Positions 1 through 64,000 of a DNA stretch of 64,000 nt are shown one piece after another (the stretch's first letter is position 1; each line of letters opens with the position of its first letter). The position numbers and the translations under genes were made by a program. The stretch is from NCBI GenBank assembly GCA_014896455.1, contig JADBKJ010000004.1, positions 1-64,000 on the forward strand. The letters are read 5' to 3'. The notes beneath the pieces are model-generated. The model ran no database searches. It had not been told where the DNA came from and saw only the letters and a program-made list of their open reading frames with translations. The DNA comes from Thermoanaerobacter sp. (GTDB lineage: Bacteria; Bacillota; Thermoanaerobacteria; Thermoanaerobacterales; Thermoanaerobacteraceae).

Positions 1-4
1 TCCG

Positions 5-54
5 CTGCCCTCAAGCAGCTTCTCTATATTATCAAATTCTATTACCTTTGTCAA
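5..54 (-). promoter_or_regulatory. Promoter reading out of the left edge, with downstream hairpin
   Basis: On the minus strand a TTGACA box (54-49) is followed by a 17-base spacer and TAATAT (31-26), a near-consensus vegetative sigma-A promoter. Just downstream is a small inverted repeat, GCTGC/GCAGC (20-5), which could start a structured leader. The gene it serves lies outside the window. The same strand has an open frame from an ATG at about 152 to the window edge with no recognisable product, so a coding explanation of this stretch cannot be excluded. Confidence 0.5.
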
Positions 55-255
55 GTACTCATAGGTTGGGAATTTATGCATACTCAATCCTACAAACAAC
101 ACATCATTTTCGCGTGTATATACTATATCACAAATATATATCAATAGCAACATTTAAAAATATTTATTAAACCTAAATAACAGCTATTTAATGAATATAT
201 CTTATTATTGCATCATAATCCTCATTTTTATGAGTTTAAATCAGGTAAACATTGT

Positions 256-288
256 ATTAAAATAGAGCGGAGGCACAAGGCCTCCTTA
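256..288 (-). terminator. Terminator after the DUF1657 gene
   Basis: An inverted repeat GGAGGC/GCCTCC with a 5-base loop (269-285) is followed on the minus strand by GCTCTATTTTAA. It lies 15-45 bases past the stop of the DUF1657 gene. The T-tract is interrupted, so this is a moderate call. The bases from about 55 to 255 hold nothing else I can support. Confidence 0.5.
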
Positions 289-299
289 TAAATATCTTT

Positions 300-563
300 T
301 CACTTCTTATTTGTGAGAACATTTTGCTGATTTTGTTGTGTCGCTTGCTGTGTAGCTTGAGACTGATGATTTAGTTTGTTATGCACATTTATATAATTTA
401 ACCTATTAGTAAGCATAGTGACATGTCTTTGCATATCTTGTTGCATCTGCTGAAACATTTGTTTTGCAGCAGGGTCATCTGTAGAGCTTGCAAATTGCGC
501 ATAGGTTCCAAGAGCCGATTGTGCGGCTGCAATAGCTTTTTCCATATCGCTCTTAACAGTCAT
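300..563 (-). CDS. DUF1657 family small protein
   Basis: An 87-residue protein starting MTVKSDMEKAIAAAQSALG. The N-terminal 65 residues fit the DUF1657 pattern of small alpha-helical proteins: two helices with a conserved Ala/Gln-rich core and repeated QQM/QQN segments. The C-terminal tail is very Gln/Asn-rich. The start was chosen at the ATG at 563 because AGGAGG lies 6 bases upstream; the longer frame starts inside poly-basic codons with no ribosome site. The function is unknown. DUF1657 genes are common in spore-forming Firmicutes, often near SpoVA-like genes, but no SpoVA gene is visible here. Confidence 0.75.
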   Translation of the reverse strand: MTVKSDMEKAIAAAQSALGTYAQFASSTDDPAAKQMFQQMQQDMQRHVTMLTNRLNYINVHNKLNHQSQATQQATQQNQQNVLTNKK

Positions 564-644
564 AATAATCCTCCTTTTATCTTTTTTACACAAATATTAT
601 TCCAAAAAGGAGGCTTATTTAAACTGTTTATTTTTGTAGTGATT

Positions 645-917
645 TCAAACAATATGCTGCAAAATTATCAAAAGGATAATTCCTGGAATACCCAAAAAGC
701 CTACAACAAGGGCAGTCACAGGATTTATAGCAATATATAATCCGAGAGATTTTCCTATCAAATTGATAATAAACAAAATTAAGCCTCCGATAATTCCATT
801 TATTATAATTCTTAGCAAAATTTTTTTTGGAACTACTAATAACCATCCTAAAAGATAAAGTAAAAACAAGCCAATTAAGTAAGCAATGATTATATTGTAT
901 TCAATGCTTATATTCAT
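645..917 (-). CDS. bofA: BofA-like pro-sigma-K processing inhibitor
   Basis: A 90-residue, almost wholly hydrophobic protein with three predicted membrane segments (about 8-28, 33-53, 65-88). Length, hydrophobicity pattern and the terminal NPVTALVVGFLGIPGIILL match the BofA family. In Bacillus, BofA holds the SpoIVFB protease inactive in the outer forespore membrane and so delays pro-sigma-K cleavage. Here it lies downstream of yaaL and recR, the arrangement usual for Firmicutes. The AGGGGG ribosome site is part of a long inverted repeat just upstream. An overlapping frame at 628-846 is a shadow. Confidence 0.88.
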   Translation of the reverse strand: MNISIEYNIIIAYLIGLFLLYLLGWLLVVPKKILLRIIINGIIGGLILFIINLIGKSLGLYIAINPVTALVVGFLGIPGIILLIILQHIV

Positions 918-924
918 ACAAAAA

Positions 925-963
925 CCCCCTAAGAGTCTACTGTTATATTTATACTTAGGGGGA
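925..963 (-). promoter_or_regulatory. Inverted repeat covering the bofA ribosome binding site
   Basis: CCCCCTAAG and CTTAGGGGG form a perfect 9-bp stem around a 21-base AT-rich loop between yaaL and bofA. On the minus strand the 3' arm is the AGGGGG ribosome site of bofA and is followed by TTTTTG. The element could therefore act as a leaky terminator or as an occluding hairpin in read-through mRNA from yaaL. Both roles are inferred from position. Confidence 0.5.
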
Positions 964-970
964 GGACAAA

Positions 971-1243
971 TTATGATAGGAGGGACGAAAAATTATCAAA
1001 ATTTATTCTTTCTTCTTTTGCTTTTTTCAATAAATATATGTACTTTCTCTTTAAACTCTCTAACCGATATATAGCATAATCTACTAAGTCAGGGTCTGTG
1101 ACACTTTGAAAATAAATTTCTGCATCTTTCAATTCTTTTATCGTTTGTCTCACTTCATTTACCAATTGATAATTCTTACTATTGTAGTCATATATATTTT
1201 TTGTTACCGCAATCTCTTTTAAATAATCGAAAAGCATTCCCAT
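971..1243 (-). CDS. yaaL: YaaL-like DUF2508 protein
   Basis: A 90-residue protein, MGMLFDYLKEIAVTKNIYD..., with the charged, helix-rich layout of DUF2508 (Bacillus YaaL). The section with VDYAIYRLESLKRKYIYLLK is the most family-like. The function is unknown; in Bacilli the gene sits between recR and bofA, as here. The start at 1243 was chosen because GAGGAGG lies 6 bases upstream. A perfect inverted repeat lies directly before that ribosome site. Confidence 0.8.
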   Translation of the reverse strand: MGMLFDYLKEIAVTKNIYDYNSKNYQLVNEVRQTIKELKDAEIYFQSVTDPDLVDYAIYRLESLKRKYIYLLKKAKEERINFDNFSSLLS

Positions 1244-1253
1244 AATATACCTC

Positions 1254-1287
1254 CTCAACCGTATTGTTCCCTAAAATACGGTTGAGT
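1254..1287 (-). repeat. 11-bp perfect hairpin before the yaaL ribosome site
   Basis: CTCAACCGTAT and ATACGGTTGAG form a perfect 11-bp stem with an 11-12 base loop in the gap between the tandem HD-GYP gene and yaaL. The 3' arm runs straight into the GGAGG of yaaL on the minus strand. There is no T-tract, so it is not a normal terminator; it could be an mRNA processing or stability element or an operator. Confidence 0.5.
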
Positions 1288-1292
1288 ATGCA

Positions 1293-2465
1293 TCAAAGTA
1301 CCACTTCTTTTAAAATTTCTAAAGACTCTCCGCTTACTTTATTATCTTTCACCGATTTTGCAATAATGTCTATCGCCTGCTTAGGTTCAAGTCCCTTTCT
1401 ATAAGGCCTGTCTTCTGTCAATGCTTGATACATGTCACAAACCGCCACATGTCTATCAATCTCTCCAATTTCGTCACCTTTTAATCCCTCAGGATACCCG
1501 CTTCCATCTAATTTCTCGTGATGATTTGCGGCCCATTCTGCTATATCATCTATTCCTCCTATTTCTTTGAGTATTTCTTTAGTATAATAGGTATGAGATT
1601 TTATAACCATAAACTCCTCTTCAGTAAGCTTGTCCGGTTTGTCAAGAATAGAATTAGGTACAGCCAGCTTTCCAAGGTCATGAAGCAATCCCGCAATTTT
1701 TATTTTTCGAGAAGTTTCTTCATCACATCCTATCACCTTAGCTATTTCATATGCTAACTTTGAAATACTTTTAGAATGGTTATAGGTAAAACGGCTTCTA
1801 TTATCGATAATTTGTGCAAAAACTTCTGCTATATCCTCTAAATCATTAATTCCTATTGAAACCGTGTCTTTAGGTTCAATCCTTTTTAATATACTTTTTA
1901 TGTCAAAAAACTTATAATCAAGCCAGAACTTCTCTTGCTTCATAAGTTCAAGTAATGCCTTTGAAACCAAAGGGTTAAACATTTTCCCTATATTAATCTC
2001 TACACATTCTTTTAAATTTTCCCTTATATTGTATTCTCTCTCTTTGTGAGACAAAGAAGTGTACCTTATGTCGAATTGATCTGATATAAAAACTATCTGA
2101 GCTCCTAATGGGATTTCATCTCCTTTTAACCTAAAATGCCCACTTCCATCGTAATTCTCATGGTGATACCTTATAATCTCTGAAAAATTCTCACCAAAAG
2201 GCAATTTTAAAACAATTTTACTGCCTCTGTCTGCATGTTTCCACCATTCCTCTGTGTAAAAATCTTCATATATATCGACTTTGCCTATATCGTGTAAAAG
2301 AGCAGAGTAATAAACCTTCTTCTTTTTTCCCTCATCAAATCCAAGCATTTCTGAAATCCTGAGAGAAACATATGCGACTCTTCTTGCATGTCCCATATTC
2401 TTATACTCTTGCACGTCAAGGGCCAAAGATAAAGCAGACAGCAGATTATTATAATTCAAATTCAC
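1293..2465 (-). CDS. Tandem HD-GYP domain phosphohydrolase
   Basis: A 390-residue protein made of two HD-type phosphohydrolase domains and no visible sensor or receiver domain. The first half has HDIGK (58-62) and HHENYDGSG (about 101), but the GYP signature is replaced by GHF. The second half has HDLGK (262-266), HHEKLDGSGYPEG (about 315) and an intact GYP. HD-GYP enzymes hydrolyse cyclic di-GMP or related cyclic dinucleotides, so the second domain is the likely active one and the first may be regulatory; that is inference. It is cytosolic, with no signal or membrane segment. A TATAAT-like -10 lies about 40 bases upstream. Confidence 0.85.
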   Translation of the reverse strand: MNLNYNNLLSALSLALDVQEYKNMGHARRVAYVSLRISEMLGFDEGKKKKVYYSALLHDIGKVDIYEDFYTEEWWKHADRGSKIVLKLPFGENFSEIIRYHHENYDGSGHFRLKGDEIPLGAQIVFISDQFDIRYTSLSHKEREYNIRENLKECVEINIGKMFNPLVSKALLELMKQEKFWLDYKFFDIKSILKRIEPKDTVSIGINDLEDIAEVFAQIIDNRSRFTYNHSKSISKLAYEIAKVIGCDEETSRKIKIAGLLHDLGKLAVPNSILDKPDKLTEEEFMVIKSHTYYTKEILKEIGGIDDIAEWAANHHEKLDGSGYPEGLKGDEIGEIDRHVAVCDMYQALTEDRPYRKGLEPKQAIDIIAKSVKDNKVSGESLEILKEVVL

Positions 2466-2564
2466 ATTTTCTTCCTCCTAACAAATAATTATTTTAACTT
2501 GATAATATTATACACTACTTTTTTGGACTTGAATAGACAAATTTCGACATTATTCTAAAAATTA

Positions 2565-2601
2565 AAAAAGCTCCCATGGTCCATCTCCATAGGAGCTTTT
2601 T
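2565..2601 (-). terminator. Terminator after recR
   Basis: AAAAAGCTCC and GGAGCTTTTT form a stem-loop ending in TTTTTT on the minus strand, immediately after the recR stop codon. It closes the dnaX-ybaB-recR group. Confidence 0.85.
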
Positions 2602-2603
2602 CA

Positions 2604-3203
2604 TCACACCTCTCTTCTTCCCTCTAAAGCCTTTGACAAAGTCACAACATCTGTATACTCCAAATCTCCCCCCACAGGAATTCCATGAGCGATCCTTGTA
2701 ACCTTTACTTCAAAGGGTTTTAAGAGTTTAGCTATATACATTGCTGTAGCTTCTCCTTCTATATCTGGATTGGTAGCAAGTATGACTTCTTTTACACTGC
2801 CATCTTTTACTCTTTCCAAAAGTTCTTTTATCCTTATATCTTCCGGTCCTACTCCCTCTATAGGTGAAATAACACCATGCAGAACATGGTACACTCCTTT
2901 GTATTCCTTGACTTTTTCCATAGCAACTACATCCATCGGATGAGACACAACGCATATAGTGGAATGGTCTCTATTTTTATCACTGCATATGTCACACACC
3001 TCTTTATCAGTTATGTTAAAACAAATTTTGCAATATCTCAATTTCTCTTTCGCTTCTATAATAGCCTGAGAAAGACTTCTTACTTCGTCTAAAGGCATAT
3101 TTATTATGAAAAAAGCAAGCCTTTGTGCTGTTTTAGGACCTATACCGGGCAACTTTGACAGTTCTTCTATAAGCTTCGCTATAGAAGTAGAATAATAGTT
3201 CAT
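2604..3203 (-). CDS. recR: Recombination mediator RecR
   Basis: A 199-residue protein of normal RecR length. It has the N-terminal helix-hairpin-helix [13 protein letters not shown] (18-30), a four-Cys zinc finger (C58, C61, C70, C73), a Toprim domain from about 81 to 175 and the C-terminal [12 protein letters not shown] motif. RecR forms a ring clamp that works with RecO/RecF to load RecA at gaps. The gene is 10 bp after ybaB in a dnaX-ybaB-recR operon, the standard bacterial arrangement. Confidence 0.97.
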
Positions 3204-3212
3204 TTTTTCACC

Positions 3213-3548
3213 TCAAAACAGTCCAGGAATGTTTAGTCCTCCGGTTATCTTTGCCATTTCAGAAGCAATCATTTCTTCCGCATTCCTTAAAGCTTGATTA
3301 ACCGCAGCTAATACAAGGTCTTCTAACGTTTCTACATCATCTTTATCTACAACATCAGGATTTATTTCAATACTTACAAGTTCTTTTCTGCCATTAGCAA
3401 CTGCTTTTACCATCCCACCACCGGCAGTAGCTTCTACAGTCTTTTGCATTAGCTCTTCTTGCATTTTCTTTATTTCTTCTTGCATCTGTTGGGCTTGTTT
3501 AATCATGTTATTTATATTAAACCCGCCCGGAAATCCGCCTTTTGCCAT
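3213..3548 (-). CDS. ybaB: YbaB/EbfC nucleoid-associated protein
   Basis: A 111-residue DNA-binding protein of the YbaB/EbfC family. The pattern is MAKGGFPGG, a Met/Gln-rich helix, then [25 protein letters not shown], the family core strand motif. It probably dimerises and coats DNA. It lies between dnaX and recR with short gaps. Confidence 0.95.
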
Positions 3549-3613
3549 AACACTATAACCTCCTAAATTTTATTCTAAAATATTTATATGCTTTTTTGAA
3601 TTATTGGTGAAAA

Positions 3614-5170
3614 TTATATTATCTCTATATCTTCACCAAAAAACTCCTTAACTTGCTGTACAAGTAATTCCTCTTCATTTTTTCTTAATTCAAACTTCAA
3701 AGGAATTGCCTTCCCAACTAGTTCTTTTAATATTCCTTCAATAAAACTTTTGTTTTCCGCTTTGCTCAATTCCTCCTTTAATAAAGCATACTCTTCAGGA
3801 TATTCTACCACAATTGTTCCTTTTTTTAAATAAGGAATCCCTTTTTCTATAAAGGCGTACAAAGCTATTCTTTCTTTTTTTATCATTTCTTTTACTTCAG
3901 CCCACACCTTTTTTAAATCTATATCCTCTTGCTGTACTATTTGCGATGCCACGTTTTCTTCTTTTTGTTCTTCTGGTAAATTTATTTTTCTATTTTTCTC
4001 TTCTTTTTCTTCCCTAAAAAAAAATTGTCCTTTTTCTAATTTGTCTTCTATTTGTTCTACTCTTGCTAACAAACTCATCATATCGTAAGAAATTTCCGGC
4101 TTTATCAACCTCAAAATAGTCACTTCTAAAAGGGTTAACGGAGATATAGCATATCTAACTTCTTTTTGTAGATTTGTAAATTTTTCTAAAGCGTTAGTCA
4201 AAAAAGCTGTCCCAAAGTTTTGTACTCTTTCTTTTACAGTTTCTACATCGCTGTATAAAATTTCTTTTAATTCCTCTCCTCCTATTTTGTAAAGCACCAT
4301 ATCTCTCAAAATATAAGTTAAGGACTTTAAAAAATTCCCCACGTCTATTCCATAAGACAAAATTTTATCTAATTGTTTCAATGAAGCTACTACATCTTTA
4401 GCATTCATGTAATCTAAAAGAGAAAATAACATTTCATCATTAGCTACACCTAACATTTCGCATACATCTTCATAGGTTATAAGGCCTTCTTTATAAGAAG
4501 CACATTGTTCTAGTAGACTTATCGCATCCCTCATAGAACCATTGCCATAAAGTGCGATAGTTTTAAGACCCTTCTCTTCAATTTTTATGTTGCTGTCAAT
4601 GCAAATTTTTTCAAGATTTTGCGCTATTAATCGAGTAGGTATTTTTTTAAAGTCAAACCTTTGACAGCGGGATAAAATAGTATCTGGCAATTTGTCCGGC
4701 TCTGTAGTCGCAAGAATAAAAATCACATGAGGAGGTGGCTCTTCCAATGTCTTTAAAAGAGCATTAAAAGCCCCTGTAGAAAGCATATGCACCTCATCAA
4801 TTATATATACTTTGTACTTAGCTAGGGATGGAGAGTAAATTACAGATTCTCTCAATTCTCTTACATCATTTACACTGTTATTAGACGCAGCATCAATCTC
4901 TAAAACATCCATCGTAGTATTGTTATTTATAGATTGACAAATCTCACAAGAATTACAAGGCTCTCCATCTTTATTATTTAAACAATTAACTGCTTTTGCA
5001 AAAATCTTAGCTACACTGGTTTTCCCTGTTCCTCTTGTACCTGTAAAGAGATAAGCATGTCCTATCTTTTTTAACTTTATTTGGTTTTTTAAAGTTCTTA
5101 CAATATGTTCTTGCCCCACCACTTCTTTAAAACTTCTTGGCCTATACTTTCTATACAAAGACTGATACAT
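3614..5170 (-). CDS. dnaX: DNA polymerase III subunits gamma/tau
   Basis: A 518-residue clamp-loader ATPase. It has Walker A GTRGTGKT (44-51), a four-Cys zinc site (C63, C72, C75, C78), DEVH Walker B (125-128) and the SRC motif LSRCQRF. A charged linker at about 385-425 leads to a C-terminal tau-like region. The ATG at 5170 was chosen because GAGGTG lies 6 bases upstream; an in-frame GTG 9 bases earlier is part of that site. The protein loads the DnaN clamp at the replication fork. Confidence 0.96.
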   Translation of the reverse strand: MYQSLYRKYRPRSFKEVVGQEHIVRTLKNQIKLKKIGHAYLFTGTRGTGKTSVAKIFAKAVNCLNNKDGEPCNSCEICQSINNNTTMDVLEIDAASNNSVNDVRELRESVIYSPSLAKYKVYIIDEVHMLSTGAFNALLKTLEEPPPHVIFILATTEPDKLPDTILSRCQRFDFKKIPTRLIAQNLEKICIDSNIKIEEKGLKTIALYGNGSMRDAISLLEQCASYKEGLITYEDVCEMLGVANDEMLFSLLDYMNAKDVVASLKQLDKILSYGIDVGNFLKSLTYILRDMVLYKIGGEELKEILYSDVETVKERVQNFGTAFLTNALEKFTNLQKEVRYAISPLTLLEVTILRLIKPEISYDMMSLLARVEQIEDKLEKGQFFFREEKEEKNRKINLPEEQKEENVASQIVQQEDIDLKKVWAEVKEMIKKERIALYAFIEKGIPYLKKGTIVVEYPEEYALLKEELSKAENKSFIEGILKELVGKAIPLKFELRKNEEELLVQQVKEFFGEDIEII

Positions 5171-5232
5171 GTTTAACACCTCGTTATTTTCAATTGTAAC
5201 AAAAAAAAAGATATATTTCTACATCTAAAATT

Positions 5233-7131
5233 TTAAGAAACACTTTCAAATATCTGATTTTTTACTTCCTCTAGCTTTTGCCTCGCATTCATGTAAATTG
5301 AGATAAATACATCTACTATTTCAGGATGAAATTGAGTACCTTTATGTCTTAAAATTTCATTTACTGCTTCTTCAATAGTCATTCCTTTTCTATAAGCTCT
5401 ATCAGAAGTCATTGCATCAAAGGCATCAGCCACACCAAGAATTGCTGCTTCTATAGGGATTTCTTCGCCTTTTAAACCATAAGGATAACCTTTCCCATCA
5501 TATCGCTCATGGTGTTTGGAAATAGCTTCTAATATTTCTTTCGGCAGATCTATAGGCATTAAAATTTTTCTTGATATCTCTGGATGACTTTTTATAACGT
5601 TATACTCTTCTTCCGACAGTTTGCCTTTCTTTAGAAGAATAGTATCAGATATGCCTATCTTTCCTATATCATGTAATATCCCTGCAATCCTTAATTGTTC
5701 TATTTTCTTCCTTGAAAAGCCCATATATTCCCCTATTAAAACAGCATATTGAGATACTCTCATAGAATGTCCTTTTGTATATAAATCCTTTGCTTCCATT
5801 GCATAAGCTAAAGCTTCTATAGTCTTTATATAGACTTTTTTAATCTCGTCATACAGTTTGGAATTTTCAATTGCCACAGACACTGCGCTGGCAATAGACC
5901 TCAATAAACTCATATTTTTGACCGTATTTGCTGCAGTCCAAACTGTTAAAATTCCCTTAGTTTCATTTCTAAAAATTAAAGGCACTATCACAACTGAATA
6001 AACATCTTTAGCTGCAAAAATAGCTGTTATTTTTTCACTATGCGAAAACTCTTCTACATCTTTTATTTTTATTTCTCTTTGATTTACTAATTCATTTATA
6101 TCCTCTTCTGATAATTTAATTTCTTCATATACAGGATAATTTTTTAATTCTCCCCCTTTTACAAGTAAAACAAACTTATGAAAATACGGATTATATTCCC
6201 TTATAGTGCACAAAGGTGAATTTAACAATTCAGCAACTTTTTCTACTATGTTATTCAATACCTCTTTTATGTCACTTCCCGATGTAAGTAGCCTTCCTAC
6301 ATCACTAATAGCCAATATTTCATTATTCTTTTCAGCTATTTGTTTTTTTACATAATACATTTCTGTAATATCTCGAGAAATACCTTGAATGCCTACCACT
6401 TCTTCATCAATTTTTAGCCTTTTAACATGAGTTTCTGTTATAACCAATAAGCCTTCTTTGGTTTTAAAATTGATTTCTGAAAAATTAATTTTACCTTCCA
6501 TCATGTTTTTCAAGATTTCTCTGCTGTCTTCATCTACAATTTCAAAAATGCTTTTTCCTATCAATTCGTGAGGAGTATAATTTAAATACCTTATAACTCG
6601 TGAATTGACAAATTCAATAATAAAATTTTTATCAGTCACCCACAAAATATCCCGAATATTTTCTACTAACAATCGATACTTTCTTTCAGAAATTTCTAAT
6701 TCATGAGTCAAAGTCTCTAACTGCTCGTAGGATGCTTCTAATTCCGCGTTAAACTCCTGTAATTCTTCATTTTGTTGTATTAAACTTTCCGTCTGTTCTT
6801 TTAATTTTTTATAACTTTGAGATAAGTCTCTAGCCATGGAATTAAAATTCTCTGAAAGTTCCCTAAACTCTTTTGAATCAGTAATATTTAACTGATAATC
6901 AAAATCCCCGCGAGAAATCCTTTTAACAGCTTCGTTTAATTTTTTAATAGGTTCAGACAATTTTTTAGATAAAAAACTCGATAGCCCTAGCGAAATTAAT
7001 AAAATTATTCCCCCTATAAAAACTCTATTTTCAAACCCTGACAAAAAATGAGCTAATGACAACAAGTAAACAATTATAGAAACTCCAAATAAAGTAAAAA
7101 ATATCCGTGTATTATAATATTTTTTAAACAT
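5233..7131 (-). CDS. Membrane sensor with HAMP, PAS, GAF and HD-GYP domains
   Basis: A 632-residue signalling protein. It has two N-terminal membrane segments (about 11-32 and 37-55) with only a few residues between them, then a HAMP domain (about 58-110), a coiled coil (about 100-150), a PAS domain (about 150-260), a GAF domain (about 275-425) and a C-terminal HD-GYP domain with HDIGK (487-491) and HHERYDGKGYPYG. It probably senses an intracellular or membrane signal and degrades cyclic di-GMP. The ATG at 7131 is 5 bases after GGAGG; the upstream in-frame ATG overlaps that site. It lies downstream of the SRP RNA gene. No partner GGDEF gene is visible nearby. Confidence 0.9.
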   Translation of the reverse strand: MFKKYYNTRIFFTLFGVSIIVYLLSLAHFLSGFENRVFIGGIILLISLGLSSFLSKKLSEPIKKLNEAVKRISRGDFDYQLNITDSKEFRELSENFNSMARDLSQSYKKLKEQTESLIQQNEELQEFNAELEASYEQLETLTHELEISERKYRLLVENIRDILWVTDKNFIIEFVNSRVIRYLNYTPHELIGKSIFEIVDEDSREILKNMMEGKINFSEINFKTKEGLLVITETHVKRLKIDEEVVGIQGISRDITEMYYVKKQIAEKNNEILAISDVGRLLTSGSDIKEVLNNIVEKVAELLNSPLCTIREYNPYFHKFVLLVKGGELKNYPVYEEIKLSEEDINELVNQREIKIKDVEEFSHSEKITAIFAAKDVYSVVIVPLIFRNETKGILTVWTAANTVKNMSLLRSIASAVSVAIENSKLYDEIKKVYIKTIEALAYAMEAKDLYTKGHSMRVSQYAVLIGEYMGFSRKKIEQLRIAGILHDIGKIGISDTILLKKGKLSEEEYNVIKSHPEISRKILMPIDLPKEILEAISKHHERYDGKGYPYGLKGEEIPIEAAILGVADAFDAMTSDRAYRKGMTIEEAVNEILRHKGTQFHPEIVDVFISIYMNARQKLEEVKNQIFESVS

Positions 7132-7258
7132 ATTATCCTCCATCTCTTTTCTTTTGTAAGAATAAGTTCCCTATATTTATTTCGGCTAAAAGCCTTCACA
7201 TTTTAAGTAAGAGTTATAAAAAATAATAAGAAATATTTTCCAGTAAAAGAACAAAAAT

Positions 7259-7537
7259 AAAAGGCCGCACACCCAGCTTCGACCTGCCACCATAAGCGTT
7301 ACATAAGCAGTTAGCTCCACTCAAGCTCCCCTGCGGCACACGGAAGTGTTTGCTTACCGCTGCTTCCTTCCGGACCTGACGGGGTTCGCAAATTTCCGTT
7401 GCGCAGGACTCAAGTATCAACGCCACTTACTTATGCCAGACCTTACAATGGTCAGGCCTCAGCCTGGGAATTCGACCCTGCTATAGCGGGTTGCAGGTTA
7501 CAGGGCACCGCTACCTCCCCATCTAGTACGGCCAAGA
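7259..7537 (-). ncRNA. ffs: Signal recognition particle RNA, large type
   Basis: The minus strand carries the conserved SRP domain IV core GTCAGGTCCGGAAGGAAGCA (about 7386-7367) and, near the 5' end, GGGGAGGTAGCGGTGCCCTG, typical of the Alu domain of Bacillus/Clostridium scRNA. The termini GGCCGTAC and GTGCGGCC pair to close the molecule, giving about 275 nt. A T-rich tract follows the 3' end. The RNA scaffolds Ffh for co-translational membrane targeting. It begins about 13 nt after a tRNA-Ser, so it is probably processed from a shared transcript. Open frames across it on both strands are spurious. Confidence 0.93.
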
Positions 7538-7550
7538 ATTACCTTTTTCA

Positions 7551-7644
7551 TGGCGGAGAGAGAGGGATTCGAACCCTCGGTACCCCTTTTTAGAGGTACA
7601 CACGATTTCCAGTCGTGCACCTTCGTCCACTCGGTCATCTCTCC
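7551..7644 (-). tRNA. tRNA-Ser(GGA)
   Basis: A 94-nt class II tRNA with encoded CCA. The acceptor GGAGAGA pairs with TCTCTCC, the anticodon loop is CTGGAAA (anticodon GGA, reading UCC/UCU), it has a long variable arm, and the T arm carries GGTTCGAATCC. It lies between another tRNA-Ser and the SRP RNA. Confidence 0.96.
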
Positions 7645-7699
7645 AAGTTTTACTGGACTTCAACCCATGTAATTACTCTACCTTTTTATTCAATTTTCA

Positions 7700-7790
7700 T
7701 GGCGGAGAGAGTGAGATTCGAACTCACGAGGCGAAAAATTCGCCCACTCGCTTTCGAGGCGAGCGCTTTCGACCACTCAGCCATCTCTCC
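7700..7790 (-). tRNA. tRNA-Ser(CGA)
   Basis: A 91-nt class II tRNA with encoded CCA, acceptor GGAGAGA/TCTCTCC, anticodon loop CTCGAAA (anticodon CGA, reading UCG) and a long variable arm. It starts only 4 bases after the tadA stop, so it is probably on the tadA transcript. Confidence 0.96.
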
Positions 7791-7794
7791 GCAC

Positions 7795-8241
7795 TTATCC
7801 CCTTAAATTTTCAAAGAAATCTTTTAAAAGAGTTTTGCATTCCTCTTCCATTATTCCAAAATACACTTCTGTTTTACTTACTAAATAGTTGTTATTTAAA
7901 ATATCAACTACTGTACCTGCAGCACCTGTTCTTTCACTTTCCGCTCCTATATATACCCTCTTTATGCGGGATTCTAAAATAGCTCCAGCGCACATAGGGC
8001 ACGGCTCTAAAGTCACATATATGCTACAATCATCAAGTCTCCAACTGCCAAGAGTTTTACAAGCTTCTTTTATCGCTAATATTTCCGCATGAGCTGTTGC
8101 ATCATTCGATGATTCTTTTTGATTGAATCCTTTCCCAATTATTTGTCCATCTTTTACAATAACAGCTCCAACAGGTACTTCTCCAAGTTGGTAACTTTTC
8201 TTCGCCTCTAAAATAGCGGCTTCCATGAATCTATTAATCAT
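7795..8241 (-). CDS. tadA: tRNA adenosine(34) deaminase TadA
   Basis: A 148-residue zinc deaminase with HAE (51-53) and PCPMCAGAI (80-88), the catalytic Glu and the Cys zinc ligands of TadA. It converts A34 of tRNA-Arg(ACG) to inosine, and such a tRNA-Arg(ACG) is encoded at 13467-13543. The ATG at 8241 was chosen for GGTGG 5 bases upstream. Two tRNA-Ser genes and SRP RNA follow on the same strand, so a tadA-tRNA-tRNA-ffs transcript is likely. Confidence 0.95.
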   Translation of the reverse strand: MINRFMEAAILEAKKSYQLGEVPVGAVIVKDGQIIGKGFNQKESSNDATAHAEILAIKEACKTLGSWRLDDCSIYVTLEPCPMCAGAILESRIKRVYIGAESERTGAAGTVVDILNNNYLVSKTEVYFGIMEEECKTLLKDFFENLRG

Positions 8242-8311
8242 ACAATCCACCGTAAATATGCATGCCCACAAAATAAACCTGTGGCTTTTTATTTGTACTC
8301 TGCATAAAGGT

Positions 8312-8340
8312 ATTTTATCAGAGAATTATTTAAGTGTCAA
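8312..8340 (-). promoter_or_regulatory. Sigma-A promoter for tadA and downstream RNAs
   Basis: TTGACA (8340-8335), a 17-base spacer and TAAAAT (8317-8312) lie about 70 bases upstream of tadA. No other strong promoter is obvious before the two tRNAs and SRP RNA. Confidence 0.8.
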
Positions 8341-8362
8341 GTATACTCCTACTTGAATTTAT

Positions 8363-9385
8363 TTAGACCACAAACAATACAATATAATACACTATCAAAA
8401 ATATTGCACCTAGAGGAACAGCAGTTCGTGCCCATTCTGTACTTTTTATTTTTAATTTACCCGCTGAAATGATGTTTGGAATATTACCTGGAATTAACAT
8501 CCCTCCACTAATAAGCATTCCCATTAAAATAGCTCTTATCTGTTCCGGCGTCATTGATGGAGAAATTTCTGCTGCTGCTAGCGTAGCATTATCAACAATT
8601 GCGGAAATTGTATTTACCCAGTATAAAAGCTCACTTTTCATTTTAACAATATATAAATCAATTATAGGCTTAAAACCTGTTCCCAGTAGCTCTAATGCAA
8701 AAATAAAGACAAATACTTTAAAAGCTCTAATGAATACTTCTTTTATATTCTCATCTGCCTCAACATCTTCTGTAGGCTCACCTATCCCACTTTCTCTTTT
8801 TGCAAAAAATGTTCCTATTAATCCAAGAGCTAAAATTGCAATTATTACATCAACACCTATTAATCGTGCAAGATAAAAAAAGTCGGCATGTAACTTGGAT
8901 ACAACAATAGTAGCCAGTGGCTCCCCTACAGGTGTTAAAGCAGCACCAAGGCCTATGGAGAAACAAGCAATGACAATCAAATTTACTTTGTTTTTTCTAG
9001 TAAGAGGCAAGTAGTTTACGACTTCAACCAAAACCAAAGAGGCAATTATTGCTGTAATAATGCTTGACATAAGCCCAAGTACCACGATTATAATGAATGC
9101 GAAAAGCCTCAAAGATATTTTATCTGCAACTTTTTCAACACCTATTTTCAATTTTTCTTTTAATAATGTAAAAATTAGCCCTGCAATCAAAACTGCCAAA
9201 GTAATATAGTAAATGAGTGGATTTTTGAAAATATGGAAAAACAATTCTACACTAAATTGTTTTGACACAATTACAGATATAATTCCCATTGTAAATAAAA
9301 AATATTCCAGATTGTGTTCTACTTGTTTTACCACAAATGGCAATAACAGAATAAGCACCAATATTACAACTAATGCTGTTACCAT
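8363..9385 (-). CDS. DUF1646 family membrane transporter
   Basis: A 340-residue protein with about ten membrane segments, a two-repeat ion-transporter layout and a cytosolic loop at about 198-215. The central IGLGAALTPVGEPLATIVVSKL and the C-terminal ISGGMLIPGNIPNIISAGKL are re-entrant-loop-like signatures. The family, DUF1646, is thought to move cations such as sodium because it is the gene most often found after the DUF1646 (Na+-I) riboswitch, and this copy has a matching structured leader. The substrate is not shown by the sequence itself. Confidence 0.82.
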   Translation of the reverse strand: MVTALVVILVLILLLPFVVKQVEHNLEYFLFTMGIISVIVSKQFSVELFFHIFKNPLIYYITLAVLIAGLIFTLLKEKLKIGVEKVADKISLRLFAFIIIVVLGLMSSIITAIIASLVLVEVVNYLPLTRKNKVNLIVIACFSIGLGAALTPVGEPLATIVVSKLHADFFYLARLIGVDVIIAILALGLIGTFFAKRESGIGEPTEDVEADENIKEVFIRAFKVFVFIFALELLGTGFKPIIDLYIVKMKSELLYWVNTISAIVDNATLAAAEISPSMTPEQIRAILMGMLISGGMLIPGNIPNIISAGKLKIKSTEWARTAVPLGAIFLIVYYIVLFVV

Positions 9386-9390
9386 ATATT

Positions 9391-9510
9391 ATACCTGGTT
9401 ACCCAAACTGTACAAAAATGTACAGTTCAGATAGCTGGGGTATTTGTAGTCCGCCCTTCAGACTTTCCCAACCCCAGCAGGCGGTATTTGGGAAAGCCAT
9501 AGCCCCTGCC
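9391..9510 (-). promoter_or_regulatory. Structured leader, candidate DUF1646 (Na+-I) riboswitch
   Basis: On the minus strand, CTTTCCCAA (9496-9488) pairs with TTGGGAAAG (9471-9463). The loop between them contains CCGCC (9484-9480) and GCTGGGG (9478-9472). These pair with downstream GGCGG (9455-9451) and CCCCAGC (9440-9434), giving two pseudoknots. A 9-bp hairpin, AACTGTACA/TGTACAGTT (9427-9406), follows just before the ribosome site. The position before a DUF1646 gene and the pseudoknotted fold support the DUF1646 motif RNA, reported as a Na+ sensor. I recalled the class, not its consensus, so base-level agreement is untested. Confidence 0.65.
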
Positions 9511-9519
9511 CCAATATTT

Positions 9520-9744
9520 CTATAACATCAAAGGACATATTCTCTGGCACATTCCACATCCAATACATTTGTTTAAATCATCGGTATGAAGCCCTCTATA
9601 AATAGGCGATACGCCATCTTTTGGAAATACTTTCAAAATTTCTTTGGGATATTTTACTGTTATAGGTTTGACTCCCTTCAGTCAGCATGCGATGAAGATG
9701 CCACTTATCGCAAGAAGTGGAACAAAACTGAAAGCGGATACGTT
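9520..9744 (-). pseudogene. Remnant of membrane subunit plus 4Fe-4S protein genes
   Basis: The minus strand reads a hydrophobic tail, VSAFSFVPLLAISGIFIAC, then a stop, and immediately after it a frame with [20 protein letters not shown] and a ferredoxin motif [12 protein letters not shown]. That frame stops three residues later at 9520, exactly where the riboswitch-like leader begins. The pattern resembles a NuoH-like membrane subunit followed by a NuoI/HycF-like iron-sulfur subunit of a respiratory or hydrogenase complex. Only fragments remain: the second half of the ferredoxin fold, including the other Cys cluster, is gone. The family assignment is inference. Confidence 0.6.
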
Positions 9745-9810
9745 TTAAACCTTAGCGAAACCAAGTCTTTGCTATCTTTTTTATTAAATTTTGGATTAAT
9801 CTTTATATGT

Positions 9811-10536
9811 TTACTCTTTTAAAAGATATGTATAATTTCTCTGCAGATACTCGTATATCTTATGTGCTATTATTTTATGGCCTTTTTCATTAGGATGAAT
9901 ACCATCTGCACAAATAAATTGCCTAAAATCCGGGTAATCCAAAAAATTGCTCCTTATATCAATAAGCCTTGTTTTTGTTTCTTCTGCTATACTTAATATA
10001 GCTGAATTATACTTTTCCTGCCACCAATATATCTTAGTCACACTGCCCAACCACTTTAAAATGTTTTTGCCCATCTCTTCACTATTTTTACTTATCCATT
10101 TAAAATATCTGTCAGCATCCAAAGGAGGTAATGTCATTAATACAGGAATTATGTTTGCATCATCTAAGGATTTTATCAATTCTTTAAGCTTTTCTTTAAA
10201 AATATAAAAATCTGTTTTAGGCCTATGCTCATCATAAGGATTCTTTGAAATTTCTTCCCAGTCGAAATCACAGTCATTTCCTCCAAATTCTATTACAACT
10301 ATATCAGGTTTATCTTTTGACAAGTGCCTCTTCAAAGTGTCAATACCTTTTAAAAGAGTATTCCCAAACTTAGCAATATTTTTTACTGTTCCTTTTATGT
10401 TATTCTTTAGTAAATTTACATAATTTACATCTGATATAACATATTTATTTTTTTCTTCGCTGTATACTACACCCCTTGAAATAGAGTCCCCTGCTATAAT
10501 AATGTCATAATAATTCTGCAATGTCACACTGGCCAT
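9811..10536 (-). CDS. SGNH/GDSL-type hydrolase
   Basis: A 241-residue protein with block I IIAGDSISRGV (nucleophile Ser in GDS), block III GGND (about residue 86) and block V DGIHPNEKGH (Asp/His), the catalytic set of SGNH hydrolases. It has no signal peptide, so it probably acts in the cytosol on an ester of unknown nature (acyl-thioester, lysophospholipid or acetylated sugar). The ATG at 10536 follows GGTGGGGTG by 6 bases. It stands alone beside degraded genes. Confidence 0.88.
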   Translation of the reverse strand: MASVTLQNYYDIIIAGDSISRGVVYSEEKNKYVISDVNYVNLLKNNIKGTVKNIAKFGNTLLKGIDTLKRHLSKDKPDIVVIEFGGNDCDFDWEEISKNPYDEHRPKTDFYIFKEKLKELIKSLDDANIIPVLMTLPPLDADRYFKWISKNSEEMGKNILKWLGSVTKIYWWQEKYNSAILSIAEETKTRLIDIRSNFLDYPDFRQFICADGIHPNEKGHKIIAHKIYEYLQRNYTYLLKE

Positions 10537-10593
10537 TTTTATCACCCCACCATAAAATTTTTATTTGCCAAAACATCAACTGACATCAACCCT

Positions 10594-10707
10594 TTATATG
10601 CTCGGTGGTGTAGTGTATTTTGCCCTCCAAATCATTATTGTACCATCGTTTAGGTATTCTACTGCATGGTAAATGGATAAAAAGATTAATAAGATAGCGA
10701 TTATCAT
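10594..10707 (-). CDS. Possible small membrane peptide
   Basis: The frame encodes one hydrophobic helix (MIIAILLIFLSIYHAV) followed by a short polar tail, 37 residues from the ATG at 10707. A well-placed AAAGGAG lies farther upstream (about 10734-10740), and 8 bases after it the codon at 10725-10723 is ATA, in frame and giving 43 residues. This may be a start codon lost by mutation, or chance. No family is recognised. Confidence 0.35.
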   Translation of the reverse strand: MIIAILLIFLSIYHAVEYLNDGTIMIWRAKYTTPPSI

Positions 10708-10816
10708 TGAAATTATCTTTCTTATAGTAAAAACTCCTTTCTATTTAAATTTTTAAATAACTTTCATTAAAAGTGTTGCCTGTATTTTTTTACTACATCC
10801 ATAAAGGACCCTTCAC

Positions 10817-11329
10817 TCAACTTTCTTCTTTTTTTTTCTTCATCTCAGTTCTAACATTTTCAGCTTCCTCAACACTTATGTAGCCTTTAACGTAAGACAT
10901 ATACAAAATTTCATCTGTACACGTATAAAGTATGCCAGCTCTGCTGCAGTAAACAGCAATATCCGAAAAATTATTGCTTGCTACAGTACCTTCTCTAACT
11001 TGGGCTATAGAAATAGCGGAAGCTTCTCCTTTACCCATTACTTTACCAGTAATCTTACCTTCTATAAATGCTAAGTACAAACTTGCTTCACCACTGTCAA
11101 TATTAAAAGTCACTACGCTGATTTTATTCTTTTGAATTTCTCTCTCTATATTGAAAAATACGAAGTCGCTGTTCTTAAAAGACTTCATTCTAGAAAGCTC
11201 TTCATAAACCTGAGCCGGAATTATTAACTCTCCATCAAAAACAGAAAAGAGAATGTCCATTCTATTGACCCAAGAAAAGGAAGAGATGCAGTCAGTATCG
11301 AACACTACAGGATATTTAACAGTCTTCAT
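10817..11329 (-). CDS. PIN-like domain protein, third gene of an Xre/ImmA/PIN trio
   Basis: A 170-residue protein. VVFDTDCISSF (D11, D13), GKGEASAISIA (E102) and SNNFSDIAVYC (D123), with a possible fourth acid at D139, match the Asp/Glu metal-site layout of PIN ribonucleases. PIN proteins are often toxins that cut RNA. The ATG at 11329 overlaps the ImmA/IrrE gene by 14 bases and is preceded by AGGTG, so the two are translationally coupled. The tail is Lys-rich. Function as a toxin or effector is inferred from the domain and context. Confidence 0.75.
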   Translation of the reverse strand: MKTVKYPVVFDTDCISSFSWVNRMDILFSVFDGELIIPAQVYEELSRMKSFKNSDFVFFNIEREIQKNKISVVTFNIDSGEASLYLAFIEGKITGKVMGKGEASAISIAQVREGTVASNNFSDIAVYCSRAGILYTCTDEILYMSYVKGYISVEEAENVRTEMKKKKEES

Positions 11330-12059
11330 ACTCCTGCACCTCTTCCCCAAACAATACATCCTCAAACCCTGCTTCAATTAAAAGTTCCTCGTACTTACCT
11401 TCAGAAATAATGCCATCCTCCAAAAGTATTCTTGCCTTTTCCACATAATCTGAAACAATTAAATCTTCTTTGGTAGGTAAATAAAGAGAAGTATCATATC
11501 CATACTTTACTGCCTCATTGATAATTCCCTTTTTAAAACGTAATATATCCTCCTCATCTAAAACCCCAATTTGCTGCAGCCTAATGAGCATTACAGAGTG
11601 GCTAACTCCAAACAAAGCCTCCAAATAGAGCAGGTCAGGAAAATCCGGTTTTCTCTTGGATGAACCCATTCTTTTAAACAACTCCAGCTCCAGCGTTTCA
11701 GCAGGCACCAAAAAATTTGCAGCAAAATAATCTGCTTTCTTTTCACTCTGCGACTTCTGCTCAAAAATGCCGGCTACACACACACTTCCTGTTTGATCTT
11801 CTTCAAATAAAATGTGGTATAACTCATGAGCAGCAGTAAAATTTTGATGTCCTTTTGTTTTTGATGAATTTATCAACACAAAATTGACATTTTCCTTCCT
11901 TAAAAACATTCCTGAAATGTTGCTTTTTAAAGGCTTTTTAGCATATGAAATATTTTTTTCTTTAAAAATCTTAAACACATCAATAGGCCCATCTCCAAGT
12001 CCCATTTCCCCTCTAATCTTACGAGCATCCCTTTTTCCTTCAATCTCAAGCATTAACAC
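11316..12059 (-). CDS. ImmA/IrrE-family metallopeptidase
   Basis: A 247-residue protein with the zinc peptidase motif HELYH (78-82) within FTAAHELYHILFEED, typical of COG2856 (ImmA/IrrE/DUF955). These proteases cleave a cognate Xre-type repressor in mobile elements (ImmR) or stress regulators (DdrO). The GTG at 12059 follows GAGGG by 6 bases; an ATG two codons later is possible. It overlaps the upstream Xre gene by 14 bases, so repressor and protease are coupled. The C-terminal about 100 residues are helical and of unknown role. Confidence 0.9.
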   Translation of the reverse strand: MLMLEIEGKRDARKIRGEMGLGDGPIDVFKIFKEKNISYAKKPLKSNISGMFLRKENVNFVLINSSKTKGHQNFTAAHELYHILFEEDQTGSVCVAGIFEQKSQSEKKADYFAANFLVPAETLELELFKRMGSSKRKPDFPDLLYLEALFGVSHSVMLIRLQQIGVLDEEDILRFKKGIINEAVKYGYDTSLYLPTKEDLIVSDYVEKARILLEDGIISEGKYEELLIEAGFEDVLFGEEVQEYEDC

Positions 12060-12399
12060 AACTATCCCTCTTTTCCAGCAGCTTTTCCATCTGATACAGA
12101 TTATTTACAAAATTTTTAGCCCACCCTATAACTTCTATATCCTCTTCCGTTAATCCATCAGTTCTGAAAGCTAGAGTGACCTCCGGCTCTTCAGTATTTT
12201 TTATAAAATACTCTATTGAATACCCATAAAAGGATGCAAGCTTTTCAAGTGTAGCAATATCTATTTCTCTCCTGCCGTTCTCATAATATGAGAGCAGTTC
12301 CCTTTTAATCCCTGTAGCCTTTTCCACTTCAGCTTGAGTATAACCATTCTTTTCCCGTACTTCTTTTAATTTTTCTCCAATTTCTCTATATACCGACAT
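12046..12399 (-). CDS. Xre-family transcriptional regulator
   Basis: A 117-residue protein with an N-terminal helix-turn-helix: IGEKLKEVREKNGYTQAEVE followed by KRELLSYYENGRREI. The C-terminal half is a short dimerisation or protease-target region. It is the first gene of the three-gene operon and is probably its autorepressor: a palindrome overlaps the promoter just upstream. The start has AGGAGGG 7 bases before it. Confidence 0.92.
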   Translation of the reverse strand: MSVYREIGEKLKEVREKNGYTQAEVEKATGIKRELLSYYENGRREIDIATLEKLASFYGYSIEYFIKNTEEPEVTLAFRTDGLTEEDIEVIGWAKNFVNNLYQMEKLLEKRDSCVNA

Positions 12400-12427
12400 C
12401 TCGCTTCCCTCCTTTTGTTACATTTAT

Positions 12428-12466
12428 ATATTTATTCTATTATTATTGTAACATTTTTGTTACAAA
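12428..12466 (-). promoter_or_regulatory. Promoter and palindromic operator of the Xre operon
   Basis: On the minus strand TTACAA, a 17-base spacer and TATAAA form a promoter about 30 bases before the Xre start. Its -35 lies inside a perfect palindrome, TGTAACA-TTTT-TGTTACA. A further TGTAACA half-site sits between the -10 and the ribosome site. This arrangement is typical of a repressor operator. Confidence 0.65.
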
Positions 12467-12482
12467 ATATCCATATTATTTT

Positions 12483-12836
12483 TTATAACAATTCTTTTAA
12501 TACATCTTCAACAAATTTATCAGCATTTTTTCCTTCTATTTTAGACTTTTTTTCTAATGATTTATAAAGCTCTTCCGGAATCGTTATAGTTTTTATTCTT
12601 TCGCTCATTTCTTTTAATCTCCGCAGGAGTCTTGCTTTTTCTCTATGGCTTAAAACATCTTCATTTTTCTCAAGAAGCTTCTCCATATTTTTTGGATCCT
12701 TTAAAAGCATTATCATATTGCTCAAAGACTTTTCAGGTAAAGCTCCAGTTTCATACCTTGCAATAGAAGCTTCACCTATGCCCAAAAGCTTGGCAAAGGC
12801 TCTCTGGCTTAATCCATACCTTTCTCTAATGTAAGT
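12483..12836 (-). pseudogene. 5'-truncated MqsA/YgiT-type antitoxin
   Basis: The frame retains IRERYGLSQRAFAKLLGIGEASIARYETGALPEKS, the helix-turn-helix of MqsA/YgiT-type antitoxins, and a C-terminal tail. The expected N-terminal zinc-binding half (CxxC motifs) is absent: reading upstream, the frame hits a stop at 12837. At that point the homology ends and an unrelated plus-strand fragment begins. The tail TITIPEELYKSLEKKSKIEGKNADKFVEDVL resembles a ribbon-helix-helix or DUF2281-like segment. No MqsR toxin remains. Confidence 0.6.
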
Positions 12837-13303
12837 TTACTCATAGAATTAGGTGGAAAAAGGTTCTAAAAGCAAAACCAAAAATCTACGTCTCTGATCC
12901 TGCTTTAAGAAATGCAGTTTTAATGATAGACAATATACTCTTAGACAGTAAGGAACTTGGAATAAGGGTTGAGACAGCAATTTTTAAACATATCTATAAT
13001 TTTTATTTGCAAACAAATGCTAAGATAGGTTATTTTAGAAAATCTTCTGATAATCAAAAAGAAATTGATGTAGTTGTTGAATTCCCACATAGTAAATCCT
13101 TAATTGAAGTGAAATTCAGAGAAGATACAACACTTTCTGAAAATGAAGCTATCGTTGAGATGAGTCAAAAGGAAAAAAATATTGCTTCAGCAATACTGGT
13201 AACAAAAAGACCAGAAGATTATGGAAAAGTTAAGATTTCTACAAAGGTACCAATAATAAAAATTCCTGCTTATGCATTTATGTATTTGTTTGGGAGACAA
13301 TAA
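12836..13303 (+). pseudogene. C-terminal fragment of a DUF4143 AAA ATPase
   Basis: From about 12860 the plus-strand frame reads KPKIYVSDPALRNAVLMIDN..., then EIDVVVEFPHSKSLIEVKF, the nuclease-like DUF4143 domain found at the C-terminus of a family of AAA ATPases (COG1373). The N-terminal ATPase part (Walker A and B) is missing and no start or ribosome site is present. It abuts the truncated antitoxin head-to-head, so this is a deletion or recombination junction. Confidence 0.7.
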
Positions 13304-13345
13304 CTTATTCATTTAATTGAAAATTGGAGTATAAATGAAATAAAA

Positions 13346-13387
13346 AAATATCTCCTTTGAATATTTTTTAATTTTGTCAACAAACTG
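13346..13387 (+). repeat. Solo end of the terminator-associated repeat
   Basis: This 42-bp piece matches the element end found at 21913-21955 and 51908-51947 (TATCTCCTTTGAATATTTTT, then TTTGTCAACAAACTG). It is followed one base later by a terminator stem-loop, the same arrangement as the full copies. The rest of the element is absent. Confidence 0.75.
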
Positions 13388-13388
13388 C

Positions 13389-13420
13389 AACTCTCACCTT
13401 GTAGGTGAGAGTTAATTTTT
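13389..13420 (+). terminator. Terminator beside the solo repeat end
   Basis: AACTCTCACC and GGTGAGAGTT form a 10-bp stem with a TTGTA loop, followed by AATTTTT. It closes the DUF4143 fragment on the plus strand and may also serve the minus strand. Confidence 0.7.
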
Positions 13421-13466
13421 GATGTTTGCAAGATGTTTGCAAATTGAGGTTATAAAATCTTCAGAA

Positions 13467-13543
13467 TGGTGCGCCCGGAGGGACTCGAACCCCCAGCCTT
13501 TTGATCCGTAGTCAAACGCTCTATCCAATTGAGCTACGGGCGC
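13467..13543 (-). tRNA. tRNA-Arg(ACG)
   Basis: A 77-nt tRNA with encoded CCA, acceptor GCGCCCG/CGGGCGC, anticodon loop CTACGGA (anticodon ACG, edited to ICG by TadA) and T-arm GGTTCGAGTCC. Confidence 0.97.
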
Positions 13544-13558
13544 TTAAGCTTATAATAT

Positions 13559-13587
13559 ATAATAACACATTTTAATCTCTATTGCAA
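13559..13587 (-). promoter_or_regulatory. Promoter of tRNA-Arg
   Basis: TTGCAA, a 17-base spacer and TATTAT on the minus strand, about 15 bases before the tRNA 5' end. Confidence 0.6.
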
Positions 13588-13614
13588 TTGTAACTTTGCT
13601 TTATTTCCCTTATA

Positions 13615-16344
13615 TTATTTTTTCACACTTTTATTTAATTCATCTAATGTCTTCCTTAATTCCTCCATATATTTTCCAAAATCAGACCAATTTCCTTTCT
13701 GAACTGCTTCCATAGCCTTTTGGTATGTTTCATGAGCTTTCTCTATAAGTTGCTTTTGTGTATCATTTGCTGTGTTTGAAGGTACATTTTGCTGAGATAT
13801 TTGCTGAGTATTCAGGTTAAACAATTTATTTAAAGCATTTTTTAAAGTATCTTCCATTACAATCTGGTCTTTATAAGCTACAATAACTCTCTTTACTTCT
13901 GGCAATGCATTCTGATTTTGCGACTGTATATACAAAGGCTCTACATAAAGCATAGAATCATCGATTGGTATTGTAAGTAAATTTCCACGGCTTACTGTTG
14001 AGCCCTGTTGGTTCCACAAACTTAACTCTTTAGAAATATTAGAGTCCTGGTCAATCATATTTTCTATTTGCAAAGGTCCATAAATAATGGTATTTTTAGG
14101 AAATTTATATACAATAAGTTTTCCATAATTTTCTCCGTCCATTCTCGCTGCCATCCAAGCCACCATGTTAGCTTTTGTAGCAGGAGTATAAGGTATCATC
14201 AAAATGAATTCTTCCTTGCTTTCGCCAGGTAACCTCATTATCATATATTGAGATTCTTGGTACTCTATTTTATCTTCAAATTTTTCTTTTGCAATATCCC
14301 ATGCATCTTCTTTATTGTAAAACACTTGTGGGTCAGTCATGTGATAATTTTTATAAACCTCTGCTTGAATGTCAAATAGAAATTGAGGATACCTTATATG
14401 CTGTCTCAAACCATGAGGCATTTCTTTTATATCTCTAAATAATGTAGGGAAGATTTTGCTATATACCTTTATTAAAGGATCATTATTGTCTGAAATATAG
14501 TACTTAACATCTCCATTATAAGCATCTACTACTACTTTCACAGAATTTCTTATATAATTGATTCCCATACTCCCATAAGGCTGAGAATATGGATAATTGG
14601 CAGAATAAGTGTAAGCGTCTATTATCCAATACAATTTACCATTATCTATTACAATATAAGGGTCATCGTCATAGAGCAAAAAAGGAGCTATTTTAGAAAC
14701 CCTTTGCTCTATATTGCGATATATGAGTATCTTACTGTCTTTTGTTATATCAGTAGACAATATAATTCTTGCATCCCCTGTATATATGCTAAAAAGTATC
14801 CTATTTATAAATGTCATAGGTATACCTGTAGTTCCTTTATAATTTGTCTGGACATTTTTGTCTCCAGAAGGATAATCAAATTCTCCAGTTTTTGTATTTA
14901 CAATAGCATAATCGTTAGTAAGTTCTCCAAAGTAAATTTCAGGCCTATCAATTTTTATATCAGTATTAGTAGAAGGTGGTATGTTTTTTATTATCATAGT
15001 CGGTTGGCCTGTTGGTGTAACATCATTAACTAGAGACATTACTACACCGTAGCCATGGGTATATTTTAAATGCAAATTTATCCATGTTTTTGCTTGAGGA
15101 GATAAACTCTCATGGTCCATCTCTCTTGCTGCCAAAAATACTTGTCTGTACTTTCCACTTATTGTATACCTATCTATGTCAATATCATTGAACTTGTAAT
15201 AAAGCCTTATCGCTTGTAATTGATTATACGCCTGTTTAACTGGTCTATAGTCGTTAATCATTATATTATCAATAGTAGCCTTATTTTCTTCCAAAACTTT
15301 AGGAGTTAACTCTTTTTTCATATCATAATTTTGTTCTGTTACTCTATCTAACCCAAAAGCCTTTTTTGTGTATTCTATATTATAGCTTATATATTTTTTT
15401 TCTTTGTCTAACTCATTAGGAGAAACAATTAAATTCTGAACGGCTGTTTCAGTGATCACCATTATGGCTGCTAAAATTAGTATAATAGCCGGAGCAGCCA
15501 CTATATATTTTATATTTTTCTTATAAAATCCTATTAAAAGTAAAATAGCTGCTACAAAAGAAATTATTGCAAGTACCTTGTAAAACTGCAGCGAAACGTG
15601 AATATCAGTATAAGTCGCTCCAAAAACTATACCTTTGGTAGAATACAAAAGTTTAAAAGCTTTTAAATAATACCCTATGCCCATGAGTACAAAAAAGATA
15701 AATCCTAAGAGGACAACTTCTTTAAGTGCTTTTATTAAAATGTCTTTGTTATAAATGGCTTTAAATAAATTTCCGTCTCTGTCTGAAATCTCATAAAACC
15801 TTGTTTTATCAGACAAGTACATTAGTCCATACGCGATTATTACGACAACTATCATAACAGGTATAAACACAATTAAAAAACTATAAATATCATAAAAAAG
15901 CGGTAACTTAAACATATAGAAGCTAATGTCTTTATGAAATATGGGGTCAGTTTCATTAAAATCTACAGAATTTACAAAAAACAATAAATCCTTCCACCAA
16001 TTTGTAGCTGCATATAGCGTTGTAAATAGTGCAATTAATAGAGAAATAGCAATACCTAATCTTCTATACAGGTTAATATTCTTTTTAACGATTATATCCT
16101 GTGCAAAGTTAACATAATCTCTTATTATCTTGTTTGTATAAAAATACAACACCATAAATACAAGAATGAAAATTGGCACACCCATTGTAAGCTGAGTCAA
16201 AAATTTTTTAAAAAATACATCAAGATAATGCAAATCAGAAAACCATTGAAAATCCACGAGGATGTTTATAAAACTTACAATAATTCCTAAAATCACAAAA
16301 ATTAAAATGATAAAAGAAATTAAAAAAATATTAGGTCTTTTCAA
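13615..16344 (-). CDS. UPF0182 family large membrane protein
   Basis: A 909-residue protein of COG1615/UPF0182 with about seven N-terminal membrane segments within the first 320 residues. These are followed by a large extracytoplasmic domain (about 330-850) and a short charged C-terminal helix (HETYQKAMEAVQKGNWSDFGKYM). The length matches the family, whose function is unknown. The TTG at 16344 was chosen because GGGGTG lies 6 bases upstream and the protein then begins KRPNIFLISFIIL at the first membrane segment. The longer frame adds 40 residues with no ribosome site. Confidence 0.9.
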   Translation of the reverse strand: MKRPNIFLISFIILIFVILGIIVSFINILVDFQWFSDLHYLDVFFKKFLTQLTMGVPIFILVFMVLYFYTNKIIRDYVNFAQDIIVKKNINLYRRLGIAISLLIALFTTLYAATNWWKDLLFFVNSVDFNETDPIFHKDISFYMFKLPLFYDIYSFLIVFIPVMIVVVIIAYGLMYLSDKTRFYEISDRDGNLFKAIYNKDILIKALKEVVLLGFIFFVLMGIGYYLKAFKLLYSTKGIVFGATYTDIHVSLQFYKVLAIISFVAAILLLIGFYKKNIKYIVAAPAIILILAAIMVITETAVQNLIVSPNELDKEKKYISYNIEYTKKAFGLDRVTEQNYDMKKELTPKVLEENKATIDNIMINDYRPVKQAYNQLQAIRLYYKFNDIDIDRYTISGKYRQVFLAAREMDHESLSPQAKTWINLHLKYTHGYGVVMSLVNDVTPTGQPTMIIKNIPPSTNTDIKIDRPEIYFGELTNDYAIVNTKTGEFDYPSGDKNVQTNYKGTTGIPMTFINRILFSIYTGDARIILSTDITKDSKILIYRNIEQRVSKIAPFLLYDDDPYIVIDNGKLYWIIDAYTYSANYPYSQPYGSMGINYIRNSVKVVVDAYNGDVKYYISDNNDPLIKVYSKIFPTLFRDIKEMPHGLRQHIRYPQFLFDIQAEVYKNYHMTDPQVFYNKEDAWDIAKEKFEDKIEYQESQYMIMRLPGESKEEFILMIPYTPATKANMVAWMAARMDGENYGKLIVYKFPKNTIIYGPLQIENMIDQDSNISKELSLWNQQGSTVSRGNLLTIPIDDSMLYVEPLYIQSQNQNALPEVKRVIVAYKDQIVMEDTLKNALNKLFNLNTQQISQQNVPSNTANDTQKQLIEKAHETYQKAMEAVQKGNWSDFGKYMEELRKTLDELNKSVKK

Positions 16345-16472
16345 CCTCAGCACCCCTTTTTCATAGCTTTTCTTTTTATTAATTATACCATAATCTTGAT
16401 ATGTAGTCTTTAAATAGAGAAAGAAGGAGAATAAACTTAATAAATATTTAATAACTTGTAACATTCTATTAA

Positions 16473-16501
16473 TTGACTTTTAATTTTTAAAATGCTATAT
16501 A
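16473..16501 (+). promoter_or_regulatory. Promoter of the LCP gene
   Basis: TTGACT (16473-16478), a 17-base spacer and TATATA (16496-16501), about 45 bases before the LCP start codon. Confidence 0.7.
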
Positions 16502-16545
16502 TTCATTATATAAACAATGACACGGGAGTTATAGGAGGAAAAACC

Positions 16546-17763
16546 ATGAAAAGAATATTAAAAATAATAATTTTTATTATAATAGGGATTGTTCTTTCCC
16601 TTGGTGTAGGAACTTATATATTTTATAAAAATATTCATGCCCCTGCTTCAAATGAAAAAAATACTTCTACCGTTAGTAAAAATGAGTCTCAAAATAAAGA
16701 GCATGCTATAGAAAGGAAAAACATTCTTTTTGTAGGCAGTGATGAAAACAATTTATCAGATACTATTTTTGTAATAAACTATGACGCTGTAAACAAAAAA
16801 ATAAATATATTATCAATTCCAAGAGATACATACTATCCAAGGCCAGGATTTAACGCTCCAGAAGAGAAAAAAATAAATGCTGCCTTTTCTGAAGGAAAAA
16901 TTGAAGGGTTAGAAAAAGCAGTAGAAGCTTTATTAGGTATCAAAATCGATAATTATGTAATTTTAAATTATGAAGGTTTCAAAAAAATAATAGATACAAT
17001 CGGGGGAGTAGAAATTGATGTACCCTTTAACATGAAATACGATGACAACAGTGCAAATCCCCCTCTTCATATAGATTTAAAAAAAGGTAGGCAAGTATTA
17101 GATGGAGAAAAAGCAATTCAGTTTGTAAGATATAGACATGGTTATGTAGACGGTGACCTTGGAAGAATAAAGGCACAGCATCAATTTCTCGAAGCTTTCT
17201 TAAAAAAAATGCTTCAACCCTCAATATTACCAAAAGTACCTTCTTTAGCAGTAACAGTCAGTCAATATTTGAAAACAGACTTAACCGCCTCTGAGATAAC
17301 TCAATATGCTTATCAATTTATAAAAGACAAGCCTTCGACTATAAATGCAATGGCTCTTCCCGGAGAAGGACGATATGAAGGAAATACTAGCTATTTCTTT
17401 GTAGACAATATAAAAATTCAAGAAATAGTAAAAGAACTTTTTAGCGATGAGGTTTCAACCTCAAATACTTCAACAACATCTTTTGCAGAAAACAAAAACA
17501 TAAAAGTAGAAGTTTTAAACGGTGCAGGAATACCAGGGCTTGCCTCAAAGTACGCTGAAGTTTTAAAAAATGAAGGCTTTGATGTTGTGAAAATCGGAAA
17601 CGTCATTGGCATGACTTTTACTTCTTCCCATGTATATGCAAGAACAGATGAAGAAATGGCTGAAAAAGTCGCAAAAACTCTTTTTATAACCAATGTAGAA
17701 AAAGATATCTCTCCTGATGCAAATGTAGATGTGACAGTTATATTAGGTAAAGACAAAGAATAA
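16546..17763 (+). CDS. LytR-CpsA-Psr family cell-wall ligase
   Basis: A 405-residue protein with an N-terminal signal anchor (about 5-25), then the LCP domain: NILFVGSDENN, LSIPRDTYYP and RYRHGYVDGDLGRIKAQHQF. The C-terminal LytR_C domain begins at about residue 315 (IKVEVLNGAGIPGLASKYAEVLKNEGFDV is a stretch of it, given here only as the start KVEVLNGAGIPG). LCP enzymes transfer undecaprenyl-linked glycopolymers to peptidoglycan outside the membrane. The ATG at 16546 has AGGAGG 7 bases upstream. It is monocistronic. Confidence 0.92.
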   Translation: MKRILKIIIFIIIGIVLSLGVGTYIFYKNIHAPASNEKNTSTVSKNESQNKEHAIERKNILFVGSDENNLSDTIFVINYDAVNKKINILSIPRDTYYPRPGFNAPEEKKINAAFSEGKIEGLEKAVEALLGIKIDNYVILNYEGFKKIIDTIGGVEIDVPFNMKYDDNSANPPLHIDLKKGRQVLDGEKAIQFVRYRHGYVDGDLGRIKAQHQFLEAFLKKMLQPSILPKVPSLAVTVSQYLKTDLTASEITQYAYQFIKDKPSTINAMALPGEGRYEGNTSYFFVDNIKIQEIVKELFSDEVSTSNTSTTSFAENKNIKVEVLNGAGIPGLASKYAEVLKNEGFDVVKIGNVIGMTFTSSHVYARTDEEMAEKVAKTLFITNVEKDISPDANVDVTVILGKDKE

Positions 17764-17793
17764 AAGTAGGCAAAAGCCTACTTTGTATTTTTC
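17763..17793 (+). terminator. Terminator after the LCP gene
   Basis: AAAGTAGGC-AAAA-GCCTACTTT, a 9-bp stem followed by GTATTTTT. Confidence 0.9.
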
Positions 17794-17823
17794 TATGAAA
17801 AATAGAGCAACACTATAATAAAA

Positions 17824-17917
17824 TGGCGGAGAAGGAGGGACTCGAACCCTCGCGCCGGGTTATCCCCGACCTACAGTCTTAGCAGGACCGCCCCTTCACC
17901 ATCTTGGGTACTTCTCC
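17824..17917 (-). tRNA. tRNA-Ser(GCT)
   Basis: A 94-nt class II tRNA with CCA, acceptor GGAGAAG/CTTCTCC, anticodon loop CTGCTAA (anticodon GCU, reading AGC/AGU) and a long variable arm. Confidence 0.96.
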
Positions 17918-17947
17918 ACGTTAGTTGCTCACAAAAAATATTAACTT

Positions 17948-18038
<91 letters not shown>

Positions 18039-18055
18039 CAGCTGGGACGATATAA

Positions 18056-18084
18056 AGTATATCATACCCCAGCTTTATTGTCAA
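18056..18084 (-). promoter_or_regulatory. Promoter of the tRNA-Ser pair
   Basis: TTGACA (18084-18079), a 17-base spacer and TATACT (18061-18056), about 18 bases before tRNA-Ser(TGA). Confidence 0.85.
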
Positions 18085-18120
18085 TATGCTTATATAGTAT
18101 AATATTGGAAAACAATATAT

Positions 18121-19407
<1,287 letters not shown>

Positions 19408-19409
19408 TT

Positions 19410-19630
19410 AAAAATAATTCCCGTCCCATAAAGGGACGGGAATGCCGTGTTGCCACCCTCTTTTGGCTTAAAATAAGCCCTCCACATGATTTAACGGTCG
19501 CCCGAAGGTCATTACACCTTAGCTCCGGGATGGAATTCATAAGTAAAACTTACTGGTTCGCACCCACCACCAGCTCTCTTAAAAGTTTATACTTACTACT
19601 CGTCCCTTCATTGCCGACAATATTATATTT
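19410..19630 (-). promoter_or_regulatory. T-box riboswitch leader of serS
   Basis: The minus strand has the T-box sequence AGGGTGGCAACACGG (19459-19445) followed by an intrinsic terminator, TTCCCGTCCC/GGGACGGGAA (19442-19418) with ATTATTTTT. A stem I region upstream carries GAATTCCATCCCGGAGC, where TCC (19534-19532) is the likely serine specifier codon. Uncharged tRNA-Ser(GGA) should stabilise the antiterminator and switch on serS. Confidence 0.92.
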
Positions 19631-19636
19631 TTTAAT

Positions 19637-19665
19637 ATTATACTACTTTATAACGCTACTTTCAA
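19637..19665 (-). promoter_or_regulatory. Promoter of the serS T-box transcript
   Basis: TTGAAA (19665-19660), a 17-base spacer and TATAAT (19642-19637), just upstream of the T-box leader and directly after the lepB stop. Confidence 0.75.
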
Positions 19666-19668
19666 TAA

Positions 19669-20199
19669 TTATTTTCCAGACATAGAACCAATTCGATCAG
19701 GAGGCCAAATTCTAAAAACTATTTTACCTAAAATTTGGTCTTTTGATACATACTTGTTCTGCCAAAATCTACTATCCATAGACTCATTTCTATTATCACC
19801 TAACATAAAATAATGACCAGGTGGGACGACATATGGTCCAAAATTGCCTTTCATAGGTTCTTTTATATAGGGTTCCTTAACTACTTTTCCATTTCTTATT
19901 AACTGACCATTTTTTATTTCAATTACATCTCCACCAATGCCAATAACTCTTTTTACAAAATTAACTTTTGGGTCGTCAGGAAAACGAAATACTACAATAT
20001 CTCCTCGTTTTACAGGCTCAAACCTGTATATAAACTTGTTTACAATAAATTTATCATTTATTTGAATAGTATTTAACATTGAACCTGTGGGTACGTCCAC
20101 CAATTCAAAAATATAAGTTCTTATAAACATTGCAATTAAAAAAGCAAGAGCTATAGTAAATATCCAGCTTAATATTTCTTTTTGTACATTTTTGCCCAT
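19669..20199 (-). CDS. lepB: Signal peptidase I
   Basis: A 176-residue type I signal peptidase with one N-terminal membrane anchor (about 12-31), the nucleophile S40 in VPTGSM, the general base K83 in FVKRVIG and the box E motif GDNRNESMDSR. It removes signal peptides on the outer membrane face. The ATG at 20199 follows AGGAG by 7 bases. Length and single anchor are typical of Firmicute SipS-type enzymes. Confidence 0.95.
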   Translation of the reverse strand: MGKNVQKEILSWIFTIALAFLIAMFIRTYIFELVDVPTGSMLNTIQINDKFIVNKFIYRFEPVKRGDIVVFRFPDDPKVNFVKRVIGIGGDVIEIKNGQLIRNGKVVKEPYIKEPMKGNFGPYVVPPGHYFMLGDNRNESMDSRFWQNKYVSKDQILGKIVFRIWPPDRIGSMSGK

Positions 20200-20336
20200 A
20201 TTTTCTCTCCTCACTTAAAAGTACAGTGATATTATAACATAAACTTCAAACAAATTCTAATTTTTTTATTTTGTATGCATATTTTTCTAATATATGTCAA
20301 TAATAAAATTAAAGAATTATTTGGGAGAGATGTAAA

Positions 20337-20507
20337 ATGAGAGAAATAGAGTATCTTCTAGATTTAGCCGAAATAAAAGACACAGAATACAAAAATTTAT
20401 TGGCTTTACTTTCCCTCATAGATTTACTGGTAGAAAAAGGAATTATAACGCGAAGCGAACTTGCCCAAAAGTCAAAAGAAATAGCAAAAATAAAAACCGC
20501 CCTTTAA
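20337..20507 (+). CDS. Conserved-looking small protein, unknown function
   Basis: A 56-residue acidic/basic helical protein: MREIEYLLDLAEIKDTEYKN, then LVEKGIITRSELAQKSKEIA. It has a GGGAG ribosome site 9 bases upstream and its stop codon lies in a strong terminator, so it looks like a genuine single-gene unit. The segment resembling EKGIITRSEL suggests a small winged-helix-like or subunit-interface fold. No family is recognised. Confidence 0.6.
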   Translation: MREIEYLLDLAEIKDTEYKNLLALLSLIDLLVEKGIITRSELAQKSKEIAKIKTAL

Positions 20508-20536
20508 AAATCCGTTACGGCGGATTTTTTTATTAC
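20505..20536 (+). terminator. Terminator after the 56-residue gene
   Basis: AAAATCCG...CGGATTTTTTT forms a short stem followed by seven T residues. Confidence 0.75.
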
Positions 20537-20609
20537 AGTCAACAATTACTCTTAATGATAGACTTTCATCAATTCTCATATTATAATAAAGAAAAAGGAG
20601 GTAAAAACG

Positions 20610-21674
20610 GTGAATAATTTTCTATTGAGATACGGTGATATAATAAAAAAAACACTGCTCATTGTTGCTGTCTTTATTATATTTTACTTAATTATATTTA
20701 AAATTATTCCTTTCTTGATGCCGTTTGTAGTGGCTTTGCTTCTCGCTGTGATAATCGATCCTGGCGTAAATTTTTTAGAGAAAAAATTAAGGGTACCGAG
20801 AGGCCTAGCATCCTTTATTTTACTTTTGATATTAATAGGCGTGATAGGATCACTTATTGCAATATCAATAACACAACTTACATACGAACTAAGTTCTCTT
20901 GCGGAAATAAGTACAAATTATGCAAATACTATTAATGACATAATTTTAAATCTTGTTGATAGGATAAGAATGTATTACGTAACATTACCCCCAAATATTA
21001 CATCTCTTATTGAAAGCAACATGCAATCGATTTTAAACTATATATCATTATTTGCAAAAAATCTTGCTACATGGCTTTTGAATTTTGCAACAAAATTGCC
21101 TAACTTTTTCTTTATGACTTTGATAACACTCGTTGCTACTTTTTTTATAAGCAAAGATAAACAGCTTATACTAGATTTTATAAAAAGACAGATTCCATCT
21201 CATTGGGCACAGCATGCAAAAAATATTCAGGTAGACCTTTTAAAGACATTTTTCGGATATCTCCGAGCAGTAGCAACAATAATGCTTATAACCTTTTTGG
21301 AAGTCTCCATAGGCCTTGCAATGATAGGTTTTGACTACCCATTTCTATTGGGTCTTCTTGTAACCATTGTAGATGCATTGCCCGTACTAGGTTCTGGTGC
21401 CGTCATGGTACCATGGGCGCTTTATAATATCATAATGAAAAACTACATGGTAGGGATATATCTTTTAATACTGTACGGCTTGGTGGTAGTTGTAAGACAG
21501 ATGATAGAGCCTAAGATTGTAGGTCAGAGTATAGGACTTCATCCTCTTGTTACGCTTTTATCTATGTTTATAGGTGCAAAACTTTTCGGTGCTTTAGGGC
21601 TTGTAATAGGGCCTGTATTTGTAGTAGTATTTAAAGCTCTTCAAAAAGCAGAAATTATTCCTCCTTGGAAATAA
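20610..21674 (+). CDS. ytvI: AI-2E family permease, YtvI-like
   Basis: A 354-residue protein with seven to eight membrane segments and the AI-2E/UPF0118 core. The C-terminal signature GLLVTIVDALPVLGSGAVMVP and the ending IGPVFVVVFKALQ fit the sporulation-associated YtvI branch. The transported substrate is unknown. The start is GTG at 20610, with AGGAGG 8 bases upstream. It converges with ilvB, and their shared terminator has been split by a repeat element. Confidence 0.87.
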   Translation: MNNFLLRYGDIIKKTLLIVAVFIIFYLIIFKIIPFLMPFVVALLLAVIIDPGVNFLEKKLRVPRGLASFILLLILIGVIGSLIAISITQLTYELSSLAEISTNYANTINDIILNLVDRIRMYYVTLPPNITSLIESNMQSILNYISLFAKNLATWLLNFATKLPNFFFMTLITLVATFFISKDKQLILDFIKRQIPSHWAQHAKNIQVDLLKTFFGYLRAVATIMLITFLEVSIGLAMIGFDYPFLLGLLVTIVDALPVLGSGAVMVPWALYNIIMKNYMVGIYLLILYGLVVVVRQMIEPKIVGQSIGLHPLVTLLSMFIGAKLFGALGLVIGPVFVVVFKALQKAEIIPPWK

Positions 21675-21678
21675 AAAT

Positions 21679-21699
21679 AAAGGGTTTGTAACCCTTTCT
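21679..21699. terminator. Left copy of the ytvI/ilvB terminator stem
   Basis: A palindromic stem-loop, AAAGGGTT...AACCCTTTCT, 21 bp long and identical to 21959-21979. It is the proximal half of a target duplication around the repeat element. It has lost the downstream T-tract that the right copy keeps. Confidence 0.85.
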
Positions 21700-21958
21700 C
21701 AGACTGTTGACAAACTTTCGTAAAGGAGATATTTTTGCGACTTGTTACAAAGCGGTACAAAACTTAGCAAGACCGAGGGTGGAGGCAGGGCCGAAGCCAT
21801 GGATGGCGAAGGCGGGCACCTGAGGCAAGGAGGCCGATTGTGCCCGGTACCCTGCCGGAGCCCGAAGGTCGAGCTTTAGTTTTGTCGCTTTGGAACATCG
21901 GAGCGACGATGCAAAATATCTCCTTTGAATATTTTTTAACCTTTGTCAACAAACTAAG
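21700..21958 (-). mobile_element. Terminator-associated repeat, copy 1
   Basis: A GC-rich element of about 259 bp in AT-rich surroundings. One end reads CAGACTGTTGACAAACTTTC and the other, read inward from the right, AGTTTGTTGACAAAGGTTAA; both run into AAAGGAGATATTTTTGC or AAAGGAGATATTTTGCATCG, so the ends form imperfect terminal inverted repeats of about 40 bp. The interior has several hairpins, such as GTCGCT...AGCGAC and a GGCAGGG/CCCTGCC pair. It encodes no convincing protein. The flanking terminator stem is duplicated (21 bp). Confidence 0.85.
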
Positions 21959-21984
21959 AAAGGGTTTGTAACCCTTTCTTTTTA
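21959..21984. terminator. Right copy of the ytvI/ilvB terminator
   Basis: The same 21-bp stem-loop as at 21679-21699, here followed by TTTTTAT on the plus strand. It ends directly at the ilvB stop codon. Before insertion it was presumably a single bidirectional terminator for the convergent genes. Confidence 0.85.
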
Positions 21985-23646
21985 TCCAATTGTATTTTCA
22001 ACAGTTCCCCCAGCGGGAATAAATGGAAGCACCATCTCATCTTTGTCTATAATACATTCTATCATAAAAGGTCTTTTTTCGCTATAGGCTTTTTTAAACG
22101 CTTTTTCAAATTCTTCTTTTGTTGTAACTCTTATTCCTTCTACTCCAAAGTCGTTTGCAAGCTTAGCAAAATTCAAATTTGCGTTCAAATCTGTGTGGGA
22201 AAATCTCTTGTCATACAAAAGATTTTGCCACTGTCTTACCATTCCTAAAGTTTGGTTGTTGAGTAGTACTGTTATAACCGGAATATTATACACAGCAGCT
22301 GTTTCTAAGGCATGTATATTCATTCTTAAACTTCCATCACCTGCAATGTTTACAACTCTTTTATCTGGCCTTCCTACTTGCGCTCCTATTGCAGCAGGAA
22401 GCCCAAAGCCCATTGTCCCTAATCCCCCTGATGTAACAAAGGTTCTAGGGTGTTTAAATTTATAAAACTGGGCAGCCCACATTTGATTTTGTCCCACTTC
22501 AGTGGCTATTATAAGGTCATCGTTCGAAATTTCTTGAATTTTTTCTACTATCCACTGAGGCCTCAAAACTTCATCGTTTTTATACTTTAATCCGTGCTTT
22601 TCTCTCAAGAAAGAAATTTCCTCTAACCATTCTTTTCTCTCAATGAATGGAAGTTTATTCGTTAAAAGTTTCAATACTTCTTTTACTTTGCCTATAACTG
22701 CTACCTCTACTTCTACATTTTTCCCTAATTCTGCAGGGTCAATATCAATATGGATTATTTTAGCATTTGGAGCAAGTCCTCCTGCTTTGCCAGCGACTCT
22801 GTCGCTAAATCTTGTCCCTATTGCTATCACAAGGTCTGACCTATATACAGCCAAATTTGCAAATCTACTTCCATGCATGCCTATAAGACCTAATGACAAA
22901 GGATGGTCTTCTGGAAAGCACCCTAATCCCATTAAAGAACTGGCAACAGGTATATTGGTTTTCTCTGCAAATTCTATAAGTTCCTCTGATGCTTCCCCCA
23001 AAATCACTCCTCCTCCTGCAAAGATTACAGGTTTTTTGCTTTGTAAAATAAGCTCTATAGCTTTGTCTAACTCTTTTTGTGAAACTATTCCCTTGCCATT
23101 GTTTTTTATATTAATACTATCTTCCTTTCCTTTAACATATTCTATATCGGCATTTTGCATATCTTTTGGAATATCAACTAACACAGGGCCAGGCCTTCCA
23201 CTTTTAGCTATTGCAAATGCCTGCCTTATTGTATCTGCTAATTTATCAGGAGATTTTACAATAAAGTTGTGTTTAGTTATAGGCATTGTAATTCCTGTTA
23301 TGTCAACCTCTTGAAAAGCGTCTTTTCCTATAAGATTTGTAGGAACCTGTCCTGTTATCGCCACCACAGGTACAGAATCCATATAAGCATTTGCTATGCC
23401 TGTCACAAGATTGGTAGACCCCGGACCAGAGGTAGCAAAACAAACTCCAACTCTTCCCGTAACTCTTGCGTAACCATCTGCCATATGGGCTGCCATTTGC
23501 TCGTGAGTAGCTAAAATATGCCTTATATCAGAGTCATAAAGAGCATCATAAATGGGAATAACTGCTCCTCCTGGTATGCCAAATATAGTATCAACGCCCA
23601 TCTCTTTTAAAACTTCTATAACTACTTGTGCTCCTTTTAACTTCAT
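21982..23646 (-). CDS. ilvB: Acetolactate synthase large subunit
   Basis: A 554-residue thiamine-diphosphate enzyme. It has [14 protein letters not shown] and the catalytic Glu in [14 protein letters not shown] at the N-terminus, and the ThDP-binding [15 protein letters not shown]...[12 protein letters not shown] region at about 430-475. It condenses two pyruvates, or pyruvate and 2-oxobutyrate, in the first committed step of branched-chain amino acid synthesis. It is the last gene of the operon; the ATG overlaps the ilvD stop by 4 bases. The small subunit IlvN is encoded at the far (5') end of the same operon. Confidence 0.97.
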
Positions 23647-25322
23647 ATACCTCCCCCCTTAAAAACTGCGCCTGTATTTGCAGAAGTCACCTGTTCTGCA
23701 TATCTTGCCATATAACCCGTTTTTATCTTTGATTCAGGTCTTACCCATCTTTTCATTCTTTCTTTAATCTCCTCATCAGTTAATTTCACATTAATTTTTC
23801 TTGCGGGAATATCAATTTCAATAATATCCCCATCTTCAATAATCGCTATTTCTCCTCCTTCCATAGCTTCCGGAGAGACGTGTCCTATGGAAGCTCCTCT
23901 TGTTGCACCTGAAAATCTACCGTCTGTTATAAGAGCGACATCTTTGTCAAGTCCCATACCTGCAAGGGCTGAAGTAGGACTTAACATTTCTCTCATTCCC
24001 GGCCCACCTTTTGGCCCTTCGTATCTTATTACTACCACATCGCCTCTCTGTATTTTCCCACCATATATTGCTTCAATAGCCTCTTCTTCAGAATTAAATA
24101 CCTTTGCTGGTCCTTCATGTCTTAACATCTCTTTTGCTACAGCAGATGCTTTTACAACAGCTCCTTCTCTTGCAATGTTCCCGTACAGTATCGCAAGACC
24201 CCCAGTACTGCTATAAGGGTTGTCTATTGGCCTTATCACATCATGATTTAAAACTTTCGCGTCTTTTATATTCTCTCCCAATGTCTTTCCTGTAACTGTT
24301 AACGCTTCAGTATTTATAAGATTAGCTTTCGTCAATTCTTTTAAAACAGCTGAAATTCCGCCTGCAAAGTAAAGGTCCTCTATGTGGTATTTACCTGCAG
24401 GACTTAATTTACATAAATTAGGCACTCTCCCGCTTATATCGTTTATTTCATCAAGAGATATTTCTACCCCTGCCTCATTAGCTATAGCTTTTAAGTGCAA
24501 TACTGTATTTGTAGAACCACCTAAAGCCATGTCCAAACTAAAGGCGTTTATAAATGCCTCTTTTGTAAGTATATCGGAAGGTTTAATTCCTCTCTCTACA
24601 AGCTCCATGATTTTCATTCCAGCTTGTTTTGCAAGTCTTATCCTTTCAGAATAAACAGCTGGAATTGTGCCATTTCCTGGAAGTCCAATTCCTAAAGCTT
24701 CTGTCAAGCAATTCATAGTATTGGCGGTAAACATACCAGAGCAGGAACCACAGGTAGGGCAAGCGTTAAGCTCTATCCTGTAGAGGTCTTCCTCAGTGAT
24801 TTTACCAACCTTGTGAGCCCCTACCGCCTCAAAGACACTGCTCAAATCACAGGTATCTCCATTACAATTTCCTGCAAGCATTGGGCCTCCGCTTACAACT
24901 ATTGCAGGAATATTAAGTCGTGCTGCTGCCATAAGCATTCCCGGCACTATTTTGTCGCAATTAGGTATAAGCACAAGCCCGTCAAAACCGTGGGCCATTG
25001 CCATGATTTCAATGCTATCTGCAATAAGTTCTCTACTCCCTAAAGAGTATTTCATACCTTTATGGTTCATGGCAATGCCATCACAAACACCAATAGTGGA
25101 AAACTCTATAGGAGTTCCTCCTGCCATTCTGATACCTGCTTTTACAGCTTCAGCTATTTTGTCTAAATGCATATGACCTGGTATAATTTCATTTTTTGAG
25201 TTTGCAACTCCTATAATAGGCCTTTTTATCTCTTCATATGTTAAGCCTAAAGCATATAAAAGTGACCTATGCGGCGCCTTTTCAACTCCCTTTTTTATGC
25301 TATCGCTTATCAATCTCCTCAC
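23643..25322 (-). CDS. ilvD: Dihydroxy-acid dehydratase
   Basis: A 559-residue protein with the Fe-S cysteines in [12 protein letters not shown] and [19 protein letters not shown] and the C-terminal [24 protein letters not shown]. It makes the 2-oxo acid precursors of valine and isoleucine. It overlaps leuB and ilvB by 4 bases on each side. Confidence 0.97.
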
Positions 25323-26392
25323 CCCTTTACATACTCTACCACTTTATCTCCCATCTCCTGAGTATTTAAAATTATTCCTTTTCCTAAATCAAAAGTCCTA
25401 TAACCTGCTTCTAAAACTTTATTTACTGCATCCTTTATGTCATTAGCAGCATCTATAAGGTCAAAAGAATATTCCAGCATCATAGCAACTGACAATATTG
25501 TAGCTAAAGGATTGGCCTTCTTTGTTCCAGCAATATCTGGAGCAGAACCGTGTATAGGTTCATAAAGTCCCACTTTATCTTCTCTTAAGCTAGCAGAAGG
25601 AAGCATCCCTATAGAACCTGTAAGTTGTGAAGCTTCATCGCTTAAAATATCACCAAACATATTAGAAGTGAGAATTACATCAAATTGGGAAGGATTTTTA
25701 ATTAGTTGCATAGCACAATTATCTACATACATATGGTTTAACTCAACATCAGGATATCTCTTACTTATTTCTTCTACCGTTTTTCTCCACAATCTTGAAG
25801 AATCCAAAATGTTTGCCTTGTCCACAGAAGTGACTTTCTTTTTCCTCTTTAAAGCCGCTTCAAAGGCAATAACCGCTATCTTTTCTATCTCTGAAGTCTG
25901 ATACACTTCTGTATCATAAGCTTTAAAACCATAATCTATAGAAACCGTTCCTCTCGGTCCAAAATAAATGCCACCAGTAAGTTCTCTTACCACAAGAATA
26001 TCTAAACCCTCTTGTAATAACTCGTTTTTTAAAGGAGAAGCTTCTTTTAAAGGAGGATAAAGAACAGCAGGCCTTAGATTTGCATAAACCCCTAGGCTTT
26101 TTCTTAAAGCTAGAAGACCCGCTTCTGGCCTTTTATCCCCCTCAAGGTCATCCCACTTAGGACCTCCCACTGCTCCCAAAAGAACAGCATCGCTGGAAAG
26201 ACATGCATTTTTTGTCTTTTCCGGATAGGAAACACCATATTTATCTACAGCTTCTCCTCCAAAGGGATACTTTTTTACATCAAATTTAAGTTTGTACTTG
26301 TCTTCTATAGCAGACAAAACTTTTAACCCTTCTTCTATGACTTCAGGTCCAATTCCATCTCCAGGCAAAACAGCAATTTTAAACAATGTCAC
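25319..26392 (-). CDS. leuB: 3-isopropylmalate dehydrogenase
   Basis: A 357-residue NAD-dependent decarboxylating dehydrogenase. It has the N-terminal [12 protein letters not shown], the substrate motif [20 protein letters not shown] (about 273-292) and the [13 protein letters not shown] cofactor region. It carries out the third leucine-specific step. It overlaps leuD and ilvD by 4 bases. Confidence 0.97.
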
Positions 26393-26874
26393 ACCTTCTC
26401 TCTGACATAATTTATAAGTCCACCATATTTCATTATTTCTTTTATGAAGTCAGGAAAGGGTTGGGCTTTAAATTCTGTTCCTTTAGTCAAATTTTTTACG
26501 ATTCCATTATCTGTATCAACCAAAACAATATCACCTTCTTCAATCCCATCTACTGCCTCTTTGCATTCTAATATCGGAAGCCCTATATTTATCGCATTTC
26601 TGAAAAAAATTCTTGCAAACGACTTAGCAATTATACAGGATATACCAGATGCTTTAATAGCAATTGGCGCATGCTCTCTGGAGGATCCACTACCAAAATT
26701 TTCACCTACAACCAGTATATCTCCTTCTTGAACTTTGTTTTTAAACTCTTTGTCTAAATCTTCCATACAATGCTGTGCCAATTCTTGTGGGTCTGACGTG
26801 TTTAAATACCTTGCTGGTATTATAACATCTGTATCTATATTGTCCCCATATTTTATGGCTTTCCCCTGCATCAT
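26389..26874 (-). CDS. leuD: 3-isopropylmalate dehydratase small subunit
   Basis: A 161-residue swivel-domain subunit of the archaeal/clostridial short type, with [12 protein letters not shown] (15-26) and [14 protein letters not shown] (57-70). It pairs with LeuC to isomerise 2-isopropylmalate. It overlaps leuC and leuB by 4 bases. Confidence 0.96.
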
Positions 26875-28127
26875 TCTACCTCCTCTGGACTTACGATATA
26901 TCCTGCAATAGCTGAAGCCGCCGCAACAGCTGGACTTGAAAGATAAACTTCACTCTCAGGATGTCCCATTCTTCCTACAAAATTTCTATTAGTAGTAGCC
27001 AGTGCCCTTTCCCCTTTAGCCAGAATTCCCATATGTCCGCCAAGACAAGGTCCACACGTAGGAGTAGATACTGCCGCACCTGCTTTTATAAACTCTTCGA
27101 TGTAACCTCTTTTAACACATTCTAAGTATATTTCCTGTGTTGCAGGAAAAATTAAAAGTCTTACATCAGGATGAACCTTTTTGCCTTTCAATATCCTATA
27201 AGCTATCTCCATGTCTGATATGCGTCCATTGGTGCAAGAACCAATAACCACTTGGTCTATTTTTACTTTTCCAACCTCATCAATATTTCTGGTGTTTTCA
27301 GGCAAATGAGGAAATGCTACTTGAGGCCTTATCTCATCCAAATTTATCTCATAAACCTCACTGTACTCAGCATCTTCATCCCTTTCAAATACTTTATATT
27401 CTCTTTTTGCTCTCCCTTTAACATATGCGTCGGTAATTTCGTCAAAATCGAAAATACCATTTTTAGCCCCTGCTTCAATTGCCATATTGGCAATTGTAAA
27501 TCTATCGTCGATTGACAAAGCTTTTATGTTTCCTGTAAATTCCATAGATTTGTATAAAGCTCCGTCAACTCCTATTTTCCCGATTATATACAAGATAACA
27601 TCTTTTCCGCTTACCCATTTTTGCAAATTGCCTTTTAACACAAATTTTATAGCTTCTGGCACTTTAAACCAAGCCTTGCCTGTCGCCATCGCTGCCGCCA
27701 TGTCAGTGCTTCCAACTCCTGTAGAAAAACAGGTAAGAGCGCCATAGGTACAAGTATGAGAATCGGCACCTATGACGACATCCCCAGGAAGTACAAGTCC
27801 TTTCTCGGGTAAAAGCGCGTGCTCTATTCCCATTTGCCCTACCTCAAAGAAATTTACTATTCCATGTTTTTTTGCAAATTTTCTCATTATATTCACTTGC
27901 TCCGCCGATTTTATATCTTTATTAGGAACAAAATGATCAGGAACAAGGGCAATTTTTGTATTGTCAAAAACTCTATCAATGCCTATCTTTTCAAACTCCT
28001 TTATAGCAACAGGAGCAGTGACGTCATTGCCTAACACCACATCCACATCAACTTCAATTAACTCCCCTGGTTTTACTTCTCTACCAACTTTTGCTGACAA
28101 TATCTTTTGTGTCAATGTTAAGCCCAA
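26871..28127 (-). CDS. leuC: 3-isopropylmalate dehydratase large subunit
   Basis: A 418-residue aconitase-family subunit of the short type. It has the cluster cysteines in [12 protein letters not shown] and [13 protein letters not shown] and the [11 protein letters not shown] motif near residue 106. The start is TTG at 28127, with GGAGGG 6 bases upstream; it overlaps the end of leuA by 10 bases. Confidence 0.96.
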
Positions 28128-29314
28128 GCTTCTCCCTCCTTAAAACTCCTAAACTCTTCTAAAGTCTCTTCAACAACAAATCTTATATCCTCATCGATAA
28201 CGACCTTTTTTCTGTCTGCCAAATCTTTAAACCTTCTAAAAGCATCACTTAATTCTCCTGGTGAAAGATTGTTGAACCCCAATTGTCTTACTTTTAATTC
28301 AAAAGCATTTCTTCCTGATAGCTTACCTAATGCAAAAGTATCTGGAACTATTCCGATATCTTCTGGTTTCATTATCTCATAGGTAGCTCTGTTGTTTATA
28401 ACTCCATGTTGGTGAATTCCCGCTTGATGCCTAAAAGCATTAGCACCTACAATTGCTTTATTAGGTTGGAGTTTAATCCCTGTAAGTTCGCTTACCAATT
28501 TGCTTGTATTGTATATCTCTTTAGTGTTTATTCCGTGAACAAGGCCAAAATAATCTTTTCTCGTATTTAATGCCATCACTACTTCTTCCATAGCTGCATT
28601 TCCTGCCCTTTCTCCTATTCCGTTTACAGTCACTTCTACCTGAGTAGCTCCGTTTTCTATGGCAGACAAAGAATTCGCTACAGCCATTCCTAAATCATTG
28701 TGACAATGAGCACTTATCATTACTCCATCGATGTTGGGAACATTATTTCTGATGTATTTTATGAGTTCTCCAAATTCTCTTGGCATCGCATATCCCACAG
28801 TATCGGGCACATTTATTACATTTGCTCCTGCATCAATTACCTCACTAAAAACTTTTACTAAGAAATCCCAATCAGTCCTTGAAGCGTCTTCTGCTGAAAA
28901 CTCTATCTCATCAAATTTTCCTTTTGCGTATTTTACCATTTCAACGGCTTTTTCAAGCATTTCTTCTCTTGACATCTTAAGTTTGTATTTAAGATGTATA
29001 TCAGAAGTTGCGATAAAAACGTGTAATCTCGACTTTTCAGCATTTTTCAAAGCGCTGCAAGCTCTGTCTATATCTTCTTTTACAGACCTTGCCATTGCAG
29101 CAATAGTAACACCTTTCAATTTATCAGCAATATTTTTAACTGCTTCAAAATCTCCATTAGAAGCTGCTGGAAATCCTGCTTCTATGACATCAACTCCTAA
29201 GGATACCAACTGTTTTGCTATTTTAAATTTATCGTTAATGTCAAAGTTGACGCCAGGAGTTTGTTCACCATCTCGTAACGTAGTGTCAAAAACAATGACT
29301 CTTTTGACCCCCAT
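28118..29314 (-). CDS. leuA: 2-isopropylmalate synthase lacking the leucine-sensing domain
   Basis: A 398-residue protein with the DRE-TIM catalytic barrel ([15 protein letters not shown] at the start, [19 protein letters not shown] around 200) and the subdomain ending [18 protein letters not shown]. Full-length LeuA is about 510 residues, with a C-terminal LeuA dimer domain that binds leucine; here the protein ends about 20 residues after the linker. The frame is intact and the stop overlaps the leuC start, so this is not a recent break. A related barrel enzyme (citramalate or homocitrate synthase) is possible, but the leu operon favours LeuA. Confidence 0.9.
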
Positions 29315-29333
29315 CGCCTATCTACCTCCTTAT

Positions 29334-30832
<1,499 letters not shown>

Positions 30833-30844
30833 ATTATCACCCCC

Positions 30845-31147
30845 TATATAAAAATCATTCCCCGCCCTAAATTACAGGGCGGGGATCTCCTCCACGCGGT
30901 ACCACCTGTTTTCACTATTACCTCACGGCAATAGCCTCACCAAGTTTTGAAACTTGACCTGTAACGGGTAATCCCGGTATAGCCTAATAAGCTTACCGCC
31001 GTTCAGCTATACAGCTCCAGAGCGATCTAATATGCGCCTCGGCACCGGTTTGCACCATCCACCGGCTCTCTTAAGCCTCAACGCATACCCCTCACCTTCA
31101 TCGCTTTTATCCTTTATCATTTTAAAAATACAAATCAAATAAAGTTA
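30845..31147 (-). promoter_or_regulatory. T-box riboswitch leader of the ilv-leu operon
   Basis: The minus strand carries the T-box AGGTGGTACCGCG (30907-30895) followed by the terminator CCCCGCCCT/AGGGCGGGG (30884-30860) with GATTTTTAT. Stem I includes GCGCATATTAGATCGCTCTGG. By alignment with the serS leader the specifier is most likely ATT (isoleucine); a nearby CTC (leucine) cannot be excluded. Starvation for the matching amino acid should switch on all eight genes. Confidence 0.9.
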
Positions 31148-31153
31148 CTTGTT

Positions 31154-31182
31154 ATTTTAACAGCAACTTTTACTTTAGTCAA
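31154..31182 (-). promoter_or_regulatory. Promoter of the ilv-leu operon
   Basis: TTGACT (31182-31177), a 17-base spacer and TAAAAT (31159-31154). The 230 bases between it and the gyrA terminator are AT-rich, and I see nothing else supportable there. Confidence 0.8.
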
Positions 31183-31412
31183 CTAAATTATTTGTAAATT
31201 TTCAATAATCTATCGTTTACATTTACTAAAAAATTTTAAATATCTCACAAAAAAATTGCTCTTTTTTAATTATCATTAAAAATTGCTTAAATCGCATGCA
31301 ATTTAAACATTTTTGTCGAATTTGTTTTTTAAAAAGATATGTGAAATCCCTATTGGGTTCTGCATACGTACACTTCAAAGAAAAACTGGCCTAAACAATA
31401 TGAAAGAGCTTT

Positions 31413-31450
31413 TAAAAAATAAGCCCCCAAAAATTGAGGACTTATTTTTA
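31413..31450 (-). terminator. Terminator after gyrA
   Basis: AAAATAAGTCCTC and GGGGGCTTATTTTTT form a stem-loop with a T-tract on the minus strand, beginning at the gyrA stop codon. Confidence 0.8.
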
Positions 31451-33871
31451 TTCTTCATTTTCTATCCTTGCAGTAGAAACAACCCTGTCACCATCATCCA
31501 GCTTCATAAGGGTTACCCCTCTTGTATCTCTGTGCATCTTAGAAATATCTGACACCTTCATTCTTATAAGAATCCCATTTGCAGAAATTATCATAAATTC
31601 ATCTTCTGGATTTACTGACCGTATAGACACCAATTTACCAGTCTTTTTGCTAAGCTTTATTGCAATTATTCCCTTTCCTGCTCTTGTTTGAAGCCTATAT
31701 TCCTCTAAGTCCGTTCTCTTTCCAAATCCATTTTCTGTTACTACTAAAACTTCGCTGTTGGGATGAACAAGGTCCATTTCTACCACTTCATCATCTTCTC
31801 TCAAGGAAATAGCTATTACACCTTTTGCCACTCTTCCCATAGGTCTTATGTCTTTTTCATTAAATCTTATAGCATAGCCTCTAGCAGTCCCTATTATTAT
31901 TTCTCTTTCTCCATTTGTTAATTTTACATTTATAAGCTCATCACTTTCTTCCAACGTGATAGCAATTATACCATTTCTCTTAATTGACCTGAACTCTTCT
32001 ATAGAAGTCTTTTTAATTATGCCTTTTTTAGTGCACATCACAATATACTTAATATCTTCTGACTTTTTAAGAGGAATAACCGCTGTGACTTTCTCTCCTT
32101 GAGCTATCTGTATGAGATTGACAATAGCCGTGCCTTTTGCTTGTCTTCCTGTCTCAGGAATGTCTACTGTCCTTAAACTATATACTTTCCCTTTGTTTGT
32201 AAAGAACAACAGTCTGTCATGAGTTGTAGTGATAAATATATCCTCTACAAAGTCATCTTCTCTTGTAGATATACCTAATATACCTTTCCCCCCACGTTTT
32301 TGAGCCTTATAAGTATCAAGAGGCATTCTCTTTATATATCCATAGTGTGTCATTGTCACTACAACATCTTCCAATTGAACCAAATCCTCTAAATCTAACT
32401 CTTCTTCTTTTGCCACAATGCTTGTCCTTCTCGGAGTAGCATATTTATTTTTTATTTCCAAAAGTTCTTTTTTGATTATTTCCAGCACTTTTTTTTCATC
32501 TGCTAAAATTTCCTTTAATTCTTTTATCTTTTTAATTAACTCCTTAAGCTCATCTTCTACCTTTTGCCTTTCAAGCCCTGTTAACCTTCCTAATCTCATG
32601 TCAACTATCGCTTGTGCTTGTTTTTCGCTTAACTCAAACTTGTCCATTAAATTTTGTTTAGCAATTGCTTCTGTCCTTGAACTCCTTATTATGTTTATCA
32701 CTTCATCAATGTGGTCAAGGGCGATTTTTAACCCCTCTAAAATATGGGCTCTTTCTTCTGCTTTTCTTAAGTCAAACTTGGTCCTTCTCGTTACAACATC
32801 CGCTTGATGGTCCACATACTTTTCTATAATCTGCTTTAAATTTAGTATTTTTGGCTCTCCATCTACAAGAGCTAACATTATAGCTCCAAAGGTCTGCTGC
32901 ATCTGTGTGTGCATATAAAGTTTATTAAGTATCACCTTTGGATTGACATCTCTTTTTAGCTCTATTACAATTTTCATTCCATTCCTATCAGATTCATCTC
33001 TCAAATCAGAAATTCCTTCTATGTGCTTGTCACGGACTAACTCAGCTATTTTTTCAATTAACTTAGCTTTTAAAACCATATAAGGAATCTCAGTAATTAC
33101 AATCCTCGTCTTACCGTGGTGTTCTTCAATTTCTGCCTTTGCCCTAACGATAATTTTCCCTCTTCCTGTCTCATAAGTCTCTTTTATACCGTCTCTTCCT
33201 AGAATTATTCCTCCTGTAGGAAAGTCAGGTCCTTTTATATATTTCATCAGTTCATCTACTGAAATATAAGGATTGTCTATATAAGCGACAATTCCATCTA
33301 TGACTTCTCCTAAATTGTGAGGAGGAATATTCGTAGCCATACCTACAGCAATTCCTTGAGAGCCGTTGACTAAAAGATTAGGAAATCGAGATGGAAGTAC
33401 AACTGGTTCCTTTAAAGTCTCATCAAAGTTTGGCACAAAATCTACTGTCTCTTTGTTGATATCTGTAAGCATCTCAAGGGCAATTTTTGAAAGCCTAGCC
33501 TCTGTGTACCTCATGGCAGCCGGAGGGTCTCCATCTATGCTTCCAAAGTTTCCGTGCCCATCTATCAAAGTTTCTCTCATTGAAAAATCCTGTGCTAGTC
33601 TCACTAAAGTATCGTAAACAGCTGCATCACCGTGAGGATGGTATTTTCCTAAAACTTCACCAACAACTGCAACGCTCTTTTTATATGGCTTGTCAGGGGT
33701 TAATCCCAACTCATTCATAGCATAGAGAATCCTTCTATGAACGGGTTTTAAACCATCTCTCACATCTGGCAATGCCCTTCCAACAATTACACTCATCGCA
33801 TAATCTATATAAGATTTTTTCATTTCATCTTCAATGTCTACCGGTATTACTTTCTCTTTTTCTTCACTCAT
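31448..33871 (-). CDS. gyrA: DNA gyrase subunit A
   Basis: An 807-residue protein with the catalytic Tyr in [18 protein letters not shown]...[11 protein letters not shown] (around 122) and the GyrA box QKRGGKG at about residue 530, which separates it from ParC. It has a C-terminal beta-pinwheel wrapping domain (about 505-800). The start has GAGGTG 6 bases upstream. It lies 14 bp after gyrB. Confidence 0.98.
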
Positions 33872-33885
33872 CTATTTCACCTCTT

Positions 33886-35850
<1,965 letters not shown>

Positions 35851-35911
35851 TTCAAAACATTTCCCGAAAAATTTCCCTGGAAATGAAAAGGAAATAATTT
35901 TATTTTTATTA

Positions 35912-35940
35912 TTGCCTATAACTATTGCCTATAATATAAT
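35912..35940 (+). promoter_or_regulatory. Promoter divergent from gyrB
   Basis: TTGCCT (35912-35917), a 17-base spacer and TATAAT (35935-35940). It reads into the csaA remnant and then murT-gatD, for which it is now probably the promoter. Confidence 0.75.
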
Positions 35941-35963
35941 ATACTTAAATTGAGGTGAATTCA

Positions 35964-36012
35964 ATGGCTACTTATGAGGATTTTTTAAAACTTGACATAG
36001 GTGTAGGAAGGT
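35964..36012 (+). pseudogene. csaA: CsaA N-terminal remnant
   Basis: An ATG with AGGTG 6 bases upstream opens MATYEDFLKLDIGVGR and stops at TAG. The first residues match the start of CsaA (a tRNA-binding-fold chaperone, typically M-x-x-x-E-D-F-L-K-L-D-I-R-V-G). The remaining about 95 residues are gone. Fourteen bases later comes AGTTTGTCAACAGTTTG, similar to an end of the dispersed repeat, so a repeat-mediated deletion may have removed the gene. Confidence 0.6.
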
Positions 36013-36088
36013 AGAACCAATACGAGAGTTTGTCAACAGTTTGAATAAAATTTGTTAAGGTTTTATTTTTTATGGAAGGTGATAAATA

Positions 36089-37444
36089 GTGAAATTTTTA
36101 GGTGTCAACATAGGTAAACTCATCAACATATCCTGCAAAATCACAGGAAAAGGTGGAACATCTCTTCCCGGAAAAATCGCACTAAAGTATGATTCTAAAT
36201 TAATTGAAAAACTAATAGTACCCATAAAAAACAACAAAGTAATAATAACAGGTACAAACGGCAAAACTACAACTTCCGGATTAATAGCCTCTATTTTGAC
36301 CACTGCTGGGAAAAGGGTTGTACACAACAAAGAAGGAGCAAATATGAAAACGGGAATCGCGACTGCTTTAATAAAAAGCAGTAATTTTTGGGGAAATTTA
36401 CAAAAAGATGCAACCGTTTTTGAAGTAGATGAAGCAAACATGCCCATTGTAATAGAAGATGTAAAACCTAATATAGTAGTAATAACCAACTTTTTTAGAG
36501 ACCAATTAGATAGATATGGAGAACTAGATACAACAGTAGAAAAAGTAAAAAAATCCCTTTTAAACCTGCCACAAGATTCTATATTATTACTAAACGCTGA
36601 TGAACCTTTTACAGCTTCAATAGGAGATGAAATAAAATCGAAAGTTTTTTACTATGGAATTGAAGACAACATTGAAGGAATTAACTCCTCTTCTTTTGAA
36701 CAAAAATACTGTCCAATTTGTGCCCACAAATACGAATATAAAAAAATATATTACGGGCAACTGGGAGACTATTACTGTCCCAATTGTGGCAAGAAGCGGC
36801 CAAATCCTCATTTTAAAGCCACTAATATATTTTTAAATGAAGATGGAATAAATTTTAACCTATACTATAAAGATAAAATTTTTACAGTTAAAAGTAGGTT
36901 GATAGGTTTATATAATTTGTATAATTTATTAGCAGCTATATCTGCTGGTATTTTGTTGAACATAGACTTTAGCACTATATTAAAAGCAATAGAAAGCTAT
37001 TGGCCAATAGAAGGAAGATTACAAAAAACTAAAATAAAAGGCAAAAGGACAATAATAAATTTAATCAAAAACCCCATCGGTTTTGAAAGCACTTTAAATA
37101 TGCTATCTCAATTTAATAAACCCTTAAACCTTTTAATTTCTATAAATGACAATTACGCTGATGGAAGGGATGTGTCTTGGCTGTGGGATGTAAACTTAGA
37201 AAGCTTTTTATCAAAGACAAAAGTAAACTATATAGTAACTTCAGGTTTAAGGGCAGAAGACATGGCAGTAAGATTAAAATATGCTGGCTTTGATATTAAA
37301 AAAATAAAAATAATAAATTCTATAGAAAAAGCTCTTGACACTATAGCTAATTTAACAGAAGAAGAATTAATAGCTGTACTTCCCAACTATACTTCTTTGT
37401 ATGATGTAAGCAAATATTTAAAATTACAGGAGGCAAAAAAATGA
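36089..37444 (+). CDS. murT: Lipid II isoglutaminyl synthase, MurT subunit
   Basis: A 451-residue Mur ligase-like protein. It has the ATP loop GTNGKT (55-60), a zinc ribbon inserted at about 207-232 (CPIC...CPNC), which marks MurT, and the C-terminal DUF1727 domain (VSWLWDVNLE around 352). With GatD it amidates the D-Glu of lipid II to D-isoglutamine. The start is GTG, with AAGGTG 7 bases upstream. The ATG of gatD overlaps its stop. Confidence 0.94.
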   Translation: MKFLGVNIGKLINISCKITGKGGTSLPGKIALKYDSKLIEKLIVPIKNNKVIITGTNGKTTTSGLIASILTTAGKRVVHNKEGANMKTGIATALIKSSNFWGNLQKDATVFEVDEANMPIVIEDVKPNIVVITNFFRDQLDRYGELDTTVEKVKKSLLNLPQDSILLLNADEPFTASIGDEIKSKVFYYGIEDNIEGINSSSFEQKYCPICAHKYEYKKIYYGQLGDYYCPNCGKKRPNPHFKATNIFLNEDGINFNLYYKDKIFTVKSRLIGLYNLYNLLAAISAGILLNIDFSTILKAIESYWPIEGRLQKTKIKGKRTIINLIKNPIGFESTLNMLSQFNKPLNLLISINDNYADGRDVSWLWDVNLESFLSKTKVNYIVTSGLRAEDMAVRLKYAGFDIKKIKIINSIEKALDTIANLTEEELIAVLPNYTSLYDVSKYLKLQEAKK

Positions 37445-38172
37445 AATTAGTCGTTGGCCACATGTATCCTGATTTATTAAACTTATATGGAGATATAGGA
37501 AATATTGTAGCTTTAAAAAAAAGATGTGAATGGAGAAAAATTGAAATAGAAATAAAGCCAATAACTTTAGATTACAATGAAGAATTTGCTGACGTAGACC
37601 TTCTATTTTTAGGAGGAGGGTCAGATAGAGAGCAAAAAATTGTAAGTGATGATTTAAAAAATAAAAAAGGTAAAAATTTAAAAACAGCTATTGAAGATGG
37701 TTTGACAGTATTAGCTATATGTGGAGGATATCAATTACTTGGAGAATACTATCAAACTCTGGCTGGTAGCAAATTAGAAGGTTTAGGAATTTTAAAAGCC
37801 TGGACAATAGCTGGTAATAGAAGAATGATAGGAAATATAGTTATAGACACAAATATAGCTGGTAAAAATTTTAAAATGGTAGGTTTTGAGAATCACTCAG
37901 GAAAAACTTTTTTGGAAAAAATGGAGCCTTTAGGTAAAGTAATAATTGGAAATGGAAATAATGGAGAAGATAAAACAGAAGGATGTATCTATAAAAATGT
38001 GTATGGAACATATCTCCACGGTCCAGTACTACCCAAAAATCCTGAATTTGCAGATATTTTAATTGAAACTGCTTTAAAGAGAAAATATGGAAAAGTAGAA
38101 TTAACTCCTTTGGATGACTCTTTAGAACAACAAGCTAAACAATCTTTGATAGAAAGATTTATAAAAAAATAG
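37441..38172 (+). CDS. gatD: Lipid II isoglutaminyl synthase, glutaminase subunit GatD
   Basis: A 243-residue class I (CobB/CobQ-like) glutamine amidotransferase with the nucleophile C94 in AICGGYQLLG and H193 in GTYLHGP. It supplies ammonia to MurT. It overlaps murT by 4 bases, and its stop codon lies within the terminator stem that follows. Confidence 0.94.
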   Translation: MKLVVGHMYPDLLNLYGDIGNIVALKKRCEWRKIEIEIKPITLDYNEEFADVDLLFLGGGSDREQKIVSDDLKNKKGKNLKTAIEDGLTVLAICGGYQLLGEYYQTLAGSKLEGLGILKAWTIAGNRRMIGNIVIDTNIAGKNFKMVGFENHSGKTFLEKMEPLGKVIIGNGNNGEDKTEGCIYKNVYGTYLHGPVLPKNPEFADILIETALKRKYGKVELTPLDDSLEQQAKQSLIERFIKK

Positions 38173-38189
38173 AGGATTACGGCCTCTAT
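38169..38189. terminator. Left copy of the gatD/GH31 terminator stem
   Basis: A 21-bp stem-loop, ATAGAGG...CCTCTAT, containing the gatD stop codon and identical to 38450-38470. It has no T-tract on the plus strand because the repeat element begins immediately after it. Confidence 0.85.
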
Positions 38190-38449
38190 CAGACTGTAGA
38201 CAAACTTTCGTTTTTGCATCGTCGCTCCGATGTTCCAAAGCGACAAAACTAAGCTCGACCTTCGGGCTCCGGCAGGGTACCGGGCACATTCGACATCCTT
38301 GTCTTAGTGCCCGCCTCCGCCATCCGTGGCTACGGCCCTGCCTCCACCCTTGGTCTCGCTAAGTTTTGTTGCCACTTTGTCACAAGTCGCACCGATTGCA
38401 AAATATCTCCTTTACGAAAGTTTGTCTACAGTCTGTTGTCAACAAACTG
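38190..38449 (+). mobile_element. Terminator-associated repeat, copy 2
   Basis: A 260-bp GC-rich element. The left end, CAGACTGTAGACAAACTTTC, is of the type usually found on the other side, joined to TTTTTGCATCGTCGCTCCG. The right end has CGAAAGTTTGTCTACAGTCT plus an extra TTGTCAACAAACTG, i.e. both kinds of terminus in tandem. It is probably a product of recombination between copies. A 21-bp terminator stem is duplicated at its borders. Confidence 0.85.
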
Positions 38450-38477
38450 ATAGAGGATTACGGCCTCTATTTTTTTA
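38450..38477. terminator. Right copy of the gatD/GH31 terminator
   Basis: The same 21-bp stem-loop as at 38169-38189, followed by TTTTTTT. It lies directly beside the stop of the minus-strand GH31 gene and would have served both convergent genes. Confidence 0.85.
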
Positions 38478-40733
38478 TAATTCAATTTCACAACTTTCCT
38501 TCTCAACTTTTTCACCATTTATCTTAATCTCTTTGATGTCATCAAAATTTTTAAATATAAATCTATACTTTTTAACTCCTTTGTCATAGCCAAAATGAAT
38601 TTTACCAAATTTTATATCCATTTTTCCTTCTTTATAACAAAAACTTATATCGAAGAGGTTATAAACCCCTTTAGTATAATCGAAAGATTTTCCATCATCT
38701 TCATAATGGAGATAATGTCCCTCTTTCCCTTTGTATATCTCCACTGTTAATTCTTCCAGCTTCTTTTCCCCTATAAAAGACTGAGGCTGCTGTTTTAACA
38801 GTATTCCTCCTTCTTTTACAAAAAGAGGTATTACTTCTATAGGAGCATCCACAAGGTAATAGTTTTTTCCTTTGAATTCTTTTCCCGTCCAGTAATCATA
38901 CCAGATTCCTTCAGGCAAATAAACTTCTCTTCTTTCTTTTGAAGGAAGATATACAGGAGCAACTAAGAGACCTTCTCCAAACATAAATTCATCATATATC
39001 TTATGAGTATTTTCATCTTTTTGATATTCAAAAACCAAAGGCCTCATAATAGGATAGCCTTTTTGAGATGCAATGTAAAACAAATCATATAAGTAAGGCA
39101 AAAGTTCATATCTCATTTTTATATATTTTCGAGAAATATCTTCTGCTTTTTTGCCAAAAGACCATGGCTCCTGGTCTTTTGTTCCTATTGCAGAATGAAC
39201 TCTTAAAAACGGAGTAAATACCGCAGCCTCTATCCACCTTATAAAAAGTTCTTCATGGCAATCTCCTTCAAATCCTCCAACATCTGCTCCTGCAAACGGT
39301 TGTCCAGATAAACCTATGTTCATTAACATTGGCATCATCATAAGGAGATGCTCATACAAGCTTCTGTTGTCTCCTGTCCACATTGCGGCATATCTTTGTA
39401 TCCCTGAAAAAGCAGCTCTTGTCAAAACAAAAGGCCTTTCATTAGGTCTTATCCTTAGAAAACCATCTCTTGTAGCCATTGCCATGTAATTTGCATAGAC
39501 ATTGTGAGCCTCTTTGTGAAGTACCTTTTCTCTATCTAAAATATGAATATTATCCTCTGGCATTGTTTTTGTAGGTGTTTCAAAAACAGCTGGTTCATTC
39601 ATATCATTCCATATACCATCAATGCCATCATTTATAAATTCTCTGTGCTTTTCACCCCACCAATATCTCACTTCTTCTTGTAAAAAGTCAGGAAAACAAG
39701 CTTCCCCTGGCCATACTTTTCCAACGTAGGTTATACCGTACTTATCCTTTACAAAATAACCCTTTTCAATTCCTTCTCTGTAAACATGGTAGTCGTAATC
39801 TCTCTTAACTCCTGGATCTACAATTGTCACTACTTTAAATCCCATTTCTTTAAGCTGTTTTAACATTTCTTTGTGGTTTTTAAACGTTTCTTTATTCCAT
39901 GTAAAAACTCTATACCCTTCCATGTAATCTATATCGAGATATATCACATCACAAGGAATATCTTTTTCTCTAAAAGTTTTTGCAACCTCCAGTACTCTCT
40001 CTTGTGGGGTGTAACTATATCTGCTTTGTTGATTACCTAATACCCATAATGGGGGAAGACTTATCCTTCCTGTAAGATATGTATAATTTTCCACAACCTC
40101 TTTTATGTCTTCTCCGTATATAAAATAGTAGTTCATTTGGCCGCCATATGCTCCAAAAAAATAATATTCTTGACTTTCTTGACCCATATCAAAAAAAGAC
40201 CTAAAACTGTTGTCCAAAAATATTCCATAAGTGTGATAATCGTTCATTCCTATGAAAAAAGGGTAAGACTCATATAAAAGTTTTGTAGTCTGGTTGTGAG
40301 TCATAAATTCATCTGTATTCCACATCTCCAGTCTTTCGCCTTTTTTGTCGAGGTATCCTGCTTTTTCTCCAAAACCGTAAAAATGGTCTTCTCTTAACTT
40401 TTTATAGCACCTTACATCTGTTTCATTGAACTTTGCTCCTCCATTGTAATCCTCATTAATTATATTTCCATTTTTATCTAAGAAACTCACAGAAAGGTCA
40501 TTTTTATTTATTTTTACTTTCAATGAATTAGTCTCGATTAATATGTTTTCTAATTCATCACTTATACTAAACTCAGGAATATCGTATTCTTTCATTTCTA
40601 TCGCAATTGTATCCTTTCTTTTTTCCTCTTTATTACTTACAAAAACGTTAATAATTTTATCACCTAATATTCTAAGCTCTAACTTCTTTTCTCCGTTTCT
40701 CACAACAATTTTTTCCGATGTTTTTCGATACAA
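38475..40733 (-). CDS. Alpha-glucosidase, glycoside hydrolase family 31
   Basis: A 752-residue GH31 enzyme. It has the N-terminal beta-sandwich, an (alpha/beta)8 barrel with the nucleophile D377 in GIWNDMNEP, the acid/base Asp in MWTGDNRS (about 450) and a C-terminal beta domain. It has no signal peptide, so it is cytosolic and probably cleaves alpha-linked maltose or isomaltose-type oligosaccharides. The start is TTG, with AGGGGG 7 bases upstream. It sits 11 bp after remB, at the 3' end of the dnaA-dnaN-recF group, an unusual place for a sugar enzyme. Confidence 0.93.
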   Translation of the reverse strand: MYRKTSEKIVVRNGEKKLELRILGDKIINVFVSNKEEKRKDTIAIEMKEYDIPEFSISDELENILIETNSLKVKINKNDLSVSFLDKNGNIINEDYNGGAKFNETDVRCYKKLREDHFYGFGEKAGYLDKKGERLEMWNTDEFMTHNQTTKLLYESYPFFIGMNDYHTYGIFLDNSFRSFFDMGQESQEYYFFGAYGGQMNYYFIYGEDIKEVVENYTYLTGRISLPPLWVLGNQQSRYSYTPQERVLEVAKTFREKDIPCDVIYLDIDYMEGYRVFTWNKETFKNHKEMLKQLKEMGFKVVTIVDPGVKRDYDYHVYREGIEKGYFVKDKYGITYVGKVWPGEACFPDFLQEEVRYWWGEKHREFINDGIDGIWNDMNEPAVFETPTKTMPEDNIHILDREKVLHKEAHNVYANYMAMATRDGFLRIRPNERPFVLTRAAFSGIQRYAAMWTGDNRSLYEHLLMMMPMLMNIGLSGQPFAGADVGGFEGDCHEELFIRWIEAAVFTPFLRVHSAIGTKDQEPWSFGKKAEDISRKYIKMRYELLPYLYDLFYIASQKGYPIMRPLVFEYQKDENTHKIYDEFMFGEGLLVAPVYLPSKERREVYLPEGIWYDYWTGKEFKGKNYYLVDAPIEVIPLFVKEGGILLKQQPQSFIGEKKLEELTVEIYKGKEGHYLHYEDDGKSFDYTKGVYNLFDISFCYKEGKMDIKFGKIHFGYDKGVKKYRFIFKNFDDIKEIKINGEKVEKESCEIEL

Positions 40734-40744
40734 TTCAATACCCC

Positions 40745-41002
40745 CTATTCCTCTATTTTTTGTGTCCTTCTTATAAGAGTAAAGGCAGAAATTGGTGATA
40801 AATAAATGATACTCCTCTTATCCCTTTCTGTGATTATAAAAGACTTTGGCTTTTCGTCAGAAATTCTGACAACAAATCCTTCTTCTTCCGCTACTCTCAG
40901 AAACTGAATAGTAGCGGAAGAAGTGGTTACAATATTCATATCAAAAATGCCTATAATTTCTTTGTCGGGTACTACCACGTTGCCGCCTAAATGGACATAC
41001 AT
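40745..41002 (-). CDS. remB: DUF370 protein, RemB-like
   Basis: An 85-residue protein, MYVHLGGNVVVPDKEIIGIFDM, followed by SAFTLIRRTQ near the end. It is the RemB/YaaB branch of DUF370; Bacillus yaaB also lies between recF and gyrB. RemA/RemB act in extracellular-matrix gene control in Bacillus; the role in this organism is unknown. The start has AGGAGG 8 bases upstream. Confidence 0.9.
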   Translation of the reverse strand: MYVHLGGNVVVPDKEIIGIFDMNIVTTSSATIQFLRVAEEEGFVVRISDEKPKSFIITERDKRSIIYLSPISAFTLIRRTQKIEE

Positions 41003-41013
41003 TTTTTGACCTC

Positions 41014-42102
41014 CTATTCCTTAATGACAACCCCATTAGATATCTTAAAATAACAATCTCCTTTTAAATCTCTTTTTGTAGTATGGGTTATAAAAGTCTG
41101 AAAACCTTGCAATCTTTCTAATATATATTTCTTTCTATTTTCATCTAACTCTGACATTACATCATCCAGAAGCAGTATGGGTTTTTCACCAGTCTCCTTT
41201 TTTAAAATTTCAAACTCTGATAATTTAAGGCATAAAGCCACTGTTCGCTGTTGGCCTTGAGAAGAATATACTCTCGAATCATAGCCGTTTATAATAATCT
41301 TAAAATCTTCCCTATGAGGTCCTACTTGTGTTGTAAGATATTTTAAATCTAAATCTATATTTTTTAATAGTTTTTCTTTTAATCTTTTTTTAACTATTTC
41401 TTTATCTGAAGCATCTTTAAGTCCAACACTATTTAGGTAGACAATTTCTGCTGTCTCATTGGAAATTTCAAGTAAAAATTTTTTTATATTAATTTCTACA
41501 TTTTTCAAGTAACTTTGTCTCACCACGATTATTTTTGCACCGTATTCTACTAATTGGTCATCGAAAACTTCTAGTATACTTCTACTTTTTCCCTCTTTTA
41601 TAGTCTTTAATAGTTTATTTCTATTTATTAGTATTCTGTTATATTGCATGAGGTTATAAAGATAATTCTTTTCAACCACAGATATACAAGAATCTAAATA
41701 TTTTCTGCGATAGGAAGGTCCTTCTTTTATTATGTTTAAATCTTCAGGAGAAAAAATGACTGTAAAAAGTTGACCTAAAAGTTCAGAAGTTGACTTTATT
41801 TTATTGCCATTTACTTTAATCACTTTATTTTCATTTTTCTTGTATCCAAATTCTATCTTTTTATCGTTATTTTCTTGACAAATTATTGCTTTTACATAAA
41901 AATAATCTTCTCCGAATTTTATTAGTTCTGTAGTTTTGCTCCCTCTAAAAGACCTTCCCATACTTAAAAGCCTAATACTTTCTAATAAATTACTCTTTCC
42001 TTGTGCATTTAAACCATAAAATATATTTATTCCTTTGCAAAATTCTATTTTTTGCTTTTGTAAATTTCTAAAATTGTCGACAAATAGCTCCTTCACATAC
42101 AA
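41014..42102 (-). CDS. recF: DNA replication and repair protein RecF
   Basis: A 362-residue SMC-like ATPase with Walker A GLNAQGKSNLLES (30-42), the signature YSSQGQQRTVALCLKLSE and Walker B LLLDDVMSELD. It works with RecO/RecR in gap repair. The start is TTG at 42102, with GAGG 8 bases upstream. Confidence 0.96.
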   Translation of the reverse strand: MYVKELFVDNFRNLQKQKIEFCKGINIFYGLNAQGKSNLLESIRLLSMGRSFRGSKTTELIKFGEDYFYVKAIICQENNDKKIEFGYKKNENKVIKVNGNKIKSTSELLGQLFTVIFSPEDLNIIKEGPSYRRKYLDSCISVVEKNYLYNLMQYNRILINRNKLLKTIKEGKSRSILEVFDDQLVEYGAKIIVVRQSYLKNVEINIKKFLLEISNETAEIVYLNSVGLKDASDKEIVKKRLKEKLLKNIDLDLKYLTTQVGPHREDFKIIINGYDSRVYSSQGQQRTVALCLKLSEFEILKKETGEKPILLLDDVMSELDENRKKYILERLQGFQTFITHTTKRDLKGDCYFKISNGVVIKE

Positions 42103-42112
42103 GTTAAATTCC

Positions 42113-42319
42113 TCACTTTATGATATAAGTTTTACCTTCTACCTCAATTATATCATTTTTGCGAAGTTTTTTACCTCTTTTTAATTCTATTGAGCCATTT
42201 ACTTTAACTTTTCCTTCTAAAATAAATTGCTTTGCTTGTCCTCCAGTTTGACATATTTTCATATATTTTAAAAATTGCCCTAAGGTAATATATTCCGTCT
42301 CTATAGGCACTTCTATCAT
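42113..42319 (-). CDS. yaaA: S4-domain RNA-binding protein YaaA
   Basis: A 68-residue S4-fold protein with TLGQFLKYMKICQTGGQAKQ and GKVKVNG, the RNA-binding core. It always lies between dnaN and recF in Firmicutes; the Bacillus protein (also named RlbA) is linked to ribosome biogenesis. Confidence 0.92.
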   Translation of the reverse strand: MIEVPIETEYITLGQFLKYMKICQTGGQAKQFILEGKVKVNGSIELKRGKKLRKNDIIEVEGKTYIIK

Positions 42320-42339
42320 TTAAAAAACACCTCTTATTT

Positions 42340-43452
42340 TTAATTGAGTTTTACAGGAAGTATCATATAAAGATAATTTTTACTTCCCATAGGTTTTATT
42401 ATTAACGGATTTATACTATTTATGAAATAAAGCGTTATTTCCTCTTCATCGATGGCTCTTAAAGAATCTAATAAATATCTTGAGTTAAAAGCGATCTCAA
42501 AAAACATTCCTTTTACATCGACTTCTATCTTTTCTACCATTTTACCTTTTTCAGAATTGGAAGAAACAGTAATAAATTTATCACCAATCTCAAACTTAAT
42601 CAAATTATTTTTGCTTTCTGCAATTAATGAAGCTCTTTCAATACTTTCAGTTAAAACTTCTCTTTTGACTACCACTTCAGTCTTATAATCCTTTGGTAAA
42701 ACAGCATTATAGTTTATAAAGCTTCCTTCTAAAAGCCTCGATATTACCTTTGTATTTTCAATTTGGAATAACACTTGATTAGCAGTGTGGTATATCTTTA
42801 TCTCTGTTTCCTCATCTTTTAAGATTCTGTATATCTCTTCTAAAGTTTTACCTGGAATTACTATAGAATATTGTTCTATATCTTCGTCAAAGAATTTTTC
42901 CTCACCCTTATAAGAATATATAGCCATTCTAAATCCATCTAAAGCTACTGCTTTAACTTCATTTTGAAGCACTTCGAATAGAACACCAGTCAAAATAGGT
43001 CTTGTTTGCTCCTGGGCAATACAAAAGACTGTTTTTCTTATTAGGTCTTTTAGAATATTTTGCGCCAATTTAAAAGAATTTTCTCTAGATACTTGAGGGA
43101 TTTCAGGAAATTCTACAGCGTCACTTCCTGCAATAGTGAAATTTATGCTATCGCAAACTACATTTACCGTGTTTTGAAAATCACTTTCTACTTTTACTTC
43201 TCCCTCTGGCAATTTTCGAACTAGTTCTGAAAAAATTTTTGCAGGTACAACTATTTCTCCCTCTTCTTCTACTACTGCAGGAATTTGACACTCTATCCCT
43301 ATGTCCAAATCAGTTCCTGAAAATTTGACTTGACCTTTCAAAGCTGAAATTTTAATGCCTTGAAGAATAGGAAGAGTAGTTCGGGAAGATACCCCCCTTA
43401 TTGCAATATTTACTCCTTCAAATAATGAATTTTTATCACACACAAATTTCAT
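42340..43452 (-). CDS. dnaN: DNA polymerase III beta sliding clamp
   Basis: A 370-residue protein with three repeated clamp domains and the C-terminal family ending NYLYMILPVKL. The ATG at 43452 was chosen (MKFVCDKNSLFEGV), 6 bases after AGGAGTG; an in-frame GTG 9 bases earlier is part of that site. It forms the ring that tethers the polymerase. Confidence 0.97.
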   Translation of the reverse strand: MKFVCDKNSLFEGVNIAIRGVSSRTTLPILQGIKISALKGQVKFSGTDLDIGIECQIPAVVEEEGEIVVPAKIFSELVRKLPEGEVKVESDFQNTVNVVCDSINFTIAGSDAVEFPEIPQVSRENSFKLAQNILKDLIRKTVFCIAQEQTRPILTGVLFEVLQNEVKAVALDGFRMAIYSYKGEEKFFDEDIEQYSIVIPGKTLEEIYRILKDEETEIKIYHTANQVLFQIENTKVISRLLEGSFINYNAVLPKDYKTEVVVKREVLTESIERASLIAESKNNLIKFEIGDKFITVSSNSEKGKMVEKIEVDVKGMFFEIAFNSRYLLDSLRAIDEEEITLYFINSINPLIIKPMGSKNYLYMILPVKLN

Positions 43453-43649
43453 TTTTTTCACTCCTGTTTTTGAGAATATTTTTTTGAATCAAATCATACA
43501 ATAAATAAGATAAGTATCTAGTAGTCGTAGTAATAGAAAGTGTTAGTTTGTTAGTAATGGTTTGTGAAGCAGAGAAAAAGTCGATAATTGTCTGTGAATA
43601 AATTTTGGACAATCATTTAAAATTATTAACAATATTCACAGGCGAAAAA
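43453..43649. other. dnaA-dnaN intergenic region with DnaA-box-like sites
   Basis: The gap contains TGTGAATAA (43593-43601, one mismatch from the DnaA consensus) and ATATTCACA (43632-43640). The region may be a secondary origin cluster or an autoregulatory site, as in bipartite Firmicute origins. The dnaN promoter should lie here, but I cannot fix it with confidence. Confidence 0.5.
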
Positions 43650-43688
43650 TTTTAAAACATATAAACAGGGTTATCCCTGTTTATATGT
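43650..43688 (-). terminator. Terminator after dnaA
   Basis: A perfect 14-bp stem, ACATATAAACAGGG with its complement around TTAT, followed on the minus strand by TTTTAAAATTTTT. It starts at the last base of the dnaA stop codon. Confidence 0.9.
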
Positions 43689-45019
43689 TAAAAACCTTTT
43701 ATTCTCTTTTTAAGTTCCTCAATCTGCCTTGAGAGAAGTTCGTCTTGCTTTATTTCATTAGAAATTTTTTCATAGGCATGTATTACAGTAGTATGGTCTT
43801 TTCCAAATTCTTCTCCTATCTTTGGAAGAGATAAATCTGTCAATTCTCTTGCTAAGTACATGGCAATTTGTCGAGGATAAGCTATGTTTTTTGTTCTCTT
43901 GCGGGACCTGAAGTCTTCTAGTTTTATGTTATAGTACTTGCAAACTTCTTCTTGTATGAGTTTTACAGTTATTTTTCTTGTTTTGTTACCTACAATTTCC
44001 TTTAGGGCATGCTTTGTTAATTCTAAGTCTATATTAGATTTTGTAAGATTTGAAAAAGCTACGATTCTTATTAGTGCTCCTTCTAATTCTCTTATGTTTG
44101 ATTGGATTTTTTCTGCCACATAAGCTAAAACTTCGTCGGGGATATTGAGATTTTCTGTTTGAGCTTTCTTTTTAAGTATTGCTATTCTTGTCTCATAATC
44201 TGGTGGCTGTATATCCGCGATTAAACCCCACTCAAACCTTGACCTTAGCCTTTCTTCTAGAGTTGGGATTTCTTTTGGTGGTCTGTCACTAGAGATAACT
44301 ATTTGTTTGTTTGCTTCGTAAAGGGTGTTAAAAGTATGGAAAAATTCTTCTTGAGTTCGTTCTTTTTTGGCTATAAATTGAATATCATCTATTAGAAGGA
44401 CATCAATATTTCTGTACTTGTTTCTAAATTCTTCATTTTTATCGTCTTTTATGGAGTTAACCAACTCGTTGGTAAACGTTTCTGACGTGACGTACATTAT
44501 TTTGTAGCCACTTTGATGTTTATTAATAAAGTGCCCTATTGCATGCATTAAATGGGTTTTTCCTAAACCTACTCCTCCATAAATAAATAAAGGATTATAA
44601 GCTTTTGCTGGAGCTTGAGCTACTGCAAGACAAGCAGCATGAGCAAGTTTATTGCTGTTTCCAACTACGAAAGTATCAAAGGTATATTTTGGATTTAGAG
44701 TAGAAAGAGTGGTGGATTCAGTTAGGTTTTCTTTTTCTAAGGATTCTTTGATTTCTCTATATTCTTCTTCATCTTCTGATAATATTTTTATCTCGTATAG
44801 TTTATTTGTAGCTTTTGATGTAGCGTCGTAGATAATATTTATATATCTTCCATTTATTATATTTTTTGTAAAAGTATTGGGAGTGCTTAAAAATAATACA
44901 TTATCGATGATTGTTAAGGGCTTTATGTGAACTAGCCAAGTGTTATAGCTGGTGGGGGTAAGCTCGCTCTTTATGACCTCCACTATCCTCTCCCATATTT
45001 GACGATGATCTCCATACAT
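43688..45019 (-). CDS. dnaA: Chromosomal replication initiator DnaA
   Basis: A 443-residue AAA+ initiator. Domain I is at the N-terminus ([20 protein letters not shown]), followed by Walker [16 protein letters not shown], Walker [10 protein letters not shown] and the domain IV DNA-binding motif [14 protein letters not shown]. The ATG at 45019 follows TAGGAGGT by 6 bases. It binds the boxes in the adjacent region at 45044-45463. Confidence 0.98.
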
Positions 45020-45043
45020 TGTATGACCTCCTAAGCCCATCAA

Positions 45044-45463
45044 TAAAATGTGGATAACTTATTTAAAAGGGTGGCATAATATATTATCGGTATAAGTTAG
45101 TTGTTAATAAATAAAATTTAGTTTTGTGAATTTTTTAATTTGATAACTTTTTCAAAAACACATGTGCAGATATTGTTGATAAAAGATATTTTGATAAAAA
45201 AACTGATAAAAAAATTAAAATACATTGATTATAAATGTAGTGAATAAGAAAACTAACATTTAAATAACAACTTATTCACAATTTTATCAACAACTTGTGA
45301 ATAAGTTGTTATTTTTGTGGCTACACTTTATTTAAGTTATCAACAGCTTAATTTTATAATAGCAAATTATCAACAGATTATCAATAAGAAAAATAATTTT
45401 GTCTACAGCTGTGTGTAGATAATTCTTAAGTTGTTGATAACTTGCTTATTTTAAAAAGTCTTG
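45044..45463. other. oriC: Chromosomal origin of replication (oriC)
   Basis: The gap between divergent dnaA and rpmH holds many DnaA-box-like 9-mers: TGTGGATAA (45049, perfect box), TTATTCACA (45272), TGTGAATAA (45296), and the variant TTATCAACA or its complement at 45174, 45284, 45337, 45367 and 45432. The stretch at about 45180-45260 is extremely AT-rich and could be the unwinding element. The TTATCAACA variant outnumbers the classical TTATCCACA. Location, box density and strand switch make the assignment firm. Confidence 0.93.
45263..45313. repeat. 19-bp perfect inverted repeat inside oriC
   Basis: AATAACAACTTATTCACAA (45263-45281) is repeated as its exact complement at 45295-45313 around a 13-base loop that itself contains TTATCAACA. 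Each arm contains a DnaA box, so the structure presents two facing boxes plus a third in the centre. Confidence 0.85.
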
Positions 45464-45492
45464 TTGACATCCTCCTTAATTAACGTTATAAT
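45464..45492 (+). promoter_or_regulatory. Promoter of the rpmH operon
   Basis: TTGACA (45464-45469), a 17-base spacer and TATAAT (45487-45492): a perfect sigma-A consensus 36 bases before the rpmH start. Confidence 0.93.
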
Positions 45493-45528
45493 TTTTATAG
45501 CATTTTTTAGGTTTTAGGAGGTGTGGCA

Positions 45529-45663
45529 ATGCTTCGCACTTATCAACCCAAAAAAAGACATAGAAAAAAAGTACATGGTTTTAGGAAGAGAATGTCTACC
45601 AAAAGTGGTCGCAATGTCTTAAAAAGAAGAAGACAAAAAGGTAGACATAGATTGACAGCGTGA
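45529..45663 (+). CDS. rpmH: 50S ribosomal protein L34
   Basis: A 44-residue, very basic protein, [20 protein letters not shown] followed by [20 protein letters not shown], the canonical L34. AGGAGG lies upstream with good spacing. It heads the rpmH-rnpA-yidD-yidC-jag group. Confidence 0.98.
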
Positions 45664-45683
45664 GGCCTTTAAGGCCTTTTTTA
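45662..45683 (+). terminator. Attenuator-like terminator between rpmH and rnpA
   Basis: AGGCCTT and AAGGCCT form a short stem followed by TTTTT. It overlaps the rpmH stop, so it probably lowers rnpA expression relative to rpmH by partial termination. Confidence 0.6.
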
Positions 45684-45699
45684 CAATCCGGAGGTATAA

Positions 45700-46050
45700 A
45701 TGAGTAATAAGATTATAAAAATTAAAAAAAGTTATGAATTTAAAAAAGTTTATTCTAATGGAAAATCTGTTGCTAATCAGTTTGTTATAATGTATTATAT
45801 GGAAAATAATTTAGGTTTTAATAGAGTTGGCTATTCAGTGAGTAAAAAAATAGGTAAAAGCGTGGTAAGAAATAGAGTTAGAAGGCTTTTACAAGAAAGT
45901 TTTAGACTTTTAAATATTGAGATAAAAGTGGGTTTTGATATGATTTTTGTCGCAAGGGGGAAAATTGTAGAGGCTGATTTTCACACTTTAAAAAATTCCA
46001 TGAGAAAATTGATTATGAAAACACCTATTTATGCGGGGAATGAAAGATGA
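45700..46050 (+). CDS. rnpA: Ribonuclease P protein component
   Basis: A 116-residue basic protein with the RNR motif [18 protein letters not shown] (51-68). It binds RNase P RNA for tRNA 5' maturation; the RNA gene is not in the window. Its stop overlaps the yidD start by 4 bases. Confidence 0.96.
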
Positions 46051-46256
46051 AAAATGTTGTTATTTTTTTAATCAAGTTGTATCAAAGATATATTTCGCCT
46101 ATGAAGCCAAGAACCTGTAGATTTTATCCAACTTGTTCTCAATATTCTATAGAAGCAATATCAAAGCATGGACTTTTAAAGGGCGGAATTATGTCAATTT
46201 GGCGGATTTTAAGGTGTAATCCCTTTAATCCTGGGGGATATGACCCTGTAAAATAA
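46047..46256 (+). CDS. yidD: Membrane protein insertion efficiency factor YidD
   Basis: A 69-residue protein with the full family signature [20 protein letters not shown] and the ending [22 protein letters not shown], including the conserved cysteines. It assists YidC-dependent membrane insertion and is peripheral at the membrane. Confidence 0.96.
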
Positions 46257-46273
46257 ATTTTTGGAGGTATATT

Positions 46274-46894
46274 ATGGCAACAATTGCTATGTATTTAGGA
46301 CAATTGTTAGAATTTATACATCATTATGTAGGAAATTATGGTATCGCTATAATTATTTTTACTATTTTAATAAGGATACTTCTTTTGCCTTTTTATATAC
46401 AGCAAATGAGCACAATGAAAAAGATGAAAGAAATACAGCCTCTTGTAGAAGAACTTCAAAAGAAGTATGCTAAAGACCCTCAAAAATTAAACATGGAAAC
46501 AATGAAATTGTATCAAGAGAAAAAAGTGAATCCTTTTGGTGGATGTTTACCTATGCTTTTGCCTTTGATAATATTGTGGCCGCTTTTTACGATGCTGAGA
46601 ACCTATCCAGCTTTTTCAACTGCTTCTTTTTTGTGGATGCATAGCCTTGCACAAAAGGACCCTTATTATATAATTCCTATTTTAGCTACTGTGACTACTT
46701 ATATATCTTCTGCAATGGTAGCAACAGACAAAAGTCAAAATTCTATGAATATAATGATGTCAATTTTTATGGGATGGGTAACAGTTTCTTTGCCGGCAGG
46801 GGTAGGAATATATTGGGTTACAAGCAATATATTTCAGATAGTGCAGCAGTATATTTTTATGAGAGAGACCAATACTGCTAAGGGGGAATCATAA
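46274..46894 (+). CDS. yidC: Membrane protein insertase YidC/SpoIIIJ
   Basis: A 206-residue Oxa1-family insertase with five membrane segments and the conserved Arg in ILIRILLLPF (about 35), followed by the coiled hairpin KMKEIQPLVEELQKKYAKDP. It lacks an obvious lipoprotein signal, unlike the Bacillus protein. It has a GGAGG site just upstream. Confidence 0.94.
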   Translation: MATIAMYLGQLLEFIHHYVGNYGIAIIIFTILIRILLLPFYIQQMSTMKKMKEIQPLVEELQKKYAKDPQKLNMETMKLYQEKKVNPFGGCLPMLLPLIILWPLFTMLRTYPAFSTASFLWMHSLAQKDPYYIIPILATVTTYISSAMVATDKSQNSMNIMMSIFMGWVTVSLPAGVGIYWVTSNIFQIVQQYIFMRETNTAKGES

Positions 46895-46895
46895 G

Positions 46896-47516
46896 TTGAA
46901 AGAGCTTATAAGGACAGGTAAGACAGTGGAAGAAGCTGTAAATCTTGCTTTGAAGGAATTTGGCGTACCGAGGGAAATGGTAGAAATAGAAGTGTTGGAT
47001 GAAGGGGGTAAAGGTTTTCTAGGTCTTATAAGCAAGCAGGCAATAGTTAAAGTGATTTTAAAAGATGTAGTAAAGGAGAGTGCTAAAAATTTTTTACAGC
47101 AAGTAATTGAAGCGATGAAATTAGATGTTAAATTTGATGTAGAAGAAGATGAGGATACTATAAAGTTTAATTTATATGGAAAAAATGTAGGGTTGCTGAT
47201 AGGTCATAGGGGAGAGACATTAGATTCATTGCAATATCTTGTAAATGTCGTTGCTAGCAAGTATAGAGAATATGATAGATATAGAAGGATTATATTAGAT
47301 GCAGAAAATTATAGAAAAAGAAGGGAAGAGACTCTAATTAGGCTTGCAAAAAAATTAGCCAAACAAGTAATGGAGACAAAAGAAAGCGTTGAGTTAGAGC
47401 CGATGAGTCCTAATGAAAGGCGAATAATTCACATGGCTTTGCAGGACCATCCATATGTAGAGACTTATAGTGAAGGAGAAGAGCCTAATCGAAGAGTCAT
47501 AATAGCTTTAAAATAA
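46896..47516 (+). CDS. jag: RNA-binding protein Jag (KhpB)
   Basis: A 206-residue protein with the Jag N-terminal domain ([20 protein letters not shown]), a KH domain ([16 protein letters not shown], about 107-122) and a C-terminal R3H domain ([20 protein letters not shown]). It binds RNA and is coupled to SpoIIIJ/YidC genes. The start is TTG at 46896. Confidence 0.95.
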
Positions 47517-47541
47517 TACCCTGTCAAGGGGGTTTTTTTAT
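47517..47541 (+). terminator. Weak terminator after jag
   Basis: CCCT-GTCA-AGGG with following TTTTTTT. The stem is short, so read-through into mnmE is likely. Confidence 0.5.
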
Positions 47542-47611
47542 ATTTTTGATTGAAAAGCCAAAAACATTGGTATATTATTTTTATAAGACAATTTTTTGGT
47601 TGGTGATGAAA

Positions 47612-48994
47612 ATGGTTTTTGATACAATTGCAGCTATTTCTACTTTTCCAGGAGAAGCAGGAATTGGAATAGTTAGAATAAGTGGAGATGATGCTTTAGA
47701 GATAATTTCAAAAATTTTTAAACCCTATAAGCCTAAAAATATAAAAAAGGTGAAAAGTCATACTTTGCACTATGGACACATAGTAGACCCAGAAACAGAA
47801 GATGTATATGACGAGGTTTTAGTATCTATTATGAAAAAACCTAATACTTATACCAGAGAAGATATAGTTGAAATAAATTGTCATGGAGGTATAGTAGTTA
47901 CTTCTAAAATTTTGGAATTAGTATTAAAACAAGGTGCTCGTTTAGCTGAACCAGGGGAATTTACAAAAAGAGCTTTTTTAAATGGGCGAATTGATTTATC
48001 TCAAGCCGAAGCAGTTATAGATATAATTACCGCTAAGACTATGCTTGCTAATAAATACGCTCAAAAGCAGTTATCAGGTCATATAGGGCAAAAGATGAAA
48101 GAATTAAAAGACAAAATCATGGGTCTACTGGTCCATCTTTTAGCTTTAATAGATTTTCCTGAAGATGATGTGGAGGAACTTGAGAGAAAAGAAATATTAG
48201 AAACTGCTAAGGAAATAGTGGAAGATATAGATAAACTTATTGCATCTTCTGAAAGTGGTAGAATTATAAGAGAAGGACTTAAAACTGCTATAATTGGTAA
48301 ACCAAATGTGGGTAAATCCTCTCTTTTAAACGCCTTATTGAAAGAAAATAGAGCTATTGTCACGGACATACCAGGAACTACCAGGGATATTATTGAAGAA
48401 TATGTTAATGTAAAAGGTATTCCAATAAAACTTATTGATACGGCAGGAATTAGAGATACAGATGAATTAGTAGAAAAAATAGGGGTTGCTAAAAGCAAAG
48501 AAGTTCTGGCGGAAGCAGATTTAATATTGTTTGTGCTGGATGCCTCAAGAGAGTTAACTAAAGAAGACTACGAAATTTTCGACATTTTGGCAGGTAAAAA
48601 TATTGTATTTGTGTTGAATAAAATTGATTTATCTAAAAAAATTGATGAAAAAGAATTAAAAAATCTTACCAAAGATGGTATAATAATAGAGGTTTCCGCT
48701 GTTGAAAAAATTGGGCTACAAGAATTGGAAGACGCAATATACAATTTGGTTTTTAAGGGAAATGTAAATGTTAAGGAAGACGAAATAATTACAAATTCAA
48801 GACACAAGGAAGCCCTTATCAATGCAAAAAAATATATGGAAAGTGTTGTAGAAGCCATTGAGATGGAGTATAGTGAGGATTTAATTACAATTGATTTAAA
48901 TGCAGCTCTTGAGCAAATAGGGAAAATTACTGGTGAAACAGCAACTGAAGATTTAATAAATCAAATTTTTGAAAGATTTTGTGTGGGAAAGTAG
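47612..48994 (+). CDS. mnmE: tRNA modification GTPase MnmE
   Basis: A 460-residue protein of normal length. It has the N-terminal formyl-THF-binding domain ([20 protein letters not shown] region), the G domain with [22 protein letters not shown] and NKID, and the C-terminal CxGK motif FCVGK. With MnmG it makes cmnm5U34 in tRNA. The ATG at 47612 was chosen for GGTG 6 bases upstream; the longer frame adds 22 unlikely residues. Confidence 0.96.
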
Positions 48995-49003
48995 GTGAAA
49001 AGT

Positions 49004-50905
49004 ATGAGATTTATGGCTGGAGAATATGATGTGGCAGTTGTTGGGTTGGGACATGCGGGTAGTGAGGCTGCTCTCGCTTGTGCAAGGTTAGGACTTAAAA
49101 CAGTAGGTTTTGCCGTAAACTTAGATTCTATTGCTTTGATGGCTTGCAATCCTTCTATTGGTGGTCCTGCCAAGGCTCAGTTGGTAAGAGAGATTGACGC
49201 TTTAGGCGGGGAAATGGCTATAAATACTGACAAATCGTTACTACAAATTCGCACTTTAAATACCAGTAAAGGCCCTGCTGTAAGGTCTTTGAGAGCACAA
49301 GTTGACAAAAAACTTTACCAGATGAACATGAAGTACACTTTAGAAAGACAAGAAAACCTTGATATAAAACAGGCAGAAATTGTAGACATTTTGGTAGAAG
49401 ATAACAAAGTCACGGGAGTTGTGACAAAATTAGGCGCGATGTATAAATGTAAAGCTTGCATTATTACTACAGGAACCTTCTTAAAAGGAAGGGTTATAAT
49501 TGGTGATGTAAGTTTTAACAGTGGACCTAGCGGGCTTTTTCCAGCTAATGAGCTTTCTGAGACTTTGAAAAGATTAGGTTTTAAATTGATGAGATTTAAA
49601 ACAGGTACTCCTGCTAGAGTTGATAAAAGAAGCATTGATTTTTCCAAAATGGAAATACAGCCGGGGGATGAAGTTATTACTCCTTTTTCCTATATGCATG
49701 ATAAAATTGAAATAGAACAGTTACCCTGTTGGCTTACTTATACGAATAAAAGAACTCATGAAATAATAATGGCAAATATTGACCGTTCTCCTCTTTTTAG
49801 TGGTGAAATAACAGGGGTAGGAGTAAGATACTGTCCCTCTATTGAAGATAAAGTTGTAAAATTTCCCCACAAAGAAAGGCATCAAATTTTTATTGAGCCA
49901 GAAGGATTGAATACTTATGAGATGTATGTACAAGGCATGTCTTCTAGTTTACCTGAAGATGTACAACTGGAATTTTTGAGGACTGTTCCCGGTCTTGAAA
50001 ATGTAAGAGTGATGAGACCAGCTTACGCTATTGAATATGACTGTATAGACTCAACACAATTAAAGGCTACTTTAGAATCTAAAAAAATTGAAGGGTTGTA
50101 CTTTGCAGGACAAGTCAATGGCACATCTGGATATGAAGAAGCGGCTGCTCAAGGTCTGATGGCGGGAATAAATGCTGCTATGAAGCTTTTAAACAAACCT
50201 CCTGTAATTTTGGATAGGTCTCAAGCTTATATAGGAGTGCTAATTGATGATTTAGTGACAAAAGGTACAAATGAGCCTTATAGGATGCTTACTTCGAGAG
50301 CAGAATATAGACTTCTATTAAGACAAGATAACGCAGATTTTAGATTGACAGAACTAGGGTATAAAATTGGCCTTGTAACAGAAGAAAGATATCAAAAATT
50401 TTTAAAGAAGAAGATCCAGTTAGAAAAAGAGATGCAAAGACTTCCTGGCGTCATGGTAAGACCTTCTGAGGAAGTCAACAATTTTCTCATTTCTAAAGGA
50501 AGTACTCCTTTAGTTACAGGAGTTGACCTTTACACTTTGCTAAAGCGACCTGAAATTGATTATAAGGCTACTAAATTTTTGGATAGAGATAGGCCACATG
50601 ATATTTTAGATAGTGTGGCTGAGCAAATAGACATAAATATTAAATATGAAGGATATATAATGAAACAACTGAGACAAGTTGAACACTTTAAAGCATTGGA
50701 AAACAAAAAAATTCCAGAAGATATTGATTATTATCAAATTTATGGTTTGAGCAATGAAGCAAAAGAAAAATTGACAAAAATAAGACCTACTTCAATTGGA
50801 CAAGCTTCTCGTATTTCAGGAGTTTCGCCTGCTGATATTTCTGTGCTTTTAATTTACATGCAGCAGTTAAGGAGAAATAAAGAAGATGAAGAACAAATCG
50901 GTTGA
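49004..50905 (+). CDS. mnmG: tRNA uridine-34 modification enzyme MnmG
   Basis: A 633-residue FAD enzyme with the dinucleotide motif [22 protein letters not shown] (starting near residue 9), [22 protein letters not shown] and the C-terminal GISPADI-like [12 protein letters not shown]. The ATG at 49004 follows AGGTG by 6 bases; the in-frame GTG at 48995 belongs to that site. It overlaps rsmG. Confidence 0.96.
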
Positions 50906-51608
50906 TATGCTAATTGAGGGTGCTAGAGAGTGGGGTATATTTTTGGAAATGTTCCATGTGGAACATTTCCAAAAATATTATGCTCTTTTATTGGAATGGA
51001 ATCAGAAGATGAATTTAACGGCAATTACAGAAGAAAAGGAAGTTGTGATTAAGCATTTTTTAGATAGTTTATCTGTAGTTAAAAGTGGAAAAATAAAAGG
51101 GGATGAAAAAATTATAGACGTTGGTACAGGGGCTGGTTTTCCTTCTATTCCTTTAAAAATTGTGTTTTCTAAATTAAAAGCTACTCTTTTAGACTCTTCT
51201 AAAAAAAGAATTACTTTTTTAGAAGAGGTTGTAAATAAATTGGGTATAAATGAAATAGAATTAATTCATGGAAGAGCAGAAGATATAGGAAAAGACATAA
51301 AATATAGAGAACAATTTGATTTATCTGTTGCAAGAGCTGTTGCACCTTTAAATGTTTTATTGGAATATACTCTTCCTTTTGTACAAGTAGGTGGTTATTT
51401 TATTGCTTTAAAAGGAAGAGAAGTTGAGGAAGAAATAAAAAGCAGTCAAAAAGCCTTAAAGGAGTTAAAAGGGGAAATTGAGGAGGTAAAGCAAATTAGA
51501 CTTCCCTTTAGTGATATACTTCATCATTTGATAATTATAAGAAAAGGGGATAACTGTCCTCTGAAATATCCTAGAAAGGCCAATGCTATAAGAAAGGCTC
51601 CTTTGTGA
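50886..51608 (+). CDS. rsmG: 16S rRNA (guanine-527-N7) methyltransferase RsmG
   Basis: A 240-residue SAM methyltransferase with the motif [15 protein letters not shown] and [14 protein letters not shown]. It methylates G527 of 16S rRNA. AGGAG lies 8 bases before the ATG, inside mnmG (20-base overlap). The codons for MFHVEHF carry a parS site, a DNA signal embedded in the coding sequence. Confidence 0.95.
50950..50965. promoter_or_regulatory. parS: parS site within rsmG
   Basis: TGTTCCATGTGGAACA is a perfect 16-bp palindrome, one central base pair away from the Bacillus consensus (TGTTCCACGTGGAACA). It should be the loading site for the ParB encoded 3.4 kb downstream. An identical copy lies at 53418-53433. 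Confidence 0.92.
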
Positions 51609-51747
51609 AGTTAGAAGTTTGTCATTAATGCACTTTACGCATAAAAGTGTAATGTCTTTATGATATGTTGGCATTTTGCATAAGTGAATGACTTAGCAGC
51701 CCGGCACTAAACTTAAACATGTTTTGGCTAGTGTGTTTAGTTGAGTT

Positions 51748-51947
51748 CCGGGAAACTTAGCGAGACAGAGAGAGGTTGGCGGAGCCGAAGCCTTGTGAGG
51801 CGGAGGCAGGCGCTAAGACAGGGATGTCGCCTGACGGGGTACACTGCCGGAGCCCGAAGGGGGAGCTTATGTTTTGTCGCTTTGGAACATCGGAGCGACG
51901 ATGCAAAATATCTCCTTTGAATATTTTTTAACTTTGTCAACAAATTG
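51748..51947 (-). mobile_element. Terminator-associated repeat, copy 3 (rearranged)
   Basis: About 200 bp match the other copies on the minus strand, ending at the right in TCTCCTTTGAATATTTTTTA and TTTGTCAACAAATTG. The left arm is different: at 51702-51752 CCCGG...CCGGG encloses ACTAAAC/GTTTAGT, unlike the usual AAAGGAGATATTTTGC end. No left copy of the flanking terminator is present, so one end has been replaced or deleted. The stretch 51609-51747 holds no gene I can support. Confidence 0.75.
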
Positions 51948-51977
51948 AGAACAGGTTAGACTGTTCTTTTTTATTTT
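51948..51977 (+). terminator. Terminator right of repeat copy 3
   Basis: AGAACAG-GTTAGA-CTGTTCT followed by TTTTTTATTTT. It is presumably the original rsmG terminator. Confidence 0.85.
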
Positions 51978-52036
51978 CGTAGAAAATTTTTATGCTATAA
52001 TTTTAGTATATCAATCTTGGAATGAGGGAAGAAAAA

Positions 52037-52483
52037 ATGTTAAAATTTAGAGGGAGCTTTTTAGTTGCGAGAGTTGTCATTGTTGAAGAAGGAAAAGTTC
52101 TTTTAGTAAAACATCAAGAGGGGGAGAAAGTAGCATGGGTTTTTCCAGGAGGTAGGGTAGAAGAAAATGAATCAGTAGCAGCTGCTGCTATAAGAGAATG
52201 CAAAGAAGAAACAGGTTATGACATTAAGTTAAACGGAGTGTGTTATATTCAAGAATATGATATTTACTATGTAACATATTTTTATTCCTCTATTATTGGG
52301 GGAAAATTGACCTTAGGAAGTGACCCTGAATTACCTAAAGAGAAACAGGTTTTAAAGGAAGTAAAATGGGTTGATCTTAAGGATTTGAAAAACTATCAAG
52401 TTTATCCTCAAAAATTAGCGGAACTCATACAACAAAAAGATTTTTTCAATAGTTTTATTCCTATTCCTGAGACTTTTTTATAA
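52037..52483 (+). CDS. Nudix hydrolase
   Basis: A 148-residue protein with a complete Nudix box (GGRVEENESVAAAAIREC then KEETGYD), matching Gx5Ex7REUxEExGU. The substrate (nucleoside diphosphate derivative) is unknown. The ATG at 52037 has GAGGG 8 bases upstream. It is a single gene between the chromosome-partition group and rsmG. Confidence 0.9.
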   Translation: MLKFRGSFLVARVVIVEEGKVLLVKHQEGEKVAWVFPGGRVEENESVAAAAIRECKEETGYDIKLNGVCYIQEYDIYYVTYFYSSIIGGKLTLGSDPELPKEKQVLKEVKWVDLKDLKNYQVYPQKLAELIQQKDFFNSFIPIPETFL

Positions 52484-52507
52484 TTTAAACAATATTTTTG
52501 AATTTAA

Positions 52508-52536
52508 GGAGGAATTTTACAATATTTGTCGAATAT
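52508..52536 (+). promoter_or_regulatory. Sigma-H promoter before noc-parA-parB
   Basis: GGAGGAATT (52508-52516), 11 bases, then GTCGAATAT (52528-52536) match the Bacillus sigma-H consensus RNAGGAWWW-N11-12-RNNGAATWW at every defined base. It lies about 50 bases before noc. The GGAGG here is not followed by a start codon, which argues against a ribosome site. Confidence 0.75.
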
Positions 52537-52584
52537 ATATGTTAGAAAATCTATTATTGTTTTAAAAAAGTGGGGTGTGTAAAG

Positions 52585-53391
52585 GTGTTGTCGAGCAAAA
52601 TGCAGGAAATCTCTTATTTGCCGATTGACTCTATAAGACCTAGTCCTTATCAGCCTAGGAAAACTTTTGATATAAAAAATTTACAAGAATTATCTGAATC
52701 AATCAAAGTTTATGGAGTGCTGCAACCTATTACTGTGAGAATGGTAGGTAACAATTCCTATGAATTAGTAGCGGGGGAAAGGCGGTTAAGAGCCTCAAAG
52801 TTAGCAGGACTTACTGAAATACCGGCAATAATTGTAAATGCTCAAGATGAAGATGCAGCTGTTTTAGCTTTAATTGAAAACTTACAAAGAGAAGACTTGA
52901 ATTTTATCGAGGAAGCTGAAGGATATCACAATTTGATAAACGATCACCATTTGACGCAGGAACAGTTAGCAAAAATCTTGGGCAAAAGTCAATCGACTAT
53001 TGCCAATAAACTGAGAATTTTAAAGTTAAGTAAAGAAATAAAAGAAAAGTTGTTAGAAAATGATTTAACAGAAAGACATGCCAGAGCACTTTTAAGGCTT
53101 CCTGATGAAGAATTGCAAAAAAGAGCTTTAGAAGTAATTGTAAAGAAAAAGTTAAATGTAAGCCAAACGGAAAAACTTATACAAGATATGATAGATAAAA
53201 TTACTAAAAAACAGGAAGAAACAAAAAAGGCAAACAAAAAGATGATGAAATTTTATAAAGACATACGAATTTTTGTAAATACAGTGAAACAAGCTGTAGA
53301 TTTAATGAAAAAATCTGGTGTGCCGGCAGAATATATTGAAAATGATAGGGAAGAATATGTAGAGTTTGTAATCAAAATTTCTAAAAAGTAA
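52585..53391 (+). CDS. noc: Noc-like ParB-family nucleoid occlusion protein
   Basis: A 268-residue ParB-family protein with the N-terminal ParB/Srx domain (RPSPYQPRKTFD, VAGERRLRASKLAGL, LIENLQREDLN) and the HTH LTQEQLAKILGKSQSTIANK. It precedes parA-parB, the position of noc in Bacillus, and could either bind its own NBS sites or be a second ParB. The start is uncertain: GTG at 52585 follows GGGGTG by 7 bases; GTG 52570 and ATG 52600 are alternatives. Confidence 0.88.
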   Translation: MLSSKMQEISYLPIDSIRPSPYQPRKTFDIKNLQELSESIKVYGVLQPITVRMVGNNSYELVAGERRLRASKLAGLTEIPAIIVNAQDEDAAVLALIENLQREDLNFIEEAEGYHNLINDHHLTQEQLAKILGKSQSTIANKLRILKLSKEIKEKLLENDLTERHARALLRLPDEELQKRALEVIVKKKLNVSQTEKLIQDMIDKITKKQEETKKANKKMMKFYKDIRIFVNTVKQAVDLMKKSGVPAEYIENDREEYVEFVIKISKK

Positions 53392-53417
53392 AAAACTTTT
53401 TCACCCCCCCTTGATAA

Positions 53418-53433
53418 TGTTCCATGTGGAACA
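53418..53433. promoter_or_regulatory. parS: parS site between noc and parA
   Basis: The same 16-bp palindrome as at 50950-50965, TGTTCCATGTGGAACA, 80 bases before parA. It may nucleate ParB and also affect parA transcription. Confidence 0.92.
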
Positions 53434-53512
53434 TTGGTATAAACAATGATATAATAAACATGTAAGTTTAGCATCCTTAAAGAGATATTTGTACGCAAAA
53501 GGGGGTGAAAAA

Positions 53513-54280
53513 ATGGGCAAGGTTATTGCTATTGCAAATCAAAAAGGTGGTGTAGGTAAAACTACTACAACTATAAACTTAGGATATTCTTTAGCAGTGC
53601 AAGGGAAAAAAGTTTTATGTATAGATATAGATCCTCAAAGTAACATGACGAGTGGCTTTGGGATAAACCCGGCTTCTTTAAAACACACTACATATACGGT
53701 ATTGATTGAAGAGGAAGACATAAGAAATGCAATAATATATTTGAGTGATTTAAAGGTTTCAATAGTTCCCTCCAGTATTCAATTAGCAGGTGCAGAAATC
53801 GAATTAGTTCCTATGCTTTCGCGAGAATATAAATTAAAAAATGCTGTAAATCAAATTAAAGACGGATTTGACTATATATTAATAGATTGCCCTCCATCTC
53901 TTGGACTTTTGACTATAAACGCTCTTACTGCTGCTGATTCAGTAATTGTTCCAATTCAATGCGAATACTATGCTTTAGAAGGACTTACTCAGCTTATGAA
54001 CACAATCAATCTCGTAAAAAAGAGCTTGAATCCTGAGCTGGAAATAGAAGGTGTAGTTCTTACTATGTTTAACGCTCGGACAAACTTATCTATACAAGTG
54101 GTGGATGAGGTGAAAAAATTTTTTAAAGACAAAGTTTATAGAACGATTATTCCACGAAATATTCGTTTAGGAGAGGCACCAAGTTTCGGAAAACCAATTT
54201 CTATATATGACCCTAATTCTAAAGGAGCAGAGGCTTATGATGAATTGGCATTAGAAGTGATAGAAAGGGCAGGGATATGA
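53513..54280 (+). CDS. parA: Chromosome partition ATPase ParA/Soj
   Basis: A 255-residue protein with the deviant Walker A KGGVGKTTT (10-18), DIDPQSNMTSGFG and DCPPSLGLLTINAL. It is an ATP-dependent DNA-binding partner of ParB in origin segregation and sporulation control. The ATG at 53513 follows GGGGGTG by 5 bases. Confidence 0.96.
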   Translation: MGKVIAIANQKGGVGKTTTTINLGYSLAVQGKKVLCIDIDPQSNMTSGFGINPASLKHTTYTVLIEEEDIRNAIIYLSDLKVSIVPSSIQLAGAEIELVPMLSREYKLKNAVNQIKDGFDYILIDCPPSLGLLTINALTAADSVIVPIQCEYYALEGLTQLMNTINLVKKSLNPELEIEGVVLTMFNARTNLSIQVVDEVKKFFKDKVYRTIIPRNIRLGEAPSFGKPISIYDPNSKGAEAYDELALEVIERAGI

Positions 54281-54304
54281 AAAATTTACAAAGGTGGTGA
54301 TGAA

Positions 54305-55165
54305 ATGGCTGGTAAAAAGGGGTTAGGTAGAGGATTACAGGCTCTTATACCGGAATATCAAACTGAAGAACTGCAAGGGGTAGAAACGATAAATATAACC
54401 TATATTCATCCCAATCAATACCAACCGAGAAAACAATTTGATGGAGAAAGTTTAAAAGAATTAGCAGAATCTATTAAACAACACGGAGTTATTCAGCCAA
54501 TTATAGTAAGAAAGGTAGATTCTGGATATCAAATAGTAGCAGGGGAAAGACGCTGGAGAGCTGCTAAAATTGCGGGACTTTCGGAAATACCAGCAATTGT
54601 AAAGAATTTTGATGATTTACAGGTTATGGAAATAGCTTTGATTGAGAATTTGCAAAGAGAAGATTTAAATCCCATTGAGGAAGCTAAAGCATATAAAGCA
54701 TTGATAGAACAATTTAATCTTACTCAAGAAGAGATATCTAAAAAAATTGGCAAGAGCCGTTCGGTAATTGCAAATAGCATAAGACTTTTAAATCTCGACG
54801 ATAGAGTACAAGAAATGTTAGTGAAAGGTGATATAACAATAGGCCATGCAAAGGTTATACTTTCTTTACCAAATAAAAGTTTACAGTATGAAGCAGCCAA
54901 AAAAGTTGCTGAAGAAAATTTAAATGTAAGAGAAACAGAAAATTTAGTAAAGAATCTATTGCGTAAAAATGAAAAAATCACGAAAAAACTAAAGTTGGAC
55001 AAGATAGATGCGCATGTTAAGGAAATAGAAGATAATTTATGCAGCTTTTTAGGAACAAAAGTAAAAATATCTCAAAGAAGTAAAGATAGAGGAATTATAC
55101 AAATAGAATATTACAGTGAGGAAGATTTGACAAGAATTATTGAAATCATTTATGGAAAGGGCTAA
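54305..55165 (+). CDS. parB: Chromosome partition protein ParB/Spo0J
   Basis: A 286-residue ParB with the N-terminal GKKGLGRGLQALIPE ParA-contact peptide, the CTP-binding ParB/Srx domain (VAGERRWRAAKIAGL, LIENLQREDLNPIEEA), the HTH LTQEEISKKIGKSRSVIAN and a C-terminal dimer domain. It binds the two parS sites. It is 24 bp after parA. Confidence 0.96.
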   Translation: MAGKKGLGRGLQALIPEYQTEELQGVETINITYIHPNQYQPRKQFDGESLKELAESIKQHGVIQPIIVRKVDSGYQIVAGERRWRAAKIAGLSEIPAIVKNFDDLQVMEIALIENLQREDLNPIEEAKAYKALIEQFNLTQEEISKKIGKSRSVIANSIRLLNLDDRVQEMLVKGDITIGHAKVILSLPNKSLQYEAAKKVAEENLNVRETENLVKNLLRKNEKITKKLKLDKIDAHVKEIEDNLCSFLGTKVKISQRSKDRGIIQIEYYSEEDLTRIIEIIYGKG

Positions 55166-55166
55166 A

Positions 55167-55192
55167 AAGCCTCCTATTTTTATGGAGGCTTT
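55167..55192. terminator. Left copy of the parB terminator stem
   Basis: A 26-bp stem-loop, AAGCCTCC-T-rich loop-GGAGGCTTT, identical to 55457-55484 except for the loop, which has five T residues here and seven there. Confidence 0.85.
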
Positions 55193-55455
55193 CAGTTTGT
55201 TAACAAAGTTAAAAAATACTCAAAGGAGATATTTTGCATCGTCACTCCGATGTTCCAAAGCGACAAAACATAAGATTCCCCTTCGGGTTCCGGCAGGGTA
55301 CCCCGTCAGGCGACCTCCTTGTCTTAGTGCCCGCCTCCGCCATCCGTGGCTACGGCCCTGCCTCCACCCTTGGTCTCGCTAAGTTTTGTTGCCGCTTTGT
55401 CACAAGTCGCACCGATTGCAAAATATCTCCTTTACGAAAGTTTGTTTACAGTCTG
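55193..55455 (+). mobile_element. Terminator-associated repeat, copy 4
   Basis: A 263-bp element with left end CAGTTTGTTAACAAAGTTAA and right end CGAAAGTTTGTTTACAGTCT. Both ends contain AAAGGAGATATTTTGCA or its complement, and the interior is GC-rich with the GTCGCT/AGCGAC-type hairpin (one change here). It is the cleanest copy, with both termini and both terminator duplicates. The open frames in it and in copies 3 and 5 begin alike because the DNA is repeated, not because of a protein. Confidence 0.88.
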
Positions 55456-55456
55456 T

Positions 55457-55496
55457 AAGCCTCCTATTTTTTTATGGAGGCTTTTAATTTTATCTA
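55457..55496 (+). terminator. Right copy of the parB terminator
   Basis: AAGCCTCC...GGAGGCTTTT with a T-rich tail. The following 215 bases to the desulfurase gene are AT-rich; a weak TTGTTG...TATAAA pair at about 55611-55640 may be its promoter. Confidence 0.8.
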
Positions 55497-55713
55497 ATTT
55501 TGCAGCAATTTTGCCATTTTTAAAGCAAAACGAGGGATTTAACTAGGTACGTGCAAAATGTCAGCATATTATTCACCTATTAACTTTTTACACACACATT
55601 AATAAGTTTTTTGTTGCTAATGAGAAAAAATAAATATAAAATATAGTTAAGAACTCTAAAAGGAGGTTTGCATATATTAATAGCGGGAGATTTAATTTAA
55701 AGGAGATAGGACT

Positions 55714-56856
55714 ATGATTTATTTTGATAATGCTGCTACTTCTTGGCCTAAACCCGAGGGAGTGTATAGGGAAGTAGAGAAAGTTTTAAGAAACTGCGGA
55801 AACCCTGGAAGAGGCGGACACAAAATGGCACTTGAATCAGGAAGGGTTATTTTTGAAGCCAGGCAAGAGATATGCAGCATTTTCAATATTAAAGACCTTA
55901 TGAGAGTTGTATTTACGTCTAATACAACAGAAGCTTTGAATATTGCGTTAAAGGGCCTTTTGAAAGAAGGAGATCATGTAATAACTTCTAGTATGGAACA
56001 TAATTCTATGATAAGGCCCCTTATGGCATTGAAAGAAAAAGGAATAGAAGTTACAATTGTGAAAGCAAATGAGGAAGGAAAAATTGACCCTGAGGATATA
56101 AAGAAAGCAATTACAAAAAAAACAAAAATGATTGCAATAACCCATGCTTCCAATGTGACAGGTACAATAATTCCTATTGAGGAAATAGGAATTATTGCCC
56201 GGGAAATGAATTTAATTTTCTTGGTGGATGCAGCTCAGACGGCGGGAGTATTGCCAATAGATGTAGAAAGACAAAACATCGACCTTTTAGCTTTTCCTGG
56301 CCACAAAGGATTGTACGGTCCTCAAGGTACAGGAGGATTATATGTAAGAGAGGGTATAGATGTATTGCCTCTTGAAGAAGGGGGAACGGGAAGTAAGTCA
56401 GAGTCAATGTATCAACCTGATTTGATGCCAGACAAATTAGAAAGTGGTACTCCTAATACTCCAGGGATTGCAGGACTAAAGGCAGGAGTGAAATTTGTAA
56501 AGAAAATAGGTGTAGATGCTATATATCAACATGAAAGAAAACTTACTAAAATGTTGATAGAAGGATTGGAACAGATAAAAAAAGTTAAAGTATATGGTCC
56601 ACAAAAAATAGAAGAAAGAGTTGGAGTAGTTTCAATAACATTAAAAGATAGAGATGTAGGAGAAATAAGTTATATTTTGGATAGAGACTTTGATATAGCT
56701 ACTCGAGCGGGATTGCATTGTGCTCCATTAGCCCATTCGACAATTGGCACACTAAAGACTGGCACTTTGAGATTTGGAATTGGCTATTTTAATACTGAAG
56801 AAGAAGTAGAAAAAGCTATAAAAGCTATTGAAATAATTTCGCAAAAAACATTCTGA
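55714..56856 (+). CDS. Class V aminotransferase, cysteine desulfurase-like
   Basis: A 380-residue PLP enzyme with FDNAATSWPKP, the PLP Lys (K198) in AFPGHKGLYGPQG and the Cys loop ATRAGLHCAPLAH. The subfamily is the short 'EF2568-like' desulfurase often found alone in Firmicutes, distinct from the IscS and SufS operons. It probably mobilises sulfur from cysteine; no scaffold gene (IscU/SufU) is beside it. AAAGGAG lies upstream of the ATG. Confidence 0.88.
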   Translation: MIYFDNAATSWPKPEGVYREVEKVLRNCGNPGRGGHKMALESGRVIFEARQEICSIFNIKDLMRVVFTSNTTEALNIALKGLLKEGDHVITSSMEHNSMIRPLMALKEKGIEVTIVKANEEGKIDPEDIKKAITKKTKMIAITHASNVTGTIIPIEEIGIIAREMNLIFLVDAAQTAGVLPIDVERQNIDLLAFPGHKGLYGPQGTGGLYVREGIDVLPLEEGGTGSKSESMYQPDLMPDKLESGTPNTPGIAGLKAGVKFVKKIGVDAIYQHERKLTKMLIEGLEQIKKVKVYGPQKIEERVGVVSITLKDRDVGEISYILDRDFDIATRAGLHCAPLAHSTIGTLKTGTLRFGIGYFNTEEEVEKAIKAIEIISQKTF

Positions 56857-56875
56857 CGAATTGGAGGAGAAACTT

Positions 56876-57379
56876 ATGCAAAATTTTTTAGACATTATTT
56901 CTCAAAATGCTACGCTGATTATCTTGTTTTTATCAGTTTTATCAATTATAGAATTAATTTTCATACTTATAATTAATGGGAAATTTTTAAGATTAAACAG
57001 GACTTATAATAAAGTAATTAAAACATTGGAAAAAGGAGATGTCTTTGATATTTTTTCTAGAATCCTTACAGAGAATGAAGAGATGAAAAACAAATTAGAC
57101 AAGCTAAAAATTGATTTAAATTCTTTAGACAAAGAAGGAAAAACAGCAATTAAAAAAGTGGGAATGGTGCGGTATAATGCTTTTCCTGATGTAGGCTCTG
57201 ATTTAAGCTTTTCTATTGCCCTATTAGATAGCAATGACGATGGTATTGTTTTGTCTGGAATATACGGGAGGAATGAGACGGCCACTTTTGCAAAACCTAT
57301 TGAAAGAGGGCAATCTAAATATCCTCTTTCTGCTGAAGAAGTACAAGCTATAGAAAGAGCCAAAAGAAAAGCTTTGTAA
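56876..57379 (+). CDS. DUF4446 membrane-anchored protein
   Basis: A 167-residue protein with one N-terminal membrane segment (about 12-35), a coiled coil (about 40-92) and a C-terminal domain with VGMVRYNAFPDVGSDLSFSIALLD and SGIYGRNETATFAKPI, which define DUF4446. The function is unknown; it is usually near parB in clostridia, as here. The ATG at 56876 follows GGAGG by 8 bases. Confidence 0.85.
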   Translation: MQNFLDIISQNATLIILFLSVLSIIELIFILIINGKFLRLNRTYNKVIKTLEKGDVFDIFSRILTENEEMKNKLDKLKIDLNSLDKEGKTAIKKVGMVRYNAFPDVGSDLSFSIALLDSNDDGIVLSGIYGRNETATFAKPIERGQSKYPLSAEEVQAIERAKRKAL

Positions 57380-57398
57380 AAAACAGGGAGTGATAACT

Positions 57399-58271
57399 TT
57401 GATTGCGTTTATTGTGAACCCAGTGGCGGGTGGAGGAAGGGCCTATCGGAAGATTCCACAAATTAGAAGGATCATGAAAAAGAAATTAATCGATTACAAA
57501 ATTTTTATAACAAAATATGCAGGGGAAGGGAAAATATTAGCAAGAAAAGCAGCTCTTAGTGGATTTAAAGTTGTGGCGGCAGTAGGAGGAGATGGTACTG
57601 TACTTGAAGTAGTAAATGGAATAAAAGGTACACAGGCTGTACTGGGAATTATTCCTGTAGGGACAGGAAATGACTTTGCAAGATTTTTCCACATACCTAA
57701 AAAGTTAGAAAAAGCTATTGATGTGCTTATAATGGGTAATATTAAAATTATAGACGGAGGTGTGATAAACGATATATTAACTTTTGGAAATATTACAAGC
57801 ACAGGCATCGCTTCTGAAACAGCGGCAATGGCTGTGCGGTTTAAAAAGTTTTTATCTGGAATATGGGTTTATTTAACTGCCCTTTTAAACGTCCTCTTTA
57901 AGTACAAGCCCTATTCTGTAAAGATAAAGATGGATGATAAAGAGTTAAATAGAGAAATAACAATTTTTGCAGCGGGAGTTTTAAGTTATTATGGAGGCGG
58001 CTTAAAGCTTTTGCCGAGTGCTGATCCTAATGATGGCTATTTAGATGTCATGATTGTTGACAAAATAAGTAAGATTAAATTATTGGTTATATTGCCATTA
58101 GTTCTTTTTGGAACCCATACTAAACTTAAAATTGTAGAAGTTTATAGAGCAAAAAAAGTAGAAATAGAGGCAGATCGAGAAGTACCTGTTACTGTCGATG
58201 GTGAAATATTATATATCAAAAACCTGGAAATAAAAGTGGAAAAAGATGCAATAAAATTATGCACTCTGTAA
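57399..58271 (+). CDS. Diacylglycerol kinase-family lipid kinase
   Basis: A 290-residue YegS/BmrU-type kinase with NPVAGGGRA (6-14), the catalytic GGDGTVLEVVNG (about 65) and PVGTGNDFAR. It phosphorylates a lipid such as diacylglycerol at the membrane. The TTG at 57399 was chosen because AGGGAGTG lies 6 bases upstream; an in-frame GTG at 57390 is part of that site. Confidence 0.92.
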   Translation: MIAFIVNPVAGGGRAYRKIPQIRRIMKKKLIDYKIFITKYAGEGKILARKAALSGFKVVAAVGGDGTVLEVVNGIKGTQAVLGIIPVGTGNDFARFFHIPKKLEKAIDVLIMGNIKIIDGGVINDILTFGNITSTGIASETAAMAVRFKKFLSGIWVYLTALLNVLFKYKPYSVKIKMDDKELNREITIFAAGVLSYYGGGLKLLPSADPNDGYLDVMIVDKISKIKLLVILPLVLFGTHTKLKIVEVYRAKKVEIEADREVPVTVDGEILYIKNLEIKVEKDAIKLCTL

Positions 58272-58295
58272 ATTTAATAGAGTATATTGCGTTAA

Positions 58296-58344
58296 ACTCT
58301 CAGGAATAATAAATTATGAAACCTGAGAGTCTATTATTTTTTGG
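58296..58344 (+). terminator. Terminator before cphB
   Basis: CTCTCAGG and CCTGAGAG form an 8-bp stem with a 17-base loop, then TCTATTATTTTTT. It separates the lipid kinase from cphBA. Confidence 0.7.
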
Positions 58345-58354
58345 AGGCGGATAA

Positions 58355-59176
58355 ATGGCGGAGAAAGTAAAAGGAAAGTTGATTATCATAGGAGGAGCAG
58401 AAGACAAAGAGGAAAAATGTGAAATACTGAGAGAAGTTGTAGATTTAGCTGGGGGAAGAGAGAGTAGAATAGTTGTAATGACAACAGCCACAGAAAAACC
58501 TGTGGAAGTGGGCAATATGTACATTTCTATTTTTAAAAAATTAGGGGCAAATGATGTAAAAGTTGTAAACATAAATTCAAGGGAAGACAAAGAAATAAAC
58601 TATGCAAGGGATGTACTTGAAGATTGTAGTTGCGTTTTTTTTACAGGTGGTGACCAATTGAGGATAACCAGTATTTTAGGAGGAAGTGGCGTAGATAAAT
58701 TGTTAAAACAATTGCACAAAGAAGGAACTTTGATTGTAGGTACAAGTGCAGGAGCTTCAGTGATGTCACAAACTATGATTGTGGAGGGAAATGATGAAGA
58801 TTCTCCCAGGAAATGCACTATCAAAATGGCTCCTGGATTAGGTTTATTAAAAGATGTAATAATTGACCAACATTTTGCACAAAGAGGGCGCATTGGAAGG
58901 CTTCTTGCAGCAATTGCTCAAAACCCAAACAATCTCGGAATAGGGATTGATGAAGATACTGCCATAGTTGTAGCAGAAAATGAATTTAGGGTAATAGGGT
59001 CAAATGCTGTGACAGTAGTGGAGGGAATAAAGCTAAAACACTCTAATGTTTCTGAATCAAGTCCTAATGAAATTTTAGCCCTCACCAATGTTATACTTCA
59101 CATATTACCATCCGGTTATGGTTATGATTTAGAAAAATGGATACCCAAAGTCAAGCTCAAGGAGGATAAAGTATGA
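58355..59176 (+). CDS. cphB: Cyanophycinase
   Basis: A 273-residue serine peptidase of family S51 with the nucleophile S131 in VGTSAGASVM, FTGGDQLRI near 96-104 and DQHFAQRGRIGRLLAAI. It cleaves cyanophycin into Asp-Arg dipeptides. GGAGG lies upstream. Its stop overlaps the cphA start by 4 bases, so synthesis and breakdown enzymes are co-expressed. Confidence 0.95.
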   Translation: MAEKVKGKLIIIGGAEDKEEKCEILREVVDLAGGRESRIVVMTTATEKPVEVGNMYISIFKKLGANDVKVVNINSREDKEINYARDVLEDCSCVFFTGGDQLRITSILGGSGVDKLLKQLHKEGTLIVGTSAGASVMSQTMIVEGNDEDSPRKCTIKMAPGLGLLKDVIIDQHFAQRGRIGRLLAAIAQNPNNLGIGIDEDTAIVVAENEFRVIGSNAVTVVEGIKLKHSNVSESSPNEILALTNVILHILPSGYGYDLEKWIPKVKLKEDKV

Positions 59177-61803
59177 TTATTAAAGATATAAGGGTATATC
59201 GAGGGAGAAATATATACAGCCATAGACCTGTAATAAAAATGGTAGTAGATATAGAGAGATTGGATATTCCTACAATAGATATACCCAACTTTAATGAGAG
59301 ATTGATAAAACGGCTTCCTAGCCTATCAAAACATAGTTGTTCTTACGGATATGAAGGGGGATTTCTAAAGAGATTAGAAGAAGGCACCTATTTACCCCAT
59401 GTGACAGAGCATATAATTTTGGAACTACAAAATATGCTAGGGTATGATGTAAAATTTGGAAGAGCGAGAAATATAGAAGGGGATTTGTATTATATAATTT
59501 ATGAATATGGATTAGAAGAGTGCGGCATAAGAGTGGGGAAATTAGCGGTTGAAATGGTAAATAAATTTATACAGGGAGAAGAATTTGATTTAGAAGAAAG
59601 ACTAGAAAGAATACGCAATATAATTGCTGAGATAGAACTAGGGCCTAGCACAATGGCTATAAAAAATGAAGCTTTAAAAGCGGGAATCCCAGTTACAAGG
59701 GTGGGAAATGGAAGCATTTTGCGGCTAGGTTATGGGAAATATCAAAAAATGATTGAAGGCACAATTTCACAAAATACTAGTTGTATTGCTGTAGACATAG
59801 CATCAGATAAAATCTTGACAAAGCAGATTTTAAGAGACCATGGATTTCCCGTGCCGGAAGGAGATGTTGCTTACAATGAAGAAGAAGCGATTGCTATTGC
59901 GGAAGAAATTAGATATCCTGTCGCTATAAAACCTTACAACGGAAATCAAGGCAAAGGAGTTCATTTAAATATAACCAATAAAGAAGAAGTAAGTATAGCC
60001 TATAGAAACGCCAAAGCTTACAGTGACCTTGTTATCGTAGAAAAACATATAAAGGGAAAACATTACAGAGTATTAGTTGTAGGTGAAAAAGTAGTAGCGG
60101 TAGCTGAAAAAATTCCTGCCCATGTGATAGGAGATGGAATTCATACTATTGAAGAATTAGTAGAAATGGAAAATAAAAATCCTTTAAGAGGAAAAGGCCA
60201 TGAAAAACCCCTTACCAAACTCACAATAGATACGATTTCTAAAATGACCCTTAAAAAACAAGGATTTGATCTAGTAGATATCCCTAAAAAAGGGCAAAAA
60301 GTGTTTTTAAGGGAAAGCGCAAACTTAAGCACAGGAGGAATTGCAATAGACAAAACAGATGACATTCACCCATATAACATAGAAATTGCTGTAAGAGCGG
60401 CAAAAGCCATTGGCCTTGATATAGCTGGTATAGACATTACAATGGAGGACATAAAAAAGCCTCTAACTAGAGAAAATGGAGCAATAATTGAAATAAATGC
60501 ATCTCCGGGCATAAGGATGCACCATTATCCTAGCAAAGGTAAACCTAGAAATGTAGCAAAAGCGATTGTAGATATGCTTTTCCCTAAAGGAAGCAAAGCT
60601 ACCATACCTATTATATCTATTACGGGTACAAACGGGAAAACTACAGTCACCAGGATGACAGCTCATATTTTAAAAACCTATGGCTATACTGTAGGAATGA
60701 CTTGTACTGACGGCATTTATATCGATGACACCTGTGTCTACAAAGGTGACAATACTGGTCCTAAAAGTGCAAGAACTTGTCTTGCTGATAAAAACATAGA
60801 TGCTGCAGTGTTAGAAACAGCAAGAGGAGGTATTATAAGGGAAGGTTTAGGTTACGATTTGGCAGATGTAGGGGTGATAACCAATATTTCAGAAGACCAT
60901 CTTGGCATTGATGGGATAGAGACTTTGGAAGACTTAGCTTTTGTTAAGGCTTTAGTGGTGGAAGCGGTAAAAGAAGACGGTTATAGTGTTTTAAATGCTG
61001 ATGACCCGATGACCACTTATTTGGCCCAAAGGGCAAAAAGTAAAATAATATATTTTTCAATGTACGATAATAACCTCACTGTAAAAAAACATATAGAAAA
61101 AGGCGGAATAGCAGTATACGTTAAAGATGGTGTCATCGTTATAGCGAATGGGCAAATAATTCCTGTTGTAAAGATAGAGGAGATTCCTGCAGCTTTGTCA
61201 GGGAAAGTTTTGTACAACGTGGAAAATGCTCTTGCAGCTATCGCTGCTTCTTATGGAGTAAAAGTGCCTGTAAATATTATTGCAAAAGGCATAAAGACAT
61301 TTTACTGCGATACTACACACAATCCTGGGAGGTTTAACTTGTTTAATGTAGGTAATTTCCGTGTATTAGTAGATTATGGCCACAACATAGCTGGGATAAA
61401 AAATGTAATAGAAGCAGCACAAAAACTTGATGCGAACAGGCTCATCGGTGTGATAGGAGTTCCAGGAGATAGAATAAATTCTAGCATATTAAAAGTAGGA
61501 GAAATTTGTGGCCAAGGATTTGACTTTATATATGTAAAAGAAGATTTAGATTTAAGAGGTAGAAAACCGGGAGAAGTAGCTAAATTATTAGAACAAGGTG
61601 CAATAAAAGGGGGTATAGATAGAAAAAAAATAAAGACTATTTTAAAAGAGACAGAAGCATTAAGGGCGGCTATGTACAATGCTGAAGGAGGAGATTTAAT
61701 AGTAGTCTTTTATGAAAAATATCAGCCAATTATAGAGGTGATAGAGGAGTTTATCAAAAACAAAGATTTGAAAAATATTGAAATAAAATTAGAAAGGGCT
61801 TGA
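59173..61803 (+). CDS. cphA: Cyanophycin synthetase
   Basis: An 876-residue enzyme of full length. It has an N-terminal domain, an ATP-grasp domain with KPYNGNQGKGVHLN (adds Asp) and ENGAIIEINASPGIRMH, and a C-terminal Mur-ligase-like domain with ITGTNGKTTVTRM (adds Arg) and NISEDHLG. It makes the nitrogen-storage polymer multi-L-arginyl-poly-L-aspartate. The last codons lie in the terminator stem shared with yyaC. Confidence 0.96.
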   Translation: MIIKDIRVYRGRNIYSHRPVIKMVVDIERLDIPTIDIPNFNERLIKRLPSLSKHSCSYGYEGGFLKRLEEGTYLPHVTEHIILELQNMLGYDVKFGRARNIEGDLYYIIYEYGLEECGIRVGKLAVEMVNKFIQGEEFDLEERLERIRNIIAEIELGPSTMAIKNEALKAGIPVTRVGNGSILRLGYGKYQKMIEGTISQNTSCIAVDIASDKILTKQILRDHGFPVPEGDVAYNEEEAIAIAEEIRYPVAIKPYNGNQGKGVHLNITNKEEVSIAYRNAKAYSDLVIVEKHIKGKHYRVLVVGEKVVAVAEKIPAHVIGDGIHTIEELVEMENKNPLRGKGHEKPLTKLTIDTISKMTLKKQGFDLVDIPKKGQKVFLRESANLSTGGIAIDKTDDIHPYNIEIAVRAAKAIGLDIAGIDITMEDIKKPLTRENGAIIEINASPGIRMHHYPSKGKPRNVAKAIVDMLFPKGSKATIPIISITGTNGKTTVTRMTAHILKTYGYTVGMTCTDGIYIDDTCVYKGDNTGPKSARTCLADKNIDAAVLETARGGIIREGLGYDLADVGVITNISEDHLGIDGIETLEDLAFVKALVVEAVKEDGYSVLNADDPMTTYLAQRAKSKIIYFSMYDNNLTVKKHIEKGGIAVYVKDGVIVIANGQIIPVVKIEEIPAALSGKVLYNVENALAAIAASYGVKVPVNIIAKGIKTFYCDTTHNPGRFNLFNVGNFRVLVDYGHNIAGIKNVIEAAQKLDANRLIGVIGVPGDRINSSILKVGEICGQGFDFIYVKEDLDLRGRKPGEVAKLLEQGAIKGGIDRKKIKTILKETEALRAAMYNAEGGDLIVVFYEKYQPIIEVIEEFIKNKDLKNIEIKLERA

Positions 61804-61815
61804 GTTTAAGCCCTT
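61793..61815. terminator. Left copy of the cphA/yyaC terminator stem
   Basis: A 23-bp stem-loop, AAAGGGCTTGAG...AAGCCCTT, that includes the cphA stop codon TGA. It is identical to 62182-62204. Confidence 0.85.
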
Positions 61816-61817
61816 CG

Positions 61818-62082
61818 CAGTTTGTTGACAAAGTTAAAAAATATTCAAAGGAGATATTTTGCATCGTCGCTCCGATGTTCCAAAGCGACAAAACTAAAGC
61901 TCGACCTTCGGGCTCCGGCAGGGTACCGGGCACAATCGGCCTCCTTGCCTCAGGTGCCCGCCTTCGCCATCCATGGCTTCGGCCCTGCCTCCACCCTCAG
62001 TCTCGCTAAGTTTTGTTACCGCTTTGTAACAAGTCGCACCGATTGCAAAATATCTCCTTTGCGAAAGTTTGTCTACAGTCTG
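61818..62082 (+). mobile_element. Terminator-associated repeat, copy 5
   Basis: A 265-bp element with ends CAGTTTGTTGACAAAGTTAA and CGAAAGTTTGTCTACAGTCT. The sequence is very close to copy 1 in the opposite orientation. It is followed by a foreign terminator and a second partial element before the right terminator copy. Confidence 0.88.
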
Positions 62083-62131
62083 AGAGAGTATACGAAATAC
62101 TCTCTTTTTCTCTTTCTATCTTTGCATATAT
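62083..62131. other. Extra terminator between repeat copy 5 and a partial copy
   Basis: AGAGAGTAT-ACGAA-ATACTCTCT followed by TTTTTC is a complete terminator with no gene of its own. It is unlike either flank, so it may have been carried in by recombination from another copy's locus. Confidence 0.65.
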
Positions 62132-62181
62132 GTCGCACCGATTGCAAAATATCTCCTTTACGAAAGTTTGTCTACAGTCTG
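62132..62181 (+). repeat. Partial repeat end next to copy 5
   Basis: Fifty bases repeat the right end of the element (GTCGCACCGATTGCAAAATA, then CGAAAGTTTGTCTACAGTCT). They match 62033-62082 with one or two changes. Confidence 0.85.
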
Positions 62182-62204
62182 AAAGGGCTTGAGTTTAAGC
62201 CCTT
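62182..62204. terminator. Right copy of the cphA/yyaC terminator stem
   Basis: The same 23-bp stem as at 61793-61815. On the minus strand it contains the yyaC stop codon TAA. Before insertion one hairpin would have held the stop codons of both convergent genes. Confidence 0.85.
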
Positions 62205-62752
62205 ATCTTATTTTGTTCATATATTTCATTTATTGATTTAAGTATCCCAATAGAAATTATATCTGCCATTTTCATTACAGTTCTAAGTCTTGTATTTTGA
62301 AGCACCATGTATTCCATAAAACCAGAGATATTGACAATTCCTGTAACAAACATATCTCCTACAGGAGGCAGGTCTTTAGAAACCCCTGCTCCAGGCTTTA
62401 TAGGTCCTTTTCCAACAGAAATATGACCTACGTGGTTTAAAGAACCTAAACAAGCGTCTATCGCTATCATAAAAGGACGTCCATAATTTAAATTTATGTA
62501 CTTTAAAACCTGATGTATGTTTTTTGCATGTAGTGGTTCTTCTAAAGTACCAAAGACATGGGCTTTTCCTTTAAGAAGAGGCTTTAGTTTATGACCAATT
62601 AAAGGTCCCAAACTATCCCCTGTGGACCTATCAGTCCCTATACACAGCAAAACTATTTCTTTTCGATAATCATATAGTTCTGTCAGGTAGTTAGAGAAAA
62701 ATTTATGAAAATGCCCTACAGCACTTTTGTCTTCAATATTTATTAACTCCAT
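62195..62752 (-). CDS. yyaC: Spore protease YyaC (DUF1256)
   Basis: A 185-residue member of the GPR-like peptidase family with CIGTDRSTGDSLGPLIGHKL (37-56) and AIDACLGSLNHVGHISVGKG. YyaC is a sporulation protein present in nearly all endospore formers, probably processing a spore or germination protein. Its presence supports a sporulating host. It is monocistronic and minus-strand, opposing the surrounding genes. Confidence 0.9.
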   Translation of the reverse strand: MELINIEDKSAVGHFHKFFSNYLTELYDYRKEIVLLCIGTDRSTGDSLGPLIGHKLKPLLKGKAHVFGTLEEPLHAKNIHQVLKYINLNYGRPFMIAIDACLGSLNHVGHISVGKGPIKPGAGVSKDLPPVGDMFVTGIVNISGFMEYMVLQNTRLRTVMKMADIISIGILKSINEIYEQNKIRA

Positions 62753-62842
62753 ATGTTTCTCCTTTCTTAAGTTAATAAGTCTTACAAATATATTTTTGTC
62801 AACTATGTAAAATTAAATACAGGTAATTTCCGGTTTTAATTA

Positions 62843-62871
62843 TTGAAAAACCTTTTTTACTTGTGTAATAT
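62843..62871 (+). promoter_or_regulatory. Promoter of the mscS gene
   Basis: TTGAAA (62843-62848), a 17-base spacer and TAATAT (62866-62871), about 40 bases before the start. Confidence 0.65.
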
Positions 62872-62909
62872 ATAAATATATAAAATATAAAGAAAATGAA
62901 GCGGGTGAT

Positions 62910-63761
62910 ATGGTGGAGACAATAGCTCAACTATACCAAAAATTTTCAAGTCTTTACGATATAAAAATATTAAAAGTAACTTTCGATATCATAAAAATAT
63001 TGGTTATAGCTTTTATAGGTATAAAAGTAGGGGACATATTTATATCAAGGTTTTACAAATTGCATACAAAAGCAAAAATACAGCTTCCTGAAAGAAAGAT
63101 AGGCACTTTAATATCCCTTACCAAAAATATATTAAGATATGTCATTTATTTCATAGCGGCTGCTTCAATACTAAAAATTTTCAACATAGAAATGACATCA
63201 ATATTGGCAGTTGCCGGAATTGGCAGTTTGGCTATAGGTTTTGGTGCTCAAAATCTAGTCAAAGACGTAATTTCGGGGTTTTTCATAATATTTGAAGACC
63301 AATTTTCTGTAGGAGACTATGTTACAATAAATGGCATATCTGGAACCGTAGAAGAAATTGGACTTAGAATCACTAAAATAAGGGGTTTTTCAGATGGGTT
63401 ACACATAATACCAAACGGTGAAATAAAAATGGTATCTAACCTCACCAAGGATAGTATGATGGCTGTTGTCAACATAGGATTTCCCGTGGAAGAGGATGTG
63501 GATAAAATCATTGATGGGTTACAACAAATATGTGATGATATAAAAAATTCAAGAGATGATTTGATAGAAGGCCCTTCAATACTGGGGATAACAGATATGC
63601 AAGATTCAAAACTTTTAATAACGCTATATGCGAAAACACAGCCTATGCAAAAATGGGCAGTAGAAAGGGATATAAGGTACAGAGTGAAAAAAATGTTTGA
63701 TGAAAAAAATATTTCTTTTCCTTATCCCCGCACTAATATTATCTTGACAAATAAGAATTAA
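62910..63761 (+). CDS. mscS: Small-conductance mechanosensitive channel
   Basis: A 283-residue MscS-type channel with three membrane segments (about 22-45, 67-90, 95-120). The pore helix region is ILAVAGIGSLAIGFGAQNLVKDVISGF, quoted here by its core GIGSLAIGFGAQNLVKD, and a cytosolic beta domain follows (VGDYVTINGISGTVEEIGLR). It opens on hypo-osmotic shock. The start is ATG 62910 or GTG 62913; the spacing to GGGTG slightly favours the latter. Confidence 0.92.
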   Translation: MVETIAQLYQKFSSLYDIKILKVTFDIIKILVIAFIGIKVGDIFISRFYKLHTKAKIQLPERKIGTLISLTKNILRYVIYFIAAASILKIFNIEMTSILAVAGIGSLAIGFGAQNLVKDVISGFFIIFEDQFSVGDYVTINGISGTVEEIGLRITKIRGFSDGLHIIPNGEIKMVSNLTKDSMMAVVNIGFPVEEDVDKIIDGLQQICDDIKNSRDDLIEGPSILGITDMQDSKLLITLYAKTQPMQKWAVERDIRYRVKKMFDEKNISFPYPRTNIILTNKN

Positions 63762-63775
63762 TTGAGGTGGTTGTT

Positions 63776-63982
63776 TTGCCAAAAGAACTCCATGTAGGAG
63801 ATATTGTAAAGATGAAAAAAAAGCACCCTTGTGGTTCTGACGAATGGGAAATTTTAAGAGTTGGGATGGATATTCGCATAAAATGCCTAAAATGCGGAAG
63901 AATGGTTTTGATGCCGCGAGCTAAATTTGAAAAGAGCATCAAAAAAATTTTAAAAACAGTTGAAAATCCCTCTGGACAATGA
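63776..63982 (+). CDS. DUF951 family protein
   Basis: A 68-residue protein, PKELHVGDIVKMKKKHPCGS then WEILRVGMDIRIKCLKCGRM, with a CG...CxxC zinc-binding-like layout typical of DUF951. The function is unknown. The start is TTG at 63776, with AGGTGG 5 bases upstream. In many Firmicutes it follows mscS near the origin, as here. Confidence 0.85.
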   Translation: MPKELHVGDIVKMKKKHPCGSDEWEILRVGMDIRIKCLKCGRMVLMPRAKFEKSIKKILKTVENPSGQ

Positions 63983-64000
63983 TAGAATATGGATATGGAT

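Follow-up and report, generated by a model that had tools for sequence, protein, structure and literature searches.

Elements of one IS1182 group in Thermoanaerobacter are bordered on both sides by a complete copy of a hairpin that is single at orthologous empty sites, and the element between the convergent genes ytvI and ilvB described here is one of them. The ends shared by small and large elements, the transposase family, the empty sites, the duplication of the whole hairpin centred on its dyad, the variable length of this duplication and its restriction to one group among those examined are all observed. They are best explained, and very probably correctly so, by a MITE that is mobilised by a palindrome-targeting transposase of the IS1182 family, with attack at the 5' feet of the hairpin followed by gap repair. 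We infer, in addition, that the target is an extruded cruciform.

The usual view of DDE transposons is that their target duplications are short and fixed in length. In the elements described here, this length varies between 17 and 40 bp in step with a DNA structure, and this holds for a whole element group and for 34 different target sequences in one genus alone. Insertions of this type offer a natural assay for cruciforms in vivo and show how terminators can serve an element as safe harbours. They also separate a duplicating group from the hairpin-deleting IS1272 within one family, and they place an orphan RNA family, TwoAYGGAY, on mobile elements.

The ytvI-ilvB locus

The window, that is, the whole stretch of 64,000 nucleotides that was analysed, belongs to a draft genome (G000), and its relevant features are collected in Table 1. 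At the ytvI/ilvB locus, an element of 257 bp stands between two copies of a terminator hairpin. When trimmed to the element ends, the two copies (left, ATAAAGGGTTTGTAACCCTTTCT; right, AGAAAGGGTTTGTAACCCTTTCT) are 23 bp long each and identical at 22 of 23 positions; the untrimmed direct repeat covers 21676-21699 and 21956-21979, with a start-to-start spacing of 280. A preliminary description of this locus, made from the sequence, had reported an element of about 259 bp between copies of a 21-bp stem-loop: the element and the repeat are real, and the sizes required correction to 257 bp and to 23 bp with one mismatch. The element ends had been read correctly (CAGACTGT on the left and AGTTTGTT on the right, on the other strand), with the outermost right base being different in the window copy. 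The same description assigned a T-tract to the right copy only. This is valid for the + strand, where the right copy is followed by CCCTTTCTTTTTATCC (read from the sequence and absent from the list of the terminator consensus scan), but on the - strand it is the left copy that is followed by a T-rich tail, and this one was picked up by the scan. The terminator between ytvI and ilvB looks bidirectional.

The element is GC-rich in the middle and contains a subterminal inverted repeat inside the terminal one. No open reading frame of at least 80 aa is present within 21700-21956 in the ORF list. The segment from 21676 to 21990, which includes the hairpin copies, gives a predicted fold that is far more stable than those of shuffled sequences on both strands (z -9.6).

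Table 1. Features of the window related to the element and its insertion site
Feature	Position	Strand	Evidence
Right-end remnant	13345..13387	+	Element search
ytvI, sporulation integral membrane protein, upstream convergent gene	20610..21674	+	ORF; TIGR02872, 398 bits (cutoff 198)
Left copy of duplicated terminator hairpin (target-site duplication, 23 bp)	21677..21699	.	Direct repeat; single at orthologous empty site G003/L088; terminator-like on - strand
MITE, 257 bp, of IS1182-family element (putative assignment)	21700..21956	+	Copies in own genome; ends are those of IS copies L060-L072
Left terminal inverted repeat CAGACTGTTGACAAA	21700..21714	+	Identical to IS left end
Subterminal inverted repeat AAAGGAGATATTTT, left arm	21722..21735	+	Repeat search
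GC-rich core with putative structure, related by sequence to TwoAYGGAY RNA (RF01731)	21741..21899	+	28.1 bits; alignment; paired changes
Subterminal inverted repeat, right arm	21913..21926	-	Repeat search
Right terminal inverted repeat, CAGTTTGTTGACAAA type, last base changed here	21942..21956	-	Sequence; IS right end
Right copy of duplicated terminator hairpin, then T-rich stretch	21957..21979	.	Direct repeat; sequence
ilvB, acetolactate synthase large subunit, convergent	21982..23646	-	TIGR00118, 785 bits (cutoff 538)
Second copy, element 38190-38449, flanked by a duplicated 21-bp hairpin	38169..38470	-	Element search; flanks by eye
Diverged remnant of a copy	51753..51944	+	Element search
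Third copy, flanked by a different hairpin whose two copies have diverged slightly	55193..55455	-	Element search; flanks by eye
Fourth copy; true flanks are a duplicated hairpin	61818..62181	-	Element search; clean orthologous copy L034 in G009

Copies in the draft genome and choice of genomes

Element matches were found in 16 of 41 genomes. These include all nine genomes of the same genus, among which G003 has a diverged form only. The draft genome G000 contains at least 40 near-full places (all 40 of those scored, out of 123 candidates). Within the window, the copy at 38190-38449 combines a left end of one type with a body in inverted orientation and a partial second end; it is a hybrid or rearranged copy that retains the duplicated hairpins. 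The right part of the fourth window copy, from about 62083, looks like an assembly insert.

This last feature recurs in the draft genome. At 19 of the 30 fetched G000 loci, the right-side hairpin stretch (GAGAGTATTTCGTATACTCTC...) stems from one locus, and such a pasted stretch is absent from the loci of single-contig genomes. Faulty gap filling is the probable cause. The affected loci are L002-L011, L013, L015, L017-L021, L024 and L025 (window ~62083-62181); the true source may be one or two of them, possibly L008 and L009. Note that coordinates near these repeats in G000 should not be trusted. Because of these 19 loci, the main analysis was carried out on the single-contig genomes G001, G006, G008 and G009, and the affected loci were kept out of the argument; the exceptions, made in the comparison of IS and MITE sites, are the left flanks of L002 and L012 and the clean copy L023. 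One-sided variable extensions in the draft had also suggested a retroelement or a group II intron. This candidate was rejected: the extensions lie on the right with respect to the contig whichever way the element is oriented, their sequence is that of one locus, and the single-contig loci are free of them, so they were read as gap-filling errors.

The autonomous partner

A search of G001, G006, G008 and G009 with the end pattern identified pairs of ends about 1560 bp apart, which correspond to at least 13 IS copies (L060-L072). The copies are 1560-1568 bp long and carry the 15-bp ends of the window element, and within the limits of the element, each of the 13 has an open frame of 480 codons or more. 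The transposase P0001, taken from L062, scores 489.6 bits on the IS1182 model NF033551 (cutoff 270; residues 7-442) and also matches PF13751 (118 bits) and PF01609 (68 bits), a DDE-type transposase domain; candidate motifs starting at residues 144, 271 and 400 are presumably the DDE motifs. IS1202 was long placed in the ISNCY group, and it was to the IS1202 group that the element had at first been tentatively assigned. That identity was rejected on the transposase profile, which is IS1182 by a wide margin, the sole ISNCY-type match reaching 72 bits against a cutoff of 325.

MITEs of 98, 130, 191, ~262 and ~331 bp have 15-22 bp of their ends in common with the IS. In agreement with the definition of a MITE, they are short, lack a transposase, carry the terminal inverted repeats of an autonomous element and occur in many copies. 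Their target behaviour is also like that of the IS, in that duplications of at least 15 bp were found at 11 of the 13 IS copies (19-32 bp) and at 36 of the 61 MITE copies (17-40 bp). From this, the window element appears to be a MITE mobilised in trans by an IS1182-family IS of Thermoanaerobacter, an assignment that rests on the ends and the like target behaviour because the similarity between MITE and IS is confined to about 15-22 bp of the ends. The MITE reading in the preliminary description thus gains support from the ends, the transposase-bearing partner, the empty sites and dozens of different targets. As for the IS with the same ends that it proposed to look for, such elements exist in other Thermoanaerobacter genomes, and no intact IS was found among the five matches in the draft genome of the window itself. 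One G000 match, on C11, was considered as IS sequence and rejected; because the P0001 frame runs past the IS end, this match was read instead as flanking DNA of an orthologous hairpin site.

Three minor observations concern the structure of these elements. In L062 (2067-2129, G008), no stop codon closes the transposase frame before the right end of the IS, and the frame terminates in the flank, the last 20 of the 511 aa of P0001 being external; the C-terminus should therefore differ with the insertion site. L075 and L077 (G008) represent a 331-332-bp MITE variant whose core is enlarged at one place by an additional palindromic insert of ~70 bp (CCCGGCACTCAAGTAAG...CTTACTTGAGTGCCGGG). L138 (G006) is a 191-bp element that has the same ends and an interior unlike those of other MITEs.

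Target-site duplication

A pair of ends was identified at 74 of the 80 fetched loci, and none at the other six. Direct repeats of at least 15 bp with at most 10% mismatches were found at 47 of the 74 copies with both ends; these repeats are 17-40 bp long, and 37 of them are exact. As for the remaining 27 copies, 21 of the 25 testable ones (L126 and L128 were left out) have flanks that are alike above the 95% level of swapped pairs. In the flank comparison, no clear duplicated hairpin was recognised at the IS copies L068 and L071 and the MITE copies L098 and L153.

The 37 exact sites comprise 34 different target sequences, with three pairs in which two genomes share a site or have similar sites. 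For each of them, the empty site was rebuilt and the best palindrome was sought with a free centre. The dyad of this palindrome coincides with the centre of the repeat at 36 of the 37 sites and is half a base off at the other one. The median palindrome score is 15, versus 6 in random segments of the window (95% level 10, highest 24), and the score exceeds this control level of 10 at 33 sites and is not higher at four. The cut lies 1-3 bp outside the outermost G:C pair at 29 of the 37 sites, no common sequence was found at the cuts beyond A/T-richness, and a T-rich tail is present on one or the other side at 28 sites. The length of the duplication correlates with that of the best detected palindrome with r 0.62; this correlation is moderate, weaker than hoped, because the cuts are often inside the A/T-rich outer stem.

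The preliminary description had noted that the flanking terminator differs at other loci and is again present on both sides, which is confirmed in complete genomes. Its proposal of a target-site duplication made by a mobile element that chooses terminator hairpins agrees with the empty sites and with the dozens of different targets. The set duplication length of 24-29 bp that it considered was abandoned, the length following the hairpin over the range of 17-40 bp instead.

Empty sites and repeatedly hit hairpins

Alignment with relatives lacking the insert, which the preliminary description recommended, revealed single hairpins at both sites at which clean comparisons are described here. In G003 (L088), ytvI is joined to the ilvB side by one hairpin without an insert; in the other eight genomes, the region downstream of ytvI consists in six of different DNA with a single hairpin of another sequence, and one match lies at a contig end. 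At the L065 site, where G008 has an IS with a 32-bp repeat, one hairpin and no insert are found in seven of the nine other genomes. No clean empty site was found for L075, which has the 40-bp duplication: G002 and G006 diverge just past the flank or hold an IS end.

The L065 terminator has been hit separately in three genomes. In addition to the IS in G008, it carries a MITE with 30-31-bp repeats in G000 and a MITE with 22-bp repeats in G005 (both by eye). The three insertions are concentric on the same dyad, and their duplications of 32, 30-31 and 22 bp are nested. In total, three orthologous hairpins, including that of L065, carry an IS in G008 where G000 has a MITE, and at further hairpins the type or orientation of the element varies from genome to genome.

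Distribution of the duplicating group

In a search of 119 genomes of the phylum, IS1182 transposases were found in 22 genomes at an E-value of 1e-60 or better, and in 19 of them above the family cutoff. Elements with the same type of ends again have whole-hairpin duplications, namely 10 of the 11 fetched copies in G073 (the remaining copy has no end pair), all three copies of this type in G057 and both copies in G041. Among 49 loci, other subgroups included, 18 have this type of ends together with an exact repeat of at least 8 bp, and these repeats are 17-35 bp long; the 18 include two metagenome loci and one E. faecium plasmid. Outside the genus, 17 of 18 exact repeats are centred, and one is off by half a base. 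Hairpin duplication was also recognised by eye in a Sutcliffiella plasmid, a Providencia rettgeri plasmid and two streptococcal phage records, and in an imperfect form in L166. Matches were present in 2016 plasmid records, of which seven were examined, and in 23 phage records, of which two were examined. IS1182 elements with other ends, where these could be delimited, have short or no repeats and no hairpin duplication.

In a tree of 33 transposases, 17 sequences of this kind are set apart by one branch (SH-aLRT 99); duplication is shown for 14 of them and was seen on one side for two, and the last one is ISEfa7. The tree was calculated with a quick method, is rooted at the midpoint and contains long branches (L227, L250, L267 and L268); L220, L254 and L258 were excluded, and L164, L166, L169 and L253, which have no usable frame, are outside it. 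Hairpin duplication thus marks one IS1182 group in Clostridia, Bacilli, streptococcal phages and Providencia, and the other subgroups examined are without it. ISEfa7 of Enterococcus faecium resembles this group in its CAGACTGTAGACAAAG ends and belongs inside it by transposase sequence, but it differs in having no duplication in either of the two plasmid copies examined; the unlike sequences on the two sides of these copies, compared by eye, suggest rearrangement. In L223 (G104), the hairpin copies around the IS differ by an inversion of the loop in the right copy, as if the arms had recombined.

Relation to known IS1182 elements

According to the available text of two papers, IS1272 and TnSha1 of Staphylococcus target hairpins, confirmed terminators among them, without a sequence consensus (PMC5678879, PMC4923244). 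In the same texts, IS1272 deletes or replaces its target hairpin and makes no duplication (Wan et al. 2017, PMC5678879), and TnSha1 is found in hairpins, terminators included, with partial deletion (Furi et al. 2016, PMC4923244). These elements and ours are alike in belonging to the same broad IS1182 family and in using hairpin targets; as far as these texts go, they differ in that the complete hairpin is duplicated here whereas it is deleted or replaced there. The Thermoanaerobacter elements did not follow the stem-loop replacement of IS1272, as judged from their duplications and empty sites. The IS1272 transposase is distant from that of the IS partner (27% over 42% of the length in a database match). 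It is not contained in the tree, in which an E. faecium element chosen for IS1272-like scores (L267) lies outside the duplicating group on a long branch. In the cruciform model of Wan et al. 2017, pathway b (PMC5678879, Fig. 13) already includes attack at the 5' feet with duplication of the whole stem-loop. It is drawn there as a possibility for IS1272, with no example in the text seen, whereas it corresponds here to the usual outcome for an element group.

The 2025 paper on the megatransposon TnCO-1 of T. kivui describes, in general terms, IS1182-related transposases as acting with or without target duplication or deletion and as possibly recognising DNA structure, and its main text, as available, contains no mention of hairpin, stem-loop, target site or direct repeat and reports no hairpin duplication (PMC12056078). 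The IS1182-like element of TnCO-1 is of the same family and from the same genus as the IS described here, and it is perhaps the same copy as L070 in G006. This copy (L070/L286, 1841581-1843146) has 23-bp hairpin repeats with one mismatch and is located about 1.6 kb from the published start of TnCO-1. We make no claim about TnCO-1 because of this difference of 1.6 kb between the two starts. At the far end (published 1,934,113), no element end with three or fewer mismatches was found in 1932000-1937500 of G006, and weak matches with three mismatches are present in the vicinity of two further published borders.

In the available text of the open-licence literature searched, no observation of whole-hairpin duplication by IS1182 elements was found (PMC5678879, PMC12056078, PMC4923244, PMC3281130, PMC9208149, PMC3196728, PMC10969869, PMC11701678 and PMC2864571). 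As judged from these texts, the choice of hairpins by IS1182 elements is known, and whole-hairpin duplication as the rule for a group is apparently unreported. ISfinder reportedly lists duplications of up to ~60 bp for the IS1182 family, which would lower the novelty.

Mechanism and alternative explanations

In the mechanism that we propose, the transposase of this IS1182 group would pick DNA palindromes, many of which are intrinsic terminators. Each of the two 3' ends of the element would be joined to one 5' foot of the hairpin, on opposite strands, and gap repair would then copy everything between the cuts, leaving a complete hairpin on both sides. If the target is an extruded cruciform, its four-way junction would bring both cut sites together whatever the length of the arms. 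Symmetric cuts, a duplication length that follows the hairpin and independence from sequence would result, and branch migration of the cruciform would yield nested duplications at one hairpin. Whether a group of DDE transposases, distributed in Firmicutes and on at least one gammaproteobacterial plasmid, reads DNA shape in this sense, by acting on the four-way junction with arm extrusion setting the duplication length, is in our estimate evenly balanced. If it does, cruciform extrusion in living cells is recorded naturally by these insertions, and the element can enter terminators without destroying them. After insertion, the left hairpin copy would serve leftward transcripts and the right copy rightward ones, and both transcripts would cross the structured MITE. 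A hairpin followed by a T-rich tail remains on each side, serving one direction apiece, so that both convergent genes would still be terminated and the insertion would be mild for the host.

The palindrome might instead be recognised as a duplex, with two subunits that bind the half-sites, slide or flex, and cut symmetrically in the absence of any cruciform. Any dyad-binding dimer would give symmetric cuts, and the position of the cuts, within 1-3 bp beyond the outermost G:C pair at most of the exact sites (29/37), is in favour of such binding. However, the cuts share no sequence beyond A/T-richness, and their spacing, which ranges over 17-40 bp and over 22-32 bp at one and the same hairpin, is one that a rigid dimer cannot span, so this explanation is possible but doubtful. 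Still less probable is a target consisting of a single-stranded hairpin at a replication fork or a transcription bubble, with the second strand joined later: although terminator hairpins fold readily in single strands and known single-strand transposons use replication forks, such a process predicts simple insertion or deletion and not the symmetric duplication of a whole palindrome.

The other explanations deny that the hairpin is a duplicated target or that the element is a DNA transposon. That the repeats and hairpins are assembly artefacts copied by gap filling is conceivable given the stretch pasted at 19 of 30 fetched loci of G000, but the pattern is clear in the single-contig genomes G001, G006, G008 and G009, and the window copy has its own hairpin and not the pasted one, which leaves this explanation very improbable. 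Almost all flanks are hairpins, as would also be expected if the hairpin belonged to the element and were carried along; with 34 different target sequences at 37 exact sites, and with flanks that match the single hairpin at the orthologous empty sites examined, this idea is refuted and retains hardly any credibility. Equally negligible is retrotransposition of a structured RNA by target-primed reverse transcription. The RNA-like core and the long duplications would suit it, but the inverted ends are precise on both sides and shared with an IS that bears a DDE transposase, and the 74 copies with both ends show no variable truncation of an end (6 of the 80 loci being without an end pair). We therefore retain the palindrome-targeting transposase with gap repair as the explanation of the duplicated hairpins.

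The MITE core and TwoAYGGAY RNA

By its sequence, the core of the MITE is related to the TwoAYGGAY RNA (RF01731), with scores below the gathering score of 43 in Thermoanaerobacter: the window copy reaches 28.1 bits, all Rfam matches to this stretch being weak, and the best core copies of the genus reach about 40 bits. The likeness to this family thus consists in a core that aligns with it, at 40 bits in some copies, and the difference in scores that stay under the threshold. Within the 41 genomes, the gathering score is exceeded only in G020, G022 and G039; G020, of the same order, has 32 matches, 20 of which are above it. No match was found in 14 well-known control genomes. In the available text of a 2010 survey, TwoAYGGAY was rated as a probable RNA that is probably neither cis-regulatory nor a riboswitch (PMC2864571).

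Paired double changes are kept at 8 of 45 predicted pairs within 27 MITE copies and at 5 of 11 pairs across 42 sequences of several lineages, both being plain counts; the alignments contain 27 of the 33 listed MITE-copy cores and, for the wide set, 42 of the 55 listed cores. These changes support a predicted structure in the core. RNA of the TwoAYGGAY type is apparently carried by small elements of at least two kinds, its role as an RNA being putative. At the G020 loci L191, L195 and L199 (of L190-L206, G020/G022), it is located, as seen by eye, in another interspersed element with target repeats of about 10 bp. In genus g2 (L040-L044 and L209), a TwoAYGGAY-like RNA occurs with one match per genome, and several of these matches are bounded by AAGACAATTTTGA/TCAAAATTGTCTT; between L040 and L041, which have like surroundings, the RNA is seemingly in opposite orientation.
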